From NCBI RefSeq assembly GCF_000466965.1, contig NZ_BATB01000010.1, positions 1 through 64,000 of the forward strand: a stretch of DNA of 64,000 nt. Reading direction: 5' to 3'. A program made the position numbers and the translations under genes. The DNA is from Limimaricola cinnabarinus LL-001 (GTDB lineage: Bacteria > Pseudomonadota > Alphaproteobacteria > Rhodobacterales > Rhodobacteraceae). The notes under the pieces were generated by a model that saw nothing but the letters and a program-made list of their open reading frames with translations, was not told where the DNA came from and did no database searches. Below, in pieces: positions 1 to 64,000 of the stretch; the first letter of the stretch is position 1, and the number at the start of each line of letters is the position of its first letter.

Positions 1-458
1 TAGCGGGTCGGGGAAGGCTTCGGTATGTCCCCGAGCTAACCCTCAGCGCGCGCCCAGTGAATCCCCATCACCGATATGTGCAACAGCGCCGTCCTGACCC
101 TAAAAAAAAACGGTGTGAGCTTCAAAACCTCGCAAGGTTTCAATGCTCACACCGCGAAGTCCGGCTTTGACCCTGCCAAGGGTAAATAACTTCACTCCTT
201 GGACGACCACTCACCTCCGTCCTCGGTAAAACAGTAACGCTCGTCACCTGAGACTTGAGCCCATGAGACGATAAATATCTCGCTTCAATACAAGCTTTAT
301 CGGAAATTTCTTGTTCTTGCGCCATACCTCGTTAGCAGTAGTTTCGACATTTAGCTTCATGTGCCCGCTGTAAGCCACATGACGATGACGTTGCCGCATC
401 TTCAATCGCGCCTTGTTCCGATCTAGAACCGAAGCGGGGCGAGAGGTGGCATTGGACG
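1..458. other. Gene-poor, less GC-rich left end
   Basis: No convincing coding region is visible. The stretch is clearly poorer in GC than the rest of the window and its short ORFs look neither like each other nor like known proteins. It holds a strong minus-strand terminator hairpin (102-154). An interrupted palindrome GTTC-N7-GAAC lies at 415-429, about 30 bases before the ClC gene. A 38-codon minus-strand reading frame (244-360) ends roughly 90 bases before the terminator and could be a small gene or the 3' end of a decayed one, but nothing identifies it. Confidence 0.5.
102..154 (-). terminator. Rho-independent terminator, minus strand
   Basis: A perfect 10-bp outer stem (111-120 with 145-154) encloses an inner AAACCT/AGGTTT stem. 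Read on the minus strand, it is followed at once by a run of nine T (positions 110 to 102). This is the strongest intrinsic terminator in the window. The transcript it ends should come from the minus strand between about 155 and 460, where no clear gene is visible. Confidence 0.8.
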
Positions 459-2155
459 ATGACAGACAGCTCAAATCGGTCCGAAGGACGCCTGCGCGCC
501 TCGGTCGGACGCGTCAGCGCAAGCTGGAGGGAGGTCTGGTCGCTCATCCGCAGCCACGGGCCGAGCCAAGTTCAGTTCTGGTTCATCGCCTTGATTCTGG
601 GCAGCGCCGCGGGCATTGCCGCGATCGGATTCCGCGCCGGTGTCGAAACCTTGCAGGCCGCGCTCTACGGCACCGATGACGTCGCGATGTTGCATAGTTT
701 CGCGGCCTCGCTGCCATGGTACTGGCTCCTGTGTTTGCCGGTGATAGGCGGTCTGACCGTCGGGCTGCTGCTCGACCGGTTCACCGAGGATGCGCGCGTG
801 CGCTCCGTGGCCGAGGTGATCGAGGGCGCGGCGTTGCGCGAGGGCCGGGTGGAGCGCAAGCGGGGGCTGATCTCGGCTCTGGCCTCGATGATCACCCTCT
901 CTACCGGGGGCTCCACGGGGCGCGAGGGGCCGGTGGTACATCTCGCTTCGGTGCTTGCGACCTATGTGTCGAGCTGGATCCGCGCCGATGGCATCACAGG
1001 GCGCGATCTTCTGGGCTGCGCCGTCGCCGCCGCGGTCTCGGCGAGCTTCAACGCGCCCATCGCGGGCGCTCTCTTCGCGCTCGAGGTGGTGCTGCGGCAC
1101 TTCGCGGTGCATGCCTTCGCGCCCATCGCCATCGCCAGCGTCGCGGGCACGGTTCTGGGCCGGCTCGTCTGGGGCGACGTGACCGAGTTCACGCTTCCCG
1201 ACAAGAACGCGCTGGCCTTCTATGTCGAGCTGCCCGCTTTCGTGCTTCTGGGACTGTTATGCGGTCTTGTCGCGGTGGCGTTGATGCGGTCGATCTTCTG
1301 GGCCGACGATCTGGCCAATGCGGTGCAGGCCCGATTGTCGCTGCCGCGCTGGCTGCGTCCGATGGCAACGGGACTGATCCTCGGGATGATCGCGATCTTC
1401 TTTCCGCACATTATCGGCGTCGGTTATGAGACGACCTCCGCCGCCTTGCAGGGCAGCCTCGCCTTCGATCTCGCGGTGATCTTCGTGGTGATCAAGGTGG
1501 CGGCGGTGGCGATCACCATGGCCGGACGCATGGGGGGCGGGATCTTTTCGCCCTCGCTGATGATCGGGGCGCTGACGGGTTTGGCTTTCGGCACCGTTGC
1601 AACCGCCATCGCGCCCGAATTCTCGGGCGAGGGCACGCTCTATGCGCTGGCGGGGATGGCGCGGTTGCCGCCGCCGTGCTCGGCGCGCCGATCTCGACCA
1701 CGCTGATCGTTTTCGAACTGACGGGCGACTGGCAGACCGGGCTCGCGGTGATGGTTGCGGTTTCACTGGCCTCGGCGGTGGCCTCGCGGCTGGTGCAGCG
1801 CTCGTTTTTCCTGACACAGCTGGCGCGGCGCGGCGTGCATCTGGCGGCAGGGCCGCAGGCATGGCTTCTGGGCACGATCCGGGTCGAGACGGTGATGCGG
1901 GCCACCGGCGCGCCGCGCGCGGCCCCCGAAGACGCCTGCCGGGAAATGATCGCCGAAGGGGTCTTCGTGCAGTCGGGGGCGACGCTGGAACAGGCGATGC
2001 CGTTGTTCGAGACGGTGCAGCGCCCCTTCGTGCCGGTGGTCCGCTTCGGCCCCGAAGACGAGGCGCCGGAACTGTGGGGGGCGCTGTTTCAGGTCGATGC
2101 GCTGCGGGCCGTGAACCGGGCGCTGACGCGCATGGCGGCCGAGGAACATTCCTGA
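459..2155 (+). pseudogene. ClC-family chloride channel/antiporter, one frameshift
   Basis: This is a voltage-gated chloride channel (ClC) family membrane protein, moving Cl- across the inner membrane, possibly in exchange for H+. The first frame (459 to about 1662) carries the selectivity motif GSTGREGP at residues 151-158 with the gating glutamate E156, a second glutamate at about 209 in the region of the internal proton glutamate, and GGGIFSPSL. The second frame continues as AAAVLGAPISTTLIVFELTGDW and a degenerate CBS-like tail up to 2155. The two frames join if one G is restored near 1661 (GCGCGG for GCGGCGG). Both halves are well conserved, so a sequencing error is more likely than decay. 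The GSGIP motif of the E. coli protein is not evident. Confidence 0.85.
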
Positions 2156-2177
2156 CGGCCGCCATACGAGGGACGGG

Positions 2178-2519
2178 TCAGACCTGCTCGACCGCGACCT
2201 TGTTCTTGTAAAAGGCGAGACAGTCCTTGATCTGCTCCATGCCTGCTTTGGGATCCTCGTAGGACCAGACCGCATCTTCGATCGCGCCGCTCTTGGCGAT
2301 GATGTTGTAGTATCGCGCGTCGCCTTTCCAGGGGCAGTGCGAGCGGGTCTTGGAGGGCTCGAGGAAGGCCATGGCGATGTCCTCGCGCGGGAAGTAGATG
2401 ACCGCCGGGTAGTCGCCCTCGACCAGTTCCAGCGCGCGGCTGCTTTCGCCCAGCACCGCGCCACCCGCGCGCACCACCCAAGTGCCCTCGGCGGGACGGA
2501 TCGTGATGTGATCGCTCAT
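2178..2519 (-). CDS. DUF427 domain protein
   Basis: A 113-residue protein matching the DUF427 family in length and motifs: an early segment on a tryptophan and a glycine-rich turn, then YFPREDI at about 42-48, and CPWKGDARYY in the middle. The family folds as a small beta-barrel of unknown biochemical role. It is convergent with the ClC gene, whose last codon lies 22 bases away, and is followed on its own strand by nothing obvious. It sits downstream of the aminopeptidase P gene on the opposite side of a short gap, so it could be transcribed alone. Confidence 0.85.
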   Translation of the reverse strand: MSDHITIRPAEGTWVVRAGGAVLGESSRALELVEGDYPAVIYFPREDIAMAFLEPSKTRSHCPWKGDARYYNIIAKSGAIEDAVWSYEDPKAGMEQIKDCLAFYKNKVAVEQV

Positions 2520-2552
2520 GTATTCGTGCTCCCTGTGGGTTGAGCCCTGCCG

Positions 2553-4370
2553 TCAGAGCGGCGCGCAGGCGGCCTTGAGCCAGTCCAACGCCGCGCCGTC
2601 GAGGCGCGGGGCGATCTTGTCGAGTGTAGTCGCGTGATAGGCGTCGATCCAGTCCCGCTCGGCAGGCGAAAGCATCTCCGCGACGATCAGCCGCCGTTCC
2701 AGCGGCACAAAGGTCAGGGTCTCGAAGTCGTACATCTCGCGGTCGTCGGCGCCAAACAGGGCCGGGGCCTCGCGGGTGACGATCAGGTTCTCGATGCGGA
2801 TGCCGAAATGCCCCTCGCGGTAATAGCCCGGCTCGTTCGACAGGATCATGCCCGGCTCGATCTTGCTCTCCGAACCCTTGGAAATCCGTTGCGGTCCCTC
2901 ATGCACCGAGAGATAGGCGCCGACCCCGTGGCCGGTGCCGTGATCATAGTCGAGACCGGCAGTCCACAGCGGGAAGCGCGCCAGCGCGTCGAGGTCGCGT
3001 CCCGCGAGCCCCTTGGGAAACCGTGCCCGGCTGAGCGCGATCATGCCCTGCAGCACGCGGGTGTAGCAGTCGGCGGCATCCGCAGGCGGCGCACCGATGG
3101 CGATGGTGCGGGTGATGTCAGTGGTCCCGTCGAGATACTGCCCGCCCGAATCCACCAACAGGAGCTCGCCCATCCGCACGTCGCGGTCGGTGTCTTCGGT
3201 CACGCGGTAATGCGTGATCGCGCCGTGCTCGCCCGCGCCTGAGATGGTTTCGAAGCTGATGCCACGCAGCTCGTTCGTCTCGTGGCGAAAGCCTTCGAGG
3301 GCGGTGACGACGCCGATCTCGGTGAGCTTGTGGCTCGGCTCGTCCGCCAGCCGCGACGCCTCGGCGTCGAGCCAGTGCAGGAAACGGCAGACAGCGGCGC
3401 CGTCGCGCAGATGCGCTTGCCTCGCGCCCTCGATCTCGGCGGCGTTCTTGCGGGCCTTGGGCAGGATGCAGGGGTCCTCGGCCTCGGCGATCTCGGTCTC
3501 CCAGCCCTTGAGGGTGGTCTCGATGATCGACGGCGCGGATTTGGGATCGACGCGCACCGGGCCGACAAGCTGGCCCAGCGCTCCAAGAAAGGCGTCGATG
3601 TCGAGCACATCGACATCCGGCCCCAGATGGTCGCGCAGGCCGTCGGCCTTGCCCCTGGGGCAGAACAGTTCGCAGCGTCCGGTCTCATCGAGGATCGCGA
3701 AGCTCAGGGGCACCGGAGTGCAGGGCACGTCGTCGCCACGAATGTTCAAAAGCCACGCGATCGAGTCGGGCAGGGTGAGCACGGCACAGCGCTGCCCCTC
3801 GCGCTTCAGCATGGCGGCGATCTCGGCGCGCTTCTCGGCATGGCTCTTGCCCGCGAACTCCTTGGGCCATGCGATGAAGGGCGCGGGCGGCGGGGCCGGG
3901 CGGTCCTCCCAGATCGCGTCCACGAGGTTGTCGCAGGGTTTCAGGCCGATCCCCTTGGGGTGCAGCCTGTCATGCAGCTCGCGGATCTCCTCGGGCGTGT
4001 GCAGCCACGCGTCATAGCCCACGGTGCCGCCCTCGGGCAGCTCCGAGATCAGCCAATCGGCGAGCTTGGTGGCGGGCCAGTCCACGGGGGTGAATTCGGG
4101 TGCCACTTGGCTCTTGATCTGGATCTTGTAGCGCCCGTCGATGAAGACGCCCGCTTTATCGGCGAGGATCGCCGCGAACCCGGCCGATCCGGTAAAGCCG
4201 GTGAGCCAAGCGAGCCGCTCGTCTCGCGCGCGCACGTTCTCGCCGCGCCAGGTGTCGCCGCGCGGCACGATCCAGCCGTTTAGGCCTTCGGCAGCCATGC
4301 GTTCGCGCAGCTTGGCGAGACGCGGCGGGCCCTGTTCGGGGCGGGCGGTGGTGGCGAAGTTCTGGTACAT
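2553..4370 (-). CDS. Xaa-Pro aminopeptidase (M24 family)
   Basis: A 605-residue cytosolic metallopeptidase removing an N-terminal residue ahead of proline. It has the two creatinase-type N domains followed by the pita-bread catalytic domain. The five expected metal ligands are present: D407, D418, H481, E513 and E527, in LLVDSGG, DGTTDIT, GHGVG, SNEPGYY and RIENL. Length fits the long (about 600-residue) aminopeptidase P type rather than the 440-residue E. coli form. Its ATG overlaps the cobT stop by one base (TGATG), so it is probably translationally coupled to cobT, although the two functions are unrelated. Confidence 0.93.
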   Translation of the reverse strand: MYQNFATTARPEQGPPRLAKLRERMAAEGLNGWIVPRGDTWRGENVRARDERLAWLTGFTGSAGFAAILADKAGVFIDGRYKIQIKSQVAPEFTPVDWPATKLADWLISELPEGGTVGYDAWLHTPEEIRELHDRLHPKGIGLKPCDNLVDAIWEDRPAPPPAPFIAWPKEFAGKSHAEKRAEIAAMLKREGQRCAVLTLPDSIAWLLNIRGDDVPCTPVPLSFAILDETGRCELFCPRGKADGLRDHLGPDVDVLDIDAFLGALGQLVGPVRVDPKSAPSIIETTLKGWETEIAEAEDPCILPKARKNAAEIEGARQAHLRDGAAVCRFLHWLDAEASRLADEPSHKLTEIGVVTALEGFRHETNELRGISFETISGAGEHGAITHYRVTEDTDRDVRMGELLLVDSGGQYLDGTTDITRTIAIGAPPADAADCYTRVLQGMIALSRARFPKGLAGRDLDALARFPLWTAGLDYDHGTGHGVGAYLSVHEGPQRISKGSESKIEPGMILSNEPGYYREGHFGIRIENLIVTREAPALFGADDREMYDFETLTFVPLERRLIVAEMLSPAERDWIDAYHATTLDKIAPRLDGAALDWLKAACAPL

Positions 4371-6240
4371 CAGGCGACCCTGTTCATTCCGAGGACGCGG
4401 GCCCGCTTGCGCGGATCGTTGTCGAAGAGCGAGGCGAGCTGCTCGGTCATGGCCCCCGCGAGCTGGTCCACGTCGGTGATCGTCACCGCGCGGTCATAAT
4501 AGCGCGTCACGTCATGGCCGATGCCGATGGCGGTCAGCTCCACCGCCTTGCGCTTCTCGACCATGGCGATCACGTCGCGCAGGTGCTTTTCGAGGTAGTT
4601 GGCCGGGTTCACCGACAGCGTGCTGTCATCGACTGGTGCGCCGTCCGAGATCACCATCAGCACCTTGCGAGCCTCGCGCCGCGCCAGCAGCCGCCGATGC
4701 GCCCATTCGAGCGCCTCGCCGTCGATGTTCTCCTTCAGCAGGCCTTCCTTCATCATCAGCCCGAGATTGTCGCGGGTGCGCCGCCACGGCGCATCGGCGC
4801 GTTTGTAGACGATGTGGCGCAGATCGTTGAGACGGCCGGGTCCGGCGGGACGACCGGCGGCGAGCCATGCCTCGCGCGCCTGACCGCCCTTCCATGCGCG
4901 GGTGGTGAAGCCCAAGATCTCGACCTTGACCTGACAGCGCTCGAGCGTACGGGCCAGCACGTCGGCGCAGATCGCGGCGATCGAGATCGGCCGTCCGCGC
5001 ATCGAGCCCGAATTGTCGATCAGCAGCGTCACCACGGTATCGCGGAACTCGGTGTCCTTCTCGACCTTGAACGACAGGGGCGTCGTGGGGTTGGCGATGA
5101 CCCGGGCAAGGCGGCCCGCATCGAGGATGCCTTCCTCGCGATCGAACTCCCAAGACCGGTTCTGCTGCGCTTGAAGCCTGCGCTGCAGCTTGTTGGCGAG
5201 GCGGCTGACCGCGCCCTTGAGGGGGTCGAGCTGCTGGTCGAGATAGGCGCGCAGCCGCTCCAGCTCGGCGGCTTCGGCCAGATCCTCGGCGCGATCTCCT
5301 CATCGTGCTTCGTCTCGAAGACGAGGTAGTTGGGATCGGCATCCGAAGCGGCCGGGGGCGAAGGGTCCTGAGGGGCTTCGCCCTCGGGCATCTCCTGCTC
5401 CTCGGCATCCTCGGCCTCGGCCTGATCATCCATCGAGACCTGCGCCTGGCTCTGGTCCTGCTGCTGGTCCTGACTCTGCTCGGGGGACGCCTCGTCCTCC
5501 TGATCGTCCTCGTCGTCCTCGCCGGTGGAATCGGGGTCCTGGTCGTCCTCCTCCTCGGAGGCTTCGTCCTCCTGATCGGGGTCTTCCATGTCCGGATCGT
5601 CACCGAGCTGGTCGCCATAGCCGAGATCGCGGATCAGCTCGCGTGCGAAGCGGGCAAAGCTCTTCTGGTCGTGCAGCGCCTCGGCGAGATCCTCGAGCCG
5701 CGCGCCACCCTGATCCTCGATGAAGCCGCGCCATAACTCCATCACGTTGTCCGCGCCGCCGGGCAGGTCGCGGCCCGTGGCAAGGTGGCGGATCAGGTAT
5801 CCGGCCGCGACGGCGAGCGGCGCGTCGGCCTTGTCGCGGATCTGGTCATAACCTTTGCGGCGGGCATCCGATCCGATCTTGGCGTCGATGTTTCCGGCGG
5901 TGCCAGGCATGTATCTGGCGCCCACCGCCTCGACGCGCGCGCCCTCCATCGCGTCGTAAAGATCGCGCGCGATTCCCGACTGCGGCTGGTAGCGGGCGTT
6001 GACGGCAGCGTCGTGATAGCGGTGGCGAAGCGCCAGCGCATCGGCGGTGCCGCGCGCCAGCAGCACCTCGTCGCGGGTCATGCGGCGGCTGACCTGCGGC
6101 AGGCGCACGCTGTCATGCGTGAGGCCGGGCGGGTCGACCGAGAAGCTCACGGTCAGCTCGCGGTCGTCGGCCATGACCTTGGTGGCTTCGGTCAGGGCCT
6201 TCTTGAACGGATCGGCGGGGTTGTCGGACGGGGGGCTCAT
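4370..6240 (-). pseudogene. cobT: Aerobic cobaltochelatase subunit CobT, one frameshift
   Basis: CobT is a subunit of the ATP-dependent cobaltochelatase that inserts cobalt into hydrogenobyrinic acid a,c-diamide in aerobic cobalamin synthesis. The N-terminal part (6240 to about 5291) contains the long Asp/Glu/Gln-rich linker typical of the family. The C-terminal part (about 5290 to 4370) carries the von Willebrand A-like domain with the MIDAS motif LLIDNSGSM. The frames join if one base is restored at about 5290, turning ATCGCGCCGAG back into ATCGCGGCCGAG on the coding strand. The restored length is about 623 residues, as expected. The start at 6240 is chosen over an upstream ATG because MSPPSDNPADPFK resembles known CobT starts. 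Confidence 0.9.
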
Positions 6241-6300
6241 GGCAAATGTATCCCACTGGCGGCAGGGGGCGGCAAGGCGGCACGCTCCCATGATAACGAA

Positions 6301-6326
6301 AGGCCCGGCTCTTTCGATCCGGGCCT
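6301..6326 (-). terminator. Hairpin between cobS and cobT
   Basis: An 8-bp perfect stem (AGGCCCGG/CCGGGCCT) with a 10-base loop lies 21 bases after the cobS stop. On the minus strand it is followed by TTTCGTTAT. It looks like an intrinsic terminator or attenuator that would limit read-through from cobS into cobT. Confidence 0.6.
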
Positions 6327-6346
6327 CTGCACAGCGTCGAAAGGGC

Positions 6347-7333
6347 TCAGCGCCCGGCGGTGCTCACCGCGCTCTCGGGAAGCTCCTCGTCGAAGCAGCG
6401 CTGGTAGAACTCGGCTACAGTCTGGCGCTCCAGCTCGTCGCACTTGTTGAGGAACGACAGCCGGAAGGAATAGCCCACGTCGCGGAAGATCTCGGCGTTC
6501 TGGGCCCAGTTGATCACTGTGCGCGGGCTCATCACGGTCGAAAGGTCGCCATTCATGAAGGCGGTGCGGGTGAGATCGGCCACCGTGACCATCTGGGAGA
6601 TGATCTGGCGTCCCTCGGCGGTGTTGTAATGCGGCGCCTTCGACAACACGATCGCGGCCTCGGCGTCGTGGCTGAGATAATTCAGCGTCGCGACGAGGGA
6701 CCAGCGGTCCATTTGCGCCTGGTTGATCTGCTGGGTGCCGTGATAGAGGCCGGTGGTGTCGCCCAAGCCCACGGTGTTGGCCGTAGCGAAGAGCCGGAAG
6801 TAAGGGTTCGGCGTCAGAACCTGGTTCTGGTCCATCAGCGTCAGCTTGCCGTCGGTCTCGAGCACCCGCTGTATCACGAACATCACGTCGGCGCGGCCGG
6901 CGTCGTATTCGTCGAACACGATGGCACAGGGGTGGCGCAGCGCCCAAGGGAGAATTCCTTCGGCGAATTCGGTCACCTGCTTGCCGTCGCGCAGCTTGAT
7001 CGCGTCCTTGCCGATCAGGTCGATACGGGAGATGTGGCTGTCGAGGTTGACGCGCACGCAGGGCCAGTTGAGCCGGGCCGCGACCTGCTCGATATGGGTC
7101 GACTTGCCGGTGCCGTGATAGCCCTGCACCATGACGCGGCGGTTGTTGCCGAAGCCCGCGAGGATGGCCCGGGTGGTGTCGGGATCGAACTTGTAGGTCG
7201 GGTCGATGTCGGGCACCCGGTCCGAGCGCTCGGCGAAGCCCTTGACCTTCATGGCGCTGTCGAAGCCGAAGGTCTCGCGGATGTCGATCTCCTCGGTCGG
7301 GCGGGCATTGGGGTCGGTCTGGGCGTCGGCCAT
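6347..7333 (-). CDS. cobS: Aerobic cobaltochelatase subunit CobS
   Basis: The AAA+ ATPase subunit of cobaltochelatase, 328 residues, the usual length. Walker [10 protein letters not shown] lies at 71-79 and Walker B IVFDEYD at 138-144. The N-terminal region carries the conserved [14 protein letters not shown] segment. It drives ATP-dependent cobalt insertion together with CobT (encoded next) and CobN (not in this window). It is transcribed leftwards, divergent from the sigma-factor gene at 7503, and separated from cobT by a terminator-like hairpin. Confidence 0.96.
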
Positions 7334-7502
7334 GATGATCCTTTCGCGTGCGGGCAGGGGCCCTCATTTGCGGTCGCGCAAGTGATGTAGCATCGCGCGT
7401 TGGGGTTCAAGGCCCCCGGGAGCACGGGCCCGGCCGCTTGCCTTTTCGGCGGGACACGCCATTGTCTGGCTTCGCAGGAAGAGTCCGAGGACCCGCATCA
7501 TC

Positions 7503-8054
7503 ATGTCGCGCCTGACCGAGATCGAAGCGATGATCGCCCGCATCGCGCTGGGCGATCGCGACGCGTTCGGGGCCCTCTACGACGCCACCAGCGCGAAACT
7601 CTTCGGGATTTGCCTGCGTGTGTTGAGCAACAGGGCCGAGGCCGAGGACGCTCTACAGGAGATCTACGTGAAGGTGTGGCACAACGCGGGGCGCTATCAG
7701 GTAAACGGGCTGAGCCCGATGACCTGGCTCATCACCATCGCGCGCAACCACGCCATCGATCGGCTGCGGATGCGCCGCAAGGCCGAGAGCCGAGGTGGCG
7801 ACATGGACGCGGTGACCGCGATGGCCGATACCGCGCCGGGGCCGGAGGCGCTCGCGGTCGCGGCCTCGGACAGCGCGCAGATCGAGCGCTGTCTGACCGA
7901 GCTTGAGCCCGACCGGGCCGGTGCGGTGCGCGGGGCCTATCTCGCGGGCGATAGTTATGCCGATCTGGCCGCGCGCTACGACGTGCCGCTCAATACGATG
8001 CGAACCTGGCTGCGTCGCAGTCTCATGCGGCTCAAGGAGTGCCTGACGCGATGA
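7503..8054 (+). CDS. ECF-type RNA polymerase sigma factor
   Basis: A 183-residue group 4 (ECF) sigma factor. Region 2 spans about residues 20-92, with LSNRAEAEDALQEIYVKVW and the DNA-melting segment MTWLITIARNHAIDRLR. Region 4 spans about 125-180, ending in a helix-turn-helix (YADLAARYDVPLNTMRTW). It overlaps the next gene by four bases (ATGA at 8051-8054), the usual arrangement of a sigma factor with its anti-sigma partner. The pairing resembles SigK/RskA-type modules. The regulated genes cannot be told from the sequence. Confidence 0.93.
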   Translation: MSRLTEIEAMIARIALGDRDAFGALYDATSAKLFGICLRVLSNRAEAEDALQEIYVKVWHNAGRYQVNGLSPMTWLITIARNHAIDRLRMRRKAESRGGDMDAVTAMADTAPGPEALAVAASDSAQIERCLTELEPDRAGAVRGAYLAGDSYADLAARYDVPLNTMRTWLRRSLMRLKECLTR

Positions 8055-8743
8055 CCGGGGCCGGGGATCATCATGAGGACGACACCGTTCTGGCCGCCGA
8101 ACACGTGCTGGGACTGCTGGAGGGCGAGGATCTCGCGCGCGCCGAGAGGCGGCTCGAGAGCAACGCGGAGTACCGCGCGCTCCATGCGCTCTGGACCGAG
8201 GATTTTACCTCGCTCACCGACGAAATCGCGCCCGTGACGCCGCCGTTGCGGGTCAGGCGCGCCATCGACGAGCGGCTTTTCGGGGCACGCCGCGAGGGCC
8301 TGTTGCGGCGGTTGGGGCTGTGGCCCGCGCTGTCGGCGGCGGCCTTGGCGGCGGGCACATATCTGGTGGTGACCAACCTCGACCTGATGCGCTCCGAACC
8401 CGTAGGCCCGGGTCTGCGCGCGGAAATCGCGGCGGAGGATGGGAGCCTCGTGGTACAGGTGGCCTACGACCCCGCCGATCCGGACGCGCTGCAGATCTCG
8501 CGCCCAAGCGGTGCGGCCGCGCCCGGTCGGGCGCTGGAGCTTTGGTTGATCGCGGGCGAAGCGGCCCCGGTCTCGCTCGGCGTGCTGCCCGAGGACCGCG
8601 ATGGCCGGGTGGCGGTTCCCGAGGCGTTGCGTCCGCTGCTGGCTCAGGCCGTGCTCGCCGTTTCGGACGAGCCCGAGGGCGGATCGCCCACCGGGGCGCC
8701 CACGGGCGCGGTGTTGGGCGCGGGGCCGGTCACGACGCTCTGA
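8051..8743 (+). CDS. Anti-sigma factor, RskA-like
   Basis: A 230-residue single-pass membrane protein expected to hold the upstream ECF sigma factor inactive at the membrane. The cytosolic N-terminal part (about 1-85) has the AAEHVLGLLEGEDLARAERRL pattern common to these proteins. One membrane helix lies at about 93-115. The periplasmic part (about 120-230) has the ALELWLIAGEAAPVSLGVL signature of the RskA C-terminal domain. ATG 8051 is chosen because it gives the ATGA overlap with the sigma gene; a GTG at 8039 is also in frame. Confidence 0.88.
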   Translation: MTGAGDHHEDDTVLAAEHVLGLLEGEDLARAERRLESNAEYRALHALWTEDFTSLTDEIAPVTPPLRVRRAIDERLFGARREGLLRRLGLWPALSAAALAAGTYLVVTNLDLMRSEPVGPGLRAEIAAEDGSLVVQVAYDPADPDALQISRPSGAAAPGRALELWLIAGEAAPVSLGVLPEDRDGRVAVPEALRPLLAQAVLAVSDEPEGGSPTGAPTGAVLGAGPVTTL

Positions 8744-8790
8744 TCGCCTGACCGTCGGAGTGCGACCCGCACCCCGAGGCAAGTCAGCTT

Positions 8791-8818
8791 CCCCGGCACT
8801 GCCCGATGCATGCCGGGG
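8791..8818. terminator. Hairpin between convergent genes
   Basis: CCCCGGCA and TGCCGGGG form a perfect 8-bp stem with a 12-base loop. It lies between the ends of the anti-sigma gene (+) and the J-domain gene (-). There is no T-tract, so it is a weak intrinsic terminator at best. Confidence 0.4.
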
Positions 8819-8828
8819 GACTATCCGA

Positions 8829-9479
8829 TCAATCCTTGTCGCGGAACGACTTGCTTTCCTTGATCTGGTCCCAAGCCCATACGACTTCGCCGAGCTGCTC
8901 TTCCTGGCTGCGGTCACCGCCGTTCATGTCGGGGTGCAGCACCTTGATCAGCGCTTTGTAGGATTTGCGGATCTCGGCCTTGGACCAACTGTCCTTGGCA
9001 TCGAGCACCTCCAGCGCGCGGCGTTCGGTCGCGGGCAGGCGGCGGGTATGTCCGCCCTGCTGGGCCGCGTTCTTGCCGGGATTGCGGGTGGCGTTCTCGC
9101 CCAGCACCTGATGCGGGTCGTCGACGCCCAGCCGCGCCCAGGCGCGCTGCTCCTCGCTGCGCTTGCCGAAGGGCTTGGTCGAGCGGCCCCAGACGCGGTC
9201 GTTCTCGACCTGCTCGGAGAACTCGGCCTCGGTGGTGCCGTCGAAGAAATTCCATTTGAGATTGTATTCGCGCACGTGGTCTTTGCAGAACCAGAAGTAA
9301 TCGTCGAGAATATCAGGAGATTTCGGGGCGCGGTACTTGCCCGCCTCTTCGCAACCCGGATGGTCGCAGACCCGTGTCGAGGTCTCGAAGGCGCCGGACA
9401 TCCCACGTCTGCCGCGCGGGTTTTTCTTCTTCGATGCCGATACCGACATATCGAAACCGAAGGGGTCGTTCTTAGCCAT
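8829..9479 (-). CDS. J-domain (DnaJ-like) protein
   Basis: A 216-residue protein with a C-terminal J domain: helix II, then the HPD tripeptide at 182-184 (KVLHPDMNGGD), the element that stimulates DnaK ATPase. The N-terminal half has a Cys/His cluster (C38, H40, C43, then C65 and H68) spaced like a small zinc site. This layout, with N-terminal Cys/His and C-terminal J domain, is common in Rhodobacterales near cobS/cobT. An alternative start four codons upstream (9491) is possible. Confidence 0.88.
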   Translation of the reverse strand: MAKNDPFGFDMSVSASKKKNPRGRRGMSGAFETSTRVCDHPGCEEAGKYRAPKSPDILDDYFWFCKDHVREYNLKWNFFDGTTEAEFSEQVENDRVWGRSTKPFGKRSEEQRAWARLGVDDPHQVLGENATRNPGKNAAQQGGHTRRLPATERRALEVLDAKDSWSKAEIRKSYKALIKVLHPDMNGGDRSQEEQLGEVVWAWDQIKESKSFRDKD

Positions 9480-9537
9480 GCTCTGCCTCATCCTTTCGAG
9501 TCGGACGCGGCAGTTTAGTCCAAAGAGCCGGAGATTG

Positions 9538-9565
9538 AAGGGGCGGAGGGCATTTTCCGCCCCTT
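9538..9565 (-). terminator. Hairpin after the DUF4177 gene
   Basis: A perfect 10-bp stem AAGGGGCGGA/TCCGCCCCTT with an 8-base loop lies 19 bases downstream of the DUF4177 gene on its strand and upstream of the J-domain gene. The tail is only modestly T-rich (TTCAATCT). Confidence 0.5.
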
Positions 9566-9583
9566 CGGCACCGGAGTGCCGGT

Positions 9584-9994
9584 TCAGTCGTCGCGCGAGG
9601 CGGTGACCGCCGGAGCGGGACGATCCGGAATCTCCTGCGCCTCGCGCGCACCGGGCACGGCGCGGGTGGGGGCCGGGGCCGGGGTCTCGGCCCGGCTCGC
9701 GCTCAGCCCTTGGGGCTGGGGCTGCGCTGCGATCGGATCGGCGGCGACGGGCGTGACCTGCGCCGTGGCACGGCGGAACACCAGCACCGAATGATAGACC
9801 GTGCTGCGGCCCCGAAACCCTTGCCGCTCCTCGCAGGGCAGGGTCTCGGCGCGCTGATACTCCCAACCCTTGGCGGCCATCTCGTTGATCGTGGACTGCA
9901 ACGCATGCGCATAGCGGTCCTCGGAGGTCTTCAGCCCGCGTTCCTTGACGCCGCGCTTGGGCGCGGGAACGACGCGGTAGTCATAGGCGGTCAT
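9584..9994 (-). CDS. DUF4177 domain protein with Pro/Ala-rich tail
   Basis: A 136-residue protein. Residues 1-76 match the small DUF4177 fold (MTAYDYRVVPAPKRG, then INEMAAKGWEYQRAETLPC and VYHSVLVFRR). Residues 80-136 are a low-complexity Pro/Ala/Gln tail with no recognisable domain. Function is unknown. It follows gatB by 20 bases on the same strand and may be co-transcribed with it. The start at 9994 is taken because the DUF begins there; an upstream in-frame ATG at 10018 would overlap the gatB stop. The DNA of the tail carries a G-run motif on the opposite strand (9664-9684). Confidence 0.8.
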   Translation of the reverse strand: MTAYDYRVVPAPKRGVKERGLKTSEDRYAHALQSTINEMAAKGWEYQRAETLPCEERQGFRGRSTVYHSVLVFRRATAQVTPVAADPIAAQPQPQGLSASRAETPAPAPTRAVPGAREAQEIPDRPAPAVTASRDD

Positions 9995-10014
9995 GGCGCT
10001 CTCCTTGCGCGGGC

Positions 10015-11538
10015 TCAAAGCCCGAGCTTTTGCGTGACGATCTGGTTGACGGCAGCGGGGTTGGCCTTACCGCCGGTGGACTTCATCACCTGGCCCACGA
10101 ACCAGCCCGCGAGCTTGGGGTTCTGCTTGGCCTTTTCTACCTGCGCGGGATTGGCGGCGATGATCTCGTCGACCGCCGCCTCGATGGCACCGGTGTCCGT
10201 GACCTGCTTCATGCCGCGATCCTCGACGATCTGCGCCGGGTCGCCGCCCTCGGTGTAGACGATTTCGAACAGGTCCTTGGCTATCTTGCCCGAGATGTCC
10301 CCCTTGGCGATCAGCGCCACGATATCACCGAGCTGCGCAGGGCTGACCGGGCTCTGCTCGATGCCCAGATCGTCCTTCTTTAGGCGACCGAACAGCTCGT
10401 TGATGACCCAATTCGCGGCAAGCTTGCCGTCCTTGGCGCTGTCGATGTGGTTCACCACCGCCTCGAAATACACGGCGTTGGCCAACTCCGCGGTCAGCAC
10501 GCCCGCGTCATACTCCGACAGCCCCATGTCGCCCATGAAGCGCGCCTTCTTGGCATCGGGCAGCTCGGGCAGATGCGCCGCGATGTCGTCGACCCAGGCC
10601 TGCTCGATCTCGAGTGGCAGCAGGTCGGGGTCGGGGAAGTAGCGGTAGTCATGCGCCTCTTCCTTGGAGCGCATCGAGCGGGTCTCGTTCTTGTCGGGAT
10701 CGTAGAGGCGCGTCTCCTGCACGACGCTGCCGCCATCTTCGAGAATGGCGATCTGACGCCGCGCCTCGAAGTCGATCGCGGCTTGGATGAAGCGCATCGA
10801 GTTCATGTTCTTGATCTCGCAGCGGGTGCCCAGATGCGAGAAGTCCTGCGTTTCCTGATAGTGCTCGTAATCGCCGGGACGGCAGACCGAGACGTTCACG
10901 TCGGCGCGCAGGTTGCCGTTTTGCATGTTGCCGTCGCAGGTCCCGAGATAGCGCAGGATCTGGCGCAGCTTGCCGACATAGGCCGCCGCTTCCTCGGGGC
11001 CGCGAATGTCGGGACGGCTGACGATCTCCATCAGCGCCACCCCGGTGCGGTTGAGGTCGACGAAGGACATGTTGGGGTCCATGTCGTGGATCGACTTGCC
11101 CGCGTCCTGTTCGAGATGGATGCGCTCAATCCGCACCAGCCGCGCCTGACCGTTGCCCATTTCGACCAGCACTTCGCCTTCGCCGACGATCGGGTGGTAG
11201 AGCTGGCTGATCTGGTAGCCCTGCGGCAGGTCCGGATAGAAGTAGTTCTTGCGATCGAAGGCCGAGCGCAGGTTGATCTCGGCCTTGAGGCCGAGGCCGG
11301 TGCGCACCGCCTGCGCCACGCAGCCCTCGTTGATGACGGGCAGCATGCCGGGCATGCCCGCGTCGATGAACGAGACGTTGGAGTTGGGTTCCGCGCCGAA
11401 GGCCGTCGACGCGCCCGAGAACAGCTTGGCGCGGGTGGCGACCTGCGCATGCACCTCAAGGCCGATCACCAGCTCCCAATCCCCGGTCGCGCCCGCGATC
11501 ACCTTGGGGGCGGGGGCCTCGTATGTCAGGTCCAGCAT
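10015..11538 (-). CDS. gatB: Asp-tRNA(Asn)/Glu-tRNA(Gln) amidotransferase subunit B
   Basis: GatB is the kinase/transamidase subunit of GatCAB, which converts Glu-tRNA(Gln) or Asp-tRNA(Asn) to the amidated forms. The 507-residue length is normal. The N-terminal catalytic half has [11 protein letters not shown], the [19 protein letters not shown] segment and the [14 protein letters not shown] motif. The C-terminal YqeY-like tail ends in [20 protein letters not shown] 11538 is preceded by a GGAGAGG ribosome binding site; an upstream ATG at 11556 is less likely. gatA and gatC are not in the window. Confidence 0.97.
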
Positions 11539-11752
11539 GGGAGCCTCTCCTTGCACCGTTGTCGCGGGTCTGATTAGGCGCGAACGCCCCGCGCTTCAAG
11601 GGTAGGGAGAGGATGTCGGGGATCGGCGGACCGGCGCGACGATTGGGCGGTATCTCGCCGAAAATATGGTAGGATTGCCTGCGCGCTCGACTCAAGGCGA
11701 CGGTCTGGGACAGATCGCTCTCAGTTGCTGCCACAACGGACAAGATCAGAAA

Positions 11753-12418
11753 ATGTTCCCGACGAGTGTCTCTGCGCGTCTGCGCCGCCTCATGCCGATC
11801 GCTCTTCTCAGTCTCGGCGCCGCCTGCGCTCAGATCCCTGAGCCGGAGGCACCTGTCGCTCCCGCCCCCACACCCGCCGCCATGCCGGTGATGGCATGGG
11901 ATCATCGCCCCGAAAGTGCGCAGTGGACCGACGCCACGCTGGCGGCCCTCAAGGCGCATGGTGCGCCGCTTTTGAGCCAAGTGCCCGGCGATATCGCGAC
12001 ATGGTGCCCCGGCTATGCCGAGGCCTCACGGGATGAGCGCGCGGCCTTCTGGGCGGGGATGCTCTCGGCCCTGGCCAAGCATGAAAGCACCTGGAATCCC
12101 GGCGCCGTCGGCGGAGGCGGCAAATGGTTCGGGCTCGTGCAGATCGCCCCGGCCACCGCGCGCAGCTATGGCTGCGCGGCGGGCAGCGGCTCGGCGCTCA
12201 AGGACGGCGTGTCCAACCTCTCCTGCGCCGTGCGCATCGCTGCGCGCACGGTGCGGCGCGATGGCGTGGTCTCAGCGGGAATGCGCGGCCTCGCCGCCGA
12301 CTGGGGCCCGTTCCATTCGTCTCGCAAGCGCAGCGATATGGCCAACTGGACCCGCAACCAGAGCTACTGTCAGCCACGCCAAGCCGCTGTCGCCGACAAG
12401 ACTGGCAAGGCCGGCTGA
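11753..12418 (+). CDS. Transglycosylase-like exported protein, copy 1
   Basis: A 221-residue exported protein with a signal sequence ending near C25 (LGAACAQ, an imperfect lipobox) and a Pro/Ala-rich spacer to about residue 50. The rest resembles the lytic transglycosylase SLT fold: E113 in SALAKHESTWNP is the likely catalytic glutamate, followed by FGLVQIAPATARSYGC and an NLSCAVRIA segment. It would cleave peptidoglycan glycan strands in the periplasm. The next gene is a diverged paralogue, sharing DIATWCP and the GGGG turn. It is transcribed divergently from gatB. Confidence 0.82.
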   Translation: MFPTSVSARLRRLMPIALLSLGAACAQIPEPEAPVAPAPTPAAMPVMAWDHRPESAQWTDATLAALKAHGAPLLSQVPGDIATWCPGYAEASRDERAAFWAGMLSALAKHESTWNPGAVGGGGKWFGLVQIAPATARSYGCAAGSGSALKDGVSNLSCAVRIAARTVRRDGVVSAGMRGLAADWGPFHSSRKRSDMANWTRNQSYCQPRQAAVADKTGKAG

Positions 12419-12531
12419 GCGTGAGGGCTGTCGCCTCCGCGACACAGGCCTCGCGCCGTCGCGGAGCCGCGCGCGTCCTGAGATCACTTTCGCGTTGCAT
12501 CGTGTCGCGGCGACAGTGCAGTTATCCCCAC

Positions 12532-13398
12532 ATGCTCGTGGCACTGACGATCCTGGGGGGATCGACGGCCGTGTCGTCGGGTTCGACGGTCCATGCCGAG
12601 CCGTCGGACCCGGCGGAATTACATATACCCATCAGACGCTTGCAGGTTGACGTTCAGGCAACGCCTGCGCCGCCTACACCCGGTCCCACTGCACCGCGCC
12701 TCGACCCACCCGTCCTTGATGCCTCCGATCTTCGGATCGACCAAGCACCCCCTGCCACCTTGCGTCCGATGCTGCGCCCCGCCTCGTTGGCCGCAAGCTC
12801 GATCCTGCCCGTGCCGGGACTGCGCCCGCAAGCTCGCGATCCGTTCCTGCCCGAGGCTCGCTGGGACGGCAAGCCGGGTACCGGGCTATGGACGCGGGGG
12901 CTCATGGCGGCGCTGCGCGGCCCGGCGTCGGACCTCGCCGACGTCGTGCCTAACGATATCGCGACATGGTGTCCGGCCTATGCCGACAATCCGCCCCGGC
13001 TGCGCCGGGCCTTCTGGGTTGGTGTCATGTCCGCGCTGGCCCGGTTCGAAAGCAGGCACCGCGCCGATGCGGTGGGCGGCGGCGGGCTTTATCACGGGTT
13101 ATTGCAGATCCTGCCCGGCACGGCGCGCGGCTATGGCTGCGTGGCGCGCGACGGGGCAATGTTGCGCGATCCGGTGCGCAATCTCAGCTGCGCAGCACGG
13201 ATTATGGCGCGCACCGTCACTCGTGACCGGGCCGTGGCGCTCAAGGATGGCAGGCGAGCCGGGATCGCCGCCGACTGGGGGCCGATGACCAAGCCGTCCA
13301 TGCGCGCCGAAATGGCGGCGTGGACCCGAGAGCAGAGCTATTGCAAGCGCAAGGCGCTTCTCAGTGTGCCACGTCCCCAAGCGCGGCCCGAAACCTGA
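12532..13398 (+). CDS. Transglycosylase-like exported protein, copy 2
   Basis: A 288-residue paralogue of the preceding gene. A signal peptide (about 1-22, ending VHA) is followed by a long Pro-rich linker (23-125), then the catalytic domain with E173 in SALARFESRHR, GGGGLYHGLLQILPGTARGYGC and NLSCAARIMARTV. The domain ends in WTREQSYCKRK, the same place as copy 1. The start is uncertain: ATG 12532 gives a clean signal peptide, but GTG 12421, three bases after the upstream stop, is in frame and would add 37 residues. Confidence 0.78.
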   Translation: MLVALTILGGSTAVSSGSTVHAEPSDPAELHIPIRRLQVDVQATPAPPTPGPTAPRLDPPVLDASDLRIDQAPPATLRPMLRPASLAASSILPVPGLRPQARDPFLPEARWDGKPGTGLWTRGLMAALRGPASDLADVVPNDIATWCPAYADNPPRLRRAFWVGVMSALARFESRHRADAVGGGGLYHGLLQILPGTARGYGCVARDGAMLRDPVRNLSCAARIMARTVTRDRAVALKDGRRAGIAADWGPMTKPSMRAEMAAWTREQSYCKRKALLSVPRPQARPET

Positions 13399-13413
13399 CC
13401 CGGGCTCAGGGGC

Positions 13414-14277
13414 TCAGGCCCGAGTGCGAAGGATCGGACGGGTCGAACGCACGAGGCTTACCGTCGGCGCATCGCGCCCGCCCAGACCCAGTGTTGCCCG
13501 CCGCAGCATCTCGATGCCGCCTTCGGCCTTGATGGGCAGTGAGGCGGGCGAGATTTCCTCACCCACGGTGATGACATAGGGCTGGCGATCCTTGTTCAGC
13601 ATCTCGTGGAACAGGGTGATGTCGCGTAGCGTCGGGTGGACCATGTCGAAAAGATAAAACAGCGCCGAATTGCGGGCGCGGATGTTCACCGGGATCACCG
13701 GCAGATCGAATTTGCGCGCAAGCATCGCCGCCGATGGCATCCATGGCCGCTCGTGCAGTCGCAGACCCCGCCGCTTGGCAAGGCGACCCGACGGGAAGAT
13801 CACGCCAAGCCGCCCCTCCGCGACCGCCTGCCGGGTCAGGTCCATGGTGACCTTGGTCTTGGCGTGGCTGCGTTTGTCCTTGCGCCATTCGACCGGAAGG
13901 ATGAGGTCCTGCATCTGCGGCAGCACCCTCAGGATGTCGCCATTGGCATAGATGAACAGGTCGGGCCGGATCGTCTTGAGCGCGTGGTAAAGCATGATCC
14001 CGTCGGCGATGCCGGTGGGATGATTGGCCACGATAAGCGCCGGGCCGTGGCGCGGCACGTTGTCGAGGCCAGTCACCGTAAGGTGCTTGGCGAGCATGTC
14101 GCCCATGTCACCCATGATCCGCGCCGTCGGCTCGTCGCGAAGCTTTGTACCGATCGAGACGGTGCGGTCGTAAGACAGAGCAAGGTGCAAAAGACCGCGC
14201 AACGGCTTCACCAAGGGTGATTGCCGGAACATCCACGGGGCACGCTCGGCAATCAGCGGGTCAATGCGGTCTTTCAT
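13414..14277 (-). CDS. Lysophospholipid acyltransferase family protein
   Basis: A 287-residue acyltransferase of the PlsC/LPLAT superfamily, transferring an acyl chain to a glycerol-phosphate or similar lipid at the inner membrane. The block I motif is ANHPTGIADG with H86; the spacing to the aspartate is one residue longer than the usual HX4D. IFPSGRLAKRRG at about 158-170 corresponds to the substrate-binding block, and LPVIPVNIR to the last block. Which lipid it uses cannot be read from the sequence. It is convergent with the second transglycosylase gene, 15 bases apart. Confidence 0.85.
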   Translation of the reverse strand: MKDRIDPLIAERAPWMFRQSPLVKPLRGLLHLALSYDRTVSIGTKLRDEPTARIMGDMGDMLAKHLTVTGLDNVPRHGPALIVANHPTGIADGIMLYHALKTIRPDLFIYANGDILRVLPQMQDLILPVEWRKDKRSHAKTKVTMDLTRQAVAEGRLGVIFPSGRLAKRRGLRLHERPWMPSAAMLARKFDLPVIPVNIRARNSALFYLFDMVHPTLRDITLFHEMLNKDRQPYVITVGEEISPASLPIKAEGGIEMLRRATLGLGGRDAPTVSLVRSTRPILRTRA

Positions 14278-14397
14278 GAAGCTTTAATAACCATCAGCAC
14301 AAGGCAGTTCCGTGACATTTGCGGGATTGTCGTGCTTTTGGCAATGGAGTTGCCCGAGGCAGGGGCAGAGCGGCAAGCGAGCGCCGCTTTGAGATAC

Positions 14398-14421
14398 GGG
14401 GCGGCGACCGGTCACCGCCCC
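14398..14421 (-). terminator. GC hairpin after the PfpI-like gene
   Basis: GGGGCGG and CCGCCCC form a 7-bp stem with a 10-base loop, 12 bases downstream of the PfpI-like gene on its strand. There is no clear T-tract. Confidence 0.4.
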
Positions 14422-14433
14422 GCAAAAGATGCG

Positions 14434-14994
14434 TCAGGCCGCGTCACGTTCGTGACGGCCTTCGCGCACTTCCTCGATGATCTTTGCTACGAAAGCGTCG
14501 AGATCGTCGGGGTTGCGGCTGGTGATGATGCCCTGATCGGTGACGACCTCGCGGTCGACCACTTTGGCGCCCGCATTTCTGAGATCCGTGCGAAGCGAGG
14601 GATAGGAGGTCATTTCGCGCCCCCCGACCACCTCGGCTTCGATGAGCACCCACGGCCCGTGGCAGATCGCCGCGACGATTTTGCCCGCTGTGGTGAAGTC
14701 CTTCACGAGCTGTACCGCCTCGAGCTTGGTGCGCAGCACATCGGGGTTGATCTGGCCGCCGGGCAGCACGATGGCGTGGTAATCATCCATCTTCGCATCC
14801 GAGATGGCGAGGTCGACATCGGCCTTCGGGCCCCAGTCGGTCTCGTCCCAGCTCTTGATCGCCTCGCCGTCCGGGCTGGCCACGTGAACGGTCGCACCCG
14901 CGGCACGCAGTTTGTCTCGCGGCACTTCCAGTTCGACCTTCTCGAAGCCGTCGGTGGCGATGATGAGGATCTTGGCGTCGGTAATGTCGGTCAT
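14434..14994 (-). CDS. DJ-1/PfpI family protein
   Basis: A 186-residue single-domain member of the DJ-1/PfpI superfamily, closest in layout to the YhbO/PfpI group (stress-related; protease or deglycase activities are reported for the family). The nucleophile elbow AICHGPW has C111 and H112. The early acidic residue that pairs with the cysteine is in DGFEKVELEVP (E18 region). A GGREMTSYPSLRTDLRNAG stretch matches the family. It appears to be monocistronic, lying between two hairpins. Confidence 0.92.
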   Translation of the reverse strand: MTDITDAKILIIATDGFEKVELEVPRDKLRAAGATVHVASPDGEAIKSWDETDWGPKADVDLAISDAKMDDYHAIVLPGGQINPDVLRTKLEAVQLVKDFTTAGKIVAAICHGPWVLIEAEVVGGREMTSYPSLRTDLRNAGAKVVDREVVTDQGIITSRNPDDLDAFVAKIIEEVREGRHERDAA

Positions 14995-15041
14995 GTCCGT
15001 CTCCTTGCGGTTCGGGGGTATCGGGGTCCAAACGGCAAGGG

Positions 15042-15070
15042 GTGAGGGGGCGTTCCATGCGCCCCCTCAC
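15042..15070 (-). terminator. Hairpin after pepN
   Basis: A perfect 11-bp stem GTGAGGGGGCG/CGCCCCCTCAC with a 7-base loop begins 8 bases after the pepN stop. It is very stable, but the downstream minus-strand sequence is not T-rich. Confidence 0.55.
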
Positions 15071-15077
15071 GCTTGGG

Positions 15078-17630
15078 TCAATCGGCGAGCATTCGCCCGA
15101 TCATCTCGGAAGTATCGCGGCTGAGGCCCTCTGTGCTTGCGATCCGCTCCAGCTCGGCCCGGATCAGCGTCTTGCGATCCGCATCATAGCGCTTCCAGGT
15201 CGAGAAGGCCTGCGTCATCCGCGCCGTGGTCTGCGGATTCAGCGGGTCGAGCTTAAGCAGCCAGTCGGCGAGCAGCCGGTAGCTCGCACCAGAGGGGGCA
15301 TGAAAGCCCGCCGCGTTGCCCGAGAGCGCGCCGAACACGGCCCGGAAGCGGTTGGGGTTCTTCCAGTCGAAGGCCGGATGCGCGGTGAGCGCCTCAGCCG
15401 TGGCGGCGGCGTCCCGCGGTGCGGAGGCCGCAACCTGCAAGCCGAACCACTTGTTCATCACCAACCGCTCGTGGCTCCATTGATCCTCGAACGCCTTCAG
15501 TTCGGCCTCGCCTTCACCAATCCTGAGCAGCCCGCCCAGCGCCGCGATCTGCTGGGTCATGTTGTCGGCGGCACGGTACTGCGCCCGCGCCCGGTCGCCG
15601 CCCTGCGTGAGCGACAGCAGCGACAGCGCCGCGTTGGTGAGCGACCGGCGGCCCGCGTCGGCGGCTTCGGGGCTGTAGGGGCCGGTGATCTGATGCGTGT
15701 CGTAAAGCCGGGACAGCACGTCGCCCAGCCTGTCGGCGATCCCATGGCGCAGCGCCTCGCGGGCCTCATGGATCGCGGTCGGGTCGGGGGCGTGGCCCGT
15801 CTCGAAGATCGCCTGCGCCAGCTCGTCCTCGCCCGGCAGGGCCAGAAGCTGTGCGCGAAACGCCGGATCGAGGGTTTCGTCGGCGATGCCGCGGCCCAGC
15901 GCGTCGATATAGCCCGCATCGGGGCCCGTGCCGTCTTGGATCATCGCCATGAGGTTGGTACGCGCCAGATCGCGCCCCGCTTCCCATTTGTTGAACGGGT
16001 CGGTGTCATGCGCGAGCAGGAAGGCGCGAGTCTCGTCGGATTGCTCCTGCCGCAGGATCACCGGCGCCGAAAAGCCGCGCAGGATCGACGGGACGGGCCG
16101 GGCCGACAGACCGTCGAAGGCAAAGCTCTGCTCGGCCTCGTTCAGTTCAAGCACCTGCGTCGGCACCACCTCGTCGCCATTCGGATTCAGCAGGCCCACC
16201 GCGACAGGGATCACCACCGGCTGCTTGTCGGGCTGGCCGGGGGTCGGGGGGGTCTCCTGCCTGAGCGTCAGCGTATAACGCCCCTCCGACCAGTCCTCGG
16301 CCACATGGACGCGCGGTGTGCCGGCCTGGGAATACCAGCGGGCGAACTGCGACAGGTCGCGGCCCGTGGCATCCTCGAAGGCGCGGAGCCAGTCCTCGAT
16401 GGTCACCGCCTGACCGTCATGGCGCTCGAAATAGAGGTCGAGCGCCTTGCCGTAGCCTTCATCTCCCACCAGCCGCCGGAGCATGCCAACGATCTCGGCG
16501 CCCTTCTCATAAACGGTAACGGTGTAGAAATTGTTGATCTCGACGAAGCTCTCGGGCCGCACCGGGTGGGCGAGCGGGCCATTGTCCTCGCGGAACTGCG
16601 CCGCGCGCAAGAGCATCGCATCGTCGATCCGCTTGACCGCATGGGAGCGCATGTCGCCGGTGAACTGCTGGTCGCGGAACACCGTGAGACCTTCCTTGAG
16701 GCACAGCTGGAACCAGTCGCGGCAGGTGACGCGGTTGCCGGTCCAGTTGTGGAAGTATTCATGCGCGATGATCGCCTCGATCCGTTCGAAATCGGCGTCG
16801 GTCGCGGTGGCGGGAGAGGCGAGTACGGCGGAGGAGTTGAAGATGTTCAGCCCCTTGTTTTCCATCGCGCCCATGTTGAAGTCATCGACCGCGACGATGT
16901 TGAACACGTCGAGGTCGTATTCGCGCCCGTAAACCTCTTCGTCCCATGTCATCGACTTCTTCAGCGCCTCCATCCCGAAGGCGCATTTGTCGATATCGGC
17001 CTCGCGGACCCAGAGGTTCAGCGCGACATCGCGGCCCGACATGGTGGTGAAGCTGCCCGAATGCGCGACGAGATCGCCTGCGACCAGCGCGAAGAGATAA
17101 GCGGGCTTGGGCCAGGGGTCGGACCATTCGGCAAAGCCTTCGCCCGAAGCGCCGGGATTGCCGTTCGACAGCAACACCGGCAGATCGCTTTCGATGCGCA
17201 CATGAAACGGGGCCATCACGTCGGGGCGGTCGGGATAGAAGGTGATCTTGCGAAAGCCCTCGGCCTCGCATTGCGTGCAATACATGCCGTTCGAGCGGTA
17301 GAGCCCTTCGAGCGCGGTGTTGTTCTCGGGGTCGATCTCGACCTCGGCCTCGAAGGTGAAGGACGCATCGGGCGCATCGAGCGTCAGCCCGCCCTCGATC
17401 AGTTCGGGCGTGACCTGCGCCCCGTTGATATGCGCGGAAATCAGCTTGAGCCCCTCGCCATGCAGGAAGAAGTCGCGCCCGGTGGCATCGGGGTTGGGGC
17501 GGAACCGGATTTCGGAGAGCACGCGCGTCGCATGCGGCGCGAGCCGGAAGGTCAGGCGCACCTCGTCCACGAGATAGGCGGGGGGCGTGTAATCCCTCAG
17601 ATAGACGGTGCGGGGATCGTGCTGTGTCAT
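15078..17630 (-). CDS. pepN: Aminopeptidase N (M1 family)
   Basis: An 850-residue zinc aminopeptidase releasing N-terminal residues from peptides in the cytosol. The exopeptidase motif GAMEN lies at 254-258 and the zinc site HEYFH at 290-294, with the third ligand E313 in CLKEGLTVF. The length and the alpha-helical C-terminal half match the E. coli PepN type. The start at 17630 is chosen since MTQHDPRTVYLRDY matches the family N-terminus, although the frame is open further upstream. It runs divergently from the small membrane-protein gene at 17755. Confidence 0.96.
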   Translation of the reverse strand: MTQHDPRTVYLRDYTPPAYLVDEVRLTFRLAPHATRVLSEIRFRPNPDATGRDFFLHGEGLKLISAHINGAQVTPELIEGGLTLDAPDASFTFEAEVEIDPENNTALEGLYRSNGMYCTQCEAEGFRKITFYPDRPDVMAPFHVRIESDLPVLLSNGNPGASGEGFAEWSDPWPKPAYLFALVAGDLVAHSGSFTTMSGRDVALNLWVREADIDKCAFGMEALKKSMTWDEEVYGREYDLDVFNIVAVDDFNMGAMENKGLNIFNSSAVLASPATATDADFERIEAIIAHEYFHNWTGNRVTCRDWFQLCLKEGLTVFRDQQFTGDMRSHAVKRIDDAMLLRAAQFREDNGPLAHPVRPESFVEINNFYTVTVYEKGAEIVGMLRRLVGDEGYGKALDLYFERHDGQAVTIEDWLRAFEDATGRDLSQFARWYSQAGTPRVHVAEDWSEGRYTLTLRQETPPTPGQPDKQPVVIPVAVGLLNPNGDEVVPTQVLELNEAEQSFAFDGLSARPVPSILRGFSAPVILRQEQSDETRAFLLAHDTDPFNKWEAGRDLARTNLMAMIQDGTGPDAGYIDALGRGIADETLDPAFRAQLLALPGEDELAQAIFETGHAPDPTAIHEAREALRHGIADRLGDVLSRLYDTHQITGPYSPEAADAGRRSLTNAALSLLSLTQGGDRARAQYRAADNMTQQIAALGGLLRIGEGEAELKAFEDQWSHERLVMNKWFGLQVAASAPRDAAATAEALTAHPAFDWKNPNRFRAVFGALSGNAAGFHAPSGASYRLLADWLLKLDPLNPQTTARMTQAFSTWKRYDADRKTLIRAELERIASTEGLSRDTSEMIGRMLAD

Positions 17631-17754
17631 GTCCGGGAACCTTTCGCTGAACCTTCGAGCTTGCGGGACGTTAGGGCTGAGACAGGTGGGCTTCAAGCGC
17701 GCCCCCGACCGCGACCGTGATTGGCGGCGCGGCAACCTTTCGAGGAGAATACCC

Positions 17755-18015
17755 ATGTCCGCCCCCCATACTGATGTCGAAAAACAGGAAAAGCGCCATA
17801 AGGGCCCGCTTACCGGCATGGCGATCGTCGCCATCTTCGGTGTGCTGCTGATCCTGTTTCTCGTGTTCATGGGCTTTGGCCAGGGCAATGAGCCCGAGGC
17901 CGAGGCCACCGTCGAGGCCGTGGGCAGCGGCGAGGTCGAGACCGCCGACGATGCCGATATCGTCGGCGCGCCCGAGCAGCTTGCCGACGAGACACCGGCG
18001 CAGCCGCAGCAGTGA
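17755..18015 (+). CDS. Small single-pass membrane protein
   Basis: An 86-residue protein with a charged N-terminus (EKQEKRHKG), one membrane helix at about residues 22-44 and an acidic tail rich in Glu, Asp and Ala. A good GAGGAGA ribosome binding site lies 7-8 bases before ATG 17755. No family is recognised and the function is unknown. It is followed by a strong hairpin and lies divergent to pepN. Confidence 0.75.
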   Translation: MSAPHTDVEKQEKRHKGPLTGMAIVAIFGVLLILFLVFMGFGQGNEPEAEATVEAVGSGEVETADDADIVGAPEQLADETPAQPQQ

Positions 18016-18033
18016 AGCCCCCGAAGGGGAAAA

Positions 18034-18069
18034 CGAAAAGGCGCGGGCCATGGGGCTCGCGCCTTTTCG
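18034..18069 (+). terminator. Terminator after the small membrane-protein gene
   Basis: A perfect 12-bp stem CGAAAAGGCGCG/CGCGCCTTTTCG with a 12-base loop. The T-run lies inside the 3' arm. It begins 18 bases after the stop codon and could work in both directions. Confidence 0.65.
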
Positions 18070-18147
18070 CGTGACGGCGGCATCTAGTTGCCGGTCCCCT
18101 CGGGATGGATTAGCCAATGCACAACCGTATGCGAGGAGGAGAGGCAG

Positions 18148-20315
18148 ATGGCCGAGAGGATCGACAAGCACGGATTGATGGTGGCCCCCGAATTGGCGGC
18201 CTTCATCAAGGATGAGGCGCTTCCGGGGACGGGGATCGACGCCGACGAGTTCTGGAAAGGGTTTGCAGCACTCGCGCAGGAGTTCGGCCCGCGCATCCGC
18301 GATGCGCTTTCGGATCGCAGCAAGCTACAGGCCGAGATCGACGCTTGGCACCTGTCGCGCAAGGGTCAGCAGATCGACGCGGAGGAGTATCGCCGGATGC
18401 TGGAGGGCATCGGCTATCTGGTGCCGGAGGGCGGCGACTTCGAGATTGGCACCAAGGGGACCGACCCCGAGATCGCACATACTCCGGGCCCGCAGCTCGT
18501 GGTGCCGATCACCAATGCGCGCTTCGCGCTCAACGCCGCCAATGCGCGCTGGGGCAGCCTTTACGACGCGCTCTACGGCACCGACGCGCTGGGCAGCCTG
18601 CCGCAGGGCAAGGGCTATGACGAGGAGCGTGGCGCGCAGGTCATCGCATGGGGCCGCCGTCACCTCGACGAGGTCGCCCCGCTCGACGGCACGTCCTGGG
18701 CCGAGATCGACCAGCTCGAAATCAAGGGCGGCACGCTCGTCGCCTCCAAGGGCGATGCCGAACACGGTCTGAAGGAGCCCGAGCAGTTCGCGGGCTCTGC
18801 CACGGATGGCAAGGCCGACCTGCAGGTGCTCTTGGAAAAGAACGGCCTGCTGATCGAGATCGTCGTCGATCCGTCGAGCCAGATCGGCGGCTCCGACCGG
18901 GCCGGGATCTCCGACATCCGGCTCGAAAGTGCCGTCTCGACCATCATGGATTGCGAGGATTCGGTCGCGGCGGTCGATGCCGAGGACAAGGTCCTGGCCT
19001 ATCGCAACTGGCTCGGGCTGATGCAGGGCACGCTGCAGGCCAGCTTCATGAAGGGCGGCGAGGAGATGACCCGCCGCATGGAGGGCGACCGGGAATTCAC
19101 CGCGCCCGACGGCTCGACCCGCACGGTCAAGGGCCGCTCCTTGATGCTGATCCGCAATGTCGGTCACCTGATGACCAACCCCGCGATCATCGGCAAGGAT
19201 GACGAGCGCGAGATCTCCGAAGGGCTGATGGACGCGGTGATCACCGTTCTCATCGCCATGCACGACCTCAGGAAAGAGGACGGCCCGCGCAACTCGACCC
19301 ATGGTTCGGTCTATGTCGTGAAGCCCAAGATGCACGGGCCGCAGGAGGTCGCGCTCTCGAACGACATGTTCTCGGCCGTCGAGAAGATGCTCGGCCTGCC
19401 GCAAGACACCGTCAAGCTCGGCATCATGGACGAGGAGCGCCGCACTTCGGCCAACCTCAAGGAATGCATCCGCGCCGCCAGGAACCGCGTGGCCTTCATC
19501 AACACCGGCTTCCTCGATCGCACCGGCGACGAGATCCACACCTCGATGGAAGCGGCCCGATGATCCCCAAGGGCGAGATGAAATCCTCGGCCTGGATCCA
19601 GTCCTACGAGGACCGCAACGTCGATATCGGCCTTGCCTGCGGCCTCAAGGGGAAGGCCCAGATCGGCAAGGGCATGTGGGCCATGCCCGACCGAATGGCC
19701 GACATGCTCGACCAGAAGATCGGCCACCCCAAGGCGGGTGCCACCTGCGCCTGGGTGCCGTCGCCCACCGCTGCGACGCTGCACGCGGCGCATTACCACC
19801 ATGTCGACGTTATGGCCCGTCAGGACGAGATTGCCCAAGGCGGCGCGCGCGGCACGCTCGCGGACCTGCTGACGATCCCGCTGGCGACGGGCCGCAACTT
19901 CGATGACGCCGAGGTCACGCGCGAAATCGAGAACAACGCGCAGGGCATCCTTGGCTACGTGGTGCGCTGGATCGATCAGGGGGTGGGCTGCTCCAAGGTG
20001 CCCGACATCAACGATGTCGGCCTGATGGAGGACCGCGCGACCTGCCGGATTTCGTCCCAGGCGCTGGCCAACTGGCTGCATCATGGCGTCGTCTCCGAGG
20101 ACCAGGTGATGAAGGCCATGAAGAAGATGGCCGAAGTGGTGGACCGCCAGAACGAGGGTGACGCCTCCTACAAGCCGATGGCGCCGCATTTCGACAGCCT
20201 CGCCTTTCAGGCGGCCTGCGACCTCGTCTTCGAGGGACGCAAACAGCCCTCGGGCTACACCGAGCCGGTGCTGCACCGCCGTCGCCTCGAACTGAAGAAT
20301 CTGGAGACCCGCTGA
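18148..20315 (+). pseudogene. glcB: Malate synthase G, one frameshift
   Basis: Malate synthase condenses glyoxylate with acetyl-CoA to malate in the glyoxylate bypass and glycolate use. The first frame (18148 to about 19555) runs from MAERIDKHGLM through MDCEDSVAAVDAEDK and the [17 protein letters not shown] block. The second frame continues [21 protein letters not shown] to the stop at 20315. One G restored at 19554-19555 (GCGGGCCCG for GCGGCCCG) gives about 722 residues, the usual isoform G length. Its stop overlaps the ATG of the glcG-like gene (TGATG). The ATG has a GAGGAGGAGAGG ribosome binding site. Confidence 0.93.
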
Positions 20316-20742
20316 TGACCAAGCTGACCATCGACGCCGCCCGCACCATCATCCGCGAGGCTCTCGCCAAGTCGCACGAGATGGGTCTCAAGCCCATGTC
20401 GGTGATCGTGCTCGACGCGGGCGGCACCCGCTCGCCTTCGAACGCGAGGACGGCGCGGCACCGGGCCGCTATGCCATTGCCGAGGGCAAGGCTTACGGCG
20501 CCGTGATGCTGGGCATGCCCGGCTCGGCGCAGATGGCCCGTGCCGAGGCGCAGCACTACTTCATGACCGCGGCCAACGGTGCCTTCGGCGGCAAGGTCGT
20601 GCCGGTCCCCGGCGGCGTCATCGTGCGCGGCGAGGACGGCTCCGTGCTCGGAGCCGTCGGTGTCACGGGCGACACCTCCGACAACGATGCTACGGCGGCC
20701 CTTGCCGGGATCGAGGCGGCGGGGTTGAAGGGCGACGCCTGA
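20315..20742 (+). pseudogene. GlcG/HbpS-like heme-degradation family protein, one frameshift
   Basis: About 142 residues when repaired, of the GlcG/HbpS family (often annotated as heme-binding), frequently encoded beside malate synthase or glycolate oxidase genes. The first frame (20315 to about 20425) has LTIDAARTIIREAL and MSVIVLDAGG. The second continues PLAFEREDGAAPGRYAIAEG, then GMPGSAQMARAEAQHYF and the VPVPGGVIVRGEDGSVLGAV block. Restoring one C at about 20425 (GGCGGCCACCCG) joins them. Its role in the glyoxylate pathway is not established. The TGATG overlap with glcB suggests coupled translation. Confidence 0.85.
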
Positions 20743-20862
20743 CGCCTTTCATGTGCCTTTATTGACGGCAGATGTGCGCGCGGTCCGGATCTCTCGGGCC
20801 GCGCGATGCTTTTCAGGGGGCGTCGGGCTGTATATCTGTAAGGGGAAGCAACCGGAGCGATC

Positions 20863-21645
20863 ATGACCCGTCCTGTCATTGGCATCATCGGCAACAACCA
20901 CGTCATCGACGGCCATTACGTCACTCATGGGGGCGGCGCGATGAACTCTTCGGCCGTGGCGCAGGTGGCAAAGGGCCTGCCGCTGGTGATCCCCGCCGAC
21001 CCCAAGCTCGTCTCGGTCGAGGACCTTCTGGAGACCTGCGACGGCTTCCTGCTCACCGGCGGGCGGCCTAATGTGCATCCGGATGAATATGGCGAGGAAG
21101 AGACGCCCGCGCACGGGGCCTTCGACCGTTCGCGCGATGCGATCACGCTGCCGCTCGTGCGGGCCTGCGTCGAGCGGGGGCAGCCGTTCATGGGCATCTG
21201 CCGCGGCTTTCAAGAGGTCAACGTGGCGATGGGTGGCTCTCTGCATCCCGAGATCCGCGACCTGCCGGGGCGGACCAATCACCGCATGCCCCCCGACGGC
21301 ACGCTCGAGGAAAAATTCGCGCTGCGCCACGTGGTGACGTTGAGCGAAGACGGCCCGTTCCATCGGCTGTTCGGCGCGCGCGAGGTGATGACCAACACGC
21401 TGCACGGGCAGGGGGTGAACAAGCCCGGCCGCCGCATCGTCATCGACGGTCATGCGCCGGACGGCACGCCGGAGGCGCTTTATGTCGAGGGCGCGCCGGG
21501 CTTCACGCTTTCGGTGCAGTGGCACCCCGAATGGAACGCCGGGGCCGATCCGGTCTCTAGGCCGCTGTTCGAGGCTTTTGGCGCAGCGGCACGTGACTGG
21601 GCGGCGAAAAAGCAGCCCATGGAAGCGGCACGGCGCAGCGCCTGA
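20863..21645 (+). CDS. Gamma-glutamyl-gamma-aminobutyrate hydrolase family protein
   Basis: A 260-residue class I glutamine amidotransferase-like hydrolase of the PuuD group (peptidase C26). The catalytic triad is visible: C113 in GICRGFQEVN, and H221 and E223 in QWHPEWN. PuuD hydrolyses gamma-glutamyl-GABA in putrescine breakdown; here the substrate is inferred from family only, as no other puu gene is adjacent. It appears monocistronic, 120 bases after the glcG-like gene and convergent with dnaE2. Confidence 0.88.
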   Translation: MTRPVIGIIGNNHVIDGHYVTHGGGAMNSSAVAQVAKGLPLVIPADPKLVSVEDLLETCDGFLLTGGRPNVHPDEYGEEETPAHGAFDRSRDAITLPLVRACVERGQPFMGICRGFQEVNVAMGGSLHPEIRDLPGRTNHRMPPDGTLEEKFALRHVVTLSEDGPFHRLFGAREVMTNTLHGQGVNKPGRRIVIDGHAPDGTPEALYVEGAPGFTLSVQWHPEWNAGADPVSRPLFEAFGAAARDWAAKKQPMEAARRSA

Positions 21646-21717
21646 GCGGTTCGGGGGGCTGCCCTGCCTCTCACCCATTCCCGACTACGCAAATCCCGCC
21701 GCGACCCGCGCGCCCTC

Positions 21718-24700
21718 TTAATGAAAATCCCGGCTCTTCGGGACGATTCGCGCATTGCGCGGATGCCCGTTGTCGGGCGCGCCGGTGCCGCGGGCCGAGC
21801 CCTGCACCGGGTTCTTCACCGCGTCGGCGTGGCTCAGCGGCGGCACGAAGCTCCCCGGCGCGAGACGCGTGAGCGCGTCCGAGCGGTCTTCCAGCCGCTG
21901 CGCCACGAAATGCACGATCTCCACGTCGCGCTGCACATAGCCTTCGGCCACCAGAAGCCCCGCCTGCATCACCACGCGGCGAAACTGCGCCATGACCTTG
22001 GGCCAGACCACGAGGTTGGCGGCCCCGGTCTCGTCCTCCAGCGTGATGAAGCACACCCCCTTGGCGCTGCCCGGCTTCTGGCGGATCAGCACCAGCCCGG
22101 CGAGTTTCAGGCGACGGCCCTGAGGCGCCCGGCTCAGATCGGCGGCGCTGGCATAACCCTGCGCGGTCAGGCTGCGGCGCAAAAACGCCATCGGATGCGC
22201 CTTCAACGACAGGCGCAGTGTCTGGTAGTCGGCCACCACCTGCTCGCAGACCGGCATGGCCGGAAGCGGCACCGGCACCTCCGCGCCCTCGTCGCGCGCC
22301 TCGCGAAACAGCGGCAGGTCTGGCGCGTCCCGGAGCCCGCGCGCTTCCCAGAGCGCCTGCCGCCGATCAAGGAACATCGAGCGCATCGCATCCGCCGCCG
22401 CCAGCCGCCGGATCGCCGCCGCGCTCACCCCGGCGCGGGACTGGAGATCCTCGGGCGTCTGATAGGGGGCGTCGCGCGCGGCCACGATGCGCGCCGCCAT
22501 CTCGGCGGCCAGCCCGCCGATCATCCGCAGCCCCAACCGCATCGCGAAGCCACCCGAGGAGATCGGCTCGAGCGTGCAGTCCCATTCGGACATGTTCACA
22601 TCGACAGGCCTGACCTCGACCCCGTGTTCGCGCATGTCGCGCACGATCTGCGCGGGCGCATAGAAGCCCATGGGCTGCGAGTTCAGCAGCGCCGCGCCGA
22701 AGGCGCCGGGAAAATGGCATTTCAGCCATGACGAGACATAGACCAGATGCGCAAAGCTCGCCGCGTGGCTTTCGGGAAACCCGTATTCGCCAAAGCCCTT
22801 GATCTGCTCGAAGCAGCGCGCCGCGAAGTCCTCGCCATAGCCGCGCGCCACCATTCGTCCGACCATCTTTTCCTGCAAGAGCGCGATGGTCCCGCGCGAA
22901 CGGAAGGTGGCCATGGCCTTGCGCAGCTCGTTTGCCTCGGCAGGCGAAAACCGCGCCGCGTCGATGGCGATCTTCATCGCCTGTTCCTGAAAGATCGGCA
23001 CGCCAAGCGTCCGGCCAAGGATCGACTTCAGCTCCGAAGGGTCGTGCGGATGGCCGGGCGAGGGGTATTCCACCGCCTCCTCGCCCGCGCGGCGGCGCAG
23101 ATAGGGGTGCACCATGTCGCCCTGGATCGGGCCGGGGCGGACGATGGCGACCTGGATCACGAGGTCGTAGAACGAACGCGGGCGCAGCCGGGGCAACATG
23201 TTCATCTGCGCCCGGCTCTCGACCTGGAACACGCCGAGGCTGTCGGCGCGGCACAGCATGTCGAAGACGCGCGGGTCCTCGCGCGGGATCGAGGCGAGAT
23301 CCTCGCGCCGCCCCCAATGCGCGGCGATCAGGTCAAGGCCCTTGCGGATGCAGGTCAGCATGCCAAGTGCCAGGATATCGACCTTGAGGATGCCCAGCGC
23401 GTCGATGTCGTCCTTGTCCCACTCGATGAAGCTGCGATCGGCCATGGCGCCGTTGCCGATCGGCACGGTCTCGGTCAGTAGGCGTTCGGTCAGGATGAAG
23501 CCGCCGACATGCTGGCTCAGGTGACGCGGCATCCCGACCATCTGTCCCGCGATCAGCAGCGCCTTGCGCAACAGCGGATCATGCGGGTCGAGTCCGGCCT
23601 CGCGCACGTTCTCCTCTTCGATGCCGCTGCCCCAATGGCCCCAGACCGTCTTGGCCAGCGCGCCGGTCACGTCTTCGGACAGGCCCATCACCTTGCCCAC
23701 CTCGCGGATCGCGCTTCGCGGGCGGTAATGGATCACCGTGGCGCAGAGGCCGGCGCGCTCGCGGCCATACTTGGCATAGATGTGCTGGATCACCTCCTCG
23801 CGGCGCTCGTGTTCGAAATCCACGTCGATGTCGGGCGGCTCCTTTCGCTTCTCGGAGATGAAGCGCTCGAACAAAAGCTGGTGCTGCGCCGGGTCGACCG
23901 CCGTAATGCCCAGCACGAAGCACACCGCCGAGTTCGCCGCCGAACCGCGCCCCTGGCACAGGATCGGCGGGCTTGCCGTTTCGCGCGCGAAACGGATGAT
24001 GTCGTGAATGGTGAGGAAATACCGCGCGATGTCGAGCCGCCCGATCATCGCCAGTTCCTTGTCGAGCACGGCGCGGGTCGCGGACGGAATGCCCTCGGGC
24101 CAGCGCGCCTGCGCTCCCTCCCATGTCAGCCGCTCCAGATAGTCCTGCGGGCTGCGTCCTTCGGGAACCACCTCGCGCGGGTACTCATAGGCCAGTTCCT
24201 CAAGGTCGAAACGGCAGGCATCGGCGATCTCACGCGTGGCGCGGATCGCGTGTGGCCATTCGGCAAAGAGCCTCTGCATGGTCTCGGGCGACTTCAGGTG
24301 CCGTTCGGCATTGGGCAATAGGCGCGGCCCGGCCTCTGCCAGCGCCACGCCCTCGCGGATGCAGGTCATCACGTCCTGCAGCGGGCGACGTTCTGGCGCG
24401 TGGTAGAGCACGTCGTTCGTGGCCATCAGCGACAGCCCGACGGCGCGGGCATGGCGGTCGAGCGCATTGATCCGGGCGCGGTCGTCGCCGCGGTAGAGAT
24501 ATGCGGCCGCGATATGGGTGAGGCCGGGCAGGCGCCGCAACAGGCGGGGTAGGGCAGCCTCAAGCGCGCTTGGGTCCTCGGGCGGCACGAGGGTCAGGCG
24601 CAACCCCTCGGCATGATCCGCGAGATCGTTCAGGGTGATGTCGCAGATGCCCTTCTTCTGCCAGCGCCCCTCGGGATCGCGCATCTTGCCCTTGGACAGC

Positions 24701-25041
24701 AGCATCGAAAGTCGCCCATAGGCGGCGCGATCGGTCGGGTAGGCGAGGAAGACCTCGCCCGAGACCAGCGCGAGCCGCGCGCCGATCACCGGCCTCACAT
24801 TGACGCGCTTGGCCGCGACATGCATCCGCACCACCCCGGCCAGCGTGTTGAGATCGGCGATGCCCAGCGCGTCGTAGCCTTGGCTCCAGCCCTGCACCGC
24901 GAGGTCCACCGCGTCGGAGGCCCCGCGCAGGAAGGAAAAGCACGAGGCGAGGCCCAGTTCGACATAGGCCGATGCCGTGTTGGGCGGAAACTCCGCCTCG
25001 GGGGCGACGTTGCGGCGGGGATGTTTCTCGATCTCGGGCAT
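21718..25041 (-). CDS. dnaE2: Error-prone DNA polymerase III alpha-like subunit DnaE2
   Basis: DnaE2 (ImuC) is the catalytic polymerase of the mutasome that performs translesion synthesis after DNA damage. It is 1107 residues. The N-terminal PHP domain begins at ASAYVELGLASCFSFLRGA, and the polymerase active site PDIDVDF lies at 403-409 after RGSAANSAVCF. The C-terminal part has the OB-fold region with LAGLVLIRQKPGSAKGVCFITLEDETG. ATG 25041 follows the imuB stop by only four bases, so the two are probably co-translated. Regulation comes from the LexA box upstream of imuA. Confidence 0.97.
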   Translation of the reverse strand: MPEIEKHPRRNVAPEAEFPPNTASAYVELGLASCFSFLRGASDAVDLAVQGWSQGYDALGIADLNTLAGVVRMHVAAKRVNVRPVIGARLALVSGEVFLAYPTDRAAYGRLSMLLSKGKMRDPEGRWQKKGICDITLNDLADHAEGLRLTLVPPEDPSALEAALPRLLRRLPGLTHIAAAYLYRGDDRARINALDRHARAVGLSLMATNDVLYHAPERRPLQDVMTCIREGVALAEAGPRLLPNAERHLKSPETMQRLFAEWPHAIRATREIADACRFDLEELAYEYPREVVPEGRSPQDYLERLTWEGAQARWPEGIPSATRAVLDKELAMIGRLDIARYFLTIHDIIRFARETASPPILCQGRGSAANSAVCFVLGITAVDPAQHQLLFERFISEKRKEPPDIDVDFEHERREEVIQHIYAKYGRERAGLCATVIHYRPRSAIREVGKVMGLSEDVTGALAKTVWGHWGSGIEEENVREAGLDPHDPLLRKALLIAGQMVGMPRHLSQHVGGFILTERLLTETVPIGNGAMADRSFIEWDKDDIDALGILKVDILALGMLTCIRKGLDLIAAHWGRREDLASIPREDPRVFDMLCRADSLGVFQVESRAQMNMLPRLRPRSFYDLVIQVAIVRPGPIQGDMVHPYLRRRAGEEAVEYPSPGHPHDPSELKSILGRTLGVPIFQEQAMKIAIDAARFSPAEANELRKAMATFRSRGTIALLQEKMVGRMVARGYGEDFAARCFEQIKGFGEYGFPESHAASFAHLVYVSSWLKCHFPGAFGAALLNSQPMGFYAPAQIVRDMREHGVEVRPVDVNMSEWDCTLEPISSGGFAMRLGLRMIGGLAAEMAARIVAARDAPYQTPEDLQSRAGVSAAAIRRLAAADAMRSMFLDRRQALWEARGLRDAPDLPLFREARDEGAEVPVPLPAMPVCEQVVADYQTLRLSLKAHPMAFLRRSLTAQGYASAADLSRAPQGRRLKLAGLVLIRQKPGSAKGVCFITLEDETGAANLVVWPKVMAQFRRVVMQAGLLVAEGYVQRDVEIVHFVAQRLEDRSDALTRLAPGSFVPPLSHADAVKNPVQGSARGTGAPDNGHPRNARIVPKSRDFH

Positions 25042-25045
25042 GGCG

Positions 25046-26896
25046 TCACGCAAAGGCGCCGTGGACGAACCAGCGCGGCTCGGCCCCGCGCCCGTCGCCC
25101 AAGAGCCCTTCGCGGTAGAGCCAGAACCGCCGCCCGGTGTGATCCTCGATGCGGAAGTAGTCGCGTAGCCGCGTGCCGGGCCTGTCGCGCCACCATTCGG
25201 GCGCGATCCGCTCGGGTCCGGCAAAGCGCGCGACGCGCAACCGCTGGCGGCGCCAGACGAATTGCGCGGGCGGGCCTTCGGGCACGGCATAGAGCACGCG
25301 CACCTCCTCTGGCGGCTCGAACAGCCGCAGGGGGCGATCGGGACGCGGCACGAAGCGGTGCGGCGTCACATGCAGCGCCGGAAGCCAGAGCACCTGACGC
25401 TCGGGGATATGGCTCGGCGCGGGCAGGGGGCGGGTCAGGGCGCGCACCCCGAAACGGGCCGAGAGCCGGTCGATCAGCCGCGCGAGATCGTCGGCGTCGT
25501 CGGCGGCGCCATCGAGGCGGCGCTGCCGGGTGGGCAGGGCCTCGGCCACCAAGGCAGCCAGTGTGATCAGGTCGAAACCGAAGCCCGGATCGAGCCCGTC
25601 GAGGCGCCCCTCGAAGAGCCGCACCATGTGCGCGGGATCGTGGGTCGGCTGCGATGTCGCGGCCTGCGCCTGCGCCACCTCTCCATCGATGCGGTAGAGC
25701 GCCAGCGCGAGGCGGCGCGCGCCGAAGCCCGCCGCCACCAACCCGGCACAAAGCTCCTCGGCCAAGGCCGGCAGATGCGGCACCGGGTCGATTACGGGTT
25801 CGGGCAGGCGGGCCTGCACGGCAAAGCGCGGCGGATCGTCGGGGCTGTCGATCGGTTCGGGTGTGCGGCCCGAAAGTTGATCGAGCCGCAAGAGAGGGTC
25901 GGCCTCGGGCAACCCCGCGCGAAACCGCCGCGCAAGCGAAAGGCGCGGCACGGCGCGCAGCGCGCCGATGGTCGAGAGGCCCAGCCTGTCGAGCGTCTGC
26001 ACCGTCGCCGCGCCGAGCCGCAGGGCCGCGGCGGGCAGGGGATCGGTGTGCGCCGTCAACTCCTCGGGGCCACAGATCGCGGGCGCGAAGCGCGCCAGAG
26101 CCCAAGCCGCGCCGCGCGTCGGCGCGATGGCCATGCGGGTGGTGAGGCCAAGGCCTGCGAGCCGGGCTTCGATCTCCGCCCGCATCGCCGCTTCGCCGCC
26201 CCAAAGGTGGTCCGAGCCGGTGACATCCATGACCAGCGCGTCCGCCCCGTCCACCGCCGTCCACGGACACCAGCGCCGCGCCCAGAGCATCAGCCGGGCG
26301 AGCGCCGCCGCATCGGCGCGCGGATCGGCGAAACGGGTTTGCAGTTCGGGGCAGATCGCGCGCATGTCGACGACCCGAGCGCCGGGGGCGAGCCCCAGTG
26401 CCTGGGCGACGTCATTCACCGCGTGGATCACCGGGCCATGCGGCCCTTCGAGGGCCAGAGCCAGCGGCGTGCCCTCGGGCAGGACCTCGCCGCGATGCGC
26501 GGCCTGTGCCTGCCAGCGTTCGATGGCAAAGCGCGGCAGGTGCAGCGACAGGATGCGCCGGGCCACTGCCGCGTCGCCCGTCGCGTCGATGCCGCCGCCG
26601 GGCAACGCCGTCACCGCCGCACCGCGTACCTGCTCGTGCGGCGCACGAGACCCGGCCCGCCGGCTCGGGATGCCGACGGGGGTGAAGATCTCCTCGTGCA
26701 CCGGTTGGTCGCTCGCGGACTTGTCGGGCGCGGGCGGTGCCGTGTCGATCCGCCCGGCTGCCGGGCCGCCCTGCACGGCCTGCCGCAAGGCCTCGGTCGC
26801 CTGTGCGAGCTGGCGCGGGTCGGCGGCGCGGGGCCGGGGCAGGGATGCCGAAGGCGCGGGAAAGGCGAGGACGGGCAGCTTGTCCCCGCCGCTCAT
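25046..26896 (-). CDS. imuB: Y-family polymerase-like protein ImuB, long N-terminus
   Basis: ImuB is a catalytically inactive Y-family polymerase relative that links ImuA, DnaE2 and the beta clamp. From the chosen ATG it is 616 residues. The conserved protein begins only at about residue 108 (RRILSLHLPRFAIERW), followed by the VDMRAICPEL and DVTGSDHLWGG segments. The C-terminus FRIEDHTGRRFWLYREG is typical. The first roughly 105 residues are Pro/Ala-rich and not part of the usual domain. ATG 26896 is preferred over ATG 26968 because a stable hairpin occupies 26929-26971. Confidence 0.92.
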   Translation of the reverse strand: MSGGDKLPVLAFPAPSASLPRPRAADPRQLAQATEALRQAVQGGPAAGRIDTAPPAPDKSASDQPVHEEIFTPVGIPSRRAGSRAPHEQVRGAAVTALPGGGIDATGDAAVARRILSLHLPRFAIERWQAQAAHRGEVLPEGTPLALALEGPHGPVIHAVNDVAQALGLAPGARVVDMRAICPELQTRFADPRADAAALARLMLWARRWCPWTAVDGADALVMDVTGSDHLWGGEAAMRAEIEARLAGLGLTTRMAIAPTRGAAWALARFAPAICGPEELTAHTDPLPAAALRLGAATVQTLDRLGLSTIGALRAVPRLSLARRFRAGLPEADPLLRLDQLSGRTPEPIDSPDDPPRFAVQARLPEPVIDPVPHLPALAEELCAGLVAAGFGARRLALALYRIDGEVAQAQAATSQPTHDPAHMVRLFEGRLDGLDPGFGFDLITLAALVAEALPTRQRRLDGAADDADDLARLIDRLSARFGVRALTRPLPAPSHIPERQVLWLPALHVTPHRFVPRPDRPLRLFEPPEEVRVLYAVPEGPPAQFVWRRQRLRVARFAGPERIAPEWWRDRPGTRLRDYFRIEDHTGRRFWLYREGLLGDGRGAEPRWFVHGAFA

Positions 26897-26928
26897 CGTC
26901 GTCCGCCCGGGGCGAAAGGGCCGAGGCC

Positions 26929-26971
26929 CCCTTGGGGGCATGGCGGTGCCTCCGGCCGTTCCCCCCAAGGG
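26929..26971 (-). other. Intercistronic hairpin between imuA and imuB
   Basis: CCCTTGGGGG (26929-26938) and CCCCCAAGGG (26962-26971) form a 10-bp perfect stem around a 23-base loop. It lies about 33 bases upstream of the likely imuB start. It may tune translation or mRNA stability; it has no T-tail. Confidence 0.5.
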
Positions 26972-27052
26972 ACCCCTAGGGCCATATCCATGCGCTTGGT
27001 CTCACCGATCCTCGAAGACGCATGATGCGGCGCTGGCGACCGGGTACCCGGC

Positions 27053-27733
27053 TCAGGCCATGGCGCGCGCTGCCTCTGCCGCTTCCATGCCGACGGCGTG
27101 GCCGAAGACCAGATCCTTGCCCTGCGGGTCATGGCCGGCCACCCAACGCCCCGGCGCGCGCCAGCGCGCGCGAAACAGCTCGGCGCTCCATAGCGGGGCA
27201 CCCGGCGCGCGGGTGTCGTCCGGCATGGGGCGCGCAGGCAGCGCCCCCAGACGCCATCTTTCGCGCGCGGCGCTCAGCTCGGGCAATGCGCCGCGACGAA
27301 TGAGCCATGCGGGCACAGCATGCGCCTCCGAGCGTAGCGCCAGACGCTTGGTCGCGGTGAAATCGACCGCCGGTGCCGTGCCCCAAACCTCGCCGATCAC
27401 CCCGCCAAGGCCCGGACACCCCAAGCCCTGTTCCATGGCCCAGAGCACGTCGATGGCGCGCGAGACCTGAAGATGCAGGACCTCGCAGGTCCCGAGACCG
27501 GGCGGAAAGGGCCGCCCCGCCTCGCGCAGCGACAGCCGATCCTGTATCCACAACACCGGCCCCTTGGCGGCCTCGAGATGCGCCAGCGCGAAGGCGGGAG
27601 CTGCGGCATCGACCGCCGTCTCTGGAAATATCTCCGACAGGGTGGGCTGGCGCAGCGTTGCGGGGCGGCGCGACAGTGTTTCCACAGATGTGGCAGGAAC
27701 GGCAGGGCATGAAGCGGGGGGCGACCACGTCAC
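27053..27733 (-). CDS. imuA: Mutasome protein ImuA
   Basis: ImuA is a RecA-like accessory protein of the ImuA-ImuB-DnaE2 mutasome. It is 226 residues from a GTG start at 27733. Conserved segments include PTLSEIFPE near the N-terminus, LEAAKGPVLWIQD and a WAMEQGLGCPGLGGVIGEVW stretch. It is first in the operon, 22 bases downstream of the LexA box. The ribosome binding site before the GTG is weak (AGAGAA), so the exact start is somewhat uncertain. Confidence 0.9.
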   Translation of the reverse strand: MTWSPPASCPAVPATSVETLSRRPATLRQPTLSEIFPETAVDAAAPAFALAHLEAAKGPVLWIQDRLSLREAGRPFPPGLGTCEVLHLQVSRAIDVLWAMEQGLGCPGLGGVIGEVWGTAPAVDFTATKRLALRSEAHAVPAWLIRRGALPELSAARERWRLGALPARPMPDDTRAPGAPLWSAELFRARWRAPGRWVAGHDPQGKDLVFGHAVGMEAAEAARAMA

Positions 27734-27754
27734 GGGTTCTCTCTACAAATCAAT

Positions 27755-27769
27755 GTTCTTACTTTGTTC
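27755..27769. promoter_or_regulatory. LexA box (SOS operator)
   Basis: GTTC TTACTTT GTTC: the direct repeat GTTC-N7-GTTC of alphaproteobacterial LexA, 22 bases before the imuA start. Its distal GTTC overlaps the -10 element of the imuA promoter, so bound LexA would block RNA polymerase. Confidence 0.92.
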
Positions 27770-27794
27770 TAGTGCGCGTTCCTGCCTGCGTCAA
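27766..27794 (-). promoter_or_regulatory. Sigma-70-type promoter of imuA-imuB-dnaE2
   Basis: On the minus strand, TTGACG (27794-27789), a 17-base spacer and TAGAAC (27771-27766) form a good -35/-10 pair. The -10 element is shared with the LexA box. Transcription would start near 27759. Confidence 0.75.
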
Positions 27795-27918
27795 ATGCTG
27801 TCTGCGTCATTGCGCCGCGTCCGCGCTTTGTGATGCCTCTGCGCCGCCTGAAACGTGGGGACGCCATTGCGCGGCCTGCGGCGCTGCGGCAACTTCGCCC
27901 GCGGGAGAGGGAGACTTC

Positions 27919-29244
27919 ATGAGACAGATGACAACGCGTCTTGCTGCGCTGACGGCCTTGTTCTGGACCGGCGCGGCCCTCGCGCAGGAGCTGCCCGCGC
28001 CGCTCGACGACGCCGCATGGCCCGCAGTGAACCAGGATGAGGCGGCGCTGGGGCGGTTGCTCTTCTACGACCCGATCCTGTCAGGCAACCGCGAGGTGTC
28101 CTGCGCCACCTGTCATCACCCGGCCTTCGGCACCTCGGACGGGCTGTCGCTGCCCTTGGGCGACGGCGGGCACGGCATCGGGCCCGCCCGCGCGATCGAC
28201 CTCGAAAACCCGCCAGAGCAGCGGGTGCCGCGCAACAGTCAGGCGCTGTGGAATGTCGGTGCGCGGGACTACGTCTCGATGTTTCACGATGGCCGGGTCG
28301 AACTGGACCCTTCGGCCCCGGGCGGCATGCGCACGCCGCTCGATGCGGACATGGTCGAGGGATTCGCCTCGATGCTGTCGGCGCAGACTATGTTTCCAGT
28401 GCTGAGCCCCGACGAGATGGCCGGGCATTACAGCGAGAACGAGGTGGCGCAGGCGGTGCGGCAGGGACGGCTCACCGGGAAGGGCGGAGCGTGGGATCTG
28501 ATCGCGCGGCGCGTGGCGGCACATCCGGATTATGCCAGGCGCTTCGACGCGGTCTACGGCCTTGCGCCCGACGAGATCGGCTTCACGGACATCTCCGACG
28601 CCATTGCCGCCTTCATCACCTTCGAGTTCCGCTCCGACACCAGCCCCTTCGACGCACGGCTGCGCGAGGGGGTGCCGCTGCCGCCCGAGGCCGAGGCGGG
28701 GCTCGCGCTGTTCTACGGCCCGGCAGGCTGCGCCGAGTGTCATGCGGGTCCGTTCCAGACCGATCACGGCTTTCACGCGATGGGCGCGCCGCAGGTCGGT
28801 CCGGGCAAGGGCGCGCGGTTCGAGACCCATGCGCGCGACGAGGGGCGGTTCCGGGTGACGGGCCGGGCCGGGGATCTCTACGCCTTTCGCACGCCGAGCT
28901 TGCGCAACGTGGCCCTGACGGCCCCTTACGGCCATGCCGGGAGCCACGCGACGCTGCGCGGTTTCGTGGCCGATCATGCCGATCCGGTGACCGCGCTGGG
29001 CCGCTATGACCGGGCGCAGGCGGTGCTGCTGCGCATGGAGGTGACAGATTGGCGCATCCTTGACGACAAGGCGGAACGCGAGGCGATCGCGGCAGCGGTG
29101 ACGCGCCCTGCGGTGACGCTTGATGCAGGCGAGATCGACGCGCTGGTGGCATTTCTGGGCGCGCTGACCGATCCGGTGGCCACCGAGGGTCGGCTGGGCG
29201 TGCCAAAGGAGCTGCCCAGCGGCCTGCCGGTCGCGATGCCCTGA
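27919..29244 (+). CDS. Di-heme cytochrome c peroxidase/MauG-like protein
   Basis: A 441-residue exported di-heme protein of the bacterial CcpA/MauG superfamily, acting in the periplasm to reduce peroxide or oxidise a protein partner. A signal peptide is cleaved near ALA at 20-22. Heme sites are CATCH (C62, C65, H66) and CAECH (C271, C274, H275). The family segment DYVSMFHDGRVE and the TPSLRNVALTAPYGHAGS block are present. The longer relatives of this type are often called methylamine-utilisation-like, but no mau genes are nearby. It is divergent from imuA. Confidence 0.92.
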   Translation: MRQMTTRLAALTALFWTGAALAQELPAPLDDAAWPAVNQDEAALGRLLFYDPILSGNREVSCATCHHPAFGTSDGLSLPLGDGGHGIGPARAIDLENPPEQRVPRNSQALWNVGARDYVSMFHDGRVELDPSAPGGMRTPLDADMVEGFASMLSAQTMFPVLSPDEMAGHYSENEVAQAVRQGRLTGKGGAWDLIARRVAAHPDYARRFDAVYGLAPDEIGFTDISDAIAAFITFEFRSDTSPFDARLREGVPLPPEAEAGLALFYGPAGCAECHAGPFQTDHGFHAMGAPQVGPGKGARFETHARDEGRFRVTGRAGDLYAFRTPSLRNVALTAPYGHAGSHATLRGFVADHADPVTALGRYDRAQAVLLRMEVTDWRILDDKAEREAIAAAVTRPAVTLDAGEIDALVAFLGALTDPVATEGRLGVPKELPSGLPVAMP

Positions 29245-29307
29245 TCCATCGCCGCTGCGATGCCGAACTCTCCGCCGGGGAGTATGCGCCTTCGCGGAGG
29301 GATGACC

Positions 29308-30501
29308 TCAGGTCATGGCGGCGCGGGCGTGGAATTCGGGGCGGTCCCAGGACCCGTTGCGCAGGATCGCGGCCAGCACCTCGACCGCCCGGTCGATGTC
29401 GTTCTCGTCGAGATAAAGCGGCGTGATGCCGAAACGCAGGATGTCGGGCGCGCGGAAATCGCCGATCACGTCTTGGGCGATCAGAGCCTGCATTACCGCA
29501 TAGCCCTGTGGGTGGCGAAACGAGACCTGGCTGCCGCGCGCGGCATGATCGCGCGGGGTGGCGAGGGCGAGGTCGGGGCAGGCGGCCTCGACGCCCGCGA
29601 TGAAACGGTCCGAGAGCGCCAGCGAGGCGGAGCGCAGATCGGCCATCTCGACCCCGTCCCAGATGTCGAGCGCCGCCTCCAGCGCCGCCATGGCCAGCAC
29701 GGGGGGCGTGCCGACGCGCATCCGCGCGATCGCCGCGCCGGGACGGTAGCCCGGCTCGAAGGCGAAGGGATCGGCATGGCCGAGCCAGCCCGAGAGCGCC
29801 GGTTGCACCTGATTGATCAGGCGTGGGGCGACATGGATGAAGGCGGGCGCGCCGGGACCGCCATTGAGGAACTTGTAGGTGCAGCCCACTGCGAAATCAG
29901 TGTCGGCCGCGGCCACGTCGACATCGACCGCCCCCGCCGAATGGGCGAGATCCCAGATCGCCAGCGCGCCTACCTCGTGCGCTCGGGCGATGAGCGCGGG
30001 CATGTCGTGACGCCGTCCGGTGCGGTAGTCGACCTCGGTGATCATCATCACCGCGACATCCTCGTCGATCGCGGCCTCGACTTCTTCGGGGGCCACGGCG
30101 CGCAGCTCATGGCCGCGCCCGAGCTGCTCGATCAGTCCTTGGGCCATGTAGAGGTCCGACGGGAAGTTGCCGCTGTCGGTGAGGATCACGCGGCGGTCGG
30201 GGCGCAGCGCAAGCGAGGCGGCAAGCGCCTGATGCACCTTGATCGACAGCGTGTCGCCGAGCACGGTGCTGCCCTCGGGCGCGCCGATCAACCGGCCGAT
30301 CCGGTCGCCGAGCTTGGCTGGCTGGTCCATCCATCCCGCCTTGTTCCAGCCGGTGATCAGCATCTCGCCCCATTCGCCGGTCATCGCGCGCGCCATGCGC
30401 GCAGGCGCGGCGGCGGGCAGGGGGCCAAGCGAGTTGCCGTCGAGATAGGTGACGTCCGGAGGCAGGTCGAACAGCGCCTTGGTGGCTTGGAAGTCGGTCA
30501 T
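29308..30501 (-). CDS. kynU: Kynureninase
   Basis: A PLP-dependent hydrolase splitting kynurenine to anthranilate and alanine in tryptophan breakdown. It is 397 residues, a normal length. The PLP lysine is K210 in GCTYKFLNGGPG. The N-terminal YLDGNSLGPLP and the IWDLAHSAGA segment with the cofactor aspartate are present. ATG 30501 is preceded by a GAGGAGCGCC ribosome-binding stretch. No other kynurenine-pathway gene is adjacent, although tryptophan dioxygenase genes are often near in relatives. Confidence 0.95.
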   Translation of the reverse strand: MTDFQATKALFDLPPDVTYLDGNSLGPLPAAAPARMARAMTGEWGEMLITGWNKAGWMDQPAKLGDRIGRLIGAPEGSTVLGDTLSIKVHQALAASLALRPDRRVILTDSGNFPSDLYMAQGLIEQLGRGHELRAVAPEEVEAAIDEDVAVMMITEVDYRTGRRHDMPALIARAHEVGALAIWDLAHSAGAVDVDVAAADTDFAVGCTYKFLNGGPGAPAFIHVAPRLINQVQPALSGWLGHADPFAFEPGYRPGAAIARMRVGTPPVLAMAALEAALDIWDGVEMADLRSASLALSDRFIAGVEAACPDLALATPRDHAARGSQVSFRHPQGYAVMQALIAQDVIGDFRAPDILRFGITPLYLDENDIDRAVEVLAAILRNGSWDRPEFHARAAMT

Positions 30502-30603
30502 CTCGGCGCTCCTCCTCTTGTCGGCCCGAGAAGTTGTGGCAGCACGGCTGCACTGGTGCAACAGCGCGTGACAGCGCCCCGACGGCAGGGCAGAAGAGGC
30601 GGC

Positions 30604-31050
30604 ATGTACTGGATCGATTTTCCCCCCGCCTGGACCGCTTACGGAGTGCTCTCCGCGTGGGGCCTGTCGCGGGTGGAGCCGGGCTGGCTCGGCTTCGGGC
30701 CGTATCACGTGGCGCTGGGCGCGGTCGTCATCGCGACGGGGCTCGGTCTGATGCTCTGGGCGAGCGTCACGATGCTGCGCCACCGTACGCAACTCATGCC
30801 GCGCCGCGACGCGGCGGCGCTGGTCACGACCGGGCCGTTCCGCATCTCGCGCAACCCGATCTATCTCGGCGACCTGTTGCTGCTGGCAGGCGGTGCGATG
30901 ATCTTCGACGCGCCCTTGGCGCTCGTGCTGGTGCCGGTACTGGCCGCGATCCTGCAAAGCCGTTTCATCGAGCCTGAGGAAGCGATGCTGCGCAGGACTT
31001 TCGGTGCGGACTTCGAAAGCTGGGCCACGCGCACTCGCCGTTGGCTGTAG
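30604..31050 (+). CDS. Isoprenylcysteine-methyltransferase-like membrane protein
   Basis: A 148-residue integral membrane protein with about four hydrophobic helices, related to the PEMT/ICMT (isoprenylcysteine carboxyl methyltransferase) superfamily. The diagnostic C-terminal block is GPFRISRNPIYLGDLLLLAGGAM, then RFIEPEEAMLRRTFGADFESW. Bacterial members methylate membrane lipids or unknown substrates using S-adenosylmethionine; the substrate cannot be named here. It runs divergently from kynU. Confidence 0.83.
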   Translation: MYWIDFPPAWTAYGVLSAWGLSRVEPGWLGFGPYHVALGAVVIATGLGLMLWASVTMLRHRTQLMPRRDAAALVTTGPFRISRNPIYLGDLLLLAGGAMIFDAPLALVLVPVLAAILQSRFIEPEEAMLRRTFGADFESWATRTRRWL

Positions 31051-31154
31051 CCGAGGCATGACGCGGCGGCAGCAAAGTCTGCCGCTGCCCTTGTGCAACA
31101 TTCTTTCCCCCGCTACTCCTCTCGCAACCGCAGAATGACCGGAGGGGACGGGGC

Positions 31155-32725
31155 GTGAGGATCGGGGCACCGAGGGAAATCCATGACGGCGAGGCACGGG
31201 TCGCGATGACCCCGGCTTCGGCGAAAGATCTGCAGAAACTGGGGCATGAGTGCCTGATCGAGGCCGGGGCCGGCGTGGCCGCGGGCTTTACCGACGCGGC
31301 CTATGAGGCGGCGGGGGTCACCGTCGTCGCGGATGCCGAGGCGCTGTGGCGCGAGGCCGAGATCGTCACCAAGGTGCGGCCGCCGCTCGACGAGGAAATG
31401 GCAAGACTGCGCGAGGGGCAGACGCTGATCTCGTTCTTCTATCCGGCCAGAACGCCGAAAGTTTGGGCCGTGCCAAGGATGCGGGCGCCACCGTCGTCGC
31501 GATGGACATGGTGCCGCGCATCTCCCGCGCGCAGAAGATGGACGCGCTGTCATCGATGGCCAATATCGCAGGCTACCGCGCGGTGATCGAGGCGGGCTCC
31601 AACTTTGGCCGCTTCTTCACCGGCCAGGTAACCGCCGCCGGCAAGGTACCGCCCGCCCGCGTGCTGGTGATCGGCGCGGGCGTCGCCGGCCTCGCCGCGA
31701 TCGGCACCGCGACCTCGCTGGGCGCGGTGACGCTGGCTTTCGACGTGCGCCCCGAAGTGGCCGAACAGATCGAGAGCATGGGCGCCGAGTTCGTCTATCT
31801 TGATTTCGAGGACACGCAGGACAGCTCCGCGACGGGGGGCTACGCCGCCCCCTCCAGCCCCGAATTCCGTGAAAAGCAGCTTGCCAAGTTCCGCGAGCTC
31901 GCCCCGAATGTCGACATCGTCATCTCGACCGCGCTGATCCCGGGCCGCGACGCGCCGGTCTTGTGGACGGCTGACATGGTCGAGGCGATGAAGCCCGGCT
32001 CGGTGATCGTGGACCTCGCCGCCGAGCGCGGCGGCAACTGCGAGCTCACCGTGCCCGAGGAGAAGTTCGTCACCGACAATGGCGTGACCATCGTCGGCTA
32101 CACCGACTTCCCCAGCCGCATGGCGGCGCAGGCTTCGACGCTCTATGCCACCAACATCCGCCACATGCTGTCGGACCTGACCCCGGCCAAGGACGGCGTC
32201 GTCAACCACAACATGGAAGACGACGTGATCCGCGGCGCGACCGCGACGCATGGCGGCGAGATCACCTTCCCGCCGCCCAAGCCCAAGACCGCCGCCATCG
32301 CAGCCGCCCCCAAGAAGGACAAGCCGCGCGAGTTGACGGTCGAGGAAAAGCGCGCCAACGAGGTTACGGCCTTCAAGAAGCAGACCAAGGACCAGATCGG
32401 CCTGCTCGCGGGCGGGGCGCTTGTCATGCTGCTGATCGGTGCTGTCGCGCCCGAAAGCTTCATGAGCCACTTCATCGTCTTCGCGCTGGCCTGCTTCGTC
32501 GGCTTCCAGGTGATCTGGGGCGTGGCGCATTCGCTGCACACGCCGCTGATGGCTGTGACCAACGCGATCTCGGGGATCGTCATCCTCGGCGCGCTGCTTC
32601 AGATCGGCTCGGGCAACTGGCTGGTGGTGTTTTTGTCGTTCATCGCGGTGCTGATCGCCTCGATCAACATCGTCGGCGGTTTTCTGGTCACGCGCCGGAT
32701 GCTCGCCATGTTCCGCAAGTCGTAA
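31155..32725 (+). pseudogene. pntA: NAD(P) transhydrogenase subunit alpha, one frameshift
   Basis: The alpha subunit of the proton-translocating transhydrogenase, which moves hydride between NADH and NADP+ using the proton gradient. The first frame starts at GTG 31155 (RIGAPREIHDGEARVAMTP). The second resumes as [27 protein letters not shown] and holds the NAD-binding [17 protein letters not shown], with four C-terminal membrane helices. One base lost at about 31448 (CCGGCCAGAAC for CCGGCCCAGAAC) separates them. Repaired length is about 523 residues, with all domains in a single chain as in E. coli rather than split into pntAA/pntAB. Confidence 0.94.
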
Positions 32726-32737
32726 GGGGGCCGGATC

Positions 32738-34237
32738 ATGAGCATCGGCATCGTCTCGGCCGCCTATATCGTCGCGGCCATTCTCTTCATTCTCTCGCTC
32801 GGGGGGCTGTCGAACCAGGAAAGCGCCAAGCGTGCGGTCTGGTACGGCATCGCGGGCATGGCGGTGGCGGTCTTCGTCACCGTGTTCGGCCCCGGCGTCC
32901 ACAACCTCTTTCTGATCCTGATCGCCATCGCGGCGGGCGGCTTTGCGGGCTGGATGGTCGCGGGCCGGGTGCAGATGACGGAAATGCCGCAGCTTGTCGC
33001 GGCACTCCACAGCTTCGTCGGTCTGGCCGCGGTTTTCATCGGCCTCAACGCCGACATCATGCTGCACGATATCAACACGCTTCTGGCGATCAACGGCCTC
33101 GATCGCGCGGCGCTGGCGCTGCTCGATCCGAACGAGCTTCTGGAAGCGGGGGGCGGCTTCTTCGGCGACCTCACCGGCTTCGGCAAAAAGCTGGCGCTGA
33201 AGGATGCGACCGAGATCGGCATCCTCAAGGTCGAGGTGTTCTTGGGCATCTTCATCGGTGCCGTGACCTTCACCGGTTCGGTCGTGGCTTTCGGCAAGCT
33301 CGCCGGCAAGGTCGACGGCAAGCCCAAGAAACTGCCGGGCGGCCACATGCTCAACGCCGCGGCGCTGGCGCTGTGCCTCGCCCTGGGGCTTCTCTACCTC
33401 ACGGGCGCGGGCATCTGGACCATGGTGCTGGTGACGCTCATCGCGGGCTTCATCGGCTGGCACCTGATCATGGGCATCGGCGGCGCCGACATGCCGGTGG
33501 TGGTGTCGATGCTCAACTCCTATTCGGGCTGGGCCGCGGCGGCGATCGGCTTTACGCTGGGCAACGACCTGTTGATCGTCACCGGCGCGCTGGTCGGTTC
33601 CTCGGGCGCGATCCTCAGCTACATCATGTGCAAGGCCATGAACCGCCGGTTCGTCTCCGTGATCCTGGGCGGCTTCGGCGGCACGTCGGGCCCGGCAATG
33701 GAGGTCGAGGGCGAACAGATCGCGATCGATTCCGACGGCGTGGCCCAAGCGCTCGAAGATGCCGACAGCGTGGTGATCATCCCCGGCTATGGCATGGCGG
33801 TGGCGCAGGCGCAGCAGTCGGTCTCGGAACTGACCCGCCGCCTGCGTGCGCAGGGCAAGACCGTGCGTTTCGCGATCCACCCGGTCGCGGGGCGTCTGCC
33901 CGGCCACATGAACGTGCTGCTGGCCGAGGCCCGCGTGCCCTACGACATCGTCATGGAGATGGACGAGATCAACGACGACTTCCCGCAGACGGACGTCGCC
34001 ATCGTCATCGGCTCGAACGACATCGTGAACCCGGCGGCGCAGGACGACCCCAACTCGCCCATCGCCGGGATGCCGGTTCTGGAAGTCTGGAAGGCCAAGC
34101 AGGTCTTCGTGTCCAAGCGCGGCCAGGGCACCGGATATTCCGGCATCGAGAACCCGCTCTTCTTCAAGGACAACACCCGCATGTTCTATGGCGACGCCAA
34201 GAAGTCGCTCGACGAGCTGCTCACCAAGATCGCCTGA
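32738..34237 (+). CDS. pntB: NAD(P) transhydrogenase subunit beta
   Basis: The beta subunit carries the rest of the membrane channel and the NADP(H)-binding domain III. It is 499 residues. The N-terminal two thirds are hydrophobic helices including [20 protein letters not shown]. The C-terminal domain has [13 protein letters not shown], the [14 protein letters not shown] loop and [19 protein letters not shown]. It follows pntA by 12 bases and ends before a strong hairpin. Confidence 0.97.
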
Positions 34238-34253
34238 TCCAGGTCACATCGAA

Positions 34254-34282
34254 GAAAGGCCCCGCCCTGTGCGGGGCCTTTC
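34254..34282 (+). terminator. Terminator after pntB
   Basis: A perfect 12-bp stem GAAAGGCCCCGC/GCGGGGCCTTTC with a 5-base loop starts 16 bases after the pntB stop. The T's are within the 3' arm. Confidence 0.75.
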
Positions 34283-34320
34283 GCGTTGTAGCGGGTCCCC
34301 ATCCGGGGAATGATCGCGTC

Positions 34321-35220
34321 ATGGCTGAACATTCCCCCCTGAACGGCATCGGCCTGCGCCTGCTGGCCGCGTTTCTCGTCACCGCGATGTCGGCAATGGT
34401 GGCGGTAGCGACGCGCGAGGTGGGGCTGGGGCAGATCGTGTTCTGGCGCTCCGCCGTCGCCCTGATCCCGATCTGCGCCTACATGGCGCTCTGCCGCGAG
34501 TTTCCATCCGCCATCGCCACGCGCCGCCCCGGCCTGCACCTGACGCGCAGCCTGTTCGGGGCGCTGTCGATGGCGCTGTCCTTCGTCTCGCTCGCCTACC
34601 TGCCGGTCGCCAACGCGCAGGCGTTGGGCTATCTCGCGCCGGTCCTGACGCTGCCTCTGGCGGCACTTGTGCTGGGCGAGAGGATCGGGCCGGGCGTCTG
34701 GGTCGCGGCTGCTCTGGGCTTTGGGGGTGTTCTGGCGATGCTGGGATCGGCGCTTGAGGCACCGGGGCAGGGCGCGCTGATCGGGGTCGCGGCGGGCTTG
34801 GGCTATGCGGTGACGATGGCTTTCGTGCGGGTGCATATCAAGTCGATGACCGCGAGCGAGCGGCCTTCGACCATCGCCTTCTGGTTCGCGGCCGTCTCGG
34901 CGCTGGCCGGGCTGGCGACATGGCCCTTTGGCTGGGAGATGCCTTCGGCACAGATGCTGGGATGGCTGATCGGTGCGGGGCTGACCGGCGGGCTGGCGCA
35001 TGTCGCGGCGACCGAGGCGGTGGCGCGCGCGCCTGTCGGCGTACTGGCACCGTTCGACTTTACCGGGCTGGTCTGGGCGTTGATGTTCGACGCGGTGCTG
35101 TTCGGCGTGATGCCCGACGGGCTGGGCATGCTGGGCGTGGCCGCGATCACCGGCGCGGCGGTGATGGTGACCTTGGCCACTTGGCGGCCAGGGGCCGGTT
35201 CGGCGCGCCGCGCAAAGTGA
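34321..35220 (+). CDS. EamA-family (DMT) transporter
   Basis: A 299-residue inner-membrane protein with about ten predicted helices in two EamA repeats, of the drug/metabolite transporter superfamily. Typical features are AFLVTAMSAMVAVATRE at the start, LTLPLAALVLGERIG closing the first repeat, and LAPFDFTGLVWALMFDAVLFG in the second. Substrate unknown; relatives include exporters of amino acids, riboflavin and other metabolites. It lies after the pntB terminator and convergent with the pseudouridine synthase, one base apart. Confidence 0.9.
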   Translation: MAEHSPLNGIGLRLLAAFLVTAMSAMVAVATREVGLGQIVFWRSAVALIPICAYMALCREFPSAIATRRPGLHLTRSLFGALSMALSFVSLAYLPVANAQALGYLAPVLTLPLAALVLGERIGPGVWVAAALGFGGVLAMLGSALEAPGQGALIGVAAGLGYAVTMAFVRVHIKSMTASERPSTIAFWFAAVSALAGLATWPFGWEMPSAQMLGWLIGAGLTGGLAHVAATEAVARAPVGVLAPFDFTGLVWALMFDAVLFGVMPDGLGMLGVAAITGAAVMVTLATWRPGAGSARRAK

Positions 35221-35221
35221 G

Positions 35222-35770
35222 CTAGGCTCCGATCTCGCGCCATTCCCCCGGCGCCAGCCCATCAAGCGCCCAGCCGCCGATGCGCCATCGCACCAGCCGC
35301 AGCGTCGGGAACCCGGCGGCGGCGGTCATGCGGCGGACCTGCCGGTTGCGCCCTTCGCGGATCGCAATCTCGATCCACCTGTCGGGAATCGACTTGCGCA
35401 TCCGCACCGGCGGGTCGCGTTCCCATAATTCCGGCGTCTCGATCAGGCGCGCGCGGGCGGGTAGCGTCGGCCCGTCCTTGAGCGGCAGCCCCCGGCGCAG
35501 CGGTTCCAGATCGGCCTCGGTTGGTGCGCCCTCGACCTGCACGAGATAGGTCTTTTCCATCTTGTGTTTCGGGTCCGAGATCAGCGCCTGCAGCCGCCCG
35601 TCATCGGTGAGCAGCAACAGCCCCTCGCTGTCGCGGTCGAGACGCCCCGCGGGATAGACGCCGGGGCGGTCGATGAACCGAGACAGCGTCGCACGCGGCG
35701 AGGGGCTCTTGGCATCGGTGAACTGCGACAGCACGTTCATCGGCTTGTTGAACAAAACGAGACGCGGCAT
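35222..35770 (-). CDS. RsuA/RluE-type pseudouridine synthase
   Basis: A 182-residue pseudouridine synthase lacking the S4 domain, as in RluE (23S rRNA position 2457 in E. coli). The catalytic motif [14 protein letters not shown] has D45. The second motif is [10 protein letters not shown], with KTYLVQVEG between them. Length and lack of an RNA-binding S4 domain favour RluE over RsuA or RluB, but the exact rRNA target is inferred. Confidence 0.92.
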
Positions 35771-35798
35771 GGGGGTCCTTGGGCTAGTGCCAAAGCCC

Positions 35799-36056
35799 TA
35801 TAGAACAAGGGGAAGGCGCATGCAAAACCGATCGCGAAAAAATCGGGCGCTATGCAAGATTACCCCTTGATCCGACTCGGGCTTTGCCCCAAATGCCCCC
35901 TCAAGACGCCAACGCACGCGCCTCTGGCCACGCCTGGACGCAAGTCTCCGATCCGGAGGCCTACGCACAGACCAGCACGCGTTTATGCAGCGACGGTAAC
36001 GTCTCCCTTGGAACCGCCGGCCTCACGGGGCCCCCGTCTGTCTATCGGAGATGCAC
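35799..36056 (+). promoter_or_regulatory. Structured leader of the ornithine-decarboxylase-like gene
   Basis: About 258 bases between a TATAGAA element and the decarboxylase start, with dense pairing potential. CAAGGGG (35806-35812) is complementary to CCCCTTG (35863-35869), bracketing a small ORF. CTTGA...TCAAG encloses a GGGC/GCCC hairpin. CTCCG/CGGAG form a hairpin at 35946-35958, but TCTCCGAT (35945-35952) can instead pair with ATCGGAGA (36044-36051), which contains the GGAG ribosome binding site of the gene. GACG-GTAA-CGTC is a GNRA tetraloop hairpin. This is consistent with a regulated leader; alphaproteobacteria are known to carry a conserved speF leader RNA here. Confidence 0.55.
35820..35870 (+). 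CDS. Possible leader peptide upstream of the decarboxylase
   Basis: A 16-codon ORF, MQNRSRKNRALCKITP, with a good AAGGGGAAGG ribosome binding site. It ends Pro-stop, and its ribosome binding site can pair with the bases encoding its last residues. It is basic (Arg/Lys rich). There is no homology evidence, so this is a candidate regulatory uORF rather than a firm gene. Confidence 0.3.
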   Translation: MQNRSRKNRALCKITP

Positions 36057-37224
36057 ATGACTGCATATTACGCGGGCGCCAGCGCCCCCTCTTTCGCCGT
36101 CGCCAACCGCCTGGAGGCCTATGCCGCCACCGCCGAGTTCGACCGGCCGACTCTGGTCATCGACGTGGACCGCGTGGAAACCCAGTTCGAGGCGCTCAAG
36201 GCCGGTCTCGGTCGCGCCGACATCCATTATGCCGTGAAGGCAACCCGCATCCCGCGATCATCGAGCGCCTCGTGCGGCTCGGCTCGCATTTCGATGCGGC
36301 CTCGCGCGGTGAGATCGAGCTGTGCCTGTCCCAAGCGCGCGCCCTGAGCATGTCTCCTTCGGCAACACCATCAAGCGCGTCTCCGACATCGCCTTCGCCT
36401 ACAATGCGGGCATCCGCATGTTCGCGGTCGATGCCGAGGAAGAGCTGGAGAAGATCGCCGAGCATGCTCCAGGCGCGCAGGTCTATGTCCGCCTGATCGT
36501 CGAGACCTCCTCGGCTGACTGGCCGCTGACCCGCAAGTTCGGCTGCGACCGCGACACCGCTCTGAAGCTGCTCGACCGCGCGACCGAACTGGGCCTCGAG
36601 CCGCTGGGCTTCTCGTTCCATGTCGGGTCGCAGACCCGTCACGCCGAAATGTGGGTCCCGGTGCTCGACGAGCTGTCGCGCATCTGGACCGCCGCGCAGG
36701 AGGCGGGCCACCGGCTGCAGCTTCTCAACATCGGCGGCGGTTTCCCGGCCTTCTACGGCGAGGAGATCCAGGCCCCGACCGATTACGCCGCCGCCGTGAT
36801 GGAGCTGGTCGAGGCCCGTTTTCCGGGCGCCGAGCGGGTGATGGCCGAGCCGGGCCGCGGCATGGTCGCCGAAGCCGGCGTCATCGCCTGTGAAGTGATG
36901 CTCACCTCGCGCAAGTCGGACCGCGACATGCACCGCTGGGTCTATCTCTCGATCGGCCGCTTCTCGGGGCTGGCCGAAACCGAGGGCGAGGCGATCCGCT
37001 ACCAGTTCGTGACCCCGCATGACGGCGAAGCCACCAGCCCGTGTATCCTTGCCGGTCCGTCCTGCGACAGTGCCGATGTGCTCTATGAAAAGCGGCCGAT
37101 GAACCTGCCGCTCAACCTCAAATCCGGCGACCGGGTGCTGATCCGCAACACCGGGGCCTACACCTCGACCTATTCCTCGGTCTGCTTCAACGGCTTCCCG
37201 CCGCTGGATGTCGTGATCCTCTGA
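36057..37224 (+). pseudogene. PLP-dependent ornithine (or lysine) decarboxylase, two frameshifts
   Basis: A fold-type III, alanine-racemase-like decarboxylase producing putrescine (or cadaverine). When repaired it is about 389 residues. The PLP lysine is K61 in HYAVKAN. FSFHVGSQTRH and the glycine loop NIGGGFP follow, and the catalytic CDSADVLYEK lies near the C-terminus, with NTGAYTSTYSSVCFNGF at the end. Two one-base losses split it: at about 36241 (AAGGCAACC for AAGGCCAACC) and at about 36335 (CAAGCGCG for CAAGGCGCG). Start 36057 is preferred over ATG 36051 because the GGAG motif lies six bases before it. Ornithine is the usual substrate of alphaproteobacterial members. Confidence 0.88.
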
Positions 37225-37230
37225 AGGATA

Positions 37231-37253
37231 CCGGGCGGCCTCGCGCCGCCCGG
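37231..37253 (+). terminator. Hairpin after the decarboxylase gene
   Basis: A perfect 9-bp stem CCGGGCGGC/GCCGCCCGG with a 5-base loop lies 6 bases after the stop. There is no T-tract. Confidence 0.5.
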
Positions 37254-37305
37254 CTGACGACCCCCGGGGCTGCATTCCCACACGAGGTCACCGCCCGTCA
37301 TGGCT

Positions 37306-38310
37306 TCAGGTCATGGTGGGCGTTTTCATGTCCGACAGGATCTGCGCACCGATCTCGAAGCTGCGCTTGCGGGCCCCGGGCTCAAACATCATGCCGGTGA
37401 GCATCAGCTCGTCGGGCTGGTAGCGGTCGATCATCTCGCGCAACTGGCGGCGCACCGTGTCGGGGCTGCCGGTGGCCGAAACCGACAGCGCGGCTTCGGC
37501 GCCCGCGATGGCGGAGGCGGGCACGTGATCGGCGACATTCTCGACTGGGCGGGACAGGCGGCCCGGCGTGCCGGTGCGCAGACGTGCGAATGACAGGATC
37601 TGCGAAGAACGATGATACCGCGCCTCTTCGTCCGTGTCGGCGGCATGCAGCCCGGCCGCCATCATGAAATGGGGCTTGTCCAGCCGCTCCGAAGGGCGGA
37701 ACCCCTCGCGATAGGCCTCGATGGCGGGCTCCAGCATCTGCGGCGCGAAATGCGAGGCGAAGGCATAGGGAAGGCCGAGATAGGCCGCAAGCTGCGCGCC
37801 GAAGGTCGAGGAGCCCAGAATCCAGACCGGCAGGTGCGATCCCATGCCGGGCACAGCTCGGACCGGGCCGCGCCCTTCGTCGTCATCGAGATAGCCCATC
37901 AGCTCCACCACATCCTGCGGGAAGGCGTCGGCCGACTGGTGGTAGCGCCTGAGCGCCTGCGCCGTCGCCCCGTCGGTGCCCGGCGCGCGCCCAAGCCCGA
38001 GATCGATCCGGCCGGGATGCAGCGCGTCGAGCGTGCCGAACTGTTCGGCCACGACCAGCGGCGCGTGATTGGGCAGCATGATGCCGCCCGCGCCCACGCG
38101 AATGGTCGAGGTGGCCTGTGCCACGTGCCCGATCACCACCGCGGTGGCGGCCGAAGCGATGCCGGGCATGTTGTGATGCTCGGCCAGCCAGTAGCGGTGA
38201 TAGCCCAAGGCTTCGGCATGACGGGCAAGGTCGGCAGCATGGGCAAGCGCCTGTGCCGGGGTCTCGTCCTCGGTCACCGGGGCGAGATCGAGTAGGGAAA
38301 AGTTCTGCAT
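37306..38310 (-). CDS. LLM-class flavin-dependent oxidoreductase
   Basis: A 334-residue luciferase-like monooxygenase using reduced flavin (FMNH2 or F420-like fold). Typical segments are [18 protein letters not shown] near residue 60, [23 protein letters not shown], and [13 protein letters not shown]. The substrate is unknown; the closest layout is the family often labelled as alkane 1-monooxygenase-like or MsnO8-type. It runs convergently with the decarboxylase gene and divergently from DUF3422. Confidence 0.9.
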
Positions 38311-38494
38311 GTCGTGCTCCTGCGTCGGCAACCGATATGGGGCGCAGGGATGCGAGCGAAAAGCACCCCTGCTGCACAACTTGGGCGCGGTATGCGAACG
38401 CATGCCCTAAAGCCCTGTGACTGCGACCTTTTCAGCGGTTTACAGGGGGGGCGCCGCCGGTCATCCTCCCGCGACGTCAGCCACCGGAGCCGCC

Positions 38495-39766
38495 ATGACC
38501 CTTGCCGATCACCCGCTGCGCCAGGAACTAGCCAACGAGCTGCATGCACGGCCTTTCCCGAGCCTCGTGGCGCCGGGGCAGGCGGCGTTTTTGGCCATCG
38601 GTCCGACCGAGGGCGCGCCGCGTGATCTCGAGGCCGAGCGCGCGCATCTGCTGGCGCTGCTCGATTGGTTCGGCGCGGCGCATCCGCAACCCGGCGCGAC
38701 GCATTGGTCGGGCCAGATCGGGCGGCACCGGCTGAAATGGGAGAGCCACACCGAGTTCTCCACCTACATGATCCTGAGCGACGGCCCCTCCGAGCCGCCC
38801 TTCCGCGAGGGGCTCGCCGGGTTTCCGGCCGACTGGCTCGCCGCCGCGCCGGGCCAGCGGCTGACCTCGGCGCTGATCCGGGTAGAGCTGGCGGCAGGCG
38901 AGGACGAGATCGCGCGGCGCGCGGAATCGTGGTTCGTGGCCGAAAGCATGGCCCTGAGCCGGGTGCTCGACGACCAGCTCATCGTCGCGGGCGATTTTCG
39001 CATCGATGCGGCGGGGCACATGCGCTTTGCCGTCTTTGCCCGTCCCGGCACCGGTGAGCGGCGGATCGGCCGGGTGGTGCAACGCCTGTGCGAGATCGAG
39101 ACCTACAAGACCATGGCGATGCTGGGCCTCGCGCAGGCCCGCGCCATGGGGCCGCGCATCGGCGCGCTTGAATCCCGCCTATCGGATCTCGTCACCGAAA
39201 TGGCCGCCGGGCCGGGCGATCCGGCTGCGACCCTCGCCGTGCTTCTGGAGGTGTCGGCGGAACTGGAGAAGCTGCGCGCTCAATCCGGCTTTCGCTCCGG
39301 CGCGACGCGGGCCTACGAGACGCTGGTGAACCAGCGCATCGGCGTGTTGCGCGAGGCGCGGTTCGGCGGACGGCAGACCTTCACGGAATTCATGATGCGA
39401 CGCTTCGATCCGGCGATGCGGACGGTCGAATCGACCGACCGCCGGCTTGCCGCCATGTCCGAGCGCGCGGCGCGGGCGGGCGACCTGCTGCGCACCCGGG
39501 TTGATGTGGAGCGGTCGGCCCAGAATCAGGATCTGCTGTCATCGATGGATCGCCGCGCAGACGCGCAGCTTCGGCTGCAGCATACGGTCGAGGGGCTCAG
39601 CGTCGTGGCGATCAGCTATTATGCAGTGAGCCTTGCCACGTATCTGCTCGCGCCACTGGCCTATCCGATGGGCATCGACAAGACAGCCCTGACGGCGGCG
39701 CTGGTGCTGCCGGTGGTGGCGCTGGTCTGGCTGATGCTGCAACGCATTCGAAAGCGGCTGCACTAG
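38495..39766 (+). CDS. DUF3422 family membrane protein
   Basis: A 423-residue protein matching the DUF3422 family by its start, HPLRQELANELHARPFPSL, and the WESHTEFSTYM segment. Its two C-terminal hydrophobic helices (about 375-420) suggest membrane anchoring, with a large soluble N-terminal region. Function is unknown; the family is widespread in Proteobacteria. ATG 38495 has a CCGGAG ribosome binding site eight bases before it. Confidence 0.9.
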   Translation: MTLADHPLRQELANELHARPFPSLVAPGQAAFLAIGPTEGAPRDLEAERAHLLALLDWFGAAHPQPGATHWSGQIGRHRLKWESHTEFSTYMILSDGPSEPPFREGLAGFPADWLAAAPGQRLTSALIRVELAAGEDEIARRAESWFVAESMALSRVLDDQLIVAGDFRIDAAGHMRFAVFARPGTGERRIGRVVQRLCEIETYKTMAMLGLAQARAMGPRIGALESRLSDLVTEMAAGPGDPAATLAVLLEVSAELEKLRAQSGFRSGATRAYETLVNQRIGVLREARFGGRQTFTEFMMRRFDPAMRTVESTDRRLAAMSERAARAGDLLRTRVDVERSAQNQDLLSSMDRRADAQLRLQHTVEGLSVVAISYYAVSLATYLLAPLAYPMGIDKTALTAALVLPVVALVWLMLQRIRKRLH

Positions 39767-39838
39767 GCCGCGCCGCCGGCGGCTGGTCGCCCGCCGCGCC
39801 ACGCGCTAGACAGGCCGCGGATGCGAAAGGAACGGGCG

Positions 39839-40642
39839 ATGATCAAGCAGGTGATCTGCATCAACTGGGGCACGAAATACGGCGCGCCCTTCATCAACCG
39901 GCTCTACGGCATGGTGGCGCGCAATATCACGCCGCCTTTCAGCTTCACCTGCTTCACCGACAACCGCGACGGCATCCGCCCTGAGGTGGATTGTCAGGAC
40001 CTGCCGCCGATCGATGTGGAGATGCCGAAGAACTCCAAGGGCATCTGGCCCAAGTCGCGGCTCTGGGGGCCGAGGTTGGGAGATCTGACTGGGCCGGTGC
40101 TGTTCATGGATCTCGATCTGGTCGTCACCGGATCGCTCGACGACTTCTTCAGCCATGGCGATGCGGATGACGTGATCCTGTCGCGCAACCCCAACACGCC
40201 GCTTGAAAAGCTGGGCCAGACTTCGGTGTTCCGCTTCCCGGTGGGCAAGCTGGTGCCGCTGCAGGAGCGGTTCCGCGCCGATCCGCAGGGCATCGCCGAC
40301 GAGTTCCGCTTCGAGCAGCGTTTCGTGACCCGCAACGCGCCGGGCGGAGCGAAGCTCTTTCCCAAGGCATGGGTCCGGCATTTCCGCATGCATTGCCGCA
40401 GGCCGTTTCCGCTCAACTACCTTGCCGCGCCAAAGCTGCCCGATGACGCCCGCATCGTGATCTTTCCGGGTGGGCTGCATCCGACCCATGCGATCGAGGG
40501 TCATTATCCGCCCTATGCACCCGAAAGCGCGGGCGCGCATCTGCGCGGGCTGTTCACAAACAACCGGCCGGACAAGCCGTTGCGCTATCTGCGCCATTAC
40601 ATCCGTCCCACGCCATGGGTGGAGGAGCACTGGCGTCCCTGA
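39839..40642 (+). CDS. Glycosyltransferase-like protein (DXD motif)
   Basis: A 267-residue protein with a GT-A-like layout: INWGTKYGAPFINRLYGMV at the start and the metal-binding DLD at 91-93 in LFMDLDLVVTGSLD. The C-terminal half has RHFRMHCRRPFPLNY and GGLHPTHAIEGHYPP. It probably transfers a sugar from a nucleotide donor to a surface glycan; donor and acceptor are unknown. Start 39839 has an AAAGGA ribosome binding site; an earlier in-frame ATG at 39821 is less well placed. Confidence 0.75.
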   Translation: MIKQVICINWGTKYGAPFINRLYGMVARNITPPFSFTCFTDNRDGIRPEVDCQDLPPIDVEMPKNSKGIWPKSRLWGPRLGDLTGPVLFMDLDLVVTGSLDDFFSHGDADDVILSRNPNTPLEKLGQTSVFRFPVGKLVPLQERFRADPQGIADEFRFEQRFVTRNAPGGAKLFPKAWVRHFRMHCRRPFPLNYLAAPKLPDDARIVIFPGGLHPTHAIEGHYPPYAPESAGAHLRGLFTNNRPDKPLRYLRHYIRPTPWVEEHWRP

Positions 40643-40731
40643 CGGCGCGGCAGGCGGGCACCATCTTGCGCCCGGCCACGCATGGGCGCAGTCTCGCATC
40701 GCTGCCGAGATTCCGCTCCGAAGGACGCCCC

Positions 40732-41895
40732 ATGCCGATCAAGAACCGTTTCGCCGAACTCCTCCCCGAGATCACCGAGTGGCGGCGCGACCTGCACGAG
40801 AATCCCGAGATCCTCTACGACACGCACCGTACCTCCGGTGTCGTGGCCGAAAAGCTGCGCGCCTTCGGTTGCGACGATGTGGTCGAGGGGCTGGGCCGCA
40901 CCGGCGTGGTTGGCGTGATCCGTGGCAAACAGACCGCCTCGGGCAAGGTGATCGGCCTGCGCGCGGATATGGACGCGCTGCCGATCCATGAACAGACCGG
41001 CAAGCCCTATGCCTCCAAGACCTCCGGCGCGATGCATGCCTGCGGCCATGACGGCCACACCGCGATGCTGCTAGGGGCGGTGAAATATCTTTCCGAGACG
41101 CGTAATTTCGATGGCACGGTCGTCGTGATCTTCCAGCCCGCCGAGGAGGGCGGCGGAGGTGGCCGCGAGATGTGCGAAGACGGGCTGATGGAGCGCTTCG
41201 GCATCCAGGAGGTCTATGGCATGCACAACTGGCCCGGCATTCCGTTGGGGCAGTTCGCGATCCGGCCCGGCGCGTTCTTCGCCTCGACCGACCAGTTCGA
41301 GATCACCGTCGAAGGCCGTGGCGGCCACGCGGCCAAACCGCATGAGACGGTGGATTCCACGCTGGTCGCGTCGCATGTCGTTCTCGCCCTGCAGTCGATC
41401 GCCAGTCGCAACGCCGACCCGACCGAGCAGATCGTGGTCTCCGTCACCTCCTTCGAGACCTCGTCCAAAGCCTTCAACGTGATCGCCCAGCGGGTGCAGA
41501 TGAAGGGCACCGTGCGCACCATGTCGCCGGAACTGCGCAAGCTCGGGCAGGAGCGGCTGACCGCCATCGCCGAGACCACGGCGCGGGCCTACGGCGCCGA
41601 GGCCAAGGTTAACTACATCAAGGGCTACCCGGTGATGATCAACCATGAGGCTGAGACAGATTTCGCGATACAAGTGGCGCGCGAGGTTTCGGGCGACTGC
41701 GCCGAGGCGCCGCTTGTCATGGGGGGAGAGGATTTCGCCTACATGCTCGAAGAACGCCCCGGTGCCTATATCCTCGTCGGCAACGGCGACACGGCTTCGG
41801 TGCACCATCCCGAGTACGACTTCTCCGACGACGCGATCCCGGCGGGCTGTTCGTGGTGGTCGGGCATCGTCGAGCGCCGGATGCCGGCGGCCTGA
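40732..41895 (+). CDS. M20 family amidohydrolase
   Basis: A 387-residue zinc-dependent amidohydrolase, of the hippurate hydrolase/N-acyl-amino-acid deacylase type. Metal-site features are GLRADMDALPI at about 75-85, HACGHDGHT at 102-110 (C104, H106), QPAEEGGGG at 135-143 with the catalytic glutamate, and HGGEDFAY-like MGGEDFAYM near residue 335. The dimerisation domain has GRGGHAAKPHETVD. It releases free amino acids or similar from N-acyl conjugates; the natural substrate is unknown. Confidence 0.93.
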   Translation: MPIKNRFAELLPEITEWRRDLHENPEILYDTHRTSGVVAEKLRAFGCDDVVEGLGRTGVVGVIRGKQTASGKVIGLRADMDALPIHEQTGKPYASKTSGAMHACGHDGHTAMLLGAVKYLSETRNFDGTVVVIFQPAEEGGGGGREMCEDGLMERFGIQEVYGMHNWPGIPLGQFAIRPGAFFASTDQFEITVEGRGGHAAKPHETVDSTLVASHVVLALQSIASRNADPTEQIVVSVTSFETSSKAFNVIAQRVQMKGTVRTMSPELRKLGQERLTAIAETTARAYGAEAKVNYIKGYPVMINHEAETDFAIQVAREVSGDCAEAPLVMGGEDFAYMLEERPGAYILVGNGDTASVHHPEYDFSDDAIPAGCSWWSGIVERRMPAA

Positions 41896-41897
41896 CC

Positions 41898-42512
41898 TCA
41901 GGCCAGTGAAAAGCGCGGGTCGGTGGCCATAAGTCCTGCGACCCGGTCGTGCTCTGCTGCAAAGTCATGCGGCACATCAGTGGCGGCGCGACCACCCGAC
42001 AGCGATTTCGACGCAAAGAAATCGAATCCGTAGAGCCTTGCCGAAGCGAGATCCGAGCGCGTGAGCAGATCGATAGCGAGCATGCCCGTGGTGGGGCGTG
42101 CCCCCAGTTCTCGACGCAGGATTGCCGCACGGGCCGCAGGTAGCAGCGCGAAGCCCGGGATGCAGGCCACCCGCCATGGCAGGCGCTTTCGCTTGGGTGT
42201 CATCCACAAGAGCAGTTCGGGCGCCAGAGCCGAAATCACGGGGGCGGGAACCGCGATCGACATGGCAAGCCAATCGGTGCGGCGTCCGTGCGAGACCGGG
42301 CTCGGCATTGGTGCGGCGTTGAGCCTTATGACGATCTCGGCGGCGTCGATCTCTGCGCCCTGCGTCTTGTCTGTCAGCGAGCGCGCATTGCCGACCAAAG
42401 CCACATGGCGTCCCGCGAGCCGCGACAAGAGGTCCGGTTCAGGCAGACCAAGCTGTGACAATCGAGCTTCGTCGCCGCGCCGCTTAGCGATCTCGAAGGC
42501 GATCCTGTTCAT
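41898..42512 (-). CDS. GT29-like (sialyltransferase-fold) protein
   Basis: A 204-residue protein with the hallmarks of glycosyltransferase family 29: a sialylmotif-L-like block HVALVGNARSL...IVIRLNAAP at about 36-68, a sialylmotif-S-like block RPTTGMLAIDLLTRSDL...LYGFDFF at 139-166, and the late histidine of HDFAAEHD (about 182-188). Eukaryotic and plant GT29 enzymes transfer sialic acid or Kdo-like sugars. It is last in an overlapping set after a Kdo-transferase-like gene, which makes an ulosonic-acid donor plausible. It overlaps the upstream gene by four bases (42509-42512). Confidence 0.8.
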   Translation of the reverse strand: MNRIAFEIAKRRGDEARLSQLGLPEPDLLSRLAGRHVALVGNARSLTDKTQGAEIDAAEIVIRLNAAPMPSPVSHGRRTDWLAMSIAVPAPVISALAPELLLWMTPKRKRLPWRVACIPGFALLPAARAAILRRELGARPTTGMLAIDLLTRSDLASARLYGFDFFASKSLSGGRAATDVPHDFAAEHDRVAGLMATDPRFSLA

Positions 42513-43498
42513 GGCTCCCTCCGGGCAAGTGCCGCGATATCTGCGAACAGCGCCTCGGCTTGGCGCTGAGCCCGCTCTCGGAAGCTTCGGATCGCATCCA
42601 GTTCTCCGGTACTGAACGGGGCCGCTTCGGGAGGGTGGGCCAGTGCCTCGGCTCCGAGCAGCCGCGCCTGACCAAGCCCGGCATCCGCCAGCAGCCGTTC
42701 GATCTTCGACGCGTTGGAGCCCAGCGCCAGAAACGGCGTCTCGGTCAGCATCGACAGGCACACCGCATGGAACCGTCCCGTGAGATGCAGGTCGGCGCGA
42801 GCGATCCGGTCGAGATAGGCGGCCTCGTCGCCGGGCATGTCCAGTGGCGGCAGTCCAAGCCCGCCGAACCAAGCCGCCGCCAGCGCGGCACGGGTCGGGG
42901 CGAACCGCCAGAGCCGACTGCTCAGCGTCTTGGTCGGCACCAGCCTTGCGTCGCGATACCGTCGCGCGGCGCGGCCCAGCACCCGGCGCGGGCCGGGCTT
43001 CACGCTGTCGCCGATGATGACGCCCCGGCGCGGACCGGGCGTGATCTCGGCAGGGGCGGAGAGCGACAGGTCGGGTAGCCAGCGTACCTCAGCCCTCGTG
43101 GCATGAGCCATGTCCTCGGCGCTGACGCTGTCTCGTGCGGCGATCAGGTCGAATCTGGCCAGAGGCTTCGACCAGTCTTCCGGGTTGTCCTGCCAGAGCG
43201 CGTTGACGAGCGCGAGCGGTGTGTCTGCGCGCGCCGCATGCTGCGCCACGGCAAGGAGCCGCGCCCCCGCCGGGCGGCCATGATGCAGCGTGCCTTCGCC
43301 ATTGACGACAATGACGTCCGCGGCGCGCATAGCGCTCAGGAGCCCGTCATCCCCGGCCCAGTCGTGCCGCGCCGGGCTGCGGGCGGTGATGGTGAGCCCG
43401 TGACGTTCCAATCCCGCCACCAGCAGCCGCATCACCCGCGAACAGCCATGATGGTAACGCGAAGAGGTGTCGTTGAGGATCACGGCGCGCAGGGTCAT
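42509..43498 (-). CDS. Polysaccharide pyruvyl transferase family protein
   Basis: A 329-residue member of the PS_pyruv_trans family, whose enzymes add a pyruvate ketal to a sugar of a surface polysaccharide using phosphoenolpyruvate. Characteristic segments are VIVVNGEGTLHHG at 62-74 and LHLTGRFHAVCLSMLTETPFLA near 245-265. It overlaps the waaA-like gene at 43495-43498 and the GT29-like gene at 42509-42512, so the three are translationally coupled. The acceptor glycan is not known. Confidence 0.87.
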   Translation of the reverse strand: MTLRAVILNDTSSRYHHGCSRVMRLLVAGLERHGLTITARSPARHDWAGDDGLLSAMRAADVIVVNGEGTLHHGRPAGARLLAVAQHAARADTPLALVNALWQDNPEDWSKPLARFDLIAARDSVSAEDMAHATRAEVRWLPDLSLSAPAEITPGPRRGVIIGDSVKPGPRRVLGRAARRYRDARLVPTKTLSSRLWRFAPTRAALAAAWFGGLGLPPLDMPGDEAAYLDRIARADLHLTGRFHAVCLSMLTETPFLALGSNASKIERLLADAGLGQARLLGAEALAHPPEAAPFSTGELDAIRSFRERAQRQAEALFADIAALARREP

Positions 43499-44781
43499 GG
43501 CGCTATCTCGGGTATCGCGCGTTCAGGCGCAAGCCTCGCTCCGATCAGCCCGCGCAACGCGGCCAGCGTGCGGGGTCGGGCCTGTCCGCGATCCGCCATG
43601 ACCTGCGCCGCCGCCGCACCCATCAGCGCAAGTTCTTCCGAGTCGATCAGGTCGCCCACCGCCGCGCCGAGCGACGATGCCTCCGGCACCGCGCGCGCGG
43701 CCCCTGCCGCGTCGAGCGTGGCGTGGGCCTGCGCGGCGTTGGACACGCGCGGGCCGTGCAACAGTGCCACGCCCAGCACGGCTGCCTCCCAAGGGTTGTG
43801 ACCGCCCTGCGGACCAAGGGAGCCCCCCAAGAACACCAGCGGCACCAGACGATAGACCAGCCCGGTTTCGCCAAGTCGGTCGACGAGCCAGACCTCGGCC
43901 TGACCGGGCGTGCCGCCTCGGGCGAATGTCAGCCCCGCCTCTGCCAAGGACTTCGCCACCGCCTCGGCCCGATCGGGGTGGCGCGGCGCGAGGATCAGCC
44001 GCAGCCCGGGATGCCGCACCCTCGCCGCCAGGTGCGCCGCGATTACCGCGGCCTCGTCCTCGGCATGGGTCGATACGGCGGCCCAGAGCGGCGCGCCCTC
44101 GAACTCGGAGCGCAGATCCGCAAGGCGCTGCGGGTCGGCGGGGAGGGGGGCTGCGGCGGATTTCAGATCGCCGGGGACGAGCACGCGGTCGGCGAGCACG
44201 CCGAGGCTCGTGATCTCGGACCGCACCGCGTCGGTCTGCGCCGTCACAAGGTCGAAGCGCGACAACAGCGCCGCGCTGAGCCTGGGGGCACGGCTGCGCG
44301 AGCGCGAGGGGCGGGCGTTGAGCAATGCGAGCGGGACATGGCGCCTTGAGGCTTCGGCCAGAAGGCGGGGCCAGAGATCACCCTCGACGAAACAGGCCAG
44401 ATCGGGACGCCAGTGATCGAGGAAGCGCCGCACCGCGCGGGCCGTATCGAGCGGCTGGTATTGATGGAGCGCCCCCTCGATCTGTCGCGCCCGCGATCCG
44501 CCCGTGGTCGTGGTGGTGGTGACAAGAACGCGATGCCCTTCGGTCATCAGGTCACGCGCCAGATCCGCGATCGAGGCCACTTCGCCGACCGACGCCGCGT
44601 TGATCCAGACAAGAGTGCCTTCGGGCCGCTCGATCATGGCGCGACCCAAACGTTCGCCAAGGCGGGCGGGGACAGAGTTCTGAGCGCGATGCACACGGCG
44701 TGCGAGGGTGATTTCGGCGATGCGGGGCAGCGCCCGAGATCCGCAGAGCCAGAGCCGGAGCGCCCAAGGGGCGTCGCTCAT
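43495..44781 (-). CDS. waaA: 3-deoxy-D-manno-octulosonate (Kdo) transferase WaaA-like
   Basis: A 428-residue GT-B glycosyltransferase that transfers Kdo from CMP-Kdo to lipid A precursor or a related acceptor. The catalytic-base motif AASVGE has E67, and [10 protein letters not shown] corresponds to the second conserved acidic motif. The C-terminal [19 protein letters not shown] block binds the nucleotide. Whether it is the essential LPS enzyme or a dedicated copy cannot be decided here. It overlaps moaA by four bases upstream and the pyruvyltransferase downstream. Confidence 0.88.
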
Positions 44782-45806
44782 CCCCCGGTGTGGCTCATGT
44801 GACGGCTGACCCGGCCCGAGACCTCCTGCCGGTCATAATCGAAATCATGCCCCTTGGGCTTGAGCGCGATCGCGGCGCGGATTGCGCGCTCCAGCCCCGC
44901 GTCGCCTTCGCTGGCGCGCAGTGGCCCACGCAGGTCCGAATGACCCTCCTGCCCGAGACAGGTGTAGATCTCGCCGGTGCAGGTGACACGCACCCGGTTA
45001 CAGCTTTCGCAGAAATTATGGCTCATCGGGGTGATGAAGCCCACGCGCTGGCGTGTCTCGCCAAGCATGACATAGCGCGCGGGGCCACCGGTGCGGTCTG
45101 GCAGATCGTGCAGTGAATAGCGCTCGCCCAGCACGTCGCGCAACTCGCGCAGGTTCCAGTACTGGCCGATTCGGTCCTCGTTGCCGATGTCGCCCATCGG
45201 CATGACCTCGATGAACGTCAGGTCCATGTCGCGCGCGGCGCAGAACTCGGTCAGGGTAAACAGCTCGTCCTCGTTGAAGCCCTTGAGCGCCACCGTGTTG
45301 ATCTTGACCTTGAGCCCGGCGGCCAGCGCCGCGTCGATGCCATCAAGCACCTGCGGCAGGCGGCCCCAGCGGGTGACGCGGGCGAACTTGTCCTCGTCGA
45401 GCGTGTCGAGCGAGACGTTGATCCGACGCACTCCTGCCGCGAAAAGCTCCTCGGCATACTTGCCGAGTTGGCTGCCATTGGTGGTCAGCGTCAGCTCCTT
45501 GAGCGCGCCGCTCTCGAGATGCCGCGTCATGGCCCGGAAAAATTCCATGATGTTGCGCCGCACCAAGGGCTCGCCCCCGGTGATGCGCAGTTTTTCGACG
45601 CCAAGTCGGATGAAGGCCGAGCAGAGCCGGTCCAACTCCTCGAGCGTCAGCAGCTCCTTCTTGGGGAGGAACTGCATCTTTTCCGACATGCAGTAGACGC
45701 AGCGAAAGTCGCAGCGATCCGTGACCGAGACCCGCAGGTAGCGGATCGCCCGTGCAAAGGGGTCGATCAGAGGGGCTGCGGGGGGCGGAACGGGTGCGAT
45801 TGTCAT
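44778..45806 (-). CDS. moaA: GTP 3',8-cyclase MoaA (molybdenum cofactor)
   Basis: A radical SAM enzyme starting molybdopterin synthesis from GTP. It is 342 residues. The N-terminal cluster motif CDFRCVYC has C32, C36 and C39. The second cluster cysteines are in [13 protein letters not shown] near residue 270. The C-terminus ends SHTGG, the double-glycine tail needed for activity. Its stop overlaps the waaA-like start, although the pathways are unrelated. Confidence 0.97.
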
Positions 45807-45909
45807 GGCCGCAAGGTAGGTGCGAGGGGGGGCGTTGGCAAGCAAACTGCAGGTGATCGCGCTTGTGCGCGCCCTTGTCCGGACGGAAGGTGCCGCTATC
45901 CTTGCGAGC

Positions 45910-46398
45910 ATGAAACGCCTCATGCTCCCCTCCGCCCTTACCGCGCTCGGCCTTCTGGCCGCCTGCGCCGAGCTGCAACCCGCCAGTGCTCCGGTCGAAG
46001 CACCGGCTGCCGCCGCGCCGACGCCCGCCCCGCAGCCGGTGGCGCAGCCCGCACCGCCGCCGCCCTCGGGTGCGGCCAGCGCCGAGGCGCTCGACACCAC
46101 CACGCCCGAACAGCGCGCCGCCGCCACCGCGGCACCCGAACCCGTGGGCGAGCAAAGGCTCGGCACGACCGTCGCATCGCTGGGCTCTCCCGCCGATCCG
46201 GGGCTGTGGATCGAGACGCCGCTGGTGAGCAGCGTGGCCCAAGGCCGGGTCGAGGCCACGAACGGCAAATCGGTGAAGCTGGAACTGCGGCCCTCGGGCG
46301 GGGCGTCCGGGTCCGGCAGCGAGATCAGCCTGCCCGCGATGCGCCTTCTCGAAGTGCCGTTGACCGATCTGCCGGAGCTGACGGTCTATCGCGGCTAA
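45910..46398 (+). CDS. Putative lipoprotein
   Basis: A 162-residue exported protein with a lipobox LLAAC (C19). A Pro/Ala-rich linker (20-60) precedes a small conserved domain of [19 protein letters not shown] and [23 protein letters not shown]. Close relatives in Rhodobacterales have the same pattern and are sometimes labelled D-galactarate dehydratase, which this is not: there is no catalytic dehydratase domain. The function is unknown. It is divergent from moaA and convergent with glmS across a bidirectional terminator. Confidence 0.8.
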
Positions 46399-46428
46399 GA
46401 GGGCGGCGTCGGAGTCTCGCAACTTGCA

Positions 46429-46457
46429 GAAAAAGGGGGCCTTGCGCCCCCTTTTTC
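46429..46457. terminator. Bidirectional terminator
   Basis: A perfect 12-bp stem GAAAAAGGGGGC/GCCCCCTTTTTC with a 5-base loop, and A/T-runs on both sides. It ends both the lipoprotein gene (+) and glmS (-). Confidence 0.9.
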
Positions 46458-46460
46458 ATG

Positions 46461-48281
46461 TCACTCGACGGTGACGGATTTGGCGAGGTTACGGGGCTGG
46501 TCGACATCGGTGCCCTTGGCCACCGCCGTATGATAGGCGAGCAGTTGCGCGGGGACTGCGTAGAGGATCGGCGCCCAGAGCGGGTCGATCTCGGGCAGGG
46601 TGATCACTTCCCATGCCCCTTCTCCAGCGATCCGCGCGCCCTTGCTGTCGGTGATCAGCAGAACCTTTCCACCACGCGCCATCACTTCCTGCATGTTCGA
46701 CACGGTCTTGTCGAACAGCTCGTCATGCGGCGCCATGACGATCACTGGCACATGCTCGTCCACCAGTGCGATGGGGCCATGCTTGAGCTCGCCTGAGGCA
46801 TAAGCTTCGGCGTGGATGTAACTGATTTCCTTGAGCTTCAGCGCTCCTTCAAGGGCAAGGGGATACATCCGCCCCCGGCCCAGAAATAGGATGTCGCGTG
46901 CCTCCGCGAGACCGCGCGCGACGCGCTGGCATTCGGCCTCGATGGTGAGGCCCTGATGGATCAGGCCGGGCAGCTCGCGCAGGCCCCGCACATGGGCGGC
47001 CAGGGTCGCGTCATCGAGCGTGCCGCGCTGCCGTGCCGCCTCGAGCGCCAGCGCGCCGAGCACCAGCAGCTGGCAGGTGAAGGCCTTGGTCGAAGCCACG
47101 CCGATCTCGGCGCCGGCGAGGATCGGCAGCGCGAGATCGCTGTCACGCGCGATCGAGCTTTCGGTAACGTTCACCACCGACAGGATGCTGGAGGCCTTGC
47201 CCTTGGCATAGCGCAGCGCCGCCAACGTGTCGGCGGTTTCGCCCGACTGGCTGACGAAAAGCGCCGCCGTGCGCGCCGGGACCGGGGGCTCGCGGTAGCG
47301 ATACTCCGAGGCAACGTCGATCTCGACGGGCAGGCGCGCGACCTGTTCGAACCAGTATTTCGCGACATTGCAGGCGTAGAAGGCCGTGCCGCAGGCCACT
47401 AGCGTCAGCCGGTCGATGGCAGTGAAATCGATGCCAGGCTCCGGCAGGGTGATCGCGTCCTCTGGCGTCAGGTAGTGCTTCAGCGCCTCGGCCAGCACAC
47501 GCGGCTGCTCGGCGATCTCCTTGGCCATGAAGTGCTTGTGTCCGGCCTTATCGACCTGCGCGGCCGCCTGCGCGATGCGCTTTTCGGCGCGCGACACCTC
47601 GCGGCCCTCGGCGTCGAAGATCATAATGCCGGCGCGGGTCACCTCGGCGCGGTCACCCTCGTCAAGATAGGTGATCCGGTCGGTCAGGTTGCCAAGCGCG
47701 ATCGCGTCCGAGCCGACGAACATCTCGCCCTCGCCATGGCCGATGGCCAGCGGGCTGCCCTTGCGCGCCGCGATGAGCAGGTCGGGCTCTTTCTCGAACA
47801 GGAAGCACAGCGCATAGGCGCCTTCCAGCCGCGCGATCGTGGCGGCGGCCGCCTCGCGCGGCGGCATGCCGCGATCGAGATGCAGTTGGCAGATCAGCGC
47901 CACGGTCTCGGTGTCGGTGTCGGTGCGGGTGCCGATGCCTTCGGCGGCCAACTCCGTGCGCAGCTCGCGGAAGTTCTCGATGATGCCATTGTGAACCACG
48001 GCGACGCGCGCGCCGGCATGGGGATGGGCGTTGGCCTCGGTCGGCGCACCATGGGTGGCCCAGCGGGTGTGGCCGATGCCCGAAAGACCGCGCAGCGGCT
48101 CATGCACCAGTCGGTCCGAGAGGTTCACCAGCTTGCCCACCGCGCGGCGGCGGTCGAGGCGGCCCTCGCTTACCGTGGCGATGCCAGCGCTGTCATAGCC
48201 GCGATATTCGAGCCGTCCCAGCGCTTCGACGAGAAGCGGCGCAGCCTCGTGTGTTCCTAATACGCCTACGATTCCGCACAT
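46461..48281 (-). CDS. glmS: Glutamine-fructose-6-phosphate aminotransferase
   Basis: GlmS makes glucosamine-6-phosphate from fructose-6-phosphate and glutamine, the first step to UDP-GlcNAc. It is 606 residues. The N-terminal nucleophile cysteine follows the initiator Met (MCGIVGVLG). Two SIS domains follow, with VACGTAFYACNVAKYWFE and SQSGETADTLAALRYAKG. The C-terminus ends LAKSVTVE. It lies two bases after glmU on the same strand, which supplies the next enzyme of the pathway. Confidence 0.97.
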   Translation of the reverse strand: MCGIVGVLGTHEAAPLLVEALGRLEYRGYDSAGIATVSEGRLDRRRAVGKLVNLSDRLVHEPLRGLSGIGHTRWATHGAPTEANAHPHAGARVAVVHNGIIENFRELRTELAAEGIGTRTDTDTETVALICQLHLDRGMPPREAAAATIARLEGAYALCFLFEKEPDLLIAARKGSPLAIGHGEGEMFVGSDAIALGNLTDRITYLDEGDRAEVTRAGIMIFDAEGREVSRAEKRIAQAAAQVDKAGHKHFMAKEIAEQPRVLAEALKHYLTPEDAITLPEPGIDFTAIDRLTLVACGTAFYACNVAKYWFEQVARLPVEIDVASEYRYREPPVPARTAALFVSQSGETADTLAALRYAKGKASSILSVVNVTESSIARDSDLALPILAGAEIGVASTKAFTCQLLVLGALALEAARQRGTLDDATLAAHVRGLRELPGLIHQGLTIEAECQRVARGLAEARDILFLGRGRMYPLALEGALKLKEISYIHAEAYASGELKHGPIALVDEHVPVIVMAPHDELFDKTVSNMQEVMARGGKVLLITDSKGARIAGEGAWEVITLPEIDPLWAPILYAVPAQLLAYHTAVAKGTDVDQPRNLAKSVTVE

Positions 48282-48282
48282 C

Positions 48283-49635
48283 TCAGTTGTCCTTAGTCTT
48301 GGCGGCCTTGGCGGCGCGCAGCTTGTCGAAGAAACGGGTCGCGAAGCCCGGCTTGTTGGTCTGTTTCGCACGCCCTACGGCCATGTCGCCCGACGGGACG
48401 TTATGCGTCACCACCGTGCCGGTTGCGGTCATGGCGTTGTCGCCAAGCGTTACCGGCGCCACCAGCATGGTGTTCGAGCCGATGAAAACATCACGCCCCA
48501 CGGTGGTGCGATGTTTGAACACGCCGTCGTAATTGCAGGTGATGGTGCCCGCGCCGACATTGGTGCCCGCGCCGATATCGGCATCGCCCAGATATGTCAG
48601 GTGGTTGACCTTGGCCCCGGTGCCGATCTGCGCGTTCTTGATCTCGACGAAGTTACCGACATGCACGTCTTCGGCCAGCTCGGCACCGGGGCGAAGCCGG
48701 GCGAAGGGGCCGACGGTGGCCCCGCGCGAGACGTGACAGCCCTCCAGATGTGAAAAGGCGCGGATCCTTGCGCCGCTCTCCACCGTCACGCCGGGGCCGA
48801 ACACCACGTTGGGTTCGATCACCGTGTCGCGGCCCACCACCGTATCGCGGGCGAAGGTCACGGTCTCGGGTGCGAGCAGGGTCACCCCGTCCTCCATCGC
48901 CTCGGCGCGAACGCGCCTTTGAAACGCGGCCTCGGCGGCGGCTAGCTCGGCGCGGGTGTTGATGCCGAGCGTTTCGGCCTCGTCGCAGCGCACGACCTCC
49001 GCGCTCAGCCCGGCGTCGCGGGCGAGGCCGACGATGTCCGTGAGGTAGTATTCCGCAGAGGCGTTGTCGTTGGTCACGCGGTCCAGAAGGGTGAACAGCG
49101 TCTCGCAATCGGCTGCGATCACGCCGGAATTGCATAGGGTGACGCCGCGTGTGGCTTCATCGGCATCCTTGAACTCAACGATCCGCTCAAGGCTGTCGCC
49201 CGTTGTCACCAATCGGCCATAGCGGCCCGGATCGGCAGCCTCGAAGCCCAGAACGACGACATCGGCGCGGGCGCGTGCGGCCAGCATCGCCTCGAGCGTG
49301 TCGGGCCGGATGAAGGGGGTGTCGCCATAGAGCACGATCGCGTCGCCCGAGAAGCCGTCGAGCGCCGGGCGGGCTTGTTGCACGGCGTGGCTGGTGCCCT
49401 CCTGCGTCGCCTGCCGGACCGTGACGATGCCCTCGTCATACGCCGTCGCCGCGCGTTCCACCGCTTCGGCGCCGTGCCCCGCAACGACGATCATACGCTC
49501 AGGTTCGAGCGCCATGCCCACCGCCATCGCATGATGCAAAAGCGGCGACTGGCCGATTTCGTGCAGGACCTTCGGCAGGTCCGAATTCATCCGCGTGCCC
49601 CGGCCTGCGGCCAGGACGATCAATGCCGTGCCCAT
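48283..49635 (-). CDS. glmU: Bifunctional GlcNAc-1-P uridylyltransferase/GlcN-1-P acetyltransferase
   Basis: GlmU acetylates glucosamine-1-phosphate and converts it to UDP-GlcNAc, the precursor of peptidoglycan and lipid A. It is 450 residues. The pyrophosphorylase domain starts with VLAAGRGTRMNSDLPKVLH, and a left-handed beta-helix follows, with its hexapeptide-type repeats (IGTGAKVNHLTYLGDADIG) and the acetyltransferase histidine region. It is upstream of glmS with a two-base gap and divergent from the phosphatase gene. Confidence 0.97.
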   Translation of the reverse strand: MGTALIVLAAGRGTRMNSDLPKVLHEIGQSPLLHHAMAVGMALEPERMIVVAGHGAEAVERAATAYDEGIVTVRQATQEGTSHAVQQARPALDGFSGDAIVLYGDTPFIRPDTLEAMLAARARADVVVLGFEAADPGRYGRLVTTGDSLERIVEFKDADEATRGVTLCNSGVIAADCETLFTLLDRVTNDNASAEYYLTDIVGLARDAGLSAEVVRCDEAETLGINTRAELAAAEAAFQRRVRAEAMEDGVTLLAPETVTFARDTVVGRDTVIEPNVVFGPGVTVESGARIRAFSHLEGCHVSRGATVGPFARLRPGAELAEDVHVGNFVEIKNAQIGTGAKVNHLTYLGDADIGAGTNVGAGTITCNYDGVFKHRTTVGRDVFIGSNTMLVAPVTLGDNAMTATGTVVTHNVPSGDMAVGRAKQTNKPGFATRFFDKLRAAKAAKTKDN

Positions 49636-49749
49636 TGCTGCCCCTCTTGTTGCTTGATCCGACTTCTACTAGCCGCATCTAGAGGCACAAGCCCGACCGC
49701 CCGCTGGCGGCATCACTTCCCGCTTCGCTTCGTTACAGGAGAACTGCCC

Positions 49750-50409
49750 ATGCGCGCCGTGATCTTCGACCTCGACGGTACCTTGGCCGAGACCAGCGGC
49801 GATCTAATCGCCGCAGCCAACCGCTGTTTCAGGGATATCGAGCTTGGGGCGCTGCTCGACCCGCAAGAGGACGCGGCCACGGCCATGCATGGTGCGCGCG
49901 CCATGCTGCGCCTCGGGCTGAGCCGGGTGGGGGAGGTTGATGAGGCGGAGGTCGATCGGCAATACCCGCGCTTACTTGCCTATTACGAAGAAGAAATCGA
50001 CCGGCATTCGACGCTGTTCCCCGGTGCGATGAAGGCGATCGCCGAGTTGAAGCGGCTTGGCCATCCGGTGGCCATTTGTACCAACAAGCCCGAGGCGTTG
50101 GCCGAAAAGCTGCTTTCGCGTCTCGGCGTGCGGGAGCACTTCGTGTGTCTGATCGGGGCGGACACGCTCAGGATGCGCAAGCCCGATCCCGAATGCCTGC
50201 GCGAGACAGTGCGCCGGGCAGGGGGCGATCCGGCCTATTGCGTGTTGGTAGGCGACACCGAGACCGACAGGATCACCGCGCGGGCGGCGGGCGTGCCGTC
50301 GATCCTCGTGCGGTTCGGTCCCAACGGACATCGCACGGCCGATCTGCATCCCGAAGCGCTGATCGGCCATTACGACGAACTGGTGGCAGCGGTGCAGGCG
50401 TTGGACTGA
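49750..50409 (+). CDS. gph: Phosphoglycolate phosphatase-like HAD hydrolase
   Basis: A 219-residue HAD superfamily phosphatase with an alpha-helical cap. Motif I FDLDGTLAE at 5-13 has the nucleophile aspartate; motif II is in VAICTNKPEA; motif III is RKPDPECL; motif IV GDTETDRITA. Phosphoglycolate phosphatase is the best match in length and layout, but other small phosphoesters cannot be excluded. ATG 49750 follows an AGGAGAA ribosome binding site. Confidence 0.85.
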   Translation: MRAVIFDLDGTLAETSGDLIAAANRCFRDIELGALLDPQEDAATAMHGARAMLRLGLSRVGEVDEAEVDRQYPRLLAYYEEEIDRHSTLFPGAMKAIAELKRLGHPVAICTNKPEALAEKLLSRLGVREHFVCLIGADTLRMRKPDPECLRETVRRAGGDPAYCVLVGDTETDRITARAAGVPSILVRFGPNGHRTADLHPEALIGHYDELVAAVQALD

Positions 50410-50530
50410 CCGCCCCCCAGCCCGCCCGTGTCGAGCACTCAAACCAATGGGCAAGGTGTGCCACTCAGTCCTGACGGCTGTGCGACTTTTCACTGCAAAT
50501 ACTCTGTGGCCCGCAGAACTCGACGTATCC

Positions 50531-51022
50531 TTATTCCGCTGCGCCGGTATCGTAGAGTGGAATCGTCGAGAGGGACATCTTGGCCGAGCCTTGCGTCAGT
50601 TCGCTGCCATGGGCGAGGTAGATCAGCACTTGGTTCTGCTCATCGTAGATCCGGGTGATCCGGAGCGATTTGAGGATGATCGAACGGCTTTCGCGGAACA
50701 CGGATTCGCCATCGCGCGAGCGGTCGATGTTGCCCAGGGCGATCGGGCCGGTCTGACGACAATCGATCGAGGCGTTGGACGGGTCCTCGAACCAGTTGCC
50801 TTGGCTCAGACGGTCGATCACCGACCGCTCGAAATAGGCGATGTGGCAGGTCACCCCTTCGACTTTGGGGTCGGGAATCGCCTCGACGAGGACGTCGTTG
50901 CCGACCCAGTCGACCCCGACCTTGCCGACGACTTCGGCATGCAAGGTGGCAGGTAAGAGGGCGAGAGCGAGCGCGGCAAGGCGGAGGGCAAGGCGGAGGG
51001 CAAGGCGGAGGGGATGTGTCAT
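50531..51022 (-). CDS. creA: CreA family periplasmic protein
   Basis: A 163-residue exported protein of the CreA family (unknown function; the E. coli gene is upstream of the CreBC regulatory genes). A signal peptide of LRLA repeats followed by ALALALLPATLHA is cut near residue 29. The mature part has VGKVGVDWVGNDVLVEAIPDPKVEGVTCHI and SRSIILKSLRITRIYDEQ. It is convergent with gph. A 12-bp triplicate repeat lies inside the signal-peptide coding region. Confidence 0.85.
   Translation of the reverse strand: MTHPLRLALRLALRLAALALALLPATLHAEVVGKVGVDWVGNDVLVEAIPDPKVEGVTCHIAYFERSVIDRLSQGNWFEDPSNASIDCRQTGPIALGNIDRSRDGESVFRESRSIILKSLRITRIYDEQNQVLIYLAHGSELTQGSAKMSLSTIPLYDTGAAE
50975..51010. repeat. 12-bp tandem repeat, three copies
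   Basis: GGCAAGGCGGAG is repeated three times without change. On the creA strand each copy encodes LRLA, in frame, within the hydrophobic core of the signal peptide. Copy-number change would alter its length but keep the frame. Confidence 0.85.
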
Positions 51023-51116
51023 GCGCCGCCAACGCGCTCGTGCCTTGAGGGTTCCCACCGGTTGACCTATGGCCCGGACGGCCCAGATGAAGGCCCCGAC
51101 GCAACAGGAGGCCATG

Positions 51117-51530
51117 ATGGGATCGATCTGGGAATTCGGGGCGGAAGCCGGCGTTCTGCACGAGCATCTCGGCTGGCTGGTCGGGGGGCTCGAATGGGTC
51201 GCGGCGCTGATCGATCTTTTCGCCATCGCGTTGCTTCTGGTCGGGGCTCTGCGCTTCATCGCGGGTGTGGTGCATGCCGAGACGCGCCGCAATGCCAAGG
51301 CGCGCGTGCGCGGCACCAATACCGAGCGGATCGAACTGGGGCGCTACATCCTTGCCGGGCTCGAACTCTTCATCGTGTCGGACATCATCCATACGGCCCT
51401 CAGCCTCGCATTCGCCGATCTGGTGTTCCTTGGCCTTCTGGTCGTCATCCGCTCGCTGATCTCGTTCTTCCTCGACCGCGAGCTCGAGCAGGTGAAGCAT
51501 GAGTTGCGCGAGGATCCGGTCGGAGATTGA
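51117..51530 (+). CDS. DUF1622 family membrane protein
   Basis: A 137-residue inner-membrane protein with about three hydrophobic helices, matching the DUF1622 pattern: LGWLVGGLEWVAALIDLFAI, then RIELGRYILAGLELFIVSDIIHT and LLVVIRSLISFFLDREL. Function unknown. ATG 51117 is best placed behind the CAGGAGG ribosome binding site; ATG 51114 or 51069 are in frame alternatives. It is divergent from creA, just upstream of the nuo promoter region. Confidence 0.83.
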   Translation: MGSIWEFGAEAGVLHEHLGWLVGGLEWVAALIDLFAIALLLVGALRFIAGVVHAETRRNAKARVRGTNTERIELGRYILAGLELFIVSDIIHTALSLAFADLVFLGLLVVIRSLISFFLDRELEQVKHELREDPVGD

Positions 51531-51574
51531 CGCCGTTGCGCGCATCCGACGCATCCCGAGGGCACTGGGCTCGG

Positions 51575-51603
51575 TTGACCCTTCCCTGACCGGGGTTTAT
51601 GGA
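51575..51603 (+). promoter_or_regulatory. Probable promoter of the nuo operon
   Basis: TTGACC (51575-51580) and TATGGA (51598-51603) are 17 bases apart, about 40 bases before the nuoA start. This is the only good -35/-10 pair in the intergenic space. Confidence 0.5.
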
Positions 51604-51643
51604 TCGCGCAACGACCGACAGCTCCCGCGTGAAAGGACCCGAC

Positions 51644-52533
<890 letters not shown>

Positions 52534-52588
52534 GGCCCCGGCGGGCCAGACCGGACCGCCAAGAGACATCTTTTTCGGGGGAATCGCC

Positions 52589-53206
52589 ATGAGCGAGGCA
52601 CTGAACGACCTGGGCGCGCATCTCGAAGCCAAGCGCCCCGACTGCGTGACCGGCTGGGAGATCGCCTTCGGCGAACTCACCGTCACCGTCACGCCCGAGG
52701 CGATCCCCGGCTTCGTCGAGCTTCTCAAGACCGATCCGACCTGCCGTTTCTCGACTTTGATCGACATCACCGCGGTCGACTACCCGGGCCGCGACAAGCG
52801 CTTCGACGTGGTCTACCACTTCCTGTCGATGTACCAGAACCACCGCATCCGCATCCGTGCCGAGGTCCGCGAGGACGAGATGGTGCCCTCGATCATTGAG
52901 ATCCACCCCTCGTCCAACTGGTTCGAACGCGAGGTGTTCGACATGTTCGGCATCATCTTCACCGGACACCCGGACTTGCGCCGTATTCTCACCGATTACG
53001 GCTTTCGCGGCTTTCCGCTGCGCAAGGACTTCCCGACCACGGGCTATACCGAGGTGCGCTTCGACGAGGTGCAGAAGCGGGTGGTCTACGAGCCCGTGAA
53101 GCTCGTGCAGGAATACCGGCAGTTCGATTTCATGAGCCCCTGGGAAGGGGCGCAATACGTGCTTCCCGGCGACGACAAGGCCGGCGACGCGGGCGCGAAG
53201 GGGTAA
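52589..53206 (+). CDS. nuoC: NADH-quinone oxidoreductase subunit C
   Basis: NuoC (30 kDa subunit) is part of the hydrophilic connecting module. It is 205 residues. The family signature is [37 protein letters not shown] at about 112-148. It is separate from nuoD, unlike the fused form in E. coli. It precedes nuoD by three bases. Confidence 0.97.
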
Positions 53207-53209
53207 GTC

Positions 53210-54436
53210 ATGGACGGCTCGACCATCAACGCCAAGGGCTTCGAGGATACGAAGACCGGCGAGCAGAAGATCCGCAACTTCAACATCAACTTCGGACCGC
53301 AGCACCCGGCGGCGCACGGCGTGCTGCGTCTCGTGCTCGAGCTCGACGGCGAGATCGTCGAGCGCTGCGATCCGCATATCGGCTTGCTGCATCGTGGCAC
53401 CGAGAAGCTGATGGAAAGCCGCACCTACCTGCAGAACCTGCCCTATTTCGATCGTCTCGATTACGTGGCGCCGATGAATCAGGAGCATGCCTGGTGCCTC
53501 GCTATCGAGCGTCTTACCGGCACCCCGGTGCCGCGCCGCGCTTCGCTGATCCGGGTGCTCTTCTCCGAAATCGGCCGCATCCTGTCGCACCTGCTGAACG
53601 TCACCACACAGGCGATGGACGTCGGCGCGCTTACCCCGCCGCTTTGGGGCTTCGAGCAGCGCGAAAAGCTCATGGTGTTCTACGAGCGGGCCTCCGGCGC
53701 GCGTCTGCACGCGGCCTATTTCCGGCCCGGCGGCGTGCATCAGGACCTGCCCCCCGAGCTGATCGAGGACATCGACGCCTGGGCCGAGAGCTTCCCGGCC
53801 TTTCTCGAGGATATCGACGGGCTGCTGACCGAGAATCGCATCTTCAAGCAGCGCAATGCCGATATCGGCGTGGTGAGCGAGCAGGAAATTCAGGACTGGG
53901 GTTTCTCCGGCGTCATGGTGCGCGGCTCGGGCCTTGCCTGGGATCTGCGTCGCGCACAGCCCTACGAATGCTATGACGAGTTCGACTTCCAGATCCCGGT
54001 CGGCAAGAACGGCGACTGCTACGACCGCTATCTCGTCCGCATGGCCGAGATGCGCGAAAGCACCAAGATCATCCGTCAGGCCTGCGAGAAGCTGCGCGTC
54101 GAAAAGGGCGACGTCCTCGCCCGCGGCAAGGTCACGCCGCCGACGCGATCCGACATGAAGACCTCGATGGAAGCGCTTATCCATCACTTCAAGCTCTACA
54201 CCGAGGGCTTCCACGTGCCCGCGGGCGAAGTCTATGCCGCCGTCGAGGCGCCCAAGGGCGAGTTCGGCGTCTATCTCGTGGCCGACGGGTCGAACAAACC
54301 CTACCGCGCCAAGCTGCGCGCGCCGGGCTATCTGCACCTGCAGGCGATGGACCACGTCGCCTCGGGCCACCAGCTTGCGGACGTGGCGGCGATCATCGGC
54401 ACGATGGACATCGTGTTTGGTGAGGTCGACCGCTGA
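53210..54436 (+). CDS. nuoD: NADH-quinone oxidoreductase subunit D
   Basis: The 49 kDa subunit, forming the quinone site with NuoB. It is 408 residues, the usual length. The N-terminal [23 protein letters not shown] and the [14 protein letters not shown] segment carry the conserved quinone-site residues. The C-terminus ends [10 protein letters not shown]. It is followed by a lipoprotein gene instead of directly by nuoE. Confidence 0.98.
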
Positions 54437-54503
54437 GGCGGGCAATACGGACAACAGGCCGGTGCCGCGTGCCCCGGTGACACACAAGGCGGGAACGATC
54501 GAG

Positions 54504-54848
54504 ATGACGGCGATGCGGATGACGATGGCTCTTGTGGCGCTCGGCGCGCTCGGGGCCTGCACGGCGGGCGCACAGATCGGCGGCGTCGGCGCGCAGGGGC
54601 GGGTCGGCAGCGTCGGGGCGACCTCTGTCGCCGCCCGCGCGCCGCAGGCGGCCCCGGCCGACCGGCTGGTCGCTGCGATCGAGGCGCAGGGCTGCGCGAT
54701 CACCGCGGACAATGTGGGCCAAGTCCTTCTCAGCGCGAACCTGACCCAGCAGCAGCTTCTGGAGCTGGGGCCACAGCTCACTGCTCAGGGCCGTGCCGAG
54801 GTCACCGATGACGGCACCATCCGGGTGCTGACCAACAACTGCATCTGA
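54504..54848 (+). CDS. Putative lipoprotein between nuoD and nuoE
   Basis: A 114-residue exported protein with a lipobox-like LGALGAC (C19), an Ala/Gly-rich spacer and a small C-terminal domain with AAIEAQGCAITADNVGQVLL and an NLTQQQLLELGPQL helix, ending in NNC. Two further cysteines could form a disulfide. No characterised family. It lies between nuoD and nuoE on the same strand, as in other Rhodobacterales, so it is probably co-transcribed with complex I, though a structural role is not shown. Confidence 0.7.
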   Translation: MTAMRMTMALVALGALGACTAGAQIGGVGAQGRVGSVGATSVAARAPQAAPADRLVAAIEAQGCAITADNVGQVLLSANLTQQQLLELGPQLTAQGRAEVTDDGTIRVLTNNCI

Positions 54849-54921
54849 GGGCCCGCGCCCTTCCTGACATGACACGCGCCGCCCGCAGAATGGGGGGCGC
54901 CCAGAACACCGGATCGAGCGA

Positions 54922-55980
54922 ATGCTGCGCAGACTTCACCCCGACCAGCCCGAGAGCTTCGCCTTCACCCCGGCCAACCAGGCTTGGGCCGAGGCGCAGA
55001 TCACGAAGTACCCCGAGGGGCGTCAGGCCAGCGCGATCATCCCGCTGCTGTGGCGTGCCCAGGAGCAGGAAGGCTGGCTCTCGCGTCCCGCGATCGAGGA
55101 GGTCGCGAGAATGCTCGATCTTGCCTATATCCGGGCGCTTGAGGTCGCGACCTTCTACTTCATGTTCCAGTTGCAGCCCGTGGGCTCAGTGGCCCACATC
55201 CAGGTCTGCGGCACGCTGTCGTGCATGCTGTGCGGCTCCGAGGACCTGATGAAGGTTTGTCAGGAGAAGATTGCCAAGAAGCCGCACGAGATCTCGGCGG
55301 ATGGCAAGTTCTCGTGGGAGGAGGTCGAGTGCCTCGGCGCCTGCGCCAACGCGCCGATGGCCCAGATCGGCAAGGACTACTACGAGGATCTGACCACCGA
55401 ACGGCTGTCCGAGATCATCGACGAGATGGCGGCGGGCCGTGTGCCGACCCCGGGTCCGCAGAACGGCCGCTATGCCGCCGAGCCGATCGACAACCTGACC
55501 TCGCTCGCCGACGGCGCGCAGGACCGCGATCCGCACAACGCTGCCGTGGCGCTGGCGGTGAAGATCGGTGACACTATCAAGCGGATCGACGGCACCGAGG
55601 TGCCGCTGACCACGCCGTGGCAGCGTCAGGACGATCACGTGGCCGAGGGCAAGGCCGATCCTGATGAGCCCACCCCCGCCAAGGGTCGCAGCGCCGACGC
55701 GTCCGGCGTGACCGAGCAGGAGGCCCCGGCCTCGAGTGCGGCCAAGCCCGTCTCGGCCGACTTCCCGGCCGATGAACCGCAGGACGCGACGGTCGGCAAC
55801 GAGGCCCCCGAAGGTGGCAGGCCGATAGCGCCCGATACCGATGCGGATGACAGCACGGAAGACCGTGTCGGCACCGCCGATCCGGCCGCCCCGGGTGGCG
55901 TTTACAACGCTCCCAAGACCCAGAAACCGGGCGGCACCGCCGAAAGCGGCAAGACCCCGAAGAAGCCGACCGACACGTGA
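54922..55980 (+). CDS. nuoE: NADH-quinone oxidoreductase subunit E, long C-terminal tail
   Basis: NuoE (24 kDa subunit) holds a 2Fe-2S cluster near FMN. The core is residues 1 to about 185. Ligands are C96 and C101 in [11 protein letters not shown], and C137 and C141 in [10 protein letters not shown]. The remaining 165 residues are a Pro/Asp/Glu/Ala-rich, low-complexity tail not found in E. coli or Thermus; the tail is known to occur in Rhodobacter relatives. The next gene ends in a helix-hairpin-helix that related NuoE proteins carry at their own C-terminus. Confidence 0.95.
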
Positions 55981-56113
55981 TGGCGACTGCGGCCTCGACA
56001 GGCACGCAAGGGATGCGCGGACCCGCCCGGTCCGCGCATCCGTTTGATTCGGCGGCGATCCGTCCTAATAAGAAGGGCGGGGCGCATTGCTTGGGCTATT
56101 CGGAGGACACGGC

Positions 56114-56908
56114 ATGAACGGCATCGGCGGAAATTGTCGGATGATGAGCATCGGCGGCGCGATCGCCGGTGGGGTCGTGTTGTGGATCCTGCTGGCGCTC
56201 GGCGACCGCGGCTGGTTCTCCTCGCTGCTGATCGCGGCGCTGCTGGCGGTGGCCTCGGCATTGCTGCTTCTGGCACTGGTCTGCCGCGACGCGGAGGCAT
56301 CTGACGAGGTCGCCCCCGCATCCCCCGCCAAGAACGGCCGTCCGGAGCAGGGACAGGTCGCGGACATGGATACGGCCACGACGTCCGAAACCGAAGCTGC
56401 GTCCGAGACCCCGATGGAGCCTGCTTCCGGCGCTGCTGTGGCCGAGACAGGTGGCCGGGAAACCCAAAGCGAGCCGCCGAACGCCATGGCCGAGACACGC
56501 GACGCCGGGAAAGTGAATGACACGGCCGTGCTCGACGCCGATGATGGCAATAGCTCGGAGGGCGATCTCGGCGAAGAGGTCTCGCAAACCGAGGCGCTTG
56601 ATCGTGAGGCGGCCGAGGACGAGGCCGTGACGCCGGACATGCCGGACGGGGTGGCCGCCGATCTGCGCAGGAAGCCCGAGCTTCTCGACGCGCCGCATGG
56701 CGATGCCGACGATCTCAAGCGGCTGCGCGGCGTCGGCCCGAAGCTCGAAGATCAGCTCAATCGGCTTGGCGTCTGGCACCTGTCGCAGATCGCGGCCTGG
56801 TCCGAGGGCGAGGCGGCATGGATCGACGATCACCTCGAGGGCTTCAAGGGCCGCGTGCTGCGTGACGACTGGATCGGCCAAGCCAGAGAGCTGAGGGACG
56901 GGGCATGA
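56114..56908 (+). CDS. Membrane protein with C-terminal helix-hairpin-helix
   Basis: A 264-residue protein. Two hydrophobic helices lie at about residues 12-30 and 35-56. A long acidic, disordered linker (60-200) follows, and a terminal helix-hairpin-helix-like domain at about 203-264 with DDLKRLRGVGPKLEDQLNRLG. Such HhH domains usually bind DNA, but here the domain resembles the one at the end of longer Rhodobacter NuoE proteins, so a complex I-linked role is more likely. ATG 56114 follows CGGAGGA. Overlaps the next gene by four bases. Confidence 0.75.
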   Translation: MNGIGGNCRMMSIGGAIAGGVVLWILLALGDRGWFSSLLIAALLAVASALLLLALVCRDAEASDEVAPASPAKNGRPEQGQVADMDTATTSETEAASETPMEPASGAAVAETGGRETQSEPPNAMAETRDAGKVNDTAVLDADDGNSSEGDLGEEVSQTEALDREAAEDEAVTPDMPDGVAADLRRKPELLDAPHGDADDLKRLRGVGPKLEDQLNRLGVWHLSQIAAWSEGEAAWIDDHLEGFKGRVLRDDWIGQARELRDGA

Positions 56909-57108
56909 GCGGCGCGGCGGGGCGCAAGGCGGCGCTTGTGCTCGCCGGGACGGGTGTGTTCTGGGTGATCGCGGTGTTTGCCGGCAATGCGCTCGACCTG
57001 CCGATGCGCTGGCGTGGATTGTTCGACCTGATGGCCCTTGCCGGGTTCGTCATGGGATTGTGGATGACATATCAAACCTGGCGCGCGCGTCGGGACGACG
57101 AAAGGTGA
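56905..57108 (+). CDS. DUF5337-like small membrane protein
   Basis: A 67-residue protein with two membrane helices (about 8-27 and 38-56) and a basic C-terminus [10 protein letters not shown]. It matches the small DUF5337 proteins found in the nuo cluster of Rhodobacterales, always beside nuoF. The function is unknown; its position suggests an accessory or assembly part of complex I. It overlaps the preceding gene by four bases and ends four bases before nuoF. Confidence 0.75.
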
Positions 57109-57112
57109 GCCG

Positions 57113-58402
57113 ATGCTCAAGGATCAGGACCGCATTTTCACCAACATCTACGGGATGCACGACCGCACGCTGAAGGGCGCGCAATCCCGTGGCCATTGGG
57201 ACGGCACCGGCGACATCATCAAGAAGGGGCGCGACTGGATCGTCGAACAGATGAAGGCGTCGGGGCTGCGCGGCCGCGGCGGCGCGGGTTTTCCGACCGG
57301 CCTGAAATGGTCCTTCATGCCCAAGGAGAGCGACGGTCGTCCGTCCTATCTCGTGGTCAACGCCGACGAATCCGAACCCGGCACCTGCAAGGACCGCGAG
57401 ATCATGCGCCATGATCCGCATACCCTGATCGAGGGCTGCCTGATCGCTTCCTTCGCGATGAACGCGCATGCGAGCTACATCTATCTGCGGGGTGAATACA
57501 TCCGCGAGCGCGAGGCGTTGCAGCAGGCGATCGACGAATGCTATGACGCGGGCCTTCTGGGCCGCAACGCCGCCGGTTCGGGCTGGGATTTCGACCTCTA
57601 CCTGCATCACGGCGCAGGCGCTTACATCTGCGGCGAGGAAACCGCGCTGCTCGAAAGCCTTGAAGGCAAGAAGGGCATGCCCCGGATGAAGCCGCCCTTT
57701 CCGGCAGGCGCGGGGCTCTACGGCTGCCCGACCACGGTGAACAACGTCGAATCCATCGCCGTCGCGCCGACGATCCTGCGTCGGGGGCCGGAATGGTTCG
57801 CCGGCTTCGGGCGTCCGAACAACACCGGGACCAAGCTTTTCGCGATCTCGGGCCACGTCAACAAGCCCTGTGTCGTCGAGGAAGAGATGTCGATCTCCTT
57901 CAAGGAGCTGATCGACAAGCATTGCGGCGGCATCCGCGGCGGTTGGAAAAACCTCAAGGGGGTAATACCGGGCGGCTCTTCGGTGCCGGTGCTGCGCGCA
58001 GAGACCATGGAAGACGCGATCATGGATTTCGACTGGCTGCGCGAGCAGCGCTCTGGCCTTGGCACCGCGGCCGTCATCGTCATGGATCAGTCGACCGACA
58101 TGGTGAAGGCGATCTGGCGGCTGTCGAAGTTCTACAAGCACGAAAGCTGTGGGCAGTGCACGCCCTGCCGCGAAGGGACCGGCTGGATGATGCGAGTGCT
58201 CGAGCGGATGGTGCGCGGTGACGCGGCGATCGAGGAGATCGAGATGCTGCTTGACGTGACCAAGCAGGTCGAGGGTCACACGATCTGTGCGCTCGGCGAC
58301 GCGGCCGCATGGCCGATCCAGGGCCTGATCCGCAATTTCCGCGACGAGATCGAGGACCGCATCCGCGGTCGCGGCGTTGCGGCGGCGGTCGCGGCTCAGT
58401 GA
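57113..58402 (+). CDS. nuoF: NADH-quinone oxidoreductase subunit F
   Basis: The NADH- and FMN-binding subunit. It is 429 residues. [19 protein letters not shown] is the NADH loop, [19 protein letters not shown] the FMN loop, and [15 protein letters not shown] holds three cysteines of the 4Fe-4S cluster, with the fourth in [13 protein letters not shown]. It electrically connects NADH oxidation to NuoE and NuoG. Confidence 0.98.
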
Positions 58403-58698
58403 GCGAAGGCGGCCGCATTCGGGGCCGCGTGACCTGGCGCGACCAGGCGCTGAAGAACTTCGGCGTCTGGCTCGCGGTCTATCCGGCGGTCTTGATTTCG
58501 AGCTACCTGTTCTCGTGGCTGGCGCCCGGTGTGCCACTCTGGCTGGAGATCCTGATCTCCACCGCCTTTACGGTGCCGCTCATCTCCTATGTCGCCGTGC
58601 CATGGGTGGAAAGGCGCCTCGCCCATGCCAAGGGTGAGAGCGCGGCGCAGTTGAAGCGCGAGGAGGCCGAGATGGCCGAGGGTGGGCACGACGCCTGA
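58399..58698 (+). CDS. Small membrane protein between nuoF and nuoG
   Basis: A 99-residue protein starting at GTG 58399, which overlaps the nuoF stop (GTGA). Two hydrophobic helices occur at about 25-44 and 48-68 ([17 protein letters not shown] and [18 protein letters not shown]), then a charged tail [19 protein letters not shown]. No family is recognised. Tight coupling to nuoF suggests co-expression with complex I. Confidence 0.65.
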
Positions 58699-58842
58699 CC
58701 GCCGGGCGGCGATCCGCCGCCCCACGCACCCTCTCCACAGCGTGATATTGAATATCGGCCGTTCGAGGCCAAGGTCTTGGCCAGAAGCGCCGGCGGTGGA
58801 CATGAGCAGCCCTCCGAACCGGCCCGATAGGAGAGACCACTC

Positions 58843-59253
58843 ATGACCAAATCCCATTTCGCCCGCACGGCCGCGCTGATCCTCGGCTTCACCATCGCCG
58901 CCGGGGCCACGGCGGCGCTGCCGGCCTTGCGCGATAATGCCAAGATCCGCGACGGGCTGATCTCGACCGCGATCGCCTACGAGATCGGCCGCAAATGCGA
59001 CAGCCTCGACTCGCGCTGGCTGACCGGCATCGGTTATCTCAACTCGCTACGCAGCCACGCGCTTGAGCTGGGCTATTCGCGCACGCAGATCAGCGCCTTC
59101 ATCGACGACAAGGCCGAAAAGAAGAAGCTCGAGGCCGAGGCCCGGGCGCTGCTGCGTGAAAAGGGCGGCGTCGAGGGCGAATGGGAAACCTATTGCGAGG
59201 TGGGCCGCCGCGAGATGGCCGCAGGCAGCCGGATCGGCACCTTGCTTCAGTAA
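58843..59253 (+). CDS. DUF5333-like exported protein
   Basis: A 136-residue protein with a signal peptide or N-terminal anchor (about 1-25), matching the small DUF5333 proteins of the Rhodobacterales nuo cluster. Conserved features are AYEIGRKCDSLDSRW with a cysteine and an acidic-basic helix, and the C-terminal YCEVGRREMAAGSRIG with a second cysteine. Function unknown; likely an accessory of complex I or simply co-transcribed. Confidence 0.75.
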   Translation: MTKSHFARTAALILGFTIAAGATAALPALRDNAKIRDGLISTAIAYEIGRKCDSLDSRWLTGIGYLNSLRSHALELGYSRTQISAFIDDKAEKKKLEAEARALLREKGGVEGEWETYCEVGRREMAAGSRIGTLLQ

Positions 59254-59427
59254 ACCTTGCGGGGCTGCGCGCGCGTGCCGCAGCCCGCAAACGACTGGGG
59301 AGGGAAATTTCCCCGATCCGGCACGAGGATGCGTCTGGCATCACCGGGCGAGCCGCGCTAGAACCCCCCTCGATCGCAGCCTCCACAGGGGGGCATGCGT
59401 CCGACGCGAGGAAAGGGGCGGCCTGCC

Positions 59428-61452
59428 ATGTCCGATTTGCGCAAAGTCAGCATCGACGGAAAGGTCATCGAAGTGCCGGGGGCGATGACGCTCATCCAGG
59501 CCTGCGAGACCGCGGGGATCGAAATCCCCCGTTTCTGCTATCACGAGAGGCTGACCATCGCCGGCAATTGCCGCATGTGCCTCGTCGAGGTCGTGGGCGG
59601 CCCGCCGAAACCGGCGGCATCCTGCGCCATGCAGGTCAAGGATCTGCGCCCCGGGCCCGATGGCGCACCGCCGCAGGTGAAGACCAACTCACCCATGGTC
59701 AAGAAGGCCCGCGAGGGGGTGATGGAGTTCCTGCTCATCAACCACCCGCTCGATTGCCCGATTTGCGACCAAGGCGGCGAATGCGACCTGCAGGATCAGG
59801 CGATGGCCTATGGCGTCGACTTCTCGCGCTACCGCGAACCCAAGCGGGCGACCGAGGATCTCGATCTCGGCCCACTGGTCGAGACGCATATGACGCGCTG
59901 CATCTCGTGCACCCGCTGCGTGCGCTTCACCACCGAGGTGGCCGGTATCTCCCAGATGGGCCAGACCGGGCGCGGCGAAGATGCGGAGATCACGTCCTAT
60001 CTTGGCCAGACGCTCGATTCGAACCTGCAGGGCAACATCATCGACCTGTGCCCCGTAGGCGCGCTGGTTTCCAAGCCCTACGCCTTCAACGCCCGTCCTT
60101 GGGAGTTGACCAAGACCGAGACCGTCGATGTGATGGACGCGCTCGGCTCCTCGATCCGGGTCGACACCAAGGGCCGCAAGGTGATGCGCATCCTGCCGCG
60201 CAACCACGACGGCGTGAACGAGGAATGGCTGTCGGACAAGGCGCGCTTCGTCTGGGACGGCCTCTCGCGTCAGCGCCTCGACAGCCCCTATATCCGCGAG
60301 AACGGCAAGCTGCGCAAAGCCGAATGGCCCGAGGCGCTCGCTGCCGCCGCCGCCGCCATGAAGGGCCGCAAGACCGTCGGCCTCGTCGGCGATCTCGTCC
60401 CGACCGAGGCGGCCTTCGCGCTCAAGCAACTGATCGAAGCGCAGGGCGGTGTCGTCGAGTGCCGTACCGACGGCGCGAAGCTGCCCGCGGGCAATCGCTC
60501 GGCCTATGTCGGTAGCGCGCGGATCGAGGATCTCGATACCGCGAAGCACATCATGCTGATCGGCACCAACCCGGCCATCGAAGCACCCGTGCTCAACGCC
60601 CGCATCCGCAAGGCATGGCTCGCCGGGGCCAATGTGGGACATGTCGGTGCAGTCGCCGATCTGACCTATGACGCGGCCCATGCAGGCACCGGCCGCAAGG
60701 CGCTGGCCGATCTGCTGGAGCATGATTTCGACCGCGTGCTCGACGAAGACTCGGTCGTCGTCGTGGGGCAGGGCGCGCTGATCGGGGCCGATGGCGAGGC
60801 CGCTCTGGCCCATGCCATGGAGTTGGCGACGCGTTCCAAGAGCAAGCTGCTGGTTCTGCATTCGGCCGCGAGCCGCGTCGGCGCGATGGATGTCGGCGCC
60901 ACCTGCGAGAGCGGCGTCGAAGCCGCGCTCGAAGGGGCCGAGGTGATCTACAACATGGGCGCTGACGAGATCGCGCTGCCCTCTGGCCCCTTCGTGATCT
61001 ATCAGGGCAGCCATGGCGACCGGGGCGCGCATCGCGCCGACCTGATCCTGCCGGGCGCGGCTTGGGTCGAGGAGCAGGGCCTTTTCGTCAACACCGAAGG
61101 GCGCCCGCAACTGGCGCTGCGCGCGAGCTTCGCGCCGGGGCAGGCCAAGGAAAACTGGGCCATCCTGCGCGCGCTCTCGGCCGAGATGGACGCGGTGCAA
61201 CCGTGGAACAGCCTCGCGCAGTTGCGTCAGGCCATGGTCGCGGCGCATCCGCACCTCGCCCGTCTCGACGAGGTGGCCGAGAATGAGTGGCAGCCGCTGA
61301 CGCTGGCCTCCATGGACGAGAGCCTTGGCGATTTCGAAAGCATTGTCGCCGAGCATTACCTCACCAACCCCGTCGCCCGCGCCAGCGAGCTGATGGGCGA
61401 GCTTGCGGGCAAGGCCCGCGCGCGTCGGCAGCAGAAGATCGCGGCCGAGTGA
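59428..61452 (+). CDS. nuoG: NADH-quinone oxidoreductase subunit G
   Basis: The largest peripheral subunit, 674 residues, carrying one 2Fe-2S and two 4Fe-4S clusters. The 2Fe-2S ligands are in [37 protein letters not shown] and [13 protein letters not shown] hold the others. The C-terminal molybdopterin-like domain has [22 protein letters not shown] 59428 is chosen because [16 protein letters not shown] is the normal N-terminus; an upstream in-frame ATG exists at 59395. Confidence 0.97.
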
Positions 61453-61454
61453 GG

Positions 61455-61850
61455 ATGCGCGCCGCCCTCCCGATATCCCTGGCGGCCCTCGTGGCCGGCT
61501 GCGCCGAGGTGGATGCCTCGGCGGGGCGGGGCGGGGCGGGCGCGCCCAAGCATGACGGCGTCGAGACGCGCCTGCTCGACGGTGACCTCGTGAACTTTCA
61601 CGTCGCGATGAGCGGCGGTGCCAAGGCCGAGGACGTGATCGCCTACGCCGAATGCGCGGCGGCGCAATATGCGTTGATCCGCGGCTTCGGCTTCGCGCGC
61701 CATGTCCGTACGCAACTCGATGAATCGGCTGGAAACTGGCGCGCCGATGCTGTTTACACCATCTCGCCGGCCCTGCCTGAAGGGCTACGCACGATCGATG
61801 CCGAAGTCACCGTCCAGAACTGCGGTCTGAACGGCATCCCGACGGTCTGA
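61455..61850 (+). CDS. Putative lipoprotein between nuoG and nuoH
   Basis: A 131-residue exported protein with lipobox LVAGC (C16), followed by an [10 protein letters not shown] stretch encoded by GGGGC repeats, and a small domain with [21 protein letters not shown] and [10 protein letters not shown]. No characterised family. ATG 61455 lies three bases after the nuoG stop and a GTG two codons earlier overlaps it. Its location inside the operon suggests co-expression only. Confidence 0.68.
61523..61540 (+). repeat. G-run (GGGGC) repeat, G-quadruplex motif
   Basis: GGGG C GGGG C GGGG C GGG: four guanine runs separated by single cytosines, inside the lipoprotein coding region on the sense strand. 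This is a classic short-loop G-quadruplex sequence. The 5-bp unit would shift the frame if its copy number changed by one. Confidence 0.75.
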
Positions 61851-61860
61851 GGGAAGCACC

Positions 61861-62901
61861 ATGGTCGAATTCTTCACCGAAACCAGCATCGGCGCCGTGC
61901 TGCTGATCCTTGGGCAATCGCTCCTGTTGATCGTGCCGCTTCTGGTGGCGTTGGCGTTCCTGCTGCTCGTGGACCGCAAGGTCTGGGCCGCGGTGCAGCA
62001 GCGGCGCGGGCCCAACGTGGTCGGCCCCTTCGGCCTGATGCAGAGCTTCGCCGACTTTCTGAAATACATCGTCAAGGAAGTGGTTGTGCCCGCCGGGGCG
62101 GACCGCCCCGTGTTCTTCCTCGCGCCGATGATCTCCTTCGTCATGGCCGTCATCGCATGGGCCGTGATCCCCTTCGCCGATGGATGGGTGCTGGCCGACC
62201 TCAACGTGGCGCTGCTTTATGTCTTCGCCGTCTCCTCGCTCGAGGTCTACGGCGTGATCATGGGTGGCTGGGCCTCGAACTCGAAATACCCCTTCCTCGG
62301 CTCGCTGCGCTCGGCCGCGCAGATGATCTCCTATGAGGTCTCGCTCGGCCTGATCATCATCGGCATCGTTATCTCGACCGGCAGCATGAACTTCGGCGCC
62401 ATCGTGGCCGCGCAGGATGGCGATTTCGGTCTGCTGAACTGGTACTGGATCCCGCATTTCCCGATGCTGTTCCTGTTTCTGATCTCGGCCATGGCCGAGA
62501 CCAACCGCCCGCCCTTCGACCTGCCCGAGGCCGAGTCCGAACTGGTGGCCGGTTATCAGGTGGAATATTCCTCGACGCCGTTCCTGCTGTTCATGATCGG
62601 CGAATACGTGGCCATCGTGCTGATGTGCGCTCTGGTGTCGCTGATGTTCTTCGGCGGCTGGCTGTCGCCCATCCCCGGCCTGCCCGACGGCATCCTGTGG
62701 ATGGCTCTCAAGATGATCTTCGTCTTCTTCATCTTTGCGATGGTGAAGGCGATCACCCCGCGCTACCGCTACGACCAGCTGATGCGTCTGGGCTGGAAGG
62801 TGTTCCTGCCGATGTCGCTCGTCTGGGTCGTGATCGTGGCGTTCCTCGCGAAATTCGAGGTCCTCGGTGGGTTCTGGGCCCGCTGGACCCTGGGAGTCTG
62901 A
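61861..62901 (+). CDS. nuoH: NADH-quinone oxidoreductase subunit H
   Basis: The membrane subunit that links the quinone site to the proton channels. It is 346 residues with about eight helices. The conserved [14 protein letters not shown] loop and the [21 protein letters not shown] loop line the quinone cavity. The C-terminus [12 protein letters not shown] is typical. It precedes nuoI by two bases. Confidence 0.97.
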
Positions 62902-62903
62902 GC

Positions 62904-63398
62904 ATGACGCAGATCGACTATACCCGCGCCGCCAAGTATTTCCTGCTGCAGGATTTCGCCAAGGGCATGAAGTTGGGGCTGAAGTATTTCTTCGCGCCCA
63001 AGGCGACCGTGAACTATCCGCACGAAAAGGGCCCGCTCTCGGCGCGTTTCCGCGGCGAACATGCGCTGCGTCGCTACCCGTCGGGCGAAGAACGCTGCAT
63101 CGCCTGCAAGCTGTGCGAGGCGGTCTGCCCTGCGCAGGCGATCACCATCGATGCCGAACCGCGCGAGGACGGCTCGCGCCGCACCACGCGCTACGACATC
63201 GACATGACAAAGTGCATCTATTGCGGTTTTTGTCAGGAGGCCTGCCCGGTCGACGCGATCGTCGAGGGGCCGAACTTCGAGTATTCCACCGAGACCCGCG
63301 AGGAGCTCTACTACGACAAGGCCAAGCTGCTGGCGAATGGCGACCGTTGGGAAGCCGAGATCGCCCGCAACCTCGAGCTCGACGCGCCGTATCGCTGA
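62904..63398 (+). CDS. nuoI: NADH-quinone oxidoreductase subunit I
   Basis: The ferredoxin-like subunit with two 4Fe-4S clusters passing electrons to NuoB. It is 164 residues, the usual length. The cluster motifs are [13 protein letters not shown] and [13 protein letters not shown]. An amphipathic N-terminal helix ([18 protein letters not shown]) anchors it to the membrane. It lies just before a CMD-family gene rather than directly before nuoJ. Confidence 0.97.
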
Positions 63399-63411
63399 AC
63401 AGGATAGGGCC

Positions 63412-63821
63412 ATGACCGATCAGAACCCCTTCGCGCAGATGATGAAGATGGGCCAGGACTGGGCGCGGAAGATGAATCCCGCGCTCGAGAGCTTCACGCC
63501 GAAGGGCTTTGAGCAGCTCTGGCCGACCATGCCCAAGGAGATGATGGAGGCGTTCATGGGACGCACCCTCAATCCCGAAGGCTTGACGCCAAGACGCGGC
63601 TGCTGCTGACGCTGACCGGTCTGACCATCCTCGGCGCGCAGGCCGAGAGCCAGCTTCGCCTTACCGTGCGCCATGCGCGCGAGGCGGGCGCCACGAAACA
63701 GGAGATCGCCGAGACCATCGCCCAGGCGGGCATGTTCGGCGGCGTGCCCGCGATGACCAAGGCGATGGAACTTGCCACCGAAGCCATGGACGAGGACACC
63801 GGAAAGGACACCGCACGATGA
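63412..63821 (+). pseudogene. Carboxymuconolactone decarboxylase-like protein, one frameshift
   Basis: An approximately 136-residue all-helical protein of the CMD/AhpD-like superfamily, between nuoI and nuoJ. The first frame (63412 to about 63585) has MGQDWARKMNPALESF and KGFEQLWPTM. The second, from about 63585, has [25 protein letters not shown], then [22 protein letters not shown]. One G restored in GGCTTGACG (GGCTTGGACG) joins them. The CXXC pair of AhpD-type enzymes is absent, so no peroxidase activity is predicted. It overlaps nuoJ by four bases (ATGA). Confidence 0.8.
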
Positions 63822-64000
63822 CCGCCGCCGCCATCATCTTCTACCTCTTCGCGATTTCGACCGTGGTGGGCGGTCTGTTCACCGTGATCGCGCGCAACCC
63901 GGTGCACTCGGTGCTCTGGCTGATCCTCGCTTTCCTGAGCTCGGCGGGCCTGTTCGTGCTGGTCGGCGCCGAGTTCGTGGCGCTGCTTCTGGTCATCGTC
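63818..64000 (+). CDS. nuoJ: NADH-quinone oxidoreductase subunit J, partial
   Basis: The first 61 residues of the membrane subunit NuoJ; the gene runs off the right end. The start [19 protein letters not shown] and the [22 protein letters not shown] segment, with the pi-bulge-rich helix region, match the family. The ATG overlaps the preceding CMD-family gene. Further membrane subunits (nuoK, L, M, N) would be expected downstream. Confidence 0.93.

Follow-up and report, generated by a model that had tools for sequence, protein, structure and literature searches.

The decarboxylase locus and its leader

The window, a stretch of 64,000 nucleotides from Limimaricola cinnabarinus LL-001, carries on its plus strand a gene for an ornithine/lysine decarboxylase (ODC), and directly before it lies a structured leader RNA with two alternative pairings. 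The features of the locus are as follows (SD, Shine-Dalgarno sequence).

35222..35770, minus strand: gene for an RNA pseudouridine synthase (Pfam PF00849), a divergent neighbour that bounds the leader region
35905-36053, plus strand: structured leader RNA upstream of the ODC gene, found in 65 of 66 related loci
35905..36003, plus strand: domain I, a conserved 5' structured domain related to alpha-r45 and closed by helix P1, in 65 of the 66 named loci
35905..35908, plus strand: 5' strand of P1, GACG, fully paired (4 of 4) in each of the 63 leaders
35909-35910/35995-35996, 35913-35915/35990-35992 and 35918-35920/35986-35988, plus strand: inner helices of domain I
35944..35960, plus strand: insert hairpin GTCTCCG-ATC-CGGAGGC, which includes most of TCTCCGAT
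36000..36003, plus strand: 3' strand of P1, CGTC, common to P1 and the anti-SD strand
36000..36006, plus strand: anti-SD strand CGTCTCC, partner of GGAGATG at 36047-36053, with 6-7 of 7 pairs in the 63 leaders
36007..36046, plus strand: hairpin separating the anti-SD from the SD, a pairing taken from the alignment
36047..36053, plus strand: SD-containing strand GGAGATG, with the SD GGAG at 36047-36050
36057..36059, plus strand: putative ODC start codon, 6 nt 3' of GGAG
36057..37224, plus strand: ornithine/lysine decarboxylase gene, PLP fold III (Pfam PF02784/PF00278; PDB 2plj, E=1.1e-38)
36074..36087, plus strand: hairpin in ODC codons 6-11, GGGCG-CCAG-CGCCC, of a kind counted against shuffles below

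The structure matched by the gene product, PDB 2plj, is a lysine/ornithine decarboxylase. The ODC frame (36057-37224) is broken by two shifts in the assembly, and the five relatives that were translated are intact over the stretch inspected; the two frameshifts may be either sequencing errors or the mark of a pseudogene. An open reading frame at 35852-36496 spans the leader, but a coding role for the leader was rejected, because the conserved blocks fall in differing frames across the species inspected, and on this informal comparison the constraint is taken to act on the RNA.

The GANTC site GACTC (35874..35878, plus strand) precedes the RNA and is probably part of the promoter. Counted from the start of the RNA, a GANTC lies at -40 to -20 in 58 of 65 Rhodobacteraceae loci, usually at a distance of 31-32 bases, against 315 of 18,911 20-nt windows from the same loci; in other families, 22 of 118 loci have one between -45 and -20. 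GANTC is the methylation site of CcrM, and its presence upstream of the leader suggests cell-cycle control of the ODC promoter.

Two exclusive helices in the leader alignment

ODC homologues gathered from the named genomes gave 66 loci, and GACGCCAACGCACGCGCCTC, with up to 3 substitutions, lies upstream of ODC in 65 of them, the exception (L105) being a locus that starts inside the gene. Alignment A1 holds 66 leaders, the window included, minus three identical ones, and thus 63 distinct rows; extraction of the leaders demanded ATGA after GGAG, and none failed. Two near-invariant blocks (35905-35929 and 35987-36005 in the window) flank an insert of variable length that holds TCTCCGAT and is far shorter in most genera other than Limimaricola. 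The consensus fold consists of the 5' domain, in which 99.9% of 756 pair cells are standard, and an SD-hiding hairpin. P1 joins GACG (35905-35908) to CGTC (36000-36003) and the SD helix joins CGTCTCC (36000-36006) to GGAGATG (36047-36053), and since both use 36000-36003 they exclude each other. All 63 leaders have a complete P1; the SD helix is complete, with 7 pairs, in 57 of them and lacks one pair in the remaining 6. Six leaders with GAAG/CUUC keep P1 through a C-G to A-U double change, at the cost of one SD-helix pair in each; they look closely related, as judged without a tree, so that the change was probably one event. Such a layout, in which a conserved domain and an SD-hiding helix have one strand in common, is that of a translational riboswitch.

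Double changes in P1 and domain I amount to 8 cells against 1.2 in shuffles, a value reached by 0 of 500, whereas 132 of 500 shuffles have at least as many double-changed pairs. Nine of these 12 pairs never vary, and conservation, not covariation, therefore carries much of the weight. The SD hairpin has 17 double-change cells against 4.3 in shuffles (reached by 0 of 500) and 4 pairs with double changes (reached by 5 of 500); sliding it by -3 yields more of both (5 pairs and 24 cells), but then only 45.8% of the cells pair. Within the hairpin at 36007..36046, the helix formed by columns 118-120/154-156 has double changes in 2 of its 3 pairs, with 91.3% of cells paired. Among 86 diverse members, which came from searches with a model that itself scores P1 pairing, 83 have a P1 of at least 4 bp, compared with a mean of 42.8 and a maximum of 54 in 200 shuffles, and other families spell this helix with other letters (GCCC/GGGC, GACGU/ACGUC, GCAC/GUGC).

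Folding predictions favour the form in which the SD is hidden. The four core pairs of the SD helix reach a mean probability above 0.5 in 55 of the 63 leaders and P1 does so in none; in the window, the pairing of CGTCTCC with GGAGATG has a mean pair probability of 0.98, and imposing P1 carries a penalty of 8.4 kcal/mol. By this prediction the ground state is off, and translation requires that something keep P1 closed. Because P1 is disfavoured in folding, it would need a ligand, a protein or co-transcriptional trapping, and, as its strands are transcribed first, early trapping may be possible. In 51 of the 63 Rhodobacteraceae leaders and 51 of 103 others, the anti-SD/SD duplex surpasses 95 or more of 100 shuffles; in 24 of the 103 it fails to beat 80 of 100 (the 103 are 119 loci with a gene, minus identical cores and loci without a recognised start).

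A preliminary description of this stretch had proposed two mutually exclusive pairings upstream of the decarboxylase, one of which hides its ribosome binding site (RBS), and had named as the switch a perfect 8-base complement between TCTCCGAT (35945-35952) and ATCGGAGA (36044-36051), with a local hairpin formed with CGGAG (35954-35958) as its competitor. Letters and coordinates are exact, and the general layout holds in a conserved ODC leader, but the long-range pair does not: the strand predicted to hide the SD is a different one, CGTCTCC at 36000-36006. The 8-base match between a leader's own SD octamer and its own insert is unique to the window, as the other 62 distinct leaders, including seven from Limimaricola that share ATCGGAGA, have at most 5 matching bases. 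When forced in 35905-36090, the pairing gives -60.9 kcal/mol compared with -69.9 kcal/mol unconstrained, 9 kcal/mol above the best fold, and its mean pair probability is 1.7e-6; it becomes the best fold only with the leader cut at 35940 and not in the longer contexts folded. A complement of at least 8 bases to 36040-36056 appears in 25 of 2000 shuffles of 35905-36040, which makes the perfect match mildly unusual by composition, and that this pair works as a switch is very improbable. Comparison with relatives thus divided the proposal, since the long-range pair is not conserved, but P1 and the SD helix are, and folding the Limimaricola inserts as isolated fragments shows the local hairpin CTCCG/CGGAG kept in the genus, with 6-7 bp and differing letters in 8 of 8.

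Distribution, relatives and genes behind the element

Model R1 was built from 41 leaders, among them the window, whose own domain I scores 83.4 bits. Searched against 198 genomes of the family, it gave 63 matches, and 66 of these genomes have ODC. The element lies upstream of ODC, on the same contig and strand, in 63 of the 63 family genomes with a match, 309-407 nt before the aligned part of ODC. Three of the 66 genomes have ODC and no R1 match: in G125 the contig ends within the ODC gene; in G015 ODC is 43% identical, and the wider model R2 (see below) gave no match in the retrieved stretch even with E allowed to reach 10; and G060 has a decayed leader copy of 14.5 bits without CGACGGTAAC. 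This last one (L289, 393-460) is a natural leader without CGACGGTAAC in which the P1 strands are altered and UCUCCCUUGGAA is kept before ODC.

Among 385 genomes of the class, R1 gave 13 matches at E<=0.01, and the ten outside Rhodobacteraceae all precede an ODC-related gene (33% identity in L124, 47-52% in the others). These ten leaders resemble alpha-r45 in GCACGUGCC ... ACGACG; miRNA-type Rfam matches were also obtained in them, all below gathering scores, and were dismissed as chance. Model R2 combines nine of the ten intermediates with ten Rhodobacteraceae leaders and includes no alpha-r45 sequence; it was obtained by enlarging the model step by step, and its E-values are approximate. R2 matches 71 of the 385 class genomes at E<=0.05, and in a 249-genome sample of the phylum, for which the number of genomes outside the class is unstated, its 12 matches at E<=0.001 are all in Alphaproteobacteria. 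In the family of genome G525 the element is present in 32 of 40 genomes, mostly in two copies.

At gathering scores, Rfam has no match in the leader, and speF (RF00518, 37 bits) and alpha-r45 (RF02347, 40 bits) have none in the 64 kb. Neither model finds anything up to E=10 in 35700-36130, and in the ten intermediates the alpha-r45 model gives no match at E of 0.5 or below. RF00518 matches six of 190 class genomes, none of the six in Rhodobacteraceae. Six test loci with speF and alpha-r45 were found with the speF model, none of them used in R2, and R1 has no match in them up to E=10. R2 lands on the Rfam alpha-r45 positions in four of the six (L107, L108, L110 and L111), with E of 1.3e-4 to 1.7e-3 in 18.8 kb, and is weak in the other two (L112, partial, E about 0.12-0.19; L109, E 0.47 without filters). 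With this profile, built without alpha-r45, homology to the alpha-r45 core is detectable. Where speF scores above its cut-off, in four loci (L107-L110), alpha-r45 lies 7-8 bases upstream of speF, and the two are annotated as separate Rfam families. The link to a speF leader drawn in the preliminary description has therefore lost the direct Rfam match, but survives indirectly through the relation to alpha-r45, which adjoins speF.

Like the leader, alpha-r45 (RF02347, 'Alphaproteobacterial sRNA ar45') has the core CGCACG[U/C]GCC ... CGACGG and an outer 4-bp helix and lies upstream of an ODC leader. They differ in that alpha-r45 loci carry GCCC/GGGC and a U run, whereas the window carries GACG/CGUC and the anti-SD, and alpha-r45 is catalogued as an sRNA, unlike the leader, which is in cis. 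PMC7717549 reports a separate alpha-r45 transcript in Bartonella, immediately upstream of speF and of unknown function, and states that alpha-r45 of S. meliloti co-precipitates with Hfq; both observations would fit a role in trans. PMC12403871 likewise calls the role of alpha-r45 unclear. PMC1273637 describes speF in an extended form, in which a large insertion caps a 5' stem close to the putative transcription start. It also reports that none of six pathway compounds bound to the Agrobacterium leader, and its list of tested compounds lacks homospermidine. The speF element (RF00518) and its extended form resemble our leader in preceding a related decarboxylase gene, and the 5' stem with its insertion fits domain I; alpha-r45 and speF together fit the extended speF element.

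Other RNAs have comparable functions. PMC8632094 describes odc1 as an alphaproteobacterial ODC leader with its RBS inside a stem, a short uORF and two UUG starts two bases apart; it differs at the start codons from the leader, which has AUG after the SD in 63 of 63 cases. The SpeFL/speF leader of Enterobacteria exerts post-transcriptional control of an ODC gene, as proposed here. The spermidine riboswitch, a SAM-aptamer variant (PMC10853860), is a precedent for polyamine sensing by RNA, but the window has no Rfam match of any kind at gathering scores. Among the literature matches listed, which were open-licence only, there was no report of the Rhodobacteraceae form of the leader or of a polyamine-gene regulon of alpha-r45, a search that may miss alpha-r45 papers because the name is shared with the androgen receptor AR45.

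Outside Rhodobacteraceae, 130 loci were fetched, with a few weak matches omitted; they are not independent, many coming from one family. A panel of six proteins, chosen among the genes encountered there, served to score what lies behind the element; any other kind of gene therefore counts as none. The nearest panel gene was ODC in 67 loci, speD in 30, a distant ODC-like gene in 17, homospermidine synthase in 4, an amidotransferase in 1 and none in 11. The position upstream of polyamine biosynthesis genes is consistent, as ODC, ODC-like, homospermidine synthase or speD is nearest in 118 of the 130, next to the 63 of 63 family genomes with the element. All 30 speD loci come from the family of G525, with speE next in 29 of them, and homospermidine synthase is the first or second gene in 11 of the 130. 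SpeD and SpeE of L197 score above the NCBIfam cut-offs. For the homospermidine synthase of L203 NCBIfam gave nothing, but solved structures of the same enzyme match it (E=9e-177), and the two decarboxylases tested have lysine/ornithine decarboxylases as their best matches. Loci with no panel gene include truncated contigs (L189, L191 and L204), matches at E>1e-3 (L275, L277, L278, L280, L283 and L284), and L173 and L208, which are neither; all 11 were kept in the count. L173, a second copy in G238, is a strong R2 match (52.9 bits) with no panel gene within 2.6 kb behind it, and the copy in L165 (G274) precedes a class I glutamine amidotransferase-like gene that falls below NCBIfam cut-offs.

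Across families, domain I is as a rule followed by a pyrimidine-rich strand, a hairpin, a purine-rich SD and a start codon, and a further hairpin often lies a few codons into the first open reading frame. A stem of at least 5 bp lies within +8..+48 in 45 of the 63 Rhodobacteraceae leaders, against a shuffle mean of 8.5 (maximum 14), although the control segment +100..+140 is itself raised (24 of 63 against 10.4, maximum 15). The corresponding early-ORF stem is found in 62 of 103 other leaders, against a shuffle mean of 17.7. In the window's leader this is the hairpin at 36074-36087, in the first ODC codons, the letters of which change across leaders. The first open reading frame is ODC in Rhodobacteraceae and elsewhere an N-terminally extended ODC or a short uORF. 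Most leader copies before speD (L197, L237-L241, L251-L274) have a uORF of 8-10 codons ending in Arg-Gly-stop, for example MSGSSLRG, and in the copies read its stop sits in a GC-rich hairpin. The uORF recalls eukaryotic SAM decarboxylase mRNA, which also has a short uORF.

A proposed translational switch and its alternatives

We read 35905-36053 as the form taken in Rhodobacteraceae by a 5' leader that is widespread before alphaproteobacterial polyamine genes, related to alpha-r45 and acting in cis as a translational switch, and assign this reading a probability of about 0.65. Comparison between genomes demonstrates the element, its two conserved predicted pairings with their overlap, the relation to alpha-r45 at the level of the profile and the associations with genes. 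That it is a cis-acting leader of polyamine genes related to alpha-r45 is well supported, and that it switches translation through the shared CGTC is likely. With P1 open, CGTCTCC would pair with GGAGATG and the RBS of ODC would be hidden; with P1 held closed, the RBS would be freed. Cells would toggle between both forms, with the balance set by a ligand or protein bound to domain I and with polyamine status as the putative signal; the homospermidine synthase and SAM decarboxylase genes behind the element would favour polyamine status over ornithine alone.

What acts on domain I can be seen in two ways. A narrower form of the proposed switch would make domain I a metabolite-binding aptamer, and the leader a polyamine riboswitch, perhaps for homospermidine. 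Its near-invariant unpaired letters, the restriction of the genes largely to polyamine synthesis, speD-speE and homospermidine synthase included, and an expression platform with a shared strand agree with this, and homospermidine is absent from the compounds listed as tried in PMC1273637; but the failure of six pathway compounds to bind the Agrobacterium leader in that same paper speaks against it, and we hold the aptamer to be a tentative option. Those negative binding results argue for a protein or an Hfq/sRNA partner on domain I, with the RNA itself not sensing metabolites, as does the co-precipitation of alpha-r45 with Hfq reported in PMC7717549. This option is compatible with the switch and just as tentative as the aptamer, and a two-state cis platform does not require such a partner.

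Two other explanations would place the function elsewhere. The 5' domain could be mainly a terminator or a processed sRNA acting in trans, its association with polyamine genes being positional. A run of at least 4 U after P1 in 51 of 69 members outside Rhodobacteraceae, where transcription termination could also take place, and the independent alpha-r45 transcript of Bartonella (PMC7717549) are in line with this; however, the run is found in just 6 of 63 Rhodobacteraceae leaders, all of which keep the anti-SD, and the element precedes several different polyamine genes and is followed by the hairpin and the SD, so that we regard a function mainly in trans as unlikely. Alternatively, the act of translating a short leader ORF, or the first ODC codons, could serve as the sensor, on the model of ornithine-sensing leader peptides. 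The short uORF that often follows the SD outside Rhodobacteraceae, with its Arg-Gly-stop ending before speD, lends itself to such a role, but the uORF peptides differ widely among families and in Rhodobacteraceae ODC itself starts at the first AUG beyond the SD, which makes translation as the sensor more doubtful still.

Taking the switch beyond Rhodobacteraceae, the domain of alpha-r45 and extended speF may be the sensor of one switch class common to Alphaproteobacteria, for a polyamine not listed as tried, of which homospermidine is the obvious candidate. This class would govern ODC, homospermidine synthase and speD-speE with swapped outputs, hiding the SD in Rhodobacteraceae and ending transcription at the U run or releasing a small RNA elsewhere; it is a speculative proposal, which we put slightly below the aptamer in probability.

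Through this leader alpha-r45 gains a possible cis-regulatory meaning, its function being described as uncharacterised or unclear in PMC7717549 and PMC12403871. The unsolved speF element is reopened by a compact 150-base version with a clear two-state platform, a form short enough to be directly assayable, and the gene set of ODC, homospermidine synthase and speD-speE narrows the signals to which it may respond.
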